Assembly: GCA_012026835.1 (NCBI GenBank)
Contig: VEPN01000028.1
Location: forward strand, 1-38,282
Direction of reading: 5' to 3'
DNA from: Candidatus Methanoperedens sp.
GTDB taxonomy: Archaea; Halobacteriota; Methanosarcinia; Methanosarcinales; Methanoperedenaceae
Length of the DNA stretch: 38,282 nt
The position numbers and the translations under genes are program-made. Numbering within the stretch: the first letter of the stretch is position 1; every line of letters starts with the position of its first letter. This document shows positions 1 through 38,282 of this stretch, piece after piece. Below the pieces are notes generated by a model. It worked only from the letters and a program-made list of their open reading frames with translations, was not told the DNA's origin and did no database searches.

Positions 1-74
1 GCAAAGTATTTATATATGTCGATAGAATTTTTGTGAAAATCAGGTCATAGCTAACAAAAAGATAGCTTTTTAAG

Positions 75-332
75 TCAAATAGCTAATTGGATTTCTTCTT
101 TGAGTTTGTATATTCTTTTTCTCGCATCAGATGGATCTGGTTCATCGGTTAGCCATCCAGCCTTACGTATTTCTGAAAGGTAAACGGGTATTTCCTCTCT
201 TTTATCCTTGTTTTTTTCTTCCAATATTTTTGCAGCTTGCTCAATATTAAATTCGGAATCGCTAAATGAATCCCATAATAAAGAATATCTTTTTTCGACC
301 CATGTTGGTACTTTAAATTCAACCGCCGCCAT
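75..332 (-). CDS. Small winged-helix-like protein, unknown function
   Basis: An 85-residue soluble, charged protein with no signal peptide or membrane segment. The N-terminal part (KVPTWVEKRYSLLW) and the C-terminal part (LSEIRKAGWLTDEPDPSDARKRIYKL) look like a compact winged helix-turn-helix, the last strand pair being the wing. Similar small domains in archaea often sit next to, or are fused to, nucleotidyltransferase or toxin genes. That is recollection of family context, not something visible here, because the next minus-strand gene would lie beyond base 1. The DNA is AT-rich compared with the flavin reductase gene beside it, which suggests accessory origin. It is preceded by a strong AT-rich TATA-like stretch and no Shine-Dalgarno, so the transcript may be leaderless. 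The ORF is likely real; the function is not assigned. Confidence 0.6.
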   Translation of the reverse strand: MAAVEFKVPTWVEKRYSLLWDSFSDSEFNIEQAAKILEEKNKDKREEIPVYLSEIRKAGWLTDEPDPSDARKRIYKLKEEIQLAI

Positions 333-345
333 GAGTCCTGCATAT

Positions 346-364
346 GTTTATATAAATATATAAG
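346..364 (-). promoter_or_regulatory. TATA-box-like promoter of the winged-helix gene
   Basis: The minus strand reads TTATATATTTATATAAAC, 14-31 bases upstream of the ATG at 332. This matches an archaeal TATA element at a distance that gives a very short or absent leader. Inferred from composition and position only. Confidence 0.4.
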
Positions 365-461
365 ACCTTTGTTTATTGATAAGCGAATTACTAATTTACT
401 TATCTATTTTACTGAATTATTTCCCGGAAAGTTGTCTAAATCGATCAAAAAAGGAAAAACA

Positions 462-1025
462 TTATCTCTTTCCGATAGAAAATGCCTTTCCAATATTTTT
501 TCCCACCCCATAATATCCCGCAGAATCAGGCGCGAATATGACAGGTCTTAATTTCTCAACATCAATAAGCCCGTCTTTCCCCAGAACTCCCTCATCGGCT
601 TTTACATCCATGATCTCGCCGATAAACTCGGTATGCAGCCCTATTTCAATGGTATGTAACAGTTTGCACTCAAGAACAAGAGGGAACTCTTTCACATATG
701 GGGCATCCACCAGTTCGCTCTTTGCGCTGGTAAGCCCTGATTTGCTCAACTTGTCCGCATCCCTGCCAGATACGGTGCCGAAATAATCTGCTTCCTTCAC
801 GTACTTTTCTGAAGGAACATTCACAGTGAAAGCCTTTCGCTCCACGATATTCCCGTGCGAATACGTTGCTTTCCGAAGAGATATTGCGACACACGGCGGC
901 CTGGAACAGCATATCCCGCCCCAGGCTACGGTCGATACATTCGGCTTCCCCTGGATATCATACGTTCCGATCACCCATACCGGGACAGGATGGGCAATAG
1001 TTGTTGCACCTAATGACCTTTTCAT
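462..1025 (-). CDS. Flavin reductase-like FMN-binding protein (flavoredoxin family)
   Basis: A 187-residue protein of the FMN-binding split-barrel (flavin reductase-like) family. The N-terminal pattern [17 protein letters not shown], followed by [10 protein letters not shown] and [18 protein letters not shown], is the typical FMN-phosphate and isoalloxazine-contacting region. The central [27 protein letters not shown] motif and the late [20 protein letters not shown] tail also fit flavoredoxins. Members bind FMN and pass electrons between ferredoxin or NAD(P)H and flavin partners in the cytoplasm; the specific partner cannot be told from sequence. Length is normal for the family. A strong Shine-Dalgarno (AAGGAGG) sits 5 bases before the ATG. 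The gene appears monocistronic: uvrA ends about 105 bases upstream on the same strand. Confidence 0.85.
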
Positions 1026-1030
1026 AAATT

Positions 1031-1074
1031 CCTCCTTATTGTAGTTCTTTATAGTCTGATTTTCATATACTTTA
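1031..1074 (-). promoter_or_regulatory. Ribosome binding site and TATA-like element of the flavin reductase gene
   Basis: The minus strand has AAGGAGG at 1037-1031, followed by AATTT and the ATG at 1025, a near-perfect archaeal Shine-Dalgarno. About 25-35 bases further up, around 1074-1062, TAAAGTATATGAAA resembles a TATA box. Together they support an independent promoter and this start codon. Confidence 0.5.
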
Positions 1075-1130
1075 GTGCATCGATAGCAGGGACAGGATAG
1101 ATAAGGGAAGATACAAACTTTATATTTTGG

Positions 1131-3965
1131 TCATCCCTGTAGAGGTTTAAATGAATCCAGCACCTTCTTCAAAAAATACCCGGTATAAGACCCTTCTATC
1201 CTCGCCACTTTCTCAGGTGTCCCTTCAGCTATTATCCTTCCCCCGTTATCCCCGCCCTCAGGTCCCAGGTCTATTATGTGGTCTGCGACCTTAATGACAT
1301 CAAGATTGTGCTCTATCACAACCACGCTGTTGCCAGCATCCACAAGCAGGGAGAGCATATCAAGCAGTTTTTGTATGTCCGCAAAATGAAGCCCTGTTGT
1401 TGGCTCATCAAGTATATAGAGCGTCTTTCCTGTACTCCTCTTACTCAGTTCAGTTGAGAGCTTGATGCGCTGTGCTTCTCCTCCTGAAAGCGTGGTCGCG
1501 GGCTGGCCGAGCCTGATATATCCGAGCCCGACATCAAATAGCGTCTTGAGCTGGCGTTTGATCCTGGGTATGTTCTCAAAGAAGAGGAGTGCTTCCTCCA
1601 CTGTCATATCAAGTACCTCTGCGATATTCTTCCCTTTATACGTAATCTCAAGGGTCTCGCTGTTAAAACGCTTTCCGTGACAGACTTCGCACGGGACGTA
1701 AACATCAGGGAGGAAATGCATTTCGATAGTGATTATCCCATCTCCTTTGCAGGCTTCACACCTCCCCCCCTTCACATTGAAACTGAAGCGCCCCGGCATG
1801 TAGCCGCGCGCCTTTGCCTGAGGTAGCCGTGCGAAGATATCCCTTATAGGTGTGAAAACCCCGGTATATGTGGCAGGATTTGAGCGCGGTGTCCTGCCGA
1901 TGGGTGACTGGTCTATTATTATTATCTTATCGATGTTCTCGGTGCCGATAATGCCTCTATGTTTCCCTGGCTTCTCTTTTGCATGGTAGAATTTCTGGGC
2001 AAGCGACTTATAAAGAATATCATTAACAAGCGTGCTTTTCCCTGAGCCTGAAACTCCTGTGACCGTTGTCATTACACCGAGGGGTATGCTGACATCTATC
2101 TGTTTCAGGTTATTCTCACCTGCCCCCACTATGGTTATTTTACCCTTTGGATTTCTCCGTTTCGGCGGGACAGGTATCATCTTTTTATGGCTGAGATATT
2201 CACCTGTAAGCGATTTATTGCATTTGATCACATCTTCCTGACTGCCTGTAACCACGATCTCGCCCCCGTGTACCCCTGCGCCTGGCCCCATGTCCACGAT
2301 AAAATCCGCACTCCTTATCATCTCTTCATCGTGTTCGACAACTATCACAGTATTGCCAAGATCACGAAGCTGGGTCAGCATATTTATCAGCCTCCCGTTA
2401 TCCCGCTGGTGGAGGCCGATGCTTGGCTCATCGAGGATGTAAAGCACACCGACAAGGCTTGAGCCTATCTGCGTGGCAAGCCTTATCCTCTGGCTTTCAC
2501 CTCCGGAAAGCGTGCCTGCCGCCCTGTCAAGCGTGAGGTAATCAAGACCCACGTCCATCAGGAAACCCAGGCGCGCCCGAAGCTCTTTCATGATTGGCTT
2601 TGAAATTATTGCTTCCTTCTCTGTAAAAGTAAGACCAAGAAGGAACTCCAGTGCTTTTTTCACGGATAGTCGGGTTGTGGCGATGATGGATCTATCCGCA
2701 ACAGTGACCGCGAGGCTTGAAGGTTTCAGGCGTTCTCCATTGCATACAGTGCATGGCTTGATGCTCATATACTGCTGTATTTTCTCCCTCGCCTCTTCTG
2801 ACTGGGACTCCCTGTACTTCCTTGCCAGGTGGGGTATCACCCCTTCAAAAGTACTCCAGTGCTCCCACAGCCCGTCGCGTTCGCGGGGCACATACCTGAA
2901 ATGGATTTCTTCGCTGCTTCCATGAAGTAAAACATTCACATGTTCCGGTTTCAGTTCGGAAAAAGGAGTATCCAGGGAAAAACCATAATGCTTGGCCACG
3001 GATGAAAGCATCTGGTAATAATAGCCATGTTCATATCCCCAGGGCTCGATAGCGCCCTTGGACAGAGATTTGCTTTTATCCGGAACTATAAGATCAGGGT
3101 CAAATTCCATCGTGCTTCCGAGTCCCTGGCATGCCGGGCATGCACCCCTTGGGCTGTTGAAAGAGAACATGTTGGGCTCAAGAGGTTCAAAACTTATCCC
3201 GCATTTCGTGCATGCGGCATGCTCACTGAAGAGAAGCTCTTTGCCCTCAAGAACCTCGACCACCACGATACCTTTTCCTTCTCTTAGCGCGGTAGCTACT
3301 GAATCTGCAAGCCTTTCCTCTATCCCTGCTTTTATTACAACGCGATCGACCACAACATCAATATCATGTTTTTGCTGCTTGTTAAGGACGGTATTTTCTG
3401 AGAGTTCGTGCATATTTCCGTCTATGCGGACGCGGGCAAAGCCTGAGCTTACAAGGTCTTCGAACAGTTGTTTGTATTCGCCTTTCCTCTGCCTGGCAAG
3501 GGGGGCAAGTATATGGAGCTTTGTGCCTTCAGGCAGCGCCATAAGTCTTTGTACAATCTGTTCCACTGTCTGCGGGGCTATTTCACTTCCGCAGTTCGGG
3601 CAGTGCTGTCTTCCTATCCTGGCATACAGAAGTCGCAGGTAATCATATATCTCAGTCACCGTCCCGACTGTCGAGCGCGGATTCTTGCTCGTGGATTTCT
3701 GTTCTATGGATATTGCAGGCGAGAGACCTTCGATGTACTCAACATCCGGCTTGTCCATCTGGCCCAGGAACTGGCGGGCGTATGCTGATAGTGACTCGAC
3801 ATACCTGCGCTGGCCTTCGGCATAAAGAGTATCGAATGCAAGAGAGGATTTGCCTGAGCCTGAAAGTCCTGTTATTACAATCAGTTTGTCCCTTGGAAGT
3901 TCGAGGTCGATATTTTTGAGGTTGTGGACGCGTGCCCCTTTTATGATAATCTTATCTGTTGACAT
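1131..3965 (-). CDS. uvrA: Excinuclease ABC subunit A
   Basis: UvrA, 944 residues, is the damage-recognition ATPase of nucleotide excision repair; it forms a dimer that loads UvrB on lesions. Two ABC ATPase modules are present. The first has Walker [10 protein letters not shown] (residues 33-41) and the UvrA hallmark [12 protein letters not shown]. The second has [13 protein letters not shown]. Each has an LSGGE signature ([26 protein letters not shown]) and an ILDEP Walker B. Zinc-binding cysteine pairs are seen at CTKC/CPAC and at CEAC/CEVC. Length equals bacterial UvrA. Many mesophilic euryarchaea carry UvrABC acquired from bacteria; uvrB and uvrC are not in this window. The upstream phzF gene ends 32 bases before the ATG on the same strand, so co-transcription is possible. 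Confidence 0.98.
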
Positions 3966-3997
3966 GAAAAGTATGGATAATGCATAATATTAGTTTT

Positions 3998-4777
3998 TCA
4001 TATTCTTATCGTTCCAGAGAGGTACGTGACAGACCTGCCGCCAATAGCTACCCGTTCACCTTTGTCTTCGCAGAACAACTCCCCTCCTCTCTCTGAGAGC
4101 TGGAATGCATGCAATTCCTTTTTTCTGAGGCGCTCTGACCAGTAAGGTATCAGCGTACAGTGGGATGAACCTGTAACCGGGTCTTCAGGAATGCCTGCAC
4201 GCGGGGCGAAAAACCGCGAAACGAAATCGCAGTTCTCACCCGGTGCTGTGACAATAACAGCAAAGCAATCCAGGGAAGCCACTCCTGCCATATCGGGCTT
4301 AAGCCGACGTACCTGCTCTTCGTTCTCAAGCACTACCAGCAGGTCTCTTGCCCGCAGCGTCTCTATATGAGGAATTCCCAGAATCTTATCTATATGGTCA
4401 GGCGGCTGGCAGGGCACAGGTGGACGCGCTGGGAAATCCATCATAAGAAGCTCACCCTGGCGCATCACTGACAGTCTTCCACTTTTTGTCTCAAAATCTA
4501 CTCGTTCTGCCCTTGGATTTACATACTCAAACACGGCAAAAGCGCTTGCGAGTGTAGCATGCCCGCATAGGTCTACTTCAACCCTGGGCGTGAACCACCG
4601 CAACTCATAAAGATTGCCTTTTTTGACAAGGAAAGCTGTTTCAGGCAGATGGTTCTCTGCTGCTATGGACTGAAGTGTCGCGTCATTCACCCATTTTTCA
4701 AGAAAACATACTCCTGCCGGGTTCCCGGCGAATACCCGGTTTGTGAATGCATCAATATGATAGAATCTGATGTCCAT
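3998..4777 (-). CDS. PhzF-family isomerase/epimerase-like protein
   Basis: A 259-residue protein of the PhzF (phenazine biosynthesis-like) superfamily, which shares the diaminopimelate epimerase fold with two pseudo-repeat halves. The family's catalytic glutamate is present in NHLPETAFL (E46). Other hallmarks are the N-terminal FTNRVFAGNPAGVC, the strand LRWFTPRVEVDLCGHATLASA, and the second-half glycine motif EDPVTGSSHC. PhzF itself isomerises a chorismate-derived intermediate, but most archaeal members have no known substrate and no phenazine genes are nearby, so only the family can be named. The start is supported by a purine-rich GGAGAAGGACAGG just before the ATG. It lies directly upstream of uvrA. 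Length is slightly below the usual 260-300. Confidence 0.88.
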   Translation of the reverse strand: MDIRFYHIDAFTNRVFAGNPAGVCFLEKWVNDATLQSIAAENHLPETAFLVKKGNLYELRWFTPRVEVDLCGHATLASAFAVFEYVNPRAERVDFETKSGRLSVMRQGELLMMDFPARPPVPCQPPDHIDKILGIPHIETLRARDLLVVLENEEQVRRLKPDMAGVASLDCFAVIVTAPGENCDFVSRFFAPRAGIPEDPVTGSSHCTLIPYWSERLRKKELHAFQLSERGGELFCEDKGERVAIGGRSVTYLSGTIRI

Positions 4778-4880
4778 TCCTGTCCTTCTCCTGTTTAATG
4801 ATATGTGCCCTGATTTTTTTAACTCTTGTCCATCTTCCTTTTCCCTGATATATTCATCTATTTAAGAACTCAGAAATAAT

Positions 4881-5816
4881 CTAATTGATTCCCAGCGCAT
4901 TAAGTGAACCAATCCCCGAGCTGACCGCCTCAGCAGATCTATCAAGCGCTTTTTTCTCATCAGCATTCAGTTTAAGTTCAATTATCTCTTCCACACCGCG
5001 TTTCCCGAGTTTTACCGGAACTCCAAGGTAGATGTCTTTCTTACCATACTCGCCGTTGAGGAAGGCGCATACGGGGAGCACGCGCTTTGTGTCCTTCACC
5101 ACAGCCTCTACCATATTCGTCACGGCAGCGGAAGGTGCATAGAAGGCGCTACCGGTCTTCAGGAGATTGACTATCTCAGCGCCGCCGTTAACAGTCCTTT
5201 CAACAAGGCGCTGGACCGTGGATTGTGGCATCAGCTCGGTAATGGGAACACCCTGTACAGTTGTAAAGCGCGGCAGAGGAACCATTGTGTCGCCATGTCC
5301 GCCGAGCACCATTGCGCTGATGTCACGTACAGAGCATCCAAGCTCCATGGCGATGAATGCGGCAAACCGCCCGGAATCAAGTACCCCGCTCATGCCGAAA
5401 ACATGCCCAGGTTCGAAATTTGTGGTCTTCATGGTGACATATGTCATTATATCAAGAGGATTTGTCACTGTGATGATTATAGAATCAGGCGCGTATTTCT
5501 TTATGTTCTGAGAAACTTCTTTGATGATTTTTGCGTTTATCTTTAATAAGTCCTCACGGGTCATACCCGGTTTTCTTGCTATCCCGGCCGTGATAACGAC
5601 GACATCCGAGCCTTCAATATCCTTATAATCATTGGTACCTGTTATTTTTGAGTCATGGCCTAAAAGGGGCCCTGCTTCCATGAGGTCAAGGGCTTTGCCC
5701 TGAGGCAGCCCCTCAACTATATCTGTGAGGATAACATCGCCGAGTTCTTTTTCCGCTATTCTTTGCGCTGCGGTTGCGCCGACCGCTCCGGCGCCGATGA
5801 CAGTGATTTTTGGCAT
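4881..5816 (-). CDS. mdh: Malate dehydrogenase (NAD-dependent, LDH-like type)
   Basis: A 311-residue enzyme interconverting malate and oxaloacetate. The N-terminal Rossmann fingerprint GAGAVGATAA is followed by an acidic residue at the end of strand two (ILTDIVEG), which points to NAD rather than NADP. The substrate-specificity loop reads KPGMTREDLL: the arginine after MT is typical of malate rather than lactate dehydrogenases. The proton-relay histidine is in LGGHGDTMVPL, and the aspartate partner is in GVLDSGRF. VTNPLDIM is the conserved cofactor/substrate motif. Length is standard for the homotetrameric [LDH-like] MDH group of archaea and some bacteria. A Shine-Dalgarno AGGTGA lies 6 bases before the ATG. 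It probably serves the partial TCA pathway. Confidence 0.95.
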   Translation of the reverse strand: MPKITVIGAGAVGATAAQRIAEKELGDVILTDIVEGLPQGKALDLMEAGPLLGHDSKITGTNDYKDIEGSDVVVITAGIARKPGMTREDLLKINAKIIKEVSQNIKKYAPDSIIITVTNPLDIMTYVTMKTTNFEPGHVFGMSGVLDSGRFAAFIAMELGCSVRDISAMVLGGHGDTMVPLPRFTTVQGVPITELMPQSTVQRLVERTVNGGAEIVNLLKTGSAFYAPSAAVTNMVEAVVKDTKRVLPVCAFLNGEYGKKDIYLGVPVKLGKRGVEEIIELKLNADEKKALDRSAEAVSSGIGSLNALGIN

Positions 5817-5970
5817 ATGGGTTCACCTGGATTTTCGGTATGAGGTTTTGAAAGATGATAATGTTTATGTTTTTTTCAGAATAGTGGTTATTCCGATTTG
5901 GGAGAAATGGCTATCTTCCAGTCATTGAGCAATGCCGGCCACCAGAAAATAGAGAGCATAATACTAATAA

Positions 5971-6044
5971 CGCCCCGACTGGGATTTGAACCCAGGTCTT
6001 AAGATCCGCAATCTCAAAGGATATCCAGACTACCCCATCGGGGC
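5971..6044 (-). tRNA. tRNA-Arg (anticodon GCG)
   Basis: The minus strand folds into a complete cloverleaf. The acceptor stem GCCCCGA pairs with TCGGGGC and is followed by discriminator G. The D arm starts GGGGTAGTCTGGATATCC, with GG at 18-19 and A at position 20, a known arginine identity element. The anticodon stem TGAGA/TCTTA encloses the loop TTGCGGA, giving anticodon GCG, which reads CGC. The T arm is CTGGG TTCAAAT CCCAG. No CCA is encoded and no intron is present. The anticodon stem contains one G-U pair. The fold was made by hand. Confidence 0.92.
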
Positions 6045-6067
6045 GCGGCTAACAATTCATCTGCGGC

Positions 6068-6076
6068 ATATTAAAT
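6068..6076 (-). promoter_or_regulatory. TATA box of tRNA-Arg
   Basis: The minus strand has ATTTAATAT about 24 bases upstream of the tRNA 5' end, the expected position for an archaeal TATA box driving a stable RNA. Confidence 0.5.
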
Positions 6077-6236
6077 GTTTGGACATGGATTCTTTCAAAT
6101 TCCAGCAATCCTGTTTTTTGCAATATTTGACAGGATATTACTTTCACTCCGCTCTCATAACCTTTATGTCCTTGTAAATTCAAGTGTAGTCTTGCCTCTC
6201 AAATTAAAAAAACAAACTGGAGGCTTGAGGAAAGAT

Positions 6237-7169
6237 ATGAAAGAAATAGCAACAAAGATAGAAGCCCGATTTTGCGAACTGGGCGTTAAAGTACAGCCAG
6301 ATGAAATAGAAACACGGTTGGACCAGCTGATAAATAAATTCAAGGTTCCTCCCGAAGAAGCCCGCAGAAACGTAATTAACTATTTTTTGAAGGTGCATAA
6401 TATCCCGAGGACGGAATTTTTTGAAAAGCGCGAAACACCACAGGTAAAGACATCTGAAATAAAGGAAGATGGGAAATGGGTAACAGTTCGCGGCAAGATC
6501 GTCCAGCTATGGGAAAGCAATCAGGAGTCTATAGCGCAGGCCGGTTTGCTGGGCGATGAATCCGGGACAATTAAATTCACAAAATGGACAAAGGCAGGGC
6601 TTCCATCTGTAGAAGAGGGTAAGAGTTACCTGTTTAAGAACGTCATTACTTCTGAGTGGCAGGGGCAGTTCAATATCAAGCTCAATAAGACAAGTGAGAT
6701 TATCCCTCTAAAAGAGGATATCGAGGTAGGCTCAACGCCTGTAGAGTTTAGCGGTGCGATAGTTGATGTCCAGAGCGGCTCAGGATTGATAAAGAGGTGT
6801 CCAGAATGCAACAGGGCACTTGTAAAAGGCGCGTGCGGCGAGCATGGAAAAGTGGAAGGGATTTACGACCTGCGGATAAAGGCAGTGCTTGATGACGGGG
6901 AAAAAGTGCAGGATATTTTACTGAACAGGGAGATCACCGAAGCACTCATCGGTATCACGCTTGATAAAGCCAAAGAAATGGCGACAGAAGCGCTTGATCA
7001 GGCAGTCGTGCTTGATTTTATAAAGAACAGGCTCGTTGGCAGGTATTTCATGGTATCGGGAGCGAAGCTGGACAGGTTCATACTCGTGGAGACAATCAAG
7101 CAGGATGTAAGACCAATAGATGAGGATATAAAGAGACTGCTTGCAACCCCTGTTGCGCAGGAGGCATGA
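6237..7169 (+). CDS. Replication protein A-like single-stranded DNA-binding protein (RPA41 type)
   Basis: An archaeal RPA large-subunit-like protein of 310 residues. It binds single-stranded DNA during replication, recombination and repair. After a short N-terminal helical region comes an OB fold around KEDGKWVTVRGKIVQLWE...GLLGDESGTIKFTKW, with more beta structure following. The C-terminal part has a zinc-finger-like cluster CPEC...CGEHGKVEG, as in euryarchaeal RPA41. The frame is open further upstream (to 6075), but that part encodes an atypical hydrophobic leader. The ATG at 6237 is preferred because GAGGAAAG lies just before it and the residues from MKEIATKIEARF match a normal RPA N-terminus. 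It overlaps or nearly overlaps the next gene, so the two form an operon. Confidence 0.9.
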   Translation: MKEIATKIEARFCELGVKVQPDEIETRLDQLINKFKVPPEEARRNVINYFLKVHNIPRTEFFEKRETPQVKTSEIKEDGKWVTVRGKIVQLWESNQESIAQAGLLGDESGTIKFTKWTKAGLPSVEEGKSYLFKNVITSEWQGQFNIKLNKTSEIIPLKEDIEVGSTPVEFSGAIVDVQSGSGLIKRCPECNRALVKGACGEHGKVEGIYDLRIKAVLDDGEKVQDILLNREITEALIGITLDKAKEMATEALDQAVVLDFIKNRLVGRYFMVSGAKLDRFILVETIKQDVRPIDEDIKRLLATPVAQEA

Positions 7170-7171
7170 AC

Positions 7172-7780
7172 ATGGCCGGAAACCTAAATCCAAAAAGGAC
7201 ATCTGAATTCCCAAAGTCTGAAGGCGGGTTTGTCCGTGAGGTGGCGCATCGCGTTTTCGCAGCAGAATTCCGGGAATCAAACCTCCAGGCAAAGGACGGG
7301 CATGACCAGTATTCCCCCTCGTACCTGCTTACACCCACAGGCGTGAAGGTCAACCGCATCTTCGTGGTAGGCACTCTCACTGAAAAAGAAGACATTGGAA
7401 CTGAAGCGCAGTTCTGGCGCGGGCGCATAGTTGACCCCACTGGTGCGTTCTTCGTTTCAGCAGGACAGTACCAGCCAGAGGCGGCACAGGTGCTTGCAAA
7501 GACCACGCCCCCTGAATTTATCGCGGTCATCGGCAAGCCGAGCACATACACTACAAAAGAAGGGAATGTTCTGACATCCATCAGGGCCGAATCGCTTCAG
7601 ATAGTGGATGCTGCAACCCGCGACAGGTGGGTCGTGGACTGTGCGAAACATACGATGGAGAGACTTGAGAGGCTTAAGGGTGATAATCCTGATGCTGTGA
7701 AAGCGAAGGAGCATTACTCTACGAATGTGGAGCATTACAGGGCGATGGTGGCACAGGCGATAGAGTCGCTGGCGAAGTGA
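7172..7780 (+). CDS. RPA-associated protein (RPA32-like, COG3390 type)
   Basis: A protein of about 202 residues that is the usual downstream partner of euryarchaeal RPA41 (RPA32 or RPA-associated protein). The core OB-fold region runs from VNRIFVVGTLTEKEDIG through FWRGRIVDPTGAFFVSAGQYQPEA to ALRAESLQIV-like strands, followed by a helical C-terminus rich in charged residues. It probably joins the RPA complex at single-stranded DNA. Two in-frame ATGs exist: 7166, overlapping the upstream stop as ATGA, and 7172. GGAGG at 7160-7164 is only 1 base from the first but 7 bases from the second, so 7172 is chosen. The gene ends before a hairpin and T-run. Confidence 0.88.
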   Translation: MAGNLNPKRTSEFPKSEGGFVREVAHRVFAAEFRESNLQAKDGHDQYSPSYLLTPTGVKVNRIFVVGTLTEKEDIGTEAQFWRGRIVDPTGAFFVSAGQYQPEAAQVLAKTTPPEFIAVIGKPSTYTTKEGNVLTSIRAESLQIVDAATRDRWVVDCAKHTMERLERLKGDNPDAVKAKEHYSTNVEHYRAMVAQAIESLAK

Positions 7781-7790
7781 AGAGGGCACG

Positions 7791-7815
7791 GGAGGGTGCA
7801 CCTCCTTAATTTTTT
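7791..7815 (+). terminator. Hairpin plus T-run after the RPA operon
   Basis: GGAGGGTGCACCTCC forms a short GC-rich self-complementary element (GGTGCACC core) and is followed within a few bases by TTTTTT. It sits 10 bases past the stop of the RPA-associated gene and marks the edge before the AT-rich defence island. Function as a terminator is inferred. Confidence 0.45.
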
Positions 7816-7896
7816 GAGATTATGCTTAACCAATTTGAAAAATCAGTTTCATATGTGGATAGTTATTTTCCAAAAAATTACCAAAAGACATTAATA

Positions 7897-7912
7897 ATAT
7901 ATTGCAATATAT
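7897..7912 (+). promoter_or_regulatory. 16-bp perfect palindrome in the jetA promoter
   Basis: ATATATTGCAATATAT is a perfect 16-bp inverted repeat that ends 12 bases before the jetA ATG, within an AT-rich stretch containing TATA-like sequences (TTAATAATATAT). Its position over the likely TATA box or start site makes it a candidate operator for the whole Wadjet operon. A chance palindrome in AT-rich DNA cannot be excluded. Confidence 0.4.
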
Positions 7913-7924
7913 CAGGTTATATTT

Positions 7925-9373
7925 ATGGATTATGATAAAATTAAATTCGTCTTCAATACTTCACCATCATTTAAATTGTTGACGAGCCCTCATGCAGCAT
8001 TTATTTTGAGTTTTTTATATATTCGATTCAAAAAAGCTGAAAAAATCAGTATTCCTAACGCAGAATTAGCCGAAGTTCTAAGTGATTACTTGGAAGATTT
8101 AAGGAAAAACAATCAGGAAACATATCCCAAAACTGCCCAATGTTATATAGATGATTGGTGTGATGATAATCATGGCTTTTTGAGAAGATATCATGATACG
8201 AACAGTGATGATCCTGTTCTTGAATTGACTCCAGAGACTGAAAAAGTATTTCAATGGCTTGAAGATATTGATAAAAAAGAATTTGTTGGTACTGAATCAA
8301 GGTTTCTTAGAATTTTCCAAGAACTTCAAGATATTATTAATAAAAGTACAGAGGATCCAAGAGAAAGGTTAAACCAATTGCAGAAGCAAAAAGAGAATAT
8401 TGAAGCAGAGATTGAGAAAATAAAATCAACTGGCCAGGTTGACTTACTTAACTCAACTCAAATAAAAGAAAAGTTTTTTTGGGTCAATAATGAAGCACGC
8501 AAATTACTATCTGATTTCCGGCAAGTTGAGCAAAATTTTAAAGATATAACCTATTCTATTAAAGAAAAGCAGTTAAAAGAAGCTTTAATAAAAGGGATGA
8601 TTGTTGGATTTGTTCTGGATGCTGATGATTCTCTCAAAGACTCTGATCAGGGGAAAAGTTTCTATGCATTTTGGAAATTTTTAATGTCTCCTTCTAAGCA
8701 AGAGGAATTAAAATATTTAATTGAAAGAGTTTATAATTTACCTGATATTCGTGTTTTAGAGACAGATGATAAGTTTTTGAAAAAAATTAAGAAAAATCTA
8801 TTAGATGCTAGTGAGAAGGTTATTAAATCAAATCACCGTCTATCAGAGCAGTTAAGAAAAATATTAGATGAAAAAAATTTCCTTGAAAATCAAAGAGTAA
8901 TAGAATTGATTAGAGAAATAGAACAAATAGCATTTGGCATTATTGAGAGAAATCCAATTGATAAAGATTTTATATTTTTAGAAAGCAATCCTGATGTCGA
9001 ACTGGTTATGGATAGACCACTTTGGATGCCAGTACAAAAACCATCCTTCAGAGACATATTAATTGAAGTAGGCCAAGATGAATTGAAAATGGATGATTTA
9101 TTTAATCAGTTTTTCATAGATGAAACTGAATTAAAACAAAGAATTCATAATTTCATACTATATCGTCCGCAAATAACTTTAGAGGAAGTAATAGAAAAAT
9201 TTCCGATAGAAAGAGGAATTTCTGAATTAATTGCCTATTTTAAGATTGCTTCTGAAGATGGTAAACATATAATTGATGATGAAAATCAAGTTCATATCAT
9301 TGTCAAAAATGAATTCGGTAGTAATAAGTTATGTAGGAGAATCAAAACCCCGCAAATCATTTTTACTAGATAA
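7925..9373 (+). CDS. jetA: Wadjet type I component JetA (MukF/kleisin-like, DUF3375-like)
   Basis: A 482-residue first gene of a four-gene Wadjet operon. In characterised Wadjet systems JetA is the kleisin that bridges the SMC heads and recruits JetB; the complex extrudes DNA loops and cleaves small circular DNA such as plasmids. The N-terminus has the DUF3375 layout: SPSFKLLTSPHAAFILSFLY, then YPKTAQCYIDDWCDD, then GFLRRYHD, ELTPETEKVFQWLED and FVGTESRFLRIFQEL. A coiled-coil stretch follows at about residues 150-180, then a long helical middle and a C-terminal winged-helix-like part. The family assignment is by pattern recognition. The DNA is strongly AT-rich relative to the RPA genes, a sign of horizontal transfer. 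jetB begins 12 bases after its stop. Confidence 0.9.
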   Translation: MDYDKIKFVFNTSPSFKLLTSPHAAFILSFLYIRFKKAEKISIPNAELAEVLSDYLEDLRKNNQETYPKTAQCYIDDWCDDNHGFLRRYHDTNSDDPVLELTPETEKVFQWLEDIDKKEFVGTESRFLRIFQELQDIINKSTEDPRERLNQLQKQKENIEAEIEKIKSTGQVDLLNSTQIKEKFFWVNNEARKLLSDFRQVEQNFKDITYSIKEKQLKEALIKGMIVGFVLDADDSLKDSDQGKSFYAFWKFLMSPSKQEELKYLIERVYNLPDIRVLETDDKFLKKIKKNLLDASEKVIKSNHRLSEQLRKILDEKNFLENQRVIELIREIEQIAFGIIERNPIDKDFIFLESNPDVELVMDRPLWMPVQKPSFRDILIEVGQDELKMDDLFNQFFIDETELKQRIHNFILYRPQITLEEVIEKFPIERGISELIAYFKIASEDGKHIIDDENQVHIIVKNEFGSNKLCRRIKTPQIIFTR

Positions 9374-9385
9374 AATAGATCAATT

Positions 9386-9982
9386 ATGGAAACTGATAAA
9401 ATTTTAAAATATGCACCAGCAATTATCAGACTATTGCAGGGAGCAATCCACTATGATGATAAAGATATTTGGGAAAATCTGCTGTCTAACCAAACCTCTA
9501 TAGAAGAATATTTCGAAAAAATTGGCATAAGGGTTATTATAAACGAAAATGATGGCTATGCGTTTATAGAACAGAAAAGATTTGAAGAAGAGAATAATAT
9601 CAATTTGCCAAGGCTTACTCGTAAAATTCCATTGAGTTATGATGTTACATTATTATGTGTTTTACTTCGTGAAAAGTTGTTACAGTACGATACGGGGGGT
9701 AGTTACTCGTTACGGCCAATTGTTACTAAAGAAGATATATACGAACTGTTACTTCAATTCTTCAAAGAAAGAACGGACGAGAAAAAGCAACGAAGGAAAT
9801 TTGATACAGTTATAAACAAGGTAATAGAATTAGGCTTTTTAAGGCCCCTAGAAAATCCTGGGAAAGAAGAATACGAGATTAGGGCCATTATAAAAGCTAT
9901 AATTAAGGCTGAAAAGTTAAACGAAATTAAACAAAGGCTACAAAAACACGCAGAGGATATCCATGCAGAGAAATCTATTTGA
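9386..9982 (+). CDS. jetB: Wadjet type I component JetB (MukE-like, DUF4194-like)
   Basis: A 198-residue small subunit matching the DUF4194/JetB pattern: AIIRLLQGAIHYDDKDIWENLL near the N-terminus, YFEKIGIRVIINENDGYAFI as the wing-like strand pair, LPRLTRKIPLSYDVTLLCVLLREKL in the middle, and KVIELGFLRPLE near the end. It is a tandem winged-helix, KITE-type protein predicted to bind the JetA kleisin and to modulate the SMC ring, as MukE does in MukBEF. The last 20 bases overlap the start of jetC, so translation is probably coupled. Length is normal. No Shine-Dalgarno is obvious before the ATG. Confidence 0.9.
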   Translation: METDKILKYAPAIIRLLQGAIHYDDKDIWENLLSNQTSIEEYFEKIGIRVIINENDGYAFIEQKRFEEENNINLPRLTRKIPLSYDVTLLCVLLREKLLQYDTGGSYSLRPIVTKEDIYELLLQFFKERTDEKKQRRKFDTVINKVIELGFLRPLENPGKEEYEIRAIIKAIIKAEKLNEIKQRLQKHAEDIHAEKSI

Positions 9983-12900
9983 AATAAATAATGATCGAGT
10001 GGGTTTCCGTTTACAAAGGCTGGAGATGTATAATTGGGGTACTTTTAACAAAAAAATATGGAGTATTGAACCGCATGGTTATACTTCTTTACTTACTGGT
10101 TTAAATGGTTCAGGTAAATCCACAGTAGTAGATGCATTATTAACCCTATTAGTTCCAAACATTAAAAGAAATTATAATCTTGCGTCAATAGGAACTGAAA
10201 AAAGACGAGAGAGAGACGAAAAAACCTATGTTTTGGGCGCTTATGGAAGATTAAAGGACGAAGTAGATCAAAACACAAGTAAAGTTCAATATCTAAGAAC
10301 AAAAGATGATTATTCTGTTTTGCTTGCGTATTTCTTTAATAAGGACTATCAGCAGAAGGCAACTTTAGCTCAAGTGTTTTGGTTTGAAAATGATTCAATT
10401 AGAAAATTTTTTTTGATATCAGAAAAAGAATTGAATATAAAAGAACACTTTAACAACTTATCTAGCATAAGAGATTTAAAGAAAAAACTTAATGCAAATG
10501 AGAATACCAAACTTTATGATCAATTTATAGATTATAGTGCTGCCTTTCGCAAAATTTTTGGTTCACTATCTGAAAAAGCGCTAGATTTATTTAATCAAAC
10601 TGTTGCAATAAAAGTAATTGGTGATTTAAATGATTTTCTGCGTAATTATATGCTGGAAAAATTAGATGTTAATGAAAAAATAAGTGAGTTGAAGAAAAAT
10701 TATGTTGATTTAACTAAATCGTATGATGCCATCCAAAAAGCTGAAAAACAATTGCTACAATTAAAGCCACTGATTGTTGAAGCAAATCTATTTGAGAAAC
10801 TTTCATCTGAGATAAAAGAATCTGAAAATTGCCTCCGAGTTCTCTCTGCGTTTTTCTCTAAAATTAAAATTGATTTATTTAATAAAGCCACCATTGATAA
10901 ACAAAATCAGTTATCCCAGATAAAAAATCAGATTATAGCTCTGAATACGGAATTGGAAAATTTAAGGCAAACAGAAAATGAACTGAACATTGCAATCAAT
11001 AAAGATGAAATTGGGCAACATATCGAAAACATTGAGAAGGAAATTAAATATCGCCAAGAAGAGTTAGATAGGAAGAAGAAAAACGCTGAAAAATATATAA
11101 GCCTAGCAAATCAGTTAAAATACAATCCAGAACCGGATGAAAATGGATTCAATGCTTCGCTCTCGAATGGGTGTTTATTAAAAAAATCAATCGAAGAACA
11201 ATTACAAAACCTAATTCTTCAAAGAGATGGATTAAAATTTGAATTAAAACAACTCGAAGATAAATATAAAGAAAATAATATTGAGCTTCAATCTTTAAAA
11301 CAAAGAAAAAGTCAGATACCAAGTAAAAATCTTGAGATAAGAAAAAGGATTTCAGAATTTTTAGAAATTCCCGAGCAGGAATTACCTTTCATCGGTGAGT
11401 TGTTGAAAGTGAAGGGCACAGAAAAAGAATGGGAAGGGGCAATTGAGCGTCTATTACATAATTTTGGTTTACGCATTCTTGTCCCAGAAATTCATTATAA
11501 CAGATTCAATAATTATGTAAATAAAAACGATTTGAGAGGTAAGATTGTATATAACAAAGTAATACAAAAAAATGATTATAAATCTTATAGAGATATAGAT
11601 TCAGATGAGATTTATAATAAAATAGAACTAAAACCTGATACAGAATTTCATGGTTGGCTAAAAACCCAATTGATGGAACATTATAACCATATTTGTTGCG
11701 CTGACTTAGAACGCTTTCATCAAGAATTAAACGCTTTGACTAAAAGTGGGCTTATAAAAGGAAAGACACTGCATATAAAAGATGATACCACAAATATATT
11801 TGAGAGAAGAAATTATATTTTAGGGTGGAATAATCAAGAAAAAATCAATGCTATTCAAAAAGATTTGAGTGACTTACAGATTAAAATAAATCAAATAAAT
11901 GAAAATATTAGAGCTATTGAGCGAGAACAAGCTCAACTTAACCGCAAAAAAGAAATTTTGCAGGATTTTACAAATTACAAAGATTTCAAAGAGATAGGGT
12001 GGAAGATAATAGAAACAGACATCGGAAATCTAATGCAACAAAAGAAAAAATTAATGGAGAGTTCCGATAAACTAAAACAATTACAAAAAGAATTGGATAG
12101 TATTAAAACAAAACAAAAAGATGCTGACAGATTGAGAAACGAATCAACAAAGAAAGAAGCTAATCTTGAGAGAGACATTAGAGATTACCAAAAATATTTA
12201 GTTAGCTGCCAAGAATTGTTAAAATTTCATAAAGATGAGGAAATATTATTATACTCCTCAAAAATTGAACTATATCTAAAAGGTAAAACAATAATAATTG
12301 AAACTATCGCGAATTTAGAAGACGATGTTAGAAATATATTTCAGAATCAAATAAAACAAAAGGGGGAAAAAGCAAAAAACGCTGAAAAAATTATTGAAAA
12401 AATGATGTCAGATTATATAAGAGATAATCCAGAAGAGACCACAGACGTAATTCCAAATATAGATTTCATAAATGAATTTAAGAAGTTTCTAAATAAAATC
12501 GAACGAGAGGATTTACCGCGGCATAAAAAACGCTTCAAGGAATTGCTCAATGAAAATGTTATTCGAGATATTGCTAGTTTTCAATCAATCCTTGAGTCAC
12601 AGGAAGAGGAGATTAAGACAAAAATTGAGGCTTTAAATCAATCTTTGGTAACAATCGATTATACAGCATCAACTTTCATTATTCTGGTTAGTAAGCCTAA
12701 TCGCGACGCCGAAATCAAAACCTTTAGATTAAAGCTAAAAGATTGTTTACCCGATATAGGCAGAGTGGATAGCCCTGAATCAAATGAAGCAAGTTTCCAT
12801 AAAATAAGAGAAATTATAGAACAATTTGATAAAGAACAGCGATGGACTGAAAAAGTTACCGACGTGCGGAACTGGTTAGACTTCGCAGCTAGTGAGAGAT

Positions 12901-13310
12901 ATAAAGCAAATAATTCAGAAAAGAATCATTATTCGGATTCATCAGGTTTATCAGGCGGTCAAAAAGCTAAACTTGCATATACAATTCTTGCTTCAGCAAT
13001 AGCCTATCAATTTGGATTGGATTCAAATCAAATTAAATCAAAATCATTCCGCTTTGTTGCGATAGATGAGGCATTTAGTAAATCCGATGAAGCAAATTCT
13101 CGCCATGCTATGGACTTATTCAAAAAATTGAATTTACAGTTACTAGTAGTTACGCCATCGGATAAAATTCATATTGTAGAGCCTTATATTTCTGCCGTGC
13201 ACTATGTAGAAAATAACCAAGAATTAAACAATTCTAAGGTTCACACTCTAACAATGCAAGAATATGCTGAAAAGAAAAAAGAATTTAAAGATTTGCATCC
13301 TCAATCATGA
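9963..13310 (+). CDS. jetC: Wadjet type I component JetC (MukB-like SMC ATPase)
   Basis: An 1115-residue SMC-type ATPase, the motor of the Wadjet complex. The N-terminal head has Walker A GLNGSGKST (residues 46-54). The C-terminal head has the ABC signature SGLSGGQKAK (about 994-1003) and Walker B VAIDEAF with D1035 and catalytic E1036. Between them are long coiled-coil arms, rich in lysine and glutamate, at about 270-460 and 640-900. They flank a hinge-like globular region around 470-600 (FIGELLKVKGTEKEWEGAIERLL). All ATP-binding and hydrolysis residues appear intact, so the motor should be active. The start overlaps jetB by 20 bases and the stop overlaps jetD by 4 (ATGA). Strong AT bias and lysine AAA use match the other jet genes. 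Confidence 0.95.
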   Translation: MQRNLFEINNDRVGFRLQRLEMYNWGTFNKKIWSIEPHGYTSLLTGLNGSGKSTVVDALLTLLVPNIKRNYNLASIGTEKRRERDEKTYVLGAYGRLKDEVDQNTSKVQYLRTKDDYSVLLAYFFNKDYQQKATLAQVFWFENDSIRKFFLISEKELNIKEHFNNLSSIRDLKKKLNANENTKLYDQFIDYSAAFRKIFGSLSEKALDLFNQTVAIKVIGDLNDFLRNYMLEKLDVNEKISELKKNYVDLTKSYDAIQKAEKQLLQLKPLIVEANLFEKLSSEIKESENCLRVLSAFFSKIKIDLFNKATIDKQNQLSQIKNQIIALNTELENLRQTENELNIAINKDEIGQHIENIEKEIKYRQEELDRKKKNAEKYISLANQLKYNPEPDENGFNASLSNGCLLKKSIEEQLQNLILQRDGLKFELKQLEDKYKENNIELQSLKQRKSQIPSKNLEIRKRISEFLEIPEQELPFIGELLKVKGTEKEWEGAIERLLHNFGLRILVPEIHYNRFNNYVNKNDLRGKIVYNKVIQKNDYKSYRDIDSDEIYNKIELKPDTEFHGWLKTQLMEHYNHICCADLERFHQELNALTKSGLIKGKTLHIKDDTTNIFERRNYILGWNNQEKINAIQKDLSDLQIKINQINENIRAIEREQAQLNRKKEILQDFTNYKDFKEIGWKIIETDIGNLMQQKKKLMESSDKLKQLQKELDSIKTKQKDADRLRNESTKKEANLERDIRDYQKYLVSCQELLKFHKDEEILLYSSKIELYLKGKTIIIETIANLEDDVRNIFQNQIKQKGEKAKNAEKIIEKMMSDYIRDNPEETTDVIPNIDFINEFKKFLNKIEREDLPRHKKRFKELLNENVIRDIASFQSILESQEEEIKTKIEALNQSLVTIDYTASTFIILVSKPNRDAEIKTFRLKLKDCLPDIGRVDSPESNEASFHKIREIIEQFDKEQRWTEKVTDVRNWLDFAASERYKANNSEKNHYSDSSGLSGGQKAKLAYTILASAIAYQFGLDSNQIKSKSFRFVAIDEAFSKSDEANSRHAMDLFKKLNLQLLVVTPSDKIHIVEPYISAVHYVENNQELNNSKVHTLTMQEYAEKKKEFKDLHPQS

Positions 13311-14473
13311 TCAATCCTGCCGGAATAAGGAAAAAAGCTGAAAGATTGTATAACGAATATTTAACTGCGCTATTAAAATCAGAGTTATTTTTCCCTAAAG
13401 ATATTCCTTTTGGTAAGCCCAATCACACTAGTGATTATGTTATACTAAAAAAGGAAGTTGAAGAATTAATCAATGGATCAAAAGATAAACTGGGTTATGG
13501 TTATAAGGTCGAATTGGAGCGATTCAACACACGCAGATATAGGTTACAATCTTTACCTTGCAAAATCTATTTTGAGAATGAGATCGATTATTTGAAATTT
13601 ATTAAGAAAGAGAAAGAAGTTTCTGAATTTAAAATCGCTATCTCTCAGATTCGAGAAACAATACCTAATCTCTATGACTGGATTGATAAAAATACTAGTA
13701 AAGTTATTGATAATATTGGTAAATGGAACGAAATGTTGAAAGTTTGTGAATATTTTCAAAAAAATACTAAACCAAATCTTTACATTCGTGAACTACCTAT
13801 AGAGATTCATACAAAATTCATCGAAGAAAACAAAGGAACTTTAAAGCAACTTTTGGACTTTTTACTGCCCACTGAAGCTATAAGAAGGGATGAATCTGAA
13901 TTCGAAAAAAGGTTTTATCTGAGATACGATGAACCGCTTATCAGAGTAAGAGCATTAGACCAAAGCTTATTAGCAAAATATAATTTATCTTTTTCAGATT
14001 TTTCCATTCCAATAATAATATTTAATGATCTCAAGTTAGAGAATGGACGATTTATAATTACGGAGAATAAAATGAATTTTCTGACTTTACCCTATTTAAA
14101 AAATACATTTGGGCTATTTGGTGGAGGTTTTAGAATTGAGATATTGAAACAAATTGATTGGTTAAAGAAATCAAATATTATCTACTGGGGCGATATTGAT
14201 GCTCAAGGATTTCAAATTTTGTCTCAACTAAGGTCATATTTCCCCCAAACAAAATCAATAATGATGGATTTTAAAACACTTAATATCTTCAAGCCATTCA
14301 TTGTATTAGGAACACCTACTAATAAATCTTTTAATTTACAAAATTTAACAATCGAAGAAAAAGCATTATACGATTATCTGCTTGAGAAAAATTATCGTTT
14401 GGAGCAAGAAAAAATTAACCAAAGCTATGTAATAGAGAACTTAAGAGTTTTAATAGGAGATAATCAATGTTAA
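13307..14473 (+). CDS. jetD: Wadjet type I component JetD (Toprim nuclease, DUF3322/DUF2220-like)
   Basis: A 388-residue nuclease subunit. JetD resembles the topoisomerase VI/Spo11 A subunit and cuts DNA held by the JetABC loop extruder. The N-terminal region (about 1-190) has the DUF3322 arrangement, including KSELFFPKDIPFGKP. The C-terminal region is Toprim-like: E253 in FIITENKMNFLTLP and the D296-x-D298 pair in YWGDIDAQGFQIL are the expected metal-binding residues, and all are present, so catalysis looks intact. It starts inside the jetC stop (ATGA overlap). Its own stop lies 7 bases inside the next gene, a nucleotidyltransferase, so that toxin-antitoxin-like pair is translationally linked to Wadjet. 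Confidence 0.92.
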   Translation: MINPAGIRKKAERLYNEYLTALLKSELFFPKDIPFGKPNHTSDYVILKKEVEELINGSKDKLGYGYKVELERFNTRRYRLQSLPCKIYFENEIDYLKFIKKEKEVSEFKIAISQIRETIPNLYDWIDKNTSKVIDNIGKWNEMLKVCEYFQKNTKPNLYIRELPIEIHTKFIEENKGTLKQLLDFLLPTEAIRRDESEFEKRFYLRYDEPLIRVRALDQSLLAKYNLSFSDFSIPIIIFNDLKLENGRFIITENKMNFLTLPYLKNTFGLFGGGFRIEILKQIDWLKKSNIIYWGDIDAQGFQILSQLRSYFPQTKSIMMDFKTLNIFKPFIVLGTPTNKSFNLQNLTIEEKALYDYLLEKNYRLEQEKINQSYVIENLRVLIGDNQC

Positions 14474-14769
14474 CAAAAAAAGAAATTATAAATCTTTTAA
14501 AAAAAGAATTACCCTACTTAAAAGCCATTTTCGGAGTAAAAAGAATCGGCTTATTCGGCTCCTTCTCAAAAGGAATCCAGAGAGAGGATAGCGACGTGGA
14601 TATAATCGTGGAATTTGAAAAACCAATCGGCTTAAAATTTGTTGAATTGGCAGACTATATTGAGAATCTCTTGGGCAGAAAAATAGATATTCTCACTCCA
14701 GCCGGTATCAAGACTATAAGAATTAGAAAAGTTGCGGAAGATATTGAAAAGAGCATCATTTATGTCTAA
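14467..14769 (+). CDS. mntA: MntA-type minimal nucleotidyltransferase (antitoxin)
   Basis: A 100-residue minimal nucleotidyltransferase. The active-site pattern GS-x10-DxD is complete: G31-S32 in LFGSFSKG, and D43 and D45 in EDSDVDIIVEF. In characterised HepT/MntA (type VII) systems the MntA enzyme adds AMP to a tyrosine of the HEPN toxin and so neutralises it. The gene starts inside the last codons of jetD (7-base overlap) and overlaps the following HEPN gene by 8 bases. The order antitoxin then toxin in an overlapping pair is typical. Base composition is AT-rich like the jet genes. It is confidently a nucleotidyltransferase; the antitoxin role is inferred from the neighbour. Confidence 0.9.
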   Translation: MLTKKEIINLLKKELPYLKAIFGVKRIGLFGSFSKGIQREDSDVDIIVEFEKPIGLKFVELADYIENLLGRKIDILTPAGIKTIRIRKVAEDIEKSIIYV

Positions 14770-15103
14770 AAGAGGAGATATTGAATTTCTTAATGATGTC
14801 CATGAAGCTATTCGAAGAATAGAGCTTTACACTCAGGATATCGATTATGAGGATTTTTTAGAAGATATCAAGGCACAAGATGCAGTTATTCGTAATCTTG
14901 AAATAATCGGTGAAGCTGCAAAAAACATCACAGATGAACTCAAAGAAAAGCATCCTCAGATTCTATGGAAGGATTTGGCTGGAATAAGAGATAAGCTCAT
15001 ACATCATTATTTTGGCGTAAATCTGGAAATCGTCTGGACAATCATTGATGAAGACCTTCCGCTGTTAAGAAAAGAGATTCGACAAATAAAAAAGGGATTA
15101 TGA
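14762..15103 (+). CDS. hepT: HepT-type HEPN ribonuclease toxin (DUF86)
   Basis: A 113-residue all-helical HEPN (DUF86) protein. The RNase motif RX4HXY is intact: R76, H81 and Y83 in IRDKLIHHYFG. The tyrosine is the residue that MntA AMPylates in characterised pairs. The N-terminal helices (FLNDVHEAIRRIELY, then QDAVIRNLEIIGEAAKNI) match the family. An in-frame ATG exists 30 bases earlier, but 14762 gives the usual HepT N-terminus and the usual 8-base overlap with mntA. The toxin is expected to cut RNA, possibly tRNA, when released. Its coupling to the Wadjet operon suggests either a fail-safe or a passenger addiction module. Confidence 0.9.
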   Translation: MSKRGDIEFLNDVHEAIRRIELYTQDIDYEDFLEDIKAQDAVIRNLEIIGEAAKNITDELKEKHPQILWKDLAGIRDKLIHHYFGVNLEIVWTIIDEDLPLLRKEIRQIKKGL

Positions 15104-15110
15104 TCCAATA

Positions 15111-15509
15111 ATGGGTGCTAAATATAAAAAAGACCTTAAAAAAATCGTCAATACCATATTAAAAGAAATAAGCAGCATCGAAGCGATATATCTATTCGGC
15201 AGCATCGCAAAAGGAGAAGAGAACGAAAGAAGCGATTACGACATTGCGGTAATAATAAGAGAATATCCTGAAAAGGATATGGATATAATATCCAGAATAA
15301 GGTACTCGCTTCTTGGAAAAATAAATAGACCGCTTGAGATATTGTTAATCGGCATGGATGACCTGGAATATTCTTCCCCCTTCCTTTATGAAATATACCA
15401 TGCAAGCAGGCTTCTTTACGGGACGGATGTATTGCTCAGGTGCGAAAATGTTGTGAAGAACATAAAACCCATTATTGCGGAAGGCAATAAAGTAGGCTAT
15501 CATGTCTGA
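15111..15509 (+). CDS. Second minimal nucleotidyltransferase
   Basis: A 132-residue nucleotidyltransferase with a complete GS-x10-DxD motif (G30-S31 in LFGSIAKG; D42 and D44 in SDYDIAVII), followed by about 85 residues of alpha/beta sequence including LEILLIGMDDLEYSSPFLYEI. It starts 7 bases after hepT, but its sequence is clearly different from the upstream MntA, so it is not a simple duplication. Such proteins usually pair with a HEPN partner immediately downstream. Here only a 44-codon ORF follows, so the usual partner is either missing or cut short. Base composition is less AT-rich than that of the Wadjet and mntA/hepT genes, which suggests a separate origin. Confidence 0.82.
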   Translation: MGAKYKKDLKKIVNTILKEISSIEAIYLFGSIAKGEENERSDYDIAVIIREYPEKDMDIISRIRYSLLGKINRPLEILLIGMDDLEYSSPFLYEIYHASRLLYGTDVLLRCENVVKNIKPIIAEGNKVGYHV

Positions 15510-15636
15510 TATTAGAGAGGCAAGGGCTGTCAGATATTTGCTGCATGCAGCAAATGATACCGCAATTATCGGAACTGCAATGGAAGAAGAGCTTAACTCT
15601 ATGGCGGTATTCCACTCAAAAGCAATCGAAGGATAG
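15502..15636 (+). CDS. Short ORF (44 aa), possible remnant of a HEPN partner
   Basis: A 44-residue ORF starting inside the last codons of the second nucleotidyltransferase (8-base overlap), in the position where a HEPN partner normally begins. It reads MSDIREARAVRYLLHAAND at the start and SMAVFHSKAIEG at the end. The N-terminal MSDIREA and the AVFH element are loosely like HEPN proteins, but no RX4HXY motif and no full helical bundle are present. A complete partner would be about 110-130 residues. It may be an internally deleted remnant or a separate small protein. The next gene (Fic) starts 5 bases after the stop, so translation across this ORF may help couple expression. Confidence 0.4.
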   Translation: MSDIREARAVRYLLHAANDTAIIGTAMEEELNSMAVFHSKAIEG

Positions 15637-15641
15637 ATACA

Positions 15642-16679
15642 ATGTTCAACCCCAACTTCAACTACACCCACAGGATAGTAAAAAATCTCGTGGACATAGC
15701 CTCGGCAAGAGAGATCATCCTCAATGCCTATCTTATGCGAAAATGGGAAATATCACTCAGGAGAGACGCTATTATCAGGGCAGCGCATGCATCCACGGCA
15801 ATCGAAGGAAATCCGCTCACATTAGAAGAGGTCAGCCAGCTTGCACAGGGCAGGAAAATCACGGCAACAAGAAAAGCACAGCAGGAGGTGCTTAACTATC
15901 TAAGGGTTTTAGAGGACATAGAGAAGTACCATGAGAAGGGCAGGATAAATGACAAAATTATATTAAAATTACACAAAGATATAACAAAAAATACTTTAGA
16001 AAATCCTGAGTATGAAGGAAGATACAGAGAACTTCAGGTATATGTTGGCAACAGGATAACAGGCGAAGTTATTTTCATGCCCCCCTCCCCCGAAAAAGTG
16101 CCAGCGTTGATGAGTGAGTTCGAAGAATGGCTCAATTCAAACGATTCATCTCAACTCAATCCTGTCCTTATTGCTGGAATATCACATTACGAATTTGTAA
16201 GAATCCATCCTTTTGTAGATGGCAATGGCAGGACGGGGAGGGCATTGGCGACTCTCCTCCTTTCTCTCAGGGAATTTGACATTAAGAAATTTTTTGCATT
16301 AGATGATTATTACGACAGCGACAGAATGGCATATTACCGCGCTTTAAATTCTGTTGATCAGAAAACGCTCGATCTCACAGGTTGGATTGAATATTTTACA
16401 GATGGCGTTCTCCTCTCCATCACAAAAGTAAAAGAGAAGGTATTGCAGCTTTCTCTGGAAAAATATAAAAAAAAGGCAAAAGGGCAGGTTGCTCTCACAG
16501 AAAAGCAGACTAAAATTATTGAACATATAATTTCAAATGGACGAATAACAAGCGGCGAAATCCAAAAGATGTTTAAAATATCACGTCCTGCGGCATATAA
16601 GGAGATTAAAAAGCTAATTGAACTGGACTTGATCGAGCCGAAAGGCACTGGTAGAGCTATATATTATGTTATTAAATAG
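15642..16679 (+). CDS. Fic-domain protein (class II, probable AMP-transferase)
   Basis: A 345-residue Fic protein. The catalytic motif HPFVDGNGRTGR (H189-R200) is fully conserved, so transfer of AMP from ATP to a protein hydroxyl is expected. An N-terminal inhibitory helix motif of the (S/T)xxxE(G/N) type is seen at STAIEG (S51-G56), placing it in class II with the inhibitory glutamate E55 before the Fic core. A flap-like segment (TGEVIFMPPSPEKVPALMSEFEEWL) lies upstream of the motif. The C-terminal 70 residues (TEKQTKIIEHIISNGRITSGEIQKMFKISRPAAYKEI) form a winged helix-turn-helix, so it may bind DNA or regulate its own operon. It is the last gene of the island and ends at the first base of a triple 12-bp repeat. 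Confidence 0.93.
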   Translation: MFNPNFNYTHRIVKNLVDIASAREIILNAYLMRKWEISLRRDAIIRAAHASTAIEGNPLTLEEVSQLAQGRKITATRKAQQEVLNYLRVLEDIEKYHEKGRINDKIILKLHKDITKNTLENPEYEGRYRELQVYVGNRITGEVIFMPPSPEKVPALMSEFEEWLNSNDSSQLNPVLIAGISHYEFVRIHPFVDGNGRTGRALATLLLSLREFDIKKFFALDDYYDSDRMAYYRALNSVDQKTLDLTGWIEYFTDGVLLSITKVKEKVLQLSLEKYKKKAKGQVALTEKQTKIIEHIISNGRITSGEIQKMFKISRPAAYKEIKKLIELDLIEPKGTGRAIYYVIK

Positions 16680-16714
16680 GTTAACGCAAAGGTTAACGCA
16701 AAGGTTAACGCAAA
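16679..16714 (+). repeat. Three perfect 12-bp tandem repeats (GGTTAACGCAAA)
   Basis: GGTTAACGCAAA occurs three times head-to-tail, starting at the last base of the fic stop codon. In the +1 frame relative to fic the repeat encodes R-L-T-Q units. GTTAAC is itself palindromic. It marks the right boundary of the accessory island. It could arise by slipped replication or be a remnant of a longer repeat-bearing C-terminus. Confidence 0.9.
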
Positions 16715-16776
16715 CCCGTCTCTTTGGCAGCCATCTTCCAGGCTTTAAGCATATCTTTCGCTGCTTCCCATTCCAT
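16705..16776 (-). CDS. Possible 23-residue ORF or gene remnant downstream of hisD
   Basis: Just after the hisD stop, the minus strand has an ATG preceded by GGAGAGGATG (possible Shine-Dalgarno) and encodes MEWEAAKDMLKAWKMAAKETGLR, or 23 residues, ending at a TAA that lies inside the third 12-bp repeat. The sequence is amphipathic-helix-like and does not look random. It may be the 5' stub of a gene once downstream of hisD that was cut by insertion of the island, or a tiny genuine gene. Very short, so low confidence. Confidence 0.25.
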   Translation of the reverse strand: MEWEAAKDMLKAWKMAAKETGLR

Positions 16777-16780
16777 CCAT

Positions 16781-18040
16781 TCATCCTCTCCTTATCCTCA
16801 CAGCATTTGCATGGGCAGAAAGCCCTTCAGCCTCCGCAAGACCCATGATAGTCCCGCCAATACTCTCAAGCCCTTTCTTCTCTATTATCTGCACGCTCGA
16901 TTTTATCACGAAATGGTCGGTATTCAGGCCTGAGAACATCCTTGCATATCCCGCGGTCGGAAGCACATGGTTCGTGCCAGATGCATAATCCCCCGCTGAT
17001 ACAGGCGCGTAGGAACCGATGAAAATGGAACCTGCATGCAGTATCCTGCCAAGTATATCTTCCCGCGTCACTATCTCAAGATGCTCTGGCGCGAACTTAT
17101 TTGAGAAAGCAATGCACTCATCAAGTGTGCCTGTGAGTATGGCTGCATTTTCAAGCGATTTCCTGATTATCTCCTCTCTTGGCGCTTTTTCAGCCTGTGT
17201 CCCTATCTCGCGCCCGACTTTTTCTGCAAGTTCCGCAGATGGCGTGACAAGTATCGAAACCGCATTCGGGTCATGCTCAGCCTGTGCTATCATATCAGAA
17301 GCAATAAAATCAGCCCTTGCCGATTCATCCGCAATTATCAGCACCTCGCTTGGTCCTGCGGGAAAATCAATGGCAGTCCCGCACGCCATTTTTGCAGCCG
17401 TAACATATACGTTGCCCGGCCCCACTATCTTATCTACCTTCGGGATAGTTCCTGTCCCGTAAGCCATCGCAGCTATCGCCTGGACGCCCCCTATGCGAAA
17501 TACCCTGTCTGCACGGGCTATATGCGCTGCTGCAAGCGTCAGCGGGTTTACCATGCCACCAGGCCCCGGCGGGGTGCATACGATAACCTCTTTCACACCC
17601 GCCACCTTTGCAGGAATCACTGTCATGAGAGCCGTGCTCGGATACGATGCCCTGCCGCCCGGAACATAAGCACCCACGGCTCCCAATGGCGTAATGCGTT
17701 GTCCCAGCTTTATACCGGGTGCAAATTCCCTCATCCAGTCTTTCGGGATGTGCGCCTCGTGAAATGCGCGGATGTTATCTGCTGCCTTTTTCAGGTGTGA
17801 AAGAAGGACTTTATCAAGTGAGAACACGGCCTCATGGATTTCCTTATGTGTAACTTCTATGTCACTGATATCCGCCTTGTCGAACTGCTTTGTATATTTC
17901 CGAAGGGCAGGATCGCCATTTTTCCTCACGTCATCCAGTATGGAGATTACAGGCGTCATCACATCCTGAAGTCCTGTTCCCCGGTCAAGCAGCCTTTGTG
18001 TCTCATCTTTTGAAAGCTCAGAAATGGGTTTGATTAACAT
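16781..18040 (-). CDS. hisD: Histidinol dehydrogenase
   Basis: A 419-residue HisD, which catalyses the last two oxidation steps of histidine synthesis (L-histidinol to L-histidine) with NAD and a zinc ion. Hallmarks in order: [75 protein letters not shown] (the catalytic histidine lies in AEH), and the C-terminal [23 protein letters not shown]. All the expected substrate- and zinc-binding residues are present. Length is close to the usual 420-435. No other his gene is in the window, as is common in archaea where the pathway is scattered. It is transcribed divergently from the HD-domain gene. Confidence 0.97.
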
Positions 18041-18062
18041 TATATGCTGGTTTCAGGGCGGA

Positions 18063-18099
18063 ATAAGATAAAGATTGTTATAAACAGGTTTATTTTAAT
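18063..18099. promoter_or_regulatory. Divergent promoter region between hisD and the HD-domain gene
   Basis: The 83-base intergenic gap contains AT-rich TATA-like elements: TTATAAAC (18078-18085) and TTTATTTTAA (18090-18099) facing the HD gene, and CTTTATCTTA on the minus strand (about 18074-18065), roughly 25 bases from the hisD ATG. Assignment of each box is tentative. Confidence 0.35.
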
Positions 18100-18123
18100 A
18101 CCCATCTGCCTAATCTAATATAT

Positions 18124-19932
18124 ATGTCCTCGATCATAGACCCGATTTATGGCCACATCAGGATAAGCGGGCTTGAGCAACTTATCATAAATACCCCCCA
18201 GATGGCGCGCCTGCGCAGGGTGCAGCAACTGGGTCTGGCTGATGTTGCCTTTCCAGGTGCGAATCATACCCGTTTCGAACACAGTGTGGGGACGCTTTTT
18301 ATAGCAGATAAAATTGCCAGTGCCCTGGCCCTTAACGAAGAAGAGATCGTAAAAGTCAGGTTGGCAGGCCTTCTTCATGATATCGGCCACTGCGCCTTTT
18401 CGCATGTTGTAGAAAGCGTCCTGAAACGAAATCCCGGGTTCCAGCCGGTACTCAACGGCAAGAAGTTCCTGCGCCATGAGATGTTCACAAAGCATGTTAT
18501 CTCTAATTCCTTCCATACCATGTTGGAAATTGCAGCAAATGTAGAATTATTAGGAAAACCTGAGCCTTTCTTCCAGGAGATAGCAAAAATGGCTACAGGC
18601 GACCAGGACGGCGTTCCAAAGCCCTATCTTGCCCAGATAATTTCAGACGACATCGACGCTGACAGGATCGATTTCCTGCTTCGCGACTCATACCATACAG
18701 GCGTCGAGCTTGGCCTGGTCGATGTTGACCAGATAGTAGGCAGCCTGTCCATAAGCAACGGCAGGATAGTACTCGGGGGTTCCATGAGTTACGATGAGGA
18801 TATGTCCCTCACAGCAGCAGAATCAATGCTTATCGCAAGGGCGCACCATTATTCGGCTATAATCCATAATCCCAAAACCCAGGGCGCAAGAGTAATGCTG
18901 CTGCATGCCCTTGAGAATGCTCTTTCCAATCTTGAAGCCGCAGGCAAAGATGTAAGAGCACAGGTTCTTGATTTTTTTATTTCATATAATGACGGTGATC
19001 TCTTAAACTTCATTGAGACTTACGGGGACACAGGCGCAAAAAAGTTAATAATGAATATACGCAGCGGCGCCATTTGTACTGCCGCGGCGCGTTTCACTGC
19101 CAGGAACCTGAATCCAAGGACGCGGATGTCCCTGTCCACGATCGCAAGGAACGGTGTTGCAAAGAAGACATTTGAAGATGAGCTTTCAAGGAGTCTTAGA
19201 AAAAAATACAGGGTATCGGTTCTTGTTGACCTTGATGTTGCAGGCGGTATCCCGAAAAGTACAAGAGTTAAAATAGGGGACGAGGAGGGATTTTTTTATG
19301 ACGAATCCGCGCTTGCGAATGGTCTTGTAAGGGCGATCTCCCGCCAGATATCGCTGTGCGTATTCGGGAGGCCAGATGATAATAAACTGCTTTCACAGGC
19401 TTCACATGATTTCCTGCTCGACATTGAAAGCTTATCTCCCAGGCTTTTGCACTTTATAAGGAGTGATAATAACCTGCCTGTAGAGGGGCTCCTCATGATT
19501 TTTTACAGTGCTCACAGGATGTTCAAGAGGGAAGCAGGAGACGGAAAGATCACTATTCCAAGACTTCGCAATATCGCAAAGATATACTGGCTCGTGAGGG
19601 AACTGGGCGAACGGCTGCGTAATCTATTTGATTATAAATTCCACGGCCATTATGGTTTCCCTTACAGTGACAGGCTTTTTGAGGACATACAGGTTCTGGT
19701 TGCAATGGGAATGGTGGATGAAGACCTGCGGTATTTTGAAAAGAACGGAAGATGGAAACAGAGATATGAATATGTCCTGACCAGTGACGGTCTTGGATAT
19801 GCGGAAATGATCTCTCCTGCCTACCAGCATGAATTAAAGGTCATAGACGAGTTTTTGAGCATTAACAAGCATTCAATTCCAAGAGATTATGTTACTGTCG
19901 CAGAAAGAAGGTATAAAAAACAAATAAGATGA
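18124..19932 (+). CDS. HD-domain phosphohydrolase (dNTPase/SAMHD1-like, COG1078 type)
   Basis: A 602-residue HD-superfamily hydrolase. The metal-binding set is seen as H53 in NHTRFEHSVGT, H85-D86 in LLHDIGHCAFSH, and the distal aspartate in SDDIDADRIDFLLRD (about residues 175-185). This arrangement, beginning with DPIYGHIRISGLEQLIINTPQMARLRRVQQLG, is that of the SAMHD1-like dNTP triphosphohydrolases. Family members remove triphosphate from deoxynucleotides or act on related phosphoesters; the substrate is not shown. The protein is longer than many COG1078 members (around 400-500). The extra C-terminal part (from about 430 on) includes a winged-helix-like tail around YEYVLTSDGLGYAEMI. It may limit dNTP pools or act in defence, but no defence neighbour is directly linked. 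Confidence 0.85.
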   Translation: MSSIIDPIYGHIRISGLEQLIINTPQMARLRRVQQLGLADVAFPGANHTRFEHSVGTLFIADKIASALALNEEEIVKVRLAGLLHDIGHCAFSHVVESVLKRNPGFQPVLNGKKFLRHEMFTKHVISNSFHTMLEIAANVELLGKPEPFFQEIAKMATGDQDGVPKPYLAQIISDDIDADRIDFLLRDSYHTGVELGLVDVDQIVGSLSISNGRIVLGGSMSYDEDMSLTAAESMLIARAHHYSAIIHNPKTQGARVMLLHALENALSNLEAAGKDVRAQVLDFFISYNDGDLLNFIETYGDTGAKKLIMNIRSGAICTAAARFTARNLNPRTRMSLSTIARNGVAKKTFEDELSRSLRKKYRVSVLVDLDVAGGIPKSTRVKIGDEEGFFYDESALANGLVRAISRQISLCVFGRPDDNKLLSQASHDFLLDIESLSPRLLHFIRSDNNLPVEGLLMIFYSAHRMFKREAGDGKITIPRLRNIAKIYWLVRELGERLRNLFDYKFHGHYGFPYSDRLFEDIQVLVAMGMVDEDLRYFEKNGRWKQRYEYVLTSDGLGYAEMISPAYQHELKVIDEFLSINKHSIPRDYVTVAERRYKKQIR

Positions 19933-19933
19933 T

Positions 19934-19941
19934 TTTATATA
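19934..19941 (+). promoter_or_regulatory. TATA-box-like element before the 33-aa microprotein
   Basis: TTTATATA lies 33 bases upstream of the ATG at 19974, predicting a transcript start about 8-10 bases before the start codon. This spacing is typical of archaeal promoters and supports the small ORF. Confidence 0.45.
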
Positions 19942-19973
19942 CCATAAAAAAAATCAGGAATATCCGTGGAAAA

Positions 19974-20075
19974 ATGAATATCGAAAAAGATGATGTTATT
20001 ATTGTTTTGCTGATTATTATTCTTTTGTTGATTGTAATTGGTTTTTTCAGGTTATTCTATACAGTGCCAAGATGA
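19974..20075 (+). CDS. Putative single-pass membrane microprotein (33 aa)
   Basis: A 33-residue ORF, MNIEKDD followed by VIIVLLIIILLLIVIGFF and then RLFYTVPR. The central 18 residues are continuous strongly hydrophobic sequence, enough for one membrane span, with acidic residues on the N side and arginines on the C side. It is preceded by a well-placed TATA element (19934-19941) and a weak GTGGA before the ATG. It sits in the 185-base gap between the HD-domain gene and the convergent nfeD gene. It is too short for ordinary gene finders. Function is unknown. The clean membrane segment together with promoter spacing argues against chance. Confidence 0.5.
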   Translation: MNIEKDDVIIVLLIIILLLIVIGFFRLFYTVPR

Positions 20076-20117
20076 AATCCATATCGCTTGATTGAATCGC
20101 ACTCTTAGATTCTTTAT

Positions 20118-21389
20118 TTATAGTTCTTTCCAGGGCTTTACAATGAGTAGCGGCCCGTCTTTTCCTGTTATAATCACTTTTGTTTTGGGCTCTATCTTCT
20201 CATCTGACCGTGCATGCCAGTACTCGCCCTGGTATCTTACATAGCCCGTGCCATCCGGAGTTATTGTATCGATTGTCTCGGCAGTATCTCCTATGATGTC
20301 ACCTATCACCGGTTTTTTCAGGCGTATCTCCATCATTTTATAGATCGCAAATGCAAGGAATACTCCCAGAACAATGGCCGGGGCTATAATGCTTACCAGC
20401 ATGGTAGTCTGGTATTCAGGAGAATACAGGCCTGGATAACCCATCGGTACGAGCAATATGCTCCCCAGGATAATACATGCAATTCCTGCCGCACCTATAA
20501 GCCCGAAGGTAGAGATATGCAGTTCGTATAATACTAATGCTATGCCAAGCCCGATCAGGAACAGTGCGGTTATGTTCACTGAGAAACCAAGCCCCACAAG
20601 AGCGAGGCTGATTGAAATAACACCGAATATCTCTGCGCCAAAGCCCGGGCTTGTAAGCCCGAAGACGAGAGAATAAATGCCGATAAGCAATAATAATGAT
20701 GCAAGAATCGGATTAGAAAGCAAATTCATAAGACCTGATCTTAACGAAGGGGTGTAATAAGCAAAACCTGCGCCTTTTGTCCTCAGTTCTTTATCTTTTA
20801 TCTTCATTCCATCCACCTCCACTAATAGTTCTTCAATTCCCGGTGAAACAACCTCTATTACATTTGCGTCTTTTGCCTGTTCGGCATCCAGATTAAGGTT
20901 CTTCGTAATGAATTCCCCGGCCGCACTAACATTTCTTCCATGCTGTTTTGCTTTTTCCTGGGCAAGTGCCACGACCGCGTTAACGATCTTTTCCTCCCGG
21001 ACTGGTTTCATGCCTTCTGGCGACACTTCCACAGGCTGGGCCGAACCTATGATGGTATTCGGGGCCATGGCTGCTATATCGGTTCCGAGAAGTATAAGAG
21101 TCCCTGCCGACCATGCGGTAGCACCTTTGGGATATACGTAACCGATAACCGGCACAGGGGACGCGTCTATATGCTCAAGGATTTTTTTTGTCTCTTCCAG
21201 GCCCCCGCCCGGAGTATTAAGAGTAATTATCAAAGCCTCGGCATTCTCAGTCTTTGCCTTTTCAAGGGCCTCATAAACAATATCATCGCTTGCAGGCGTT
21301 ATGGTATCTGTTAACTCCACAACCAGTACCTGTGCTCCTGCCGACTGTATTAATAAGAAAAAAATAAAAAAAAAGAGCGAAAGCCTCAT
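20118..21389 (-). CDS. nfeD: NfeD-type membrane serine protease (stomatin operon partner)
   Basis: A 423-residue NfeD-family (ClpP-class) protease. Residues 1-19 are a signal peptide (RLSLFFFIFFLLIQSAGA). The protease domain has the glycine-rich TLNTPGGGLEET, the probable nucleophile S94 in KGATAWSAGTLI, and a lysine at K134 in a position consistent with the Ser-Lys dyad known from Pyrococcus PH1510. Four or five membrane spans follow (about 230-345), and the C-terminal 70 residues are the NfeD OB-fold-like domain (IIGDTAETIDTITPDGTGYVRYQGEYW). Related enzymes cut the hydrophobic C-terminus of the partner stomatin. The stomatin gene directly upstream overlaps it by 4 bases (ATGA), so the two are one operon. 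Confidence 0.93.
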   Translation of the reverse strand: MRLSLFFFIFFLLIQSAGAQVLVVELTDTITPASDDIVYEALEKAKTENAEALIITLNTPGGGLEETKKILEHIDASPVPVIGYVYPKGATAWSAGTLILLGTDIAAMAPNTIIGSAQPVEVSPEGMKPVREEKIVNAVVALAQEKAKQHGRNVSAAGEFITKNLNLDAEQAKDANVIEVVSPGIEELLVEVDGMKIKDKELRTKGAGFAYYTPSLRSGLMNLLSNPILASLLLLIGIYSLVFGLTSPGFGAEIFGVISISLALVGLGFSVNITALFLIGLGIALVLYELHISTFGLIGAAGIACIILGSILLVPMGYPGLYSPEYQTTMLVSIIAPAIVLGVFLAFAIYKMMEIRLKKPVIGDIIGDTAETIDTITPDGTGYVRYQGEYWHARSDEKIEPKTKVIITGKDGPLLIVKPWKEL

Positions 21390-22165
21390 CTGGTTTCTGC
21401 CTTCGTGAAAGCTTTTGTCAGGCCTGCGACCGTGCCTGCTTCCCCGGGCGCGCCCGTGGTAACGACTATCATGTTCTTCTCCCTTGCTATCTCCGCAAGA
21501 GTCTGGAGTTCCCTGAGTTTCATGGCAATCGGGACTTTCTGGTACAGCTCTGCCGCCTCCATCATCTTCTGGCTTGCCTGGAACTCACCGTCTGCAAGTA
21601 TTATCCTTGACCTGCGTTCCCTCTCGGCCTCTGCCTGCTTTGCTATTGCCCGCATCATCGACTCGGGTATCGCCACATCGCGTATCGTGACAGCCGATAT
21701 CTTAACGCCCCACGGCTCGGTGGCCACATCCAGGACTTCCTGGAGTTTCTTATTCAATTCTTCCCTCTTTGAAAGAAGGCCGTCCAGTTCTATCTGCCCC
21801 AGGATATCCCGAAGAGTTGTCTGGCCGAGCATGCTTGTAGCTATCCTGTAATTCTCAACCTTGGTAATCGCGTACGTGGGGTCAACAACCCGGTAATAAA
21901 TAACAGCATCAACATCAACGCTCACGTTATCCCGTGTGATTATTGTCTGCTTCGGCACATCGATCGTAATTACCCTCAGATCCACCTTCATCAGGCTATC
22001 CACAATCGGGATTATAAGGAATATACCAGGGCCTTTTGCCCCGAATAGCCTGCCCATCCTGAATATCACCACACGTTCGTATTCTCTCACGACCTTGATG
22101 GCCTGTGCAAGTATCGCACCGATCAACAGCAGAACAATTATTCCAGTTGGAAAGATATCAACCAT
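21386..22165 (-). CDS. Stomatin/prohibitin-family membrane protein (SPFH domain)
   Basis: A 259-residue stomatin-like protein. One N-terminal membrane segment (residues 6-24, TGIIVLLLIGAILAQAIKV) is followed by the SPFH domain, with the typical YERVVIFRMGRLFGAKGPGIFLIIPIVD and VDVDAVIYYRV, then a helical region rich in alanine and glutamate (AKQAEAERERRSRIILADGE) that mediates oligomerisation. Stomatins form ring-like assemblies in the membrane and are cut by their NfeD partner, which is encoded next and overlaps this gene's stop. Length is typical. The start is supported by a short leader with GGGTGTAAAT just upstream. Confidence 0.95.
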   Translation of the reverse strand: MVDIFPTGIIVLLLIGAILAQAIKVVREYERVVIFRMGRLFGAKGPGIFLIIPIVDSLMKVDLRVITIDVPKQTIITRDNVSVDVDAVIYYRVVDPTYAITKVENYRIATSMLGQTTLRDILGQIELDGLLSKREELNKKLQEVLDVATEPWGVKISAVTIRDVAIPESMMRAIAKQAEAERERRSRIILADGEFQASQKMMEAAELYQKVPIAMKLRELQTLAEIAREKNMIVVTTGAPGEAGTVAGLTKAFTKAETR

Positions 22166-22210
22166 ATTTACACCCTTCGTGAATTGGTTAACATTGCTTA
22201 AATACTTTGG

Positions 22211-22522
22211 TCAGGTTTTTATTTTTGGACGCGCCAGCTCCTTTATCCTCAAAAAGAGAAAAAAGGCTGCCAGTGTAAGTAAAAGATAAAAAGTCTCCAT
22301 CAATTCGGATACCGCAGGATTTACGTCCCCAAAAATTCCATATTTGTACAACTCCTTAATTGACAGTACCAGGATGCCTGTGCCTAAAAGTGCCAGAGGG
22401 ACCTGGATTTTAATATCCTTTCTCAGCAGTTGTTTTTTAAAATCCCTTACTATAACGACGATTAAAATCAGAAGCGATAAGCCAATCGTGGCATTAAGTA
22501 GTTCCAGATACCGCGAGACCAA
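22211..22522 (-). CDS. Small membrane protein with three predicted spans, unknown function
   Basis: A 103-residue protein with three hydrophobic segments: about residues 8-26 (LNATIGLSLLILIVVIVRD), 40-56 (VPLALLGTGILVLSIKE) and 75-95 (METFYLLLTLAAFFLFLRI). The loops are basic (KKQLLRKDIK) and the tail ends in KELARPKIKT. No catalytic motif is seen and the family is not recognised. The start codon is TTG; no in-frame ATG occurs earlier, and the next methionine is internal to the third span. It ends 45 bases upstream of the stomatin gene on the same strand, so it may belong to that membrane operon. Confidence 0.6.
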   Translation of the reverse strand: MVSRYLELLNATIGLSLLILIVVIVRDFKKQLLRKDIKIQVPLALLGTGILVLSIKELYKYGIFGDVNPAVSELMETFYLLLTLAAFFLFLRIKELARPKIKT

Positions 22523-22663
22523 ATCACCGACCCCCGGTTAGATCAATAGTTCCGTTTTTATATGTCATATGAGCAAGAGGTGAAGAAGCCATTATAGATA
22601 AGCATTTCTGCCATAGTTAACTTCTTGAACTGACCCAGTATTCTAAAGTCATCATAAAATCGT

Positions 22664-23221
22664 TCAATAAGAATATCGCTCCTCTTTCCACGGATCAGCG
22701 CTGTTGCTGTACCCCCTTTGCTCCCAGAAACCCGGTTCCTGTTCTTCTGTGAACACAACTTTTCTTACCCATTTTGCGCTCTTGTATGCATATTTTTTCG
22801 GGACTACAAGCCGAAGCGGCCCGCCATGTACCGGTTCAAGCGGCTTCCCTTCATAATTATAAGCAAAGAGCACATCAGGTTCCATAAGCTCATTAAGAGG
22901 CAAACTTGTCGTGTATTCGCCATCACACACTATGGTTGCAAACCCGGCATTATTTTTCGGCTTTACAAGCTTTGCAATATCTCTGAAAAGAACACCTTCC
23001 CATCTCATATCCAGCCTGCTCCAGCCTGTTACGCAATGGAAATCGCTGATATCCTCTGTCCTTCCCAGGGCAAGGAATTCATCGTATGTGAGCCTGACAG
23101 GATTTTCAACAAGACCTTCGGCACGGAAATCCCATGTTCTCCTGTCAAATTCCGGTACACGGCCAAAATGCAGAACCGGAAAATTTGCAGTTACGTGCTG
23201 GTTGGGCGGAATTCTCTGCAT
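22664..23221 (-). CDS. Molybdopterin-dependent oxidoreductase (sulfite oxidase fold, COG2041)
   Basis: A 185-residue protein made up of just the molybdopterin-binding domain of the sulfite oxidase/MsrP family. The molybdenum-ligand cysteine is C63 in DFHCVTGWSRLDMRWEG; the following R and W are also conserved. VHGGPLRLVVPKKYAYKSAKWVRKV is the second conserved cofactor block. There is no signal peptide or Tat motif and no dimerisation domain, so it is a short, probably cytoplasmic member; many archaeal genomes have such proteins with unknown substrate. The start lies 3 bases after the kup stop, indicating an operon. A MoeA-type cofactor gene elsewhere in the window would support molybdenum insertion. 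Confidence 0.88.
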   Translation of the reverse strand: MQRIPPNQHVTANFPVLHFGRVPEFDRRTWDFRAEGLVENPVRLTYDEFLALGRTEDISDFHCVTGWSRLDMRWEGVLFRDIAKLVKPKNNAGFATIVCDGEYTTSLPLNELMEPDVLFAYNYEGKPLEPVHGGPLRLVVPKKYAYKSAKWVRKVVFTEEQEPGFWEQRGYSNSADPWKEERYSY

Positions 23222-23224
23222 AGT

Positions 23225-25036
23225 TCACATCTCTATCCTTGTTATAACACCATGAAGCTTCTGGGGCGGGAGTTTATAGAACTGGACAAATGGCGGGGAT
23301 ATCCTTTTGATCGTCGAATATATCTTCCAGATCAGATTATCAGTGACGATATCCTCGATTCCATAAAAAATAGTTTTCTCATTTATCCCGGAAATCCTCA
23401 AGATCTTTTCAACATCAACCACTTCCATGTATCCTGCCTGTATCTCAAATACCCTTAATCCGTCCGAAATTTTTTCCTTGAAAGCGCCTGAAACACCGAA
23501 AGGATCGTCCAGCTTTATTATTGAAACAATGATATTATCTTCATAAATAATATTGTTATTGAACATTGTATTAGCAATATAAGGAGGGATTTTTCTTATG
23601 TCCTTTGCAAAGAAAAGGGCTGTACCTTCGATTTTATTTGTGCTCAGGTATAACCTGTTATATTTTTTAAGGAATCTTTCAAGGTCTATAGGCTTGAGTA
23701 CACGGTATATCCTTTTCTGTCCTGATGTATAAATCAGGATTATTCCAAAAGGAATCGAAGCCAGGATGAGCGACCAGTAGCCCCCGTGAGGTATCTTGTA
23801 CAGGCTTGAAAAAAGGAATGCAAAATCAACAAATGTCACTATCAATGCAACCGCGAATTTAAATATTTTATTTTTCAAATAAAATATCAAAGTCATCATT
23901 ATGCCCGTAAGTGCCATTGTCCCTGTAACAGCAAGGCCATATGCAGCCGCGAGACGGTGTGATTCCTTGAATTCCATCATAATAAATAGAACAGAGACCA
24001 GAAGAATCCAGTTAACAGCATCTATATATATCTGGGACATGAGTTGAGAGGACGTATAATCCACTTTGAGCATGGGCAGTACACGGGTAGTAATACCCTG
24101 GTAAACTATTGAAAACATCCCGCTGATCATTGCCTGGGAAGCTATAACAGTTGCACATATGCTGATAATCAGAAAAGGTATATAAAGAACCCGGGCCTGC
24201 TGGAAAACCATTTCAAAAAGCACGTTTTGTGCATCAGGGTGCTGGATGATAAAAGCCCCCTGGCCAAGATAGTTCAATAAAAGAGCAAAAAATACAAAAT
24301 ACCATGCCCTGATTATCGGGAGTTTCCCAAGTTGCCCCATGTCGGCATATAATGCTTCCCCGCCCGTGGCGCAAAGGATAACCTGGGATAGCAGGAAGAA
24401 TCCTGAGATACCGTTTTCCATCAGGAACCTGAAACCATAGTAGGGATTGATAGAAGCCAGTACGGATGGGACGTTAAGTATCGAGATGAACCCGGAGACC
24501 GCAATTAACAGGAACCATAATACCATTATGGGCCCGAATGCCCATGCAACTTTTTCAGTCCCTTTTTTCTGTATACAAAAAAGGGCTATTGCAATTATTC
24601 CTGCTATAAGTACAAGTATTCCCTGCCCGGTTGTTTCAAGACCTGGTATCAGTTTCAGCCCTTCGACAGCGCTCAGTATGCTTATAGCAGGGGTGATTAC
24701 GCCGTCCCCAAAAAGAAGAGATATACCGATGTAGGATAGCAATGTGACAAATGTTACCTTCCTGCCTGATTTTAATAAACTGATAAGCAACTCCTTAAGG
24801 ACGATAGTGCCTCCTTCACCTTTCTGGCCCAGGCTCATGGCAAGCCAGGCGTACTCCACAGTTACAACGATAATAAGAGTCCAGGTAATAAGAGAAAGGA
24901 TACCCAGGACATTGACTTCAGTAGGCTGGGTGAGTAGAAAGATTACAGTGAGGGTGTAGATAGGACTTGTACCAATATCCCCGAAAACAAGACCCAGCGA
25001 TTTAATTATCCCATTCAGGGTTTCCCGGTTAAACAT
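23225..25036 (-). CDS. kup: Kup-type potassium uptake protein
   Basis: A 603-residue Kup/HAK/KT-family potassium transporter, thought to work as a K+/H+ symporter. The N-terminal signature SLGLVFGDIGTSPIYTL is followed by about twelve membrane spans over residues 10-425. Family motifs include FGDGVITPAISILSAVEGL and ALYADMGQLGKLPI. The hydrophilic C-terminal domain (about 440-603) carries the GTALFFAKDIRKIPPYI block seen in bacterial Kup. Length is a little below the bacterial 620-660. The Mo-oxidoreductase gene follows after 3 bases. There is a hairpin-type terminator downstream of the previous gene (uppS), so this gene likely has its own promoter in the 116-base gap. Confidence 0.95.
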   Translation of the reverse strand: MFNRETLNGIIKSLGLVFGDIGTSPIYTLTVIFLLTQPTEVNVLGILSLITWTLIIVVTVEYAWLAMSLGQKGEGGTIVLKELLISLLKSGRKVTFVTLLSYIGISLLFGDGVITPAISILSAVEGLKLIPGLETTGQGILVLIAGIIAIALFCIQKKGTEKVAWAFGPIMVLWFLLIAVSGFISILNVPSVLASINPYYGFRFLMENGISGFFLLSQVILCATGGEALYADMGQLGKLPIIRAWYFVFFALLLNYLGQGAFIIQHPDAQNVLFEMVFQQARVLYIPFLIISICATVIASQAMISGMFSIVYQGITTRVLPMLKVDYTSSQLMSQIYIDAVNWILLVSVLFIMMEFKESHRLAAAYGLAVTGTMALTGIMMTLIFYLKNKIFKFAVALIVTFVDFAFLFSSLYKIPHGGYWSLILASIPFGIILIYTSGQKRIYRVLKPIDLERFLKKYNRLYLSTNKIEGTALFFAKDIRKIPPYIANTMFNNNIIYEDNIIVSIIKLDDPFGVSGAFKEKISDGLRVFEIQAGYMEVVDVEKILRISGINEKTIFYGIEDIVTDNLIWKIYSTIKRISPPFVQFYKLPPQKLHGVITRIEM

Positions 25037-25133
25037 AATTACCCTATCAATATGTATACTGACTGAGAAGTCTGTTGAAAGTTTAAATTGTTTTTGGTTG
25101 ATTCAGCAGATGTGAATTTGGGAAAGAAAAGTC

Positions 25134-25178
25134 AAAAATTAATGCAAAACAATTACCACTTTATCATGTTTTGCATTA
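25134..25178 (-). terminator. Hairpin terminator at the 3' end of the polyprenyl synthase gene
   Basis: TAATGCAAAAC (25140-25150) and GTTTTGCATTA (25168-25178) are perfect 11-bp inverted copies separated by 17 bases. On the minus strand the hairpin is followed by a T-rich run (AATTTTTGAC). It overlaps the last codons and stop of the synthase gene. This looks like an intrinsic terminator or an RNA-processing/stability stem separating this operon from kup. Confidence 0.55.
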
Positions 25179-26100
25179 CAACGTTATGATTGGCAAGTTC
25201 ATGAAGTATATTTATGACCTCATCTTTCGGGATTGTAATAGATTTCCTGGAAATCCTGATAACGTCCTCTACTTCCACCTTGCCGTAATAGCTCAGTAAT
25301 TTAACTATTCGCATGACTGTATTTTTTTGCCTCTCATGCTCTCTTGTCTGGTATGTGCGTATAGCCCTCAGGAAATCGATTCTTCGGAAATCCGGCCAGA
25401 ACGGAGCGCAGAAATACGCCGCACATTCGTTCCCGTTTGCCTGCCATGGAAGGAAATTGGATATCCGTTCATCTCCGCCTGTCCTTATAATAAGGTCTAC
25501 ATAAGGTATTGAGCAGCCTGACGGATACAGGTTTTTTGAAATGACTTTTTCATTAATATCATCCAGGGAAAGCTCATGGTTTTTTATCTTTTGCGCCATG
25601 AGACGCGTAGCATCCACAAGTTCCTGCCTTCCGCCATAAGCCAGCGCAACATTAAGATATACACCATCGTAATTCTTCGTAATCTCTTCAGCACGCCTGG
25701 CTGATGATTTCAGGCCCGGTGGAAGAAGATCGATATTTCCGACAACCCTTACCCTCATCCGGCGCGTATGGGTCCTCTCATCAGTACAGATTTCATCGAA
25801 TTTAATCCCTATAAGCTCAAAAAGCCTGTCCTTTTCCTCAGGCGACCGCGCAAAATTCTCGGTTGAGAAAGCATACACTGTAAGCTGTTTTATACCAAGG
25901 TCAAAACTCCAGTCAAGAACTTTTTCCGTAGTATCGGCACCCATGAAGTGGCCATAATACTTTGCCAGCCCGCGTTTGCGTGCAAACCGCCTGTTGCCGT
26001 CCATTATTATTGCAACATGCGATGGTACCGGTTTATCCTTTATCTCGTTAGAGAGTAACGCCTCATAACTTCCATATAAAAAATCTCCGGCAAAACTCAA
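25153..26100 (-). CDS. uppS: Polyprenyl (undecaprenyl-type) diphosphate synthase, cis-prenyltransferase
   Basis: A cis-prenyltransferase that extends an allylic diphosphate with isopentenyl diphosphate to make the long lipid carrier used for N-glycosylation and cell-surface polymers. The P-loop MDGNRRFARKRGL carries the essential aspartate. YAFSTENFARSPEEK, VYLNVALAYGGRQEL and the C-terminal DLIIRTGGDERISNFLPWQ and FWPDFRRIDFLRAI are all conserved. The frame extends to a TTG at 26127, but a strong GGGAGGT lies 10 bases before the in-frame TTG at 26100, so that start is preferred. About 60 residues beyond the usual end (KLLSYYGKVEVEDVIRISRK and onwards) look like a small winged-helix extension. 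It begins 41 bases after the hel308 stop (14 bases by the longer start). Confidence 0.92.
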   Translation of the reverse strand: MSFAGDFLYGSYEALLSNEIKDKPVPSHVAIIMDGNRRFARKRGLAKYYGHFMGADTTEKVLDWSFDLGIKQLTVYAFSTENFARSPEEKDRLFELIGIKFDEICTDERTHTRRMRVRVVGNIDLLPPGLKSSARRAEEITKNYDGVYLNVALAYGGRQELVDATRLMAQKIKNHELSLDDINEKVISKNLYPSGCSIPYVDLIIRTGGDERISNFLPWQANGNECAAYFCAPFWPDFRRIDFLRAIRTYQTREHERQKNTVMRIVKLLSYYGKVEVEDVIRISRKSITIPKDEVINILHELANHNVVMQNMIKW

Positions 26101-26141
26101 ATTTATCCCTACCTCCCTAATAATCAAATAAGTATTAAAGT

Positions 26142-28337
26142 TTACCTGAAATCCCCCAGGCGGCGCTGTTCATCCGCTTCTTCTGCAACTACGCCTGCCC
26201 CTATCTGTTTTAGTACTTTATTAGCTATCTTTGCACCGATTATCCTGGCAATGGCCTTTGTATCTGATTTCCTGAGAGCTTCCATATCCCTGTACCCGGC
26301 GGTATAAAGCTTCCTTGCCCGTACCCTGCCTATGCCCCTTATCTGTATCAGGTCCAGGAGTTCAGGGCTTGCCCCGTATTCGACGCGTTGCGCAAGTTCG
26401 CGTGCCATTGGCGCAGAGTTCCTTTTCTGGAACGCACCAAGCTCATGCATTGAATGGACGAGCCAGAGAGTGGTTTCTGAATAAGCCCGGATATCCCCTT
26501 CCCCGATTCCGAACTTATTTACTATATCCTCCTCTTTTTTCTCATTTATCCAGTCAAGCATAACGCATGCTGTCTTGACCTGTGACAGGAACCATTCGTA
26601 ATCAACCTTGAACTGGGCTGGTATATCGACGAATTCAGCATGGTGTTCCATGACCATATCGCTTAGCCATTCGTAATCATTTGAGCGCAGATACAGGGGG
26701 CGCATGTCCGGGGTACTGCAAACAAGATGAAGGAGCGTTAGCTCCGTATATTGGATACCCTTAGTTTCTATTTTTTCCATCCCTTCAAGCATCATGGAAG
26801 CGGAAAGCGGATCTATATACAGGCGGGATACCAGTTCTCCAAGGCGCGTCGCGAAAATCCCGTTCTTGTGTACGATCATCTTCTTATCAACCAGGAAATC
26901 TATTATTTTTTCGATTACGGACTTCAGGCTCCATGATTCCTGTTGCGTGGAATAGAAAGTTGCTCCCATGAACTCAAGAAGTTCTTCCATGCTCCGTGCA
27001 AACCCGGTTGCGATAGTTGAAAGGATATGTGTGCGTAGCGCCTTTTCGCTTCCAAGCTTTGACCAGATATTTTCGGCGTTTGCAAGAACATACTGCTGCA
27101 TGAGTTCTTCGAATTCATCGTATGTTTTTGCAAGCAGCACAGATTCACCGTAAGGATCAAGTCTGGGGCGTCCTGCCCTTCCTGCCATCTGCTTGTATTC
27201 AAGTACAGGGATGGGCGTAAGACCAAAGTTTGCGTCATATCGCCTGTATCCTTTTATTATGACCCGCCGCGCCGGAAGATTCAGCCCGGCAGCAAGGGTC
27301 GGGGTTGCCACGATCACCTTTATCGCACCTGTGCGGAACCCGCTCTCTATTATCTTTCTCTGCTCTGCAATGAGGCCTGCATGATGGAATGCACTTCCGT
27401 TCCCGGTACACAGGGCAAGTTTTTTTGCAGTATCCACTTCGCTTGATTCGCGTATTTCCATGGCAAGAACCGCAAGTTTTTCTTTTGCTTCACGGGAAAT
27501 GAGCGATGATATTTCCGTACTGATGCGCAGAGCCAGACCTTGTGTGTTTTTCCTGCTGCTCTCAAAAACAAGGCACTGCCCGCCCTCGGCAAGAGTATCG
27601 CAAACAAGGGATATGGTGCTATCCCTGTGAACCTGTTTGATCATCCTCTGGCCTCCGGTAAAGTTAATGGCATTGCCAAAAAAAACGCCTTCCTTCAGCT
27701 CTATCGGGCGCCAGTTGCTCACCACAAGCATGGCATTTAACCACTTTGCTATTTCATTTGCATTTCCGATGGTTGCGGAAAGTGCTATTATCTGCATTTT
27801 CGGGTTGATACGCATTAACTTTGCCAGCACTATCTCAAGTGTGGGCCCGCGGTCGGGAGAGTCGATAAGATGTACCTCATCTGCGATTACCACAGTTAAC
27901 TCTTCAATCCAGTTGCTCCTGTTGCGAAGGAGCGAGTCCACTTTCTCAGATGTCGCAACGATGATATCGAATCTGCCGAGCCACTCGTCGCCGGAATCGT
28001 AATCACCTGTGGCAATCCCCGCGGATACTCCCCTGCCGTCATTTTTCTTTATACTTTCAAAACTGCAAAACCTGTCGTATTTTTCAGATGCCAGCGCACG
28101 CAGGGGCACGATATAAAGAGCTTTACCGCTTCTTTTTTCATCCAGAATCGATTTGAGCATTGCAAATTCGGCAAGAAGTGTCTTGCCTGATGCTGTTGGG
28201 ATAGCTGCCACAATGTTTTTGCCTTCAAGGAGGCCGGCATCAATAGCTTCAGCCTGCGGAGGGTATAATCCGGTTATACCTGAACTCATGTAAAATTCAA
28301 TAACATTGCCTGGAAGGGAAATATCGGATATATTCAT
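26142..28337 (-). CDS. hel308: ATP-dependent DNA helicase Hel308
   Basis: A 731-residue superfamily 2 helicase, unwinding lagging strands at stalled replication forks (3'-5'). Walker A PTASGKTLLAEF is at about residue 47, motif II is DEVHLID, SATIGN is motif III, and QMAGRAGRPRLD is motif VI. The middle has a winged helix and the ratchet domain, and the C-terminal helix-hairpin-helix is seen in LLDLIQIRGIGRVRARKLYTAGY. Length and order match archaeal Hel308. A TATA box lies just upstream at a spacing that predicts a leaderless or nearly leaderless transcript. It is the first gene of a likely two-gene unit with the cis-prenyltransferase, an odd functional pairing. Confidence 0.97.
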   Translation of the reverse strand: MNISDISLPGNVIEFYMSSGITGLYPPQAEAIDAGLLEGKNIVAAIPTASGKTLLAEFAMLKSILDEKRSGKALYIVPLRALASEKYDRFCSFESIKKNDGRGVSAGIATGDYDSGDEWLGRFDIIVATSEKVDSLLRNRSNWIEELTVVIADEVHLIDSPDRGPTLEIVLAKLMRINPKMQIIALSATIGNANEIAKWLNAMLVVSNWRPIELKEGVFFGNAINFTGGQRMIKQVHRDSTISLVCDTLAEGGQCLVFESSRKNTQGLALRISTEISSLISREAKEKLAVLAMEIRESSEVDTAKKLALCTGNGSAFHHAGLIAEQRKIIESGFRTGAIKVIVATPTLAAGLNLPARRVIIKGYRRYDANFGLTPIPVLEYKQMAGRAGRPRLDPYGESVLLAKTYDEFEELMQQYVLANAENIWSKLGSEKALRTHILSTIATGFARSMEELLEFMGATFYSTQQESWSLKSVIEKIIDFLVDKKMIVHKNGIFATRLGELVSRLYIDPLSASMMLEGMEKIETKGIQYTELTLLHLVCSTPDMRPLYLRSNDYEWLSDMVMEHHAEFVDIPAQFKVDYEWFLSQVKTACVMLDWINEKKEEDIVNKFGIGEGDIRAYSETTLWLVHSMHELGAFQKRNSAPMARELAQRVEYGASPELLDLIQIRGIGRVRARKLYTAGYRDMEALRKSDTKAIARIIGAKIANKVLKQIGAGVVAEEADEQRRLGDFR

Positions 28338-28359
28338 TGAATGCTTAAATGAGAGGATG

Positions 28360-28367
28360 TATAAAAA
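28360..28367 (-). promoter_or_regulatory. TATA box of hel308
   Basis: The minus strand reads TTTTTATA about 23-30 bases upstream of the hel308 ATG at 28337. With normal archaeal spacing the transcript would start at or within a base or two of the ATG, so the mRNA is predicted to be leaderless. No Shine-Dalgarno is visible. Confidence 0.45.
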
Positions 28368-28399
28368 GAATTACTGAAAAAAGAAACATTATTTATTGA

Positions 28400-29449
28400 T
28401 TATCTTCTCAGGAAAGACACCACTATTATAACAACAGCAATCAAGAGAATCACACCAATAATAAGAACAAGGTTTACTGGCGGTGCCGGTTCAGGCATTT
28501 CTGCTGCAGTCACAACCGAATTATCTACAGGTTGTGTTGCCGCTGGTGTTGCTACTGTTTTCCCCGTCCCGGTTATGGCAAAAGACGAGAATGTATTCGT
28601 CCTTGTCTCATGGTAGGTGACATTATCATCTGTGGTTGTTTCTGTTGTATCCAGGGAATCCCATTTACTGCCGTCCCATCTCAGCATTACGGTATCCCCC
28701 TTCTCACCTGTGTGCCAGGTATTATTTACCCTGAACCTTATTATTCCCTCCGTGATATTTGCAGGTACTGCAAAACCCCGGCCGCCGATTATGATATTCA
28801 CGTTCTTATAAACAATCCCCGGTGCCGGTGATGAGACAAGCTTTGATGTGTCTTTTAGCTGCTGGATTTTCACACTCGTCGGTCCTGCATTTACATTCGG
28901 AGTAATCATAAGTTCATATACAGACTGTCCTGGCAGTGTGAAATTAACAGTAACAGGTATGCCATATCTGAGATTTACTTCCCTGGTCTCCTGGAATTCT
29001 ATATTATCAAATGGTTCAACTGAGATTACGTTCCCGCCGCCGGTACTGTTAGTACCGCTCCCTGATCCTCCGCCTCCTCCGGCTGCCGTTGCGCCTCCGG
29101 AGGTCAGGTCAATCTGCTTTATATCCCCGCTGGTCCACGTTGTAGTCTGCCGGGCAGCTACATTGTTTACAAGGAAAGTCACAGTAGAGCCACTTTCACC
29201 TGCATGGCCTGTAACTGCAAGTTTCTCGTACCCATCTGAATTACCATAACTGCCGCTTGAGCCGGTTGTTATCCTGCCGCGTTCTTCTGCCCCGATTTTT
29301 GCAACTATCGTCGTTCCCGGAGGAGCTGGCTGCCCGTCTATTGTTACGCTGCCATAATAGCCTGCCGGGATTGGAGGATTCAATGCTACGGACGCTCCTG
29401 CTGAAACCAGCACAAAGAAAACAATGAGAAAAGTTGTTTTTTTATTCAT
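28400..29449 (-). CDS. Secreted PGF-pre-PGF-domain surface protein with C-terminal membrane anchor
   Basis: A 349-residue cell-surface protein. Residues 1-22 are a signal peptide (KTTFLIVFFVLVSAGASVAL). The N-terminal domain (PIPAGYYGSVTIDGQPAPPGT to about residue 120) is a beta-sandwich-like module, followed by a glycine/serine linker (AAGGGGGSGSGTNSTGGG). Residues about 145-300 match the PGF-pre-PGF domain of euryarchaeal surface proteins (VYKNVNIIIGGRGF; ITEGIIRFRVNNTW; TNTFSSFAITG). The tail has a proline-rich stretch, then one span (VNLVLIIGVILLIAVVIIVVSFL) and RR. No PGF triplet is seen, so it is membrane-anchored without archaeosortase. A GGTGAT Shine-Dalgarno precedes the ATG. It follows the large Ig-repeat gene across a 42-base gap with a hairpin. 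Confidence 0.82.
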   Translation of the reverse strand: MNKKTTFLIVFFVLVSAGASVALNPPIPAGYYGSVTIDGQPAPPGTTIVAKIGAEERGRITTGSSGSYGNSDGYEKLAVTGHAGESGSTVTFLVNNVAARQTTTWTSGDIKQIDLTSGGATAAGGGGGSGSGTNSTGGGNVISVEPFDNIEFQETREVNLRYGIPVTVNFTLPGQSVYELMITPNVNAGPTSVKIQQLKDTSKLVSSPAPGIVYKNVNIIIGGRGFAVPANITEGIIRFRVNNTWHTGEKGDTVMLRWDGSKWDSLDTTETTTDDNVTYHETRTNTFSSFAITGTGKTVATPAATQPVDNSVVTAAEMPEPAPPVNLVLIIGVILLIAVVIIVVSFLRR

Positions 29450-29459
29450 GATATCACCA

Positions 29460-29491
29460 AAAAATTTAGAAAAGGGATAAAACCCTTTTCT
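29460..29491 (-). terminator. Hairpin with T-run between the two surface-protein genes
   Basis: AGAAAAGGG and CCCTTTTCT form a perfect 9-bp stem around a 6-base loop (29468-29491), followed on the minus strand by AAATTTTTT. It begins directly after the stop of the 912-residue gene and ends just before the Shine-Dalgarno of the next gene. It may act as a partial terminator or mRNA-stability element, giving unequal expression of the two proteins. Confidence 0.5.
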
Positions 29492-32230
29492 TTACCATGG
29501 TTTTCCTGTTCCTGCCCACGGCACATTATTCTGCGGACGATTGAATAGCGGGTCTATGAATAACCAATAACCATGGCCCTGTTTCAGGGCGGTACTATTC
29601 GTTAACCCTGCTCCCGTGAAAGTCTGTGGATTCGTCACATTTTCATAGGATATCAGTATTGAATAATATTTGCCTACCTGATTATCCTCCAGGCCCGCGA
29701 AGAGATCGCCTGCAGTTATGTTAGCCTCTGGATTGTCATCTCTGTTTGCGTTCACACCTATCAGGTTCCAGCCTTCATAGAGATTCCTTTGTGGCGGGGA
29801 TGAAACTACGGTTGTATCTGCAATGAACCCGAGGCTCTGGTTGGTTGCTGTGACATTGATCCAGTATCCGAACAGTGGTTGTATAATTGTCGGTGTTGAG
29901 AAACTGGCGTTTACCGGGTCGTAACTGAAAACCGCATTGTACTGCACATTCTGTAATACCTCTGAGACATTGTTGGATCTGGCATTGTTTGGAATCGATA
30001 CCAGGTTCCATCCTTTCTCCAGCGGGAATACCCTGTCTGCGAACATAATCGTTGTATTGCCTGTAATATTTCCGCTCGTTGCTGTTACATCCACTAACTG
30101 GGCGATGCTTGATGTGATTGTCATCGTAGCCACCCCGTTCGTGAAGCTTACATTCATCGGAGATGATGTTACTGCGCTTACATTATCTGCAGCAATGGTT
30201 ATGTTGGCAGTCCCGCTGTGAAGGGTCTGCGGATTGGTGCCGCTGAGGGCAGTGATAGTTATTGTTATCATGCTCCCTTTGAGAGCGGCGGTTGCATTGG
30301 GTTTGAGTTCCAGGGCAGTTACTGCTGTTGATAATACCGTCACATTAGCTGTTCCCGTGATATTACCGCTTGTTGCACTTATTGTCGTATTGCCAGGTGC
30401 CAGGGCAGTGAACATGCCTGTAGTCTCATTGGTTGCATTGATTGTACCCACCGTTGTGTCGCTGCTGCTCCATGTTATAGTTGCGTTAACCGGATTGCCT
30501 GATTGATCCATTGGAGTAGCTATGAAGTTCACGGTAGCCCCCGAAAGTACGGATGTCGTTGCCGGTGTAACTACTATCGTATTTACTCCGGGTACGGGTG
30601 TTGTTGATAATACGGTCACATTAGCTGTCCCTGTTAGATTACCGCTTGTTGCACTTATTGTCGTGTTACCAGGTGCCAGAGCAGTGAAAATGCCTGTCGT
30701 CTCATTGGTTGCATTGATTGTACCCACAGTTGTGTTGCTGCTACTCCATGTTATGGTTGCATTAATCGGATTACCCGATTGATCTGAGGCTGTAAAGTTC
30801 ACAATATCTCCCGAAAGTACGGATGTCGCTGCTGGTGTAACTATTATCGTGCCTGTTCCGGGTACTGGTGTTGTTGATAATACAGTCACATTTGCGGTTC
30901 CCGTTAGATTACCGCTTGTTGCACTTACCGTTGTATTGCCAGGAGCTATAGCCGTGAATACGCCTGTGGCTGTATCTATCGACCCAACAGTAGTATTGCT
31001 GCTGCTCCATGTTATGGTTGCATTAATCGGATTACCCGATTGATCTGAGGCTGTGAAATTCACAACATCCCCTGAAAATACAGACGTTGTTGCTGGTGTA
31101 ACTACTATCGTGCCTGTTCCGGGTGTTCCCGGCTGCACGATCCAATTCCACATTTGGCTGACTTCGCCGTTTGTATTGTTTGCGACAGCAGTAACATTCC
31201 ATGTTCCCTGGGCTGCGCTCGTGTTTGTATAGCTTGATGCTGCAACATTCGTATCAGACAGCACCTGTGTGCCGTTGATTAACCATGTCACGTTTACTGT
31301 CTGGTTAACAGTGATGCTGAATGTCCTCGTTGCCCCGACTGTGTCTGTAACCGTTGGAGTGGCTGGAACAGGAGGAGTAGGACTTATGCTGATGATTGAA
31401 GGCAGACCTCCTGCCTGCGTGGCAGGGCTTACATTCCATGTCCAGGCCTGCGTTGCTGTGCCATTTGCATTGCTTGCGACAGCAGTAACATTCCATGTTC
31501 CCTGGACTGCACTGGTGTTCGTATAGTTTGATTCTGTAACACCCATATCTGACTGCACCTGTGAGCCATTAATTGACCATGTTACATTAACTGTCTGGTT
31601 GGCCGTGATGCCAAAAGTCCTTGTGGCCCCTGGCGTATCAGACACCATTGAGGTGGCCGGGCTGGCTGTTATATTAGGTGCATTGGCTCCTGCTGGAGAT
31701 GCCTGCACAGTTATGTTGATGTCTTTGAAGTCGGTTTCCTTTGGAACAGAAGCATTGGTGTCAGAAGCATTGGTGTCAGAAGCATTGGTGTCAGAAGCAT
31801 TGGTGCCAGCAGTACTAGCTCCTCTGGAGGCATATACTCTGACTGTATAATTTCCCGGTACTGTCGGTGCAGTTAACGTGGAGTTTGCTGTGCCGCTTGG
31901 AGTAGCTTCCATAGAAGCAGGTATTCGTGGAGTTGCTCTAAACAGAAGATTATCTCTTGTGAGGCCAATACTGCTGAAATCCGTTGGCCAGTTAACTTCT
32001 GTCCTGTCCTCAGGATTTCCCCCGCTCCAGGTCATATTTACCTTGAAAGCCTGACCCGGATTGACAGTAAGTGTTGAAGTAACATCCGTGGTAATGTTGA
32101 TCGTAGTTGGCGGGTATGCATGACACCCGGCGGTGTTACACGCCAATGTCTGTCCCGGAGTTGCACCAGCCGTCGATATCCCGGCTATCATCAGTATTAC
32201 TAACATCGCTAATATATAGCTTATTTTCAT
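29492..32230 (-). CDS. Large secreted Ig-repeat surface protein with a CX4CH heme-like motif
   Basis: A 912-residue extracellular protein. The signal peptide is at residues 1-23. Immediately after it, C31, C36 and H37 form CX4CH (ACNTAGCHAYPP), a variant heme c motif, within a domain (TEVNWPTDFSSIGLTRDN) similar to those in cytochrome-like archaeal proteins. Then come a repeated SDTNA linker (four units), two similar Ig-like modules (about 200-370; TVNVTWSINGSQV and its copy), three near-identical Big_2-type modules (about 370-630; ITWSSSNTTVG, GNTTVSATSGNLTG), another Ig-like part, and a C-terminal region with two WNL motifs (KGWNLVSIP; EGWNLIGV). There are many NxT/NxS sites. No C-terminal membrane anchor is visible, so it is secreted or S-layer associated. 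Redox activity is inference. Confidence 0.8.
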   Translation of the reverse strand: MKISYILAMLVILMIAGISTAGATPGQTLACNTAGCHAYPPTTINITTDVTSTLTVNPGQAFKVNMTWSGGNPEDRTEVNWPTDFSSIGLTRDNLLFRATPRIPASMEATPSGTANSTLTAPTVPGNYTVRVYASRGASTAGTNASDTNASDTNASDTNASVPKETDFKDINITVQASPAGANAPNITASPATSMVSDTPGATRTFGITANQTVNVTWSINGSQVQSDMGVTESNYTNTSAVQGTWNVTAVASNANGTATQAWTWNVSPATQAGGLPSIISISPTPPVPATPTVTDTVGATRTFSITVNQTVNVTWLINGTQVLSDTNVAASSYTNTSAAQGTWNVTAVANNTNGEVSQMWNWIVQPGTPGTGTIVVTPATTSVFSGDVVNFTASDQSGNPINATITWSSSNTTVGSIDTATGVFTAIAPGNTTVSATSGNLTGTANVTVLSTTPVPGTGTIIVTPAATSVLSGDIVNFTASDQSGNPINATITWSSSNTTVGTINATNETTGIFTALAPGNTTISATSGNLTGTANVTVLSTTPVPGVNTIVVTPATTSVLSGATVNFIATPMDQSGNPVNATITWSSSDTTVGTINATNETTGMFTALAPGNTTISATSGNITGTANVTVLSTAVTALELKPNATAALKGSMITITITALSGTNPQTLHSGTANITIAADNVSAVTSSPMNVSFTNGVATMTITSSIAQLVDVTATSGNITGNTTIMFADRVFPLEKGWNLVSIPNNARSNNVSEVLQNVQYNAVFSYDPVNASFSTPTIIQPLFGYWINVTATNQSLGFIADTTVVSSPPQRNLYEGWNLIGVNANRDDNPEANITAGDLFAGLEDNQVGKYYSILISYENVTNPQTFTGAGLTNSTALKQGHGYWLFIDPLFNRPQNNVPWAGTGKPW
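30327..31125 (-). repeat. Three near-identical ~270-bp DNA repeats encoding Big_2-type Ig modules
   Basis: Sequence starting with GTTGATAATAC.GTCACATTAGC recurs at about 30327, 30603 and 30872 (plus-strand reading). Copies have a period of roughly 270-276 bases and share long stretches nearly base for base. They encode the tandem Ig modules of the surface protein. Nucleotide-level identity suggests recent duplication or gene conversion. Confidence 0.85.
31748..31807 (-). repeat. Four tandem 15-bp repeats encoding SDTNA linker units
   Basis: AGAAGCATTGGTGTC (plus-strand reading) occurs four times head-to-tail; the fourth differs by one base. In the coding strand it gives D-T-N-A-S units, a hydrophilic, probably flexible and glycosylatable linker. 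In-frame 15-bp units could vary in number between strains. Confidence 0.9.
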
Positions 32231-32479
32231 TTTATTTTCCCCCTTTATTCATTTCATCTTTCCCCTTTGATATTATCGGAATTGTTCACTTCGTATCAGT
32301 AAATCTTATCCCGTTGTTTTTTTCCGATGAACAAAATCAACACGGCGTCTGCCATGAAAATTTAATCACCATATTCGAATACGAATTGAAACGCTCCCTG
32401 TTAATTTCGTATGAATCTCTCTATTTATAAACATTGCGATGTTTAAGTAATCTTCATAAAATTTTTTCAACCAAATCTA

Positions 32480-32488
32480 TTTAAATAA
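32480..32488 (+). promoter_or_regulatory. TATA box of topA
   Basis: TTTAAATAA lies 35-43 bases upstream of the ATG at 32523, predicting a start site about 15 bases before that ATG. The upstream in-frame TTG at 32490 would lie inside the core promoter, so the ATG is the better start. Confidence 0.45.
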
Positions 32489-32522
32489 GTTGCAGTCTAA
32501 TCCAGACAGCGCTGAGGATACG

Positions 32523-34586
32523 ATGCATCTCATCATAACAGAGAAACATGACACTGCCAAGAGAATAGCAGCTATACTATCTGATAAGAAGCCTGCAAAG
32601 GAGAGGGTGAACGGTGTCGATGTCTATAAACTCGATGGCAAAGCTGTCATAGGTCTTTCAGGCCACATAGTCGAAGTGGATTTCCCTAAGGACTATAACA
32701 ACTGGCAGAAAACAGACCTGAAAGAGCTTGTACACGCCGATGTGGTGATGAACCCCACACATGCCAATATCGTGACGGCACTGCGGAAACTCGGAAAAGA
32801 ATCTGAGCATCTCACCATAGCCACAGACTACGACAGGGAGGGAGAGCTTATCGGCGTGGAAGCGCTGAACTTAATAAAGAAAGTAAAGCCCGATATACCT
32901 GCCGACCGCGTGCATTACAGCACCATAACCCCTGCAGAAATAAAAAAAGCATTTTCCAGTCCGACAAAGATTGATTTTAACCTCGCGGCTGCAGGTGAAT
33001 CAAGGCAGGTCATCGACCTGATATGGGGTGCTGTCCTGACCAGGTTTGTTTCCCTGAGTTCAGGCAGGCTCGGGGATAAGTTCCTCTCAGTGGGCAGGGT
33101 GCAGTCGCCCACGCTTGCCATAATAGTGAACCGTGAGAAGGAACGTGAAGCCTTCGTGCCCGTGCCTTACTGGGAGCTCTTTGCGAATCTTGCAAACGGC
33201 GGAGAATTCGAGGCCCAGCATAAGAAAGGACGATTCCTGGACAAGGCCGAAGCTGAAGGAATCCTTGCGAAACTCGGCAAAACCGGCACAGTAAAAAGTA
33301 TCGACCTGGGTAAAAGAAATGAAAAGCCTCCAACTCCTTTTAATACCACTGAATTCCTGCGCGCAGCAAGCGCCATCGGCGTCTCTGCGGCAAATGCCAT
33401 GAGGATAGCTGAATACCTTTATGTTAACGGGTTCATCTCATACCCGCGTACGGATAATACGGTTTATCCCCAGACCCTTGATACCAGAAGCATTATCGAA
33501 TCCTTCCTGAACACTGAATTCCGCAAATATGCAGAGAAGCTGCTTTCAGGAAATCTTACACCCACGAGAGGTAAGAAAGAAACAACAGACCACCCGCCGA
33601 TACATCCTGCCACCCCGGTCAAAAGAGGCGACCTTAAGGAAGATGAATGGAAGATTTATGAACTTGTGGTCAGGCGGTTCTTTGCCACTTTCGCCGGAGA
33701 GACGCAATGGGAGACAATGGCGGTTATCGTGGATATTAGTGGCGAGGAATTCGGGGCAAACGGTGCAAGACTTACGGAGCCGGGATGGAGATGGTATTAT
33801 TCCTATAATGTGCCGCAAGACAGGATACTCCCGAAGCTCAGGGAAGGCCAGGTCTTGAAAGTTATAGATGTTAATCTCATCGGAAAAGAAACACAACCTC
33901 CTTCAAGATATGGCCAGGGACACCTCATAAAGATAATGGAGGACTTGGGGCTGGGGACAAAATCAACGCGCCATGAGATAATATCCAAGCTGTATTCACG
34001 GGCATACGTTCACGGGAACCCCCTGCAGCCCACAAAGACCGCTTATGCTGTGATCGAGGCGCTTGAGAAGTATGCCAGCACTATCACAAAACCCGACATG
34101 ACAAGCAAACTGGAGATAGATATGGATGAAATATCCGAAGGCAAGATCACAGAGGAGTACGTTATCAAAGAATCCAGGGACATGCTTGGCGAGGTTTTTA
34201 AAGACATGTCAAAGAACCAGGAACTGATAAGCGAATCCCTCAGGAACGGCCTCTATGAGGACAGGATAATAGGTACGTGCCAGAAATGTTCCTCTGACCT
34301 GATAATCCGCAAATCCAGAAAAGGCTCAAGATTCATAGGATGCTCATCTTACCCTAAATGTGATTTTACCCTCCCGTTGCCAAAGAGCGGCCAGATAATC
34401 GTTACAGATAAGCAGTGTAATGACCACGGTCTTTATTTCATCAAGATAATAAACAAAGGAAAACGCCCGTGGGACGTAGGCTGTCCACACTGCAATTTTA
34501 TCGAGTGGCAAAAGAAGCTTGAGGAAGAGAAGAAAAACGGCACTGTAAAAAAAGAAGATAAGACCGCTAAAGAGACGAAAAAATAA
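32523..34586 (+). CDS. topA: DNA topoisomerase IA (archaeal type)
   Basis: A type IA topoisomerase of 687 residues, relaxing negatively supercoiled DNA by transient single-strand cleavage. The Toprim domain starts at once with MHLIITEKHDTAKRIAAIL; its metal residues are in TDYDREGELIG. The active-site tyrosine is Y307 in GFISYPRTDNTVYP, and RQVIDLIWGAVLTRF and DHPPIHP are conserved. The C-terminus has two zinc-finger-like modules (CQKC...CSSYPKC; CNDH...CPHC) and a lysine-rich tail. A TTG at 32490 is open, but the ATG at 32523 follows a GAGG Shine-Dalgarno and fits the TATA position. The 290-base gap to the left contains AT-rich promoter DNA for this gene and for the divergent surface-protein gene; no other gene is seen in it. 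Confidence 0.95.
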   Translation: MHLIITEKHDTAKRIAAILSDKKPAKERVNGVDVYKLDGKAVIGLSGHIVEVDFPKDYNNWQKTDLKELVHADVVMNPTHANIVTALRKLGKESEHLTIATDYDREGELIGVEALNLIKKVKPDIPADRVHYSTITPAEIKKAFSSPTKIDFNLAAAGESRQVIDLIWGAVLTRFVSLSSGRLGDKFLSVGRVQSPTLAIIVNREKEREAFVPVPYWELFANLANGGEFEAQHKKGRFLDKAEAEGILAKLGKTGTVKSIDLGKRNEKPPTPFNTTEFLRAASAIGVSAANAMRIAEYLYVNGFISYPRTDNTVYPQTLDTRSIIESFLNTEFRKYAEKLLSGNLTPTRGKKETTDHPPIHPATPVKRGDLKEDEWKIYELVVRRFFATFAGETQWETMAVIVDISGEEFGANGARLTEPGWRWYYSYNVPQDRILPKLREGQVLKVIDVNLIGKETQPPSRYGQGHLIKIMEDLGLGTKSTRHEIISKLYSRAYVHGNPLQPTKTAYAVIEALEKYASTITKPDMTSKLEIDMDEISEGKITEEYVIKESRDMLGEVFKDMSKNQELISESLRNGLYEDRIIGTCQKCSSDLIIRKSRKGSRFIGCSSYPKCDFTLPLPKSGQIIVTDKQCNDHGLYFIKIINKGKRPWDVGCPHCNFIEWQKKLEEEKKNGTVKKEDKTAKETKK

Positions 34587-34607
34587 GACCTTGAATATCG
34601 AAACGTT

Positions 34608-34829
34608 TCATTTCTTTTTCCTGATTTTTATCCTGATAAAATTACCCTCATCTTCAATACTTACAACTTCCTGGTCGTGAATCTTGCTCCATTTCGGTAT
34701 TGTTTCTTTTGCTGTCTGGTCATCGGTTATAACCTCAAGTTCCTCACCAGGCTTCATCTCAGACATCTTCCGTTTTACATAAAAAAGCGGGAGCGGGCAT
34801 ACTTTGCCCCTGACATCAAGTTTTTCCAT
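34608..34829 (-). CDS. TusA/SirA-like sulfur carrier protein
   Basis: A 73-residue TusA-family (SirA-like) protein. The active cysteine C11 lies in the family motif DVRGKVCPLPLFYVKRKM; EELEVITDDQTAKETIPKW is the second conserved strand-helix. TusA proteins carry persulfide sulfur for tRNA thiolation, iron-sulfur or molybdenum cofactor assembly. The frame is open to a GTG at 34868, whose GTGA overlaps the stop of the moeA-like gene, but the extra 13 residues do not belong to the family, so the internal ATG at 34829 is preferred. Placement after a molybdenum cofactor gene suggests a role in sulfuration for cofactor maturation. This is inference. Confidence 0.85.
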   Translation of the reverse strand: MEKLDVRGKVCPLPLFYVKRKMSEMKPGEELEVITDDQTAKETIPKWSKIHDQEVVSIEDEGNFIRIKIRKKK

Positions 34830-34864
34830 GTAAATATATCGTTTTTGATGATATTTTAATTTTG

Positions 34865-36778
34865 TCACTTTTGGACTATTTCCCCTGTCCTCTCATATGC
34901 CCGAAGGCCGGAAGGCAACTTTTCCCTGAATTCGTCCGAGCGCAGCGCCTCGAGGAATTTCTTTATCTCCCTTGCTCCAAGAAGTTCTTTGCGAATCACG
35001 AAATCATATTCTTCGTCCGCGATTTTGATGAATTTAAGCCCATTAAGTTCGGCTACCGTGCGTATGCCCACACCTGCATCAGCCTTTTCGAGCCGGACTG
35101 CCGAGGCGACAGCGCTGTGTGTTTTTGCCTCTGTATGATAACCTTCTATACTTTCGGCCAGTTCCTCAAATAGGAGACCTTTTTGTTCCGCTATCTTTTG
35201 CAGCTTTAAGTCGGTCAGTACCCGTGTTCCTGAACCCGTGTTCCTGTTGATGAACTTCATATTGACCAAATCTTCAAGTCCCCTGATGCTGCTATCCTTT
35301 CTTACTATCAAACCCTGCTCCCTCAGGTATCCTTTGACGACTACTGCATCATGGATACCGAACCTCTCCAGGAAAGGAATATTGTACACACCCGACTCAT
35401 CAAGGAGATGCACACCGGCTATATCGGCTGTGCCGCTTCGGATAGCGCTTAAGCCCCCTGATGAGCCTGCATTGATCACCCGCATTTTCAATTCCATGAT
35501 ATCCGTAAGTGTATCCAGCCCGAGACAATGGCTTCCTACGAAAAGAAGGTCATAGGTTTCAAGTTTCCCGAAAAGGGTGACCTCCACGCTCTCGCCCGCC
35601 TCTATCATTTCCATATTCCCGGGGATCTCAATGAACCCATCAGCTTCCGATAGCGTTGTTATGGCGCCTGAACCTTTTTCGATCGGATAAGCCCCTCCCC
35701 TGACGATACTGACGGGAAGAAGCTGGCTTCGTCCACCGGAGCGTACGCGGGAGGCCAGTTTTGCCTTCATTTTGATGCGTTCTTCCATTTTCCCTGTGGC
35801 TCTTCTTATGACAGGAGCAACAAATTCATTAAAGATCGTAAGCGCTGATGCCGGATATCCCGGAAGGCCAAAAACCGGTTTCCCGAACACAGTCCCTATG
35901 ATAGCAGGCTTTCCGGGTTTTATGTCTATCCCGTGGGCAAGGATATCTCCGTGCCCGCCGATTATCTTATACATGATATCGCCCGAGCCTGCCGAAGTGC
36001 TTCCTGATGTAAGGATGATGTCACATTCTTTTCCTGCTTTTTCCAGGGTGTTTTTCATAAGAGCCTCATCGTCCCTTATTATGCCGTAATTAACAGGGAT
36101 GCCGCCGCATTCTTTTATAGCAGATGACAATGAAAAAGAATTGATATCGTATATCCTTCCGGGTTTTAATTCGTTCCCCGGCTTTTCAAGCTCATCTCCT
36201 GTTGAGATCATGCCGACATTCAGGCTATAGATATTTACTGTTTTCCTGCCCACGGCAGCAAGGACGCCGATATCCCTGGAACCAAGAAGTGTCCCTTTTT
36301 TCAGCACACGCTCGCCTGCCATTATATCCGAGCCTGCGTGCATTACATTCTCGTTGACCGAGACCGGGCGAAAGACCTTGATATTATCCCCCCCTGCACC
36401 AGTATATTCCACCATCACCACGGCATCGGCACCGGACGGCATGACAGCACCTGTTGCTATCTCAACCGCCTCTCCATTTCTTATATGGATATCGGGGTTT
36501 GTCCCTGCCGGGATCGAACCCGTAAGCTTCAGTTGCACAGGTCTGTCTTCACGCGCCTGGTATGTATCCCTGGCATTGACAGCGTAGCCATCCATCGAAG
36601 CCCTGTTAAAAGGCGGCACATCGACCCTGGATATTACGTCTTCGGCAAGAACAAATCCTGATGCATTTTCAATATCGATCCGGATAGTACGGGGCATGAT
36701 ATCGAGACCGAGACTTTTGATGATGTCGTTCGCTTCATCCTTCGTGACAAGTTGCCTGAATTCTTTTCTCACATGCAT
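34865..36778 (-). CDS. moeA: MoeA-like molybdopterin molybdenumtransferase fused to a molybdate-binding domain
   Basis: A 637-residue protein of two parts. Residues about 1-405 are MoeA (FNRASMDGYAV; IATGAVMPSGADAVV; TSGSTSAGSGDIMYKII; GLPGYPASALTIFN), which inserts molybdenum (or tungsten) into molybdopterin. Residues about 415-637 are a periplasmic-binding-like domain (FVGSHCLGLDTL; NAGSSGGLSAIRSGTADIAGVHLLDESG; INRNTGSGTRVLTD), as found in archaeal MoeA fusions with a domain related to LysR/ModE-linked molybdate sensors (COG1910). The fusion may channel or sense molybdate. Its stop overlaps the longer frame of the TusA-like gene by 4 bases, so the two are probably co-expressed. A TATA-like TTTTAATTAAAG lies about 12-23 bases upstream of the ATG. 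Confidence 0.94.
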   Translation of the reverse strand: MHVRKEFRQLVTKDEANDIIKSLGLDIMPRTIRIDIENASGFVLAEDVISRVDVPPFNRASMDGYAVNARDTYQAREDRPVQLKLTGSIPAGTNPDIHIRNGEAVEIATGAVMPSGADAVVMVEYTGAGGDNIKVFRPVSVNENVMHAGSDIMAGERVLKKGTLLGSRDIGVLAAVGRKTVNIYSLNVGMISTGDELEKPGNELKPGRIYDINSFSLSSAIKECGGIPVNYGIIRDDEALMKNTLEKAGKECDIILTSGSTSAGSGDIMYKIIGGHGDILAHGIDIKPGKPAIIGTVFGKPVFGLPGYPASALTIFNEFVAPVIRRATGKMEERIKMKAKLASRVRSGGRSQLLPVSIVRGGAYPIEKGSGAITTLSEADGFIEIPGNMEMIEAGESVEVTLFGKLETYDLLFVGSHCLGLDTLTDIMELKMRVINAGSSGGLSAIRSGTADIAGVHLLDESGVYNIPFLERFGIHDAVVVKGYLREQGLIVRKDSSIRGLEDLVNMKFINRNTGSGTRVLTDLKLQKIAEQKGLLFEELAESIEGYHTEAKTHSAVASAVRLEKADAGVGIRTVAELNGLKFIKIADEEYDFVIRKELLGAREIKKFLEALRSDEFREKLPSGLRAYERTGEIVQK

Positions 36779-36822
36779 TTACATGAGGCTTTAATTAAAA
36801 TGTTTATCTGTTTCAGAAAGGT

Positions 36823-36830
36823 ATTTATAA
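36823..36830 (+). promoter_or_regulatory. TATA box of the nucleotide-sugar dehydrogenase gene
   Basis: ATTTATAA lies immediately before the ATG at 36831, which is too close for that codon to be in the message, but 27-35 bases before the ATG at 36858. This favours the downstream start with a very short leader. Confidence 0.45.
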
Positions 36831-36857
36831 ATGCAATATATTAATAAAACTGAAATT

Positions 36858-38282
36858 ATGAATGAGCTTAGAAAAATATTAACAGAGAGAGGTCCGATAA
36901 AAAAAGTCGGTGTCATAGGCATGGGTTATGTGGGAATACCTGCCGCCGTACTATTTGCAGAACAATTCGATTATGTCTGGGGATTCCAGCGCGATTCACC
37001 AAGTTCTGGTCATAAAATAAAAATGCTGAACGAGGGACAGAGCCCGCTAAAAGGGGAAGAACCTGGTCTTGAAGAACTGATTAAAAAAGTAAGGACAGAA
37101 GGGAAATTCGAAAGCACATCAGATTTCTCAAAAATACGCGAAGTGGATGCGGTCACACTGGCGATACAAACGCCTTTTAAGGATAATGTGAGTCTTGAGC
37201 CGGATTTTGGCGCGCTTGAGGAAGGCATCAGGCAGATAGGGAAGAATCTTGAGAGAGGAGTGCTTGTGGTGCTTGAATCCACGATCACGCCAGGAACGAC
37301 CAGGGGTTTTGCTGCTGACATCCTGAATAATGAATCAGGGCTTGTGGCTGGTAAGGATTTCGCACTTGCGCATGCCCCTGAGAGGGTGATGGTGGGAAGA
37401 CTCCTTCGGAACATTCAGGAACATGACAGGATTGTGGGCGGGATAAATGCGGAAAGCACAGAACGCGCCGTTGAACTGTACACGCCGGTGCTTACAAAAG
37501 GTAAAATAATCGCTATGGACTCAACAGCCGCAGAGGTGACAAAGACGGCGGAGAACACTTTCAGGGATTTGCAGATAGCTGCGGTCAATGAACTTGCCTT
37601 ATATTGCGAGGCGATGAGGATTAACGTGTATGATGTGAGGGCGGGCATCGACAGCCTGAAAGGCGAGGGAATAACTAGGGCGATCCTTTATCCGGGCGCA
37701 GGAGTGGGCGGCCACTGCCTGACAAAGGATACTTACCATCTTGAGAGAGGTGCAAGGATAGCGGGCATGGGCCTTGATTATCCTGAGAACGCAGATTCCC
37801 TTTATGTCCTTGCAAGGAAGATCAACGATTTCATGCCCCTCCATATGTACAACCTCACGAAGGAAGGCCTTGAGAGGGCAGGGAAGAAAGTCAGGGGCGC
37901 AAAGGTGGCGATACTTGGCTGGGCATTCATTAACAATTCTGACGACACAAGAAACACGCCTGCTGAGCCGTATTATAACATGCTTCTTAAAAATGGCGCG
38001 AAGGCAAGCATCCACGACCCGTATGTTTTCGAATATGGTAGCCTTAAAATATCGCAAGACCTTGATGGGTGCATGAAAGGGGCTGACGCAGTGGTAATCT
38101 TTACCGGGCACAGCCAGTACAAAGGTCTTAAGGCCGGCGTGATGAAGAAGCTGGCGGGGTCAGGGCGCCCTGTTATTATTGATGGCAGGAATATGGTAGA
38201 TGCGGATGCTTTCATTAAGGAAGGGTTTGTTTACAAAGGGATAGGGAGGGGGGATAAGAATTATCATGAGGTGGTGGGGTAG
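36858..38282 (+). CDS. Nucleotide-sugar dehydrogenase (UDP-N-acetyl-D-mannosaminuronate dehydrogenase-like)
   Basis: A 474-residue member of the UDP-glucose/UDP-ManNAc dehydrogenase family, oxidising the sugar 6-hydroxyl to a carboxylate with two NAD molecules to make uronic acids for cell-surface glycans. The Rossmann motif VGVIGMGYVGIPAAVL begins near residue 17. VLESTITPGTTRG and HAPERVMVG are conserved, the catalytic cysteine is C287 in GAGVGGHCLTKDTYHL, and the C-terminal UDP-binding domain has AILGWAFINNSDDTRNTPAEP. The frame runs up to an ATG at 36831, but that codon directly abuts the TATA box, so 36858 is preferred. The stop codon is the last three bases of the window, so the gene is complete. 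Confidence 0.93.
   Translation: MNELRKILTERGPIKKVGVIGMGYVGIPAAVLFAEQFDYVWGFQRDSPSSGHKIKMLNEGQSPLKGEEPGLEELIKKVRTEGKFESTSDFSKIREVDAVTLAIQTPFKDNVSLEPDFGALEEGIRQIGKNLERGVLVVLESTITPGTTRGFAADILNNESGLVAGKDFALAHAPERVMVGRLLRNIQEHDRIVGGINAESTERAVELYTPVLTKGKIIAMDSTAAEVTKTAENTFRDLQIAAVNELALYCEAMRINVYDVRAGIDSLKGEGITRAILYPGAGVGGHCLTKDTYHLERGARIAGMGLDYPENADSLYVLARKINDFMPLHMYNLTKEGLERAGKKVRGAKVAILGWAFINNSDDTRNTPAEPYYNMLLKNGAKASIHDPYVFEYGSLKISQDLDGCMKGADAVVIFTGHSQYKGLKAGVMKKLAGSGRPVIIDGRNMVDADAFIKEGFVYKGIGRGDKNYHEVVG

Follow-up and report, generated by a model that had tools for sequence, protein, structure and literature searches.

The locus and the encoded protein

The window, that is, the whole stretch of 38,282 nucleotides that was analysed, corresponds to contig C40 in the 3.32-Mb genome of Candidatus Methanoperedens sp., and it carries on its minus strand (29492..32230) an open reading frame that translates, from an ATG at 32230, into a protein of 912 amino acids. 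A GGGGG run at 32239..32243, 9-13 nt 5' of the ATG on the same strand, resembles a ribosome-binding site and may act as one. The chain, whose features all lie on the minus strand, begins with a Sec signal peptide predicted to span residues 1-23 and to end in AGA (32162..32230), which was delimited by eye and whose end conforms to an [AV]-x-A pattern present in all ten of the head domains compared below. This is followed by a mature N-terminal tail TPGQTLA (residues 24-30; 32141..32161), equal in length in the ten heads, and by a CX4CH motif, C31-N-T-A-G-C36-H37 (32120..32140), which is the proposed site of a c-type heme. The head itself is a predicted beta-sandwich (residues 38-177; 31700..32119), as judged from AF2 models and Ig-like matches, and is interrupted at residues 143-161 (31748..31804) by a NASDT microrepeat linker where the nine relatives have a gap; each in-frame NASDT unit brings one more N-glycosylation sequon. 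Beyond the head lie Ig-like repeats of a type common to multiheme cytochromes in blastp comparisons (approximately residues 179-364; 31139..31696), three Big_2 repeats (approximately residues 373-635; 30326..31114, with approximate outer limits), and, at 29495..30064, a C-terminal region in which GWNLV (740) and GWNLI (820) occur and which has no second match in the same genome at E 0.01. The initial annotation had described an Ig-repeat protein bearing C31-x4-C36-H37 in this frame, and both elements are borne out: Pfam assigns Big_2 to three stretches with an E value of 4.1e-22, and the translation contains the motif as claimed, reading from 32140 to 32120.

The protein contains 57 N-x-S/T sequons, and its Ig stalk is probably N-glycosylated. 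Inspection by eye revealed no C-terminal membrane helix or anchor, and there was no Pfam match to an S-layer domain; weak matches to pseudoazurin (0.0019) and Ig_3 fell under the curated cut-offs and were left out. A lipoprotein reading of the N-terminus was rejected because, on inspection by eye, neither T-L-A-C in the window protein nor R-A-C in its paralogue forms a lipobox.

The next gene, 42 bp downstream (28400..29449, minus strand), encodes a PGF-pre-PGF protein (TIGR04213, 1.1e-34) with a C-terminal hydrophobic stretch seen by eye, and its adjacency alone makes this product a possible partner of the window protein. The flanking genes are not of redox type, consisting downstream of the PGF-pre-PGF gene, Hel308 and a UppS-type gene, and upstream of a topoisomerase-like frame identified by eye; a molybdopterin-oxidoreductase-type gene lies approximately 6 kb from the window gene, at 22664-23221. 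Elsewhere in the window, consecutive matches to DUF3375, DUF4194/MksE, SbcC-like and JetD (7925-14473) make up a complete-looking Wadjet set, the first three genes of which are presumably JetA-C, and after this set comes a Fic protein (15642-16679).

Relatives of the head domain

The window protein has exactly two cysteines, at residues 31 and 36, and three histidines, at residues 37, 671 and 886, and C31 is the eighth residue past the predicted signal-peptide site. In 200,000 trials that scattered 2 Cys and 3 His randomly across the 889 positions following residue 23, a CX2-6CH pattern appeared 6 times and CX4CH 3 times. With only two cysteines in the chain, the protein falls below the multiheme class, which is defined by at least three heme motifs.

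A protein search of 34 family genomes, including that of the window, gave matches in nine and a profile search gave matches in eight, some of the 34 genomes being incomplete; among the 21 family genomes of good quality, four carry the head according to the profile. After the removal of duplicates (L007 and L042, which repeat L004, L007 being letter-for-letter the same over the head; L002 and L026, which repeat L014; L001, L005 and L038, which repeat the window; and further profile loci), ten distinct heads remain, distributed over eight of the 34 genomes, all of one genus, the window's genome and G025 contributing two heads each. Across a phylum sample of 392 genomes, the profile matched in 12, and the head is carried by G000 and G016 alone: at eleven further phylum loci (L028-L037, L040), no CX2-6CH was found near the match in frames of at least 50 aa, one stray CX2-6CH frame at L036 having no overlap with the match. 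A scan of viral contigs returned no relative of the head.

Three candidates were set aside in compiling the family. The matched frame in G024 (L013, E 0.005), the genome that the protein search returned beyond the eight of the profile, lacks any Cys, and L003 (E 0.03) is part of the giant frame on C86. L103 (G033) was left outside, its profile comparison with the head covering 27 columns at a probability of 40; this protein (L103:2466-3587, G033:C6), from another genus of the family, has two beta domains in tandem, headed by CX4CH and CX3CH, as well as a C-terminal hydrophobic segment.

Both cysteines and the histidine are invariant in the ten aligned heads, and it is the spacing between the cysteines that varies: CX2CH occurs in five heads (L014, L004, L009, L010, L012), CX4CH in three (window, L006, L011) and CX6CH in two (L008, L015). 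The paralogue in the window's own genome, L014, has CNQCH at the motif. The loss of a cysteine or of the histidine from homologues was to have counted against the heme reading of the initial annotation, and all nine relatives retain the three residues, with the canonical CXXCH standing at the equivalent place in half of the ten heads. On a tree of the heads built from the part of the domain after the motif, in which two of the seven inner branches are starred, CX4CH requires two changes, as the two starred branches also force, and the spacings together require four; spacing is no more clustered on this tree than in shuffles.

The domains found with the head, or close to it, include further heme and copper modules. 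At L109, in genome G016, a single 1299-aa chain consists of a head with a shortened sandwich, then Ig repeats and eight further CXXCH motifs, and after its gene come two frames, both with eight CXXCH. At L004 the head is fused to plastocyanin-type domains (PF00127, 1.3e-18, two stretches); inspection by eye of this frame (L004:6001-8172) adds an EF-hand-like C-terminal segment to the head and the plastocyanin-type copper domains, and its sequence points to a possible heme-plus-copper surface redox protein. The frame next to the head gene in G027 has four CXXCH and then meets the contig end, and the paralogue L014 and a molybdopterin-oxidoreductase/cytochrome b561 pair are arranged tail to tail. 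Around the heads L014, L006, L009, L015, L010 and L011, no CXXCH-bearing neighbour was found in the stretches viewed, some of which are short. The stalk also has counterparts in multiheme proteins: by blastp, the Ig-like repeats of the window protein are 53% identical over 180 residues to L109, and one repeat has 63% identity across 92 residues with a cytochrome of the window's own genome, whose 1001-aa frame contains 17 motifs (16 CXXCH and one CX5CH) and an SdrD_B-like tail, a feature also of L008.

AF2 models made from ten-row alignments predict an Ig-like sandwich for both the window head (pLDDT 75.3, pTM 0.72) and the L006 head (pLDDT 78.5, pTM 0.71). The motif segment has low confidence in both models, which could be expected because it was modelled without heme. 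The PDB was compared using Foldseek for the window head model and VIA-align for both models. In VIA-align, the best row for L006 was the ILRUN Fw domain (Z 10.6, 2.6 A over 100 residues), and the best row for the window head had Z 9.1 and 3.1 A over 107 residues, scores such as these being common for the Ig-like fold. The rows listed consist of Ig-like sandwiches, among them complement C3-C5, FW, MSP and PKD domains, and include neither a cytochrome (cytochrome f or any other) nor a reelin-N domain, an absence that excludes nothing. Cytochrome f was likewise absent from the Pfam matches listed and from the results of a profile search of PDB sequences.

Heme sites and maturation genes of the genome

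The methane-type archaeal setting supposed in the initial annotation agrees with the content of the genome, which has one McrA match and multiheme cytochromes on several contigs, and the maturation genes for which that annotation advised a search were recovered: among the profiles covered, CcmE gave 5 matches, CcmH 4 and PF01578 (CcmC/CcmF type) 11. For the ANME archaea, the available text of Chadwick et al. (2022; PMC9012536) reports CcmH in freshwater ANME-2d.

The spacings used at the putative heme sites of this genome were counted in ten frames, each containing four or more CXXCH, drawn from seven regions picked via PF13435 matches; these frames are a non-exhaustive set in which two may be near-copies. 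They contain 297 CH sites, of which 277 are CX2CH, 6 CX3CH, 10 CX4CH, 2 CX5CH and 1 CX6CH, the one other site having no Cys within 8 residues. CX4CH is the commonest spacing other than CX2CH in these ten frames and, since it accounts for 10 of the 297 sites, may be regarded as ordinary in this genome. The CX6CH site, CYNTTGGCH, resembles the CX6CH motifs of L008 and L015. That CX4CH is a c-type variant had been suggested from the outset, and its occurrence within multiheme cytochromes of the same genome is in keeping with this; as read from these sequences, the CX4CH of the head would be CXXCH with a tolerated change of spacing and not a separate kind of site. The text of PMC9012536 also mentions modified heme motifs with extra inter-cysteine residues in ANME cytochromes.

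Two giant frames were noted in the course of this survey. A single uninterrupted frame of 5615 aa (G000:C49:10744-27588; L118, L119) contains 113 CXXCH, 7 CX4CH and 1 CX6CH, which amounts to 121 candidate heme sites and exceeds the 20 to 80 given for large ANME cytochromes in the available text of PMC9012536. A frame of 5442 aa (G000:C86:46320-62645; L094) contains 52 CXXCH and has a CcmF-type match (C86:45475-46071) approximately 250 bp away, an arrangement like that of CcmF2 beside ANME MHC-B in the same source (PMC9012536).

Interpretation of the motif and its significance

The most probable reading, to which a probability of about 0.75 may be attached on the basis of the sequence comparisons, is that the window protein carries a covalent c-type heme via C31 and C36. 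The points counted in its favour are the invariance of Cys, Cys and His despite a spacing of 2, 4 or 6, the CNQCH of the paralogue, the Ccm genes of the genome, the presence of CX4CH in its multiheme frames, the octaheme and cupredoxin fusions, and the Ig repeat with a 63% identical counterpart in a multiheme cytochrome. Counted against it are the lack of a cytochrome in the fold rows, the low confidence of the modelled motif segment, the lack of a conserved sixth ligand, the non-redox neighbours, the restriction of the head to 8 of the 34 genomes, and the lack of a C-terminal anchor by eye. The protein would be exported by Sec and cleaved after residue 23, as predicted by eye, after which the Ccm apparatus of the genome would very likely attach the heme, with thioethers to C31 and C36 and with H37 as the proximal iron ligand. 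The motif segment is predicted to pack against the Ig-like beta-sandwich, and the Ig and Big_2 repeats may serve to keep the head off the membrane. The weakest step is the last, in which the heme might relay single electrons or provide a docking tip beside extracellular multiheme cytochromes. A lone heme cannot make up a conduit by itself; the likeliest such role is that of a docking or relay tip serving multiheme partners, although this electron-relay use is less sure than the covalent heme. The whole looks, from its sequence, like a secreted monoheme c-type head on a long flexible Ig stalk, forming a small redox tip; since the head is found in only 8 of the 34 family genomes, an accessory role is indicated and not a part in the core machinery. 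The overall interpretation given in the initial annotation, a redox centre placed at the cell surface, is in this respect partly supported, and we infer the attachment of the heme from sequence.

If C31 and C36 were instead joined in a structural disulfide by which the N-terminal tail is fastened to the sandwich, with an incidental histidine, then a secreted protein with exactly two cysteines, a Cys spacing free to vary at little consequence, and the lack of a conserved sixth ligand would all be accommodated. This is unlikely, since it leaves unaccounted for the histidine that stands right after the second cysteine in every one of the ten heads, the fusion of the head to octaheme and cupredoxin modules in relatives, and a spacing range equal to that of the multiheme sites of the genome. 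The last of these also bears on a non-heme site for Zn, Cu or Fe: CxxC plus His can bind metals, but the invariant columns offer no further Cys, His, Asp or Glu, and both the form of the motif and its spacing range match the heme sites of the genome, so that a site of this kind is highly improbable. The remaining alternative accepts the c-type heme of the preferred reading, with which it is not exclusive, and contests only the electron relay, assigning the heme to sensing, to the binding of small ligands (NO, CO, peroxide) or to adhesion to cytochromes. The lack of a conserved sixth ligand would suit a five-coordinate heme and the stalk domains Big_2 and SdrD_B are adhesin-like, whereas the octaheme and cupredoxin fusions in relatives fit electron transfer better; such a use is rather unlikely.

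If a heme is present, the nature of its sixth ligand must be considered. No conserved His or Met that could fill this position was found in the head domain across the ten heads, five of which have no His or Met at all after the motif. In all ten, exactly seven residues separate the [AV]xA site from the first Cys, even though the motif varies by up to 4 residues; the mature chain is predicted to begin with Tyr or Phe in five heads (with Thr24 in the window protein), and five have Pro as residue 2. Cytochrome f is an all-beta c-type cytochrome with its heme near the N-terminus, where about twenty residues precede the first heme Cys as against seven in the heads. Its sixth ligand is the alpha-amine of Tyr1, according to the available text of PMC6616624, and the heads are like it in that their predicted mature N-terminus is at a constant distance from the heme Cys. 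The constant distance of seven residues, together with the lack of a conserved His or Met, raises the idea that the heads ligate heme as cytochrome f does, with the His proximal and the alpha-amine of the cleaved mature N-terminus distal. This idea is held at a low probability, because the signal-peptide sites were read by eye and the ten sequences are related, and it is quite unlikely to be correct; if true, cleavage of the signal peptide would be a step in heme ligation, and the heads would represent a second origin of N-terminal amine ligation, outside photosynthesis.

The nearest described system that was found, compared by description and not by sequence, is cluster 38 of Kletzin et al. 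(2015; PMC4429474), which comprises the predicted monoheme cytochromes c Igni_0579/0759 and Igni_1052 of Ignicoccus. According to the available text of that paper, these proteins are like the window head in being archaeal, in having a single heme motif near the N-terminus and a beta-sandwich, in their case modelled on the reelin-N domain of F-spondin, and in being known by prediction only. They differ in that their motif is canonical (Cys28/Cys31/His32) where that of the window is CX4CH, in that the description of the cluster mentions no Ig stalk, and in that Cys77 or a conserved His111 is weighed as the distal ligand, whereas the heads have no conserved His beyond the motif (PMC4429474). Weak profile similarity to choice-of-anchor V (NF041895) occurs in four of the ten heads, with a best E of 7.2e-5, and there is no match in the window head. 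The 42-bit cut-off of this profile was not reached wherever bits were given (15.9-18.9 in three relatives, 25.2 at best in the 34 genomes); its matches in the phylum search, in 4 of 392 genomes, include none above the cut-off, and no published paper using the name was found. The large and S-layer multiheme cytochromes of ANME archaea, as described in the available text of Chadwick et al. (2022; PMC9012536), resemble the window protein in belonging to related archaea, in being c-type and in lying outside the cell membrane, but the large ones have 20 to 80 heme sites and the window protein has one. The combination of the Ig-stalk architecture with the 2/4/6 spacing series was not found in print, in a search that mostly left out subscription papers.

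The family is small and so far comes from one genus, and within it a single position shows CX2CH, CX4CH and CX6CH. This spacing series is a compact natural set with which to ask which spacings the archaeal Ccm machinery accepts. Counts of multiheme cytochromes, which look for at least three CXXCH, miss such single-heme proteins by design, and they miss the window protein most of all because it is without CXXCH. The results suggest that the cell surface of these methane-metabolising archaea bears single-heme proteins with long stalks.
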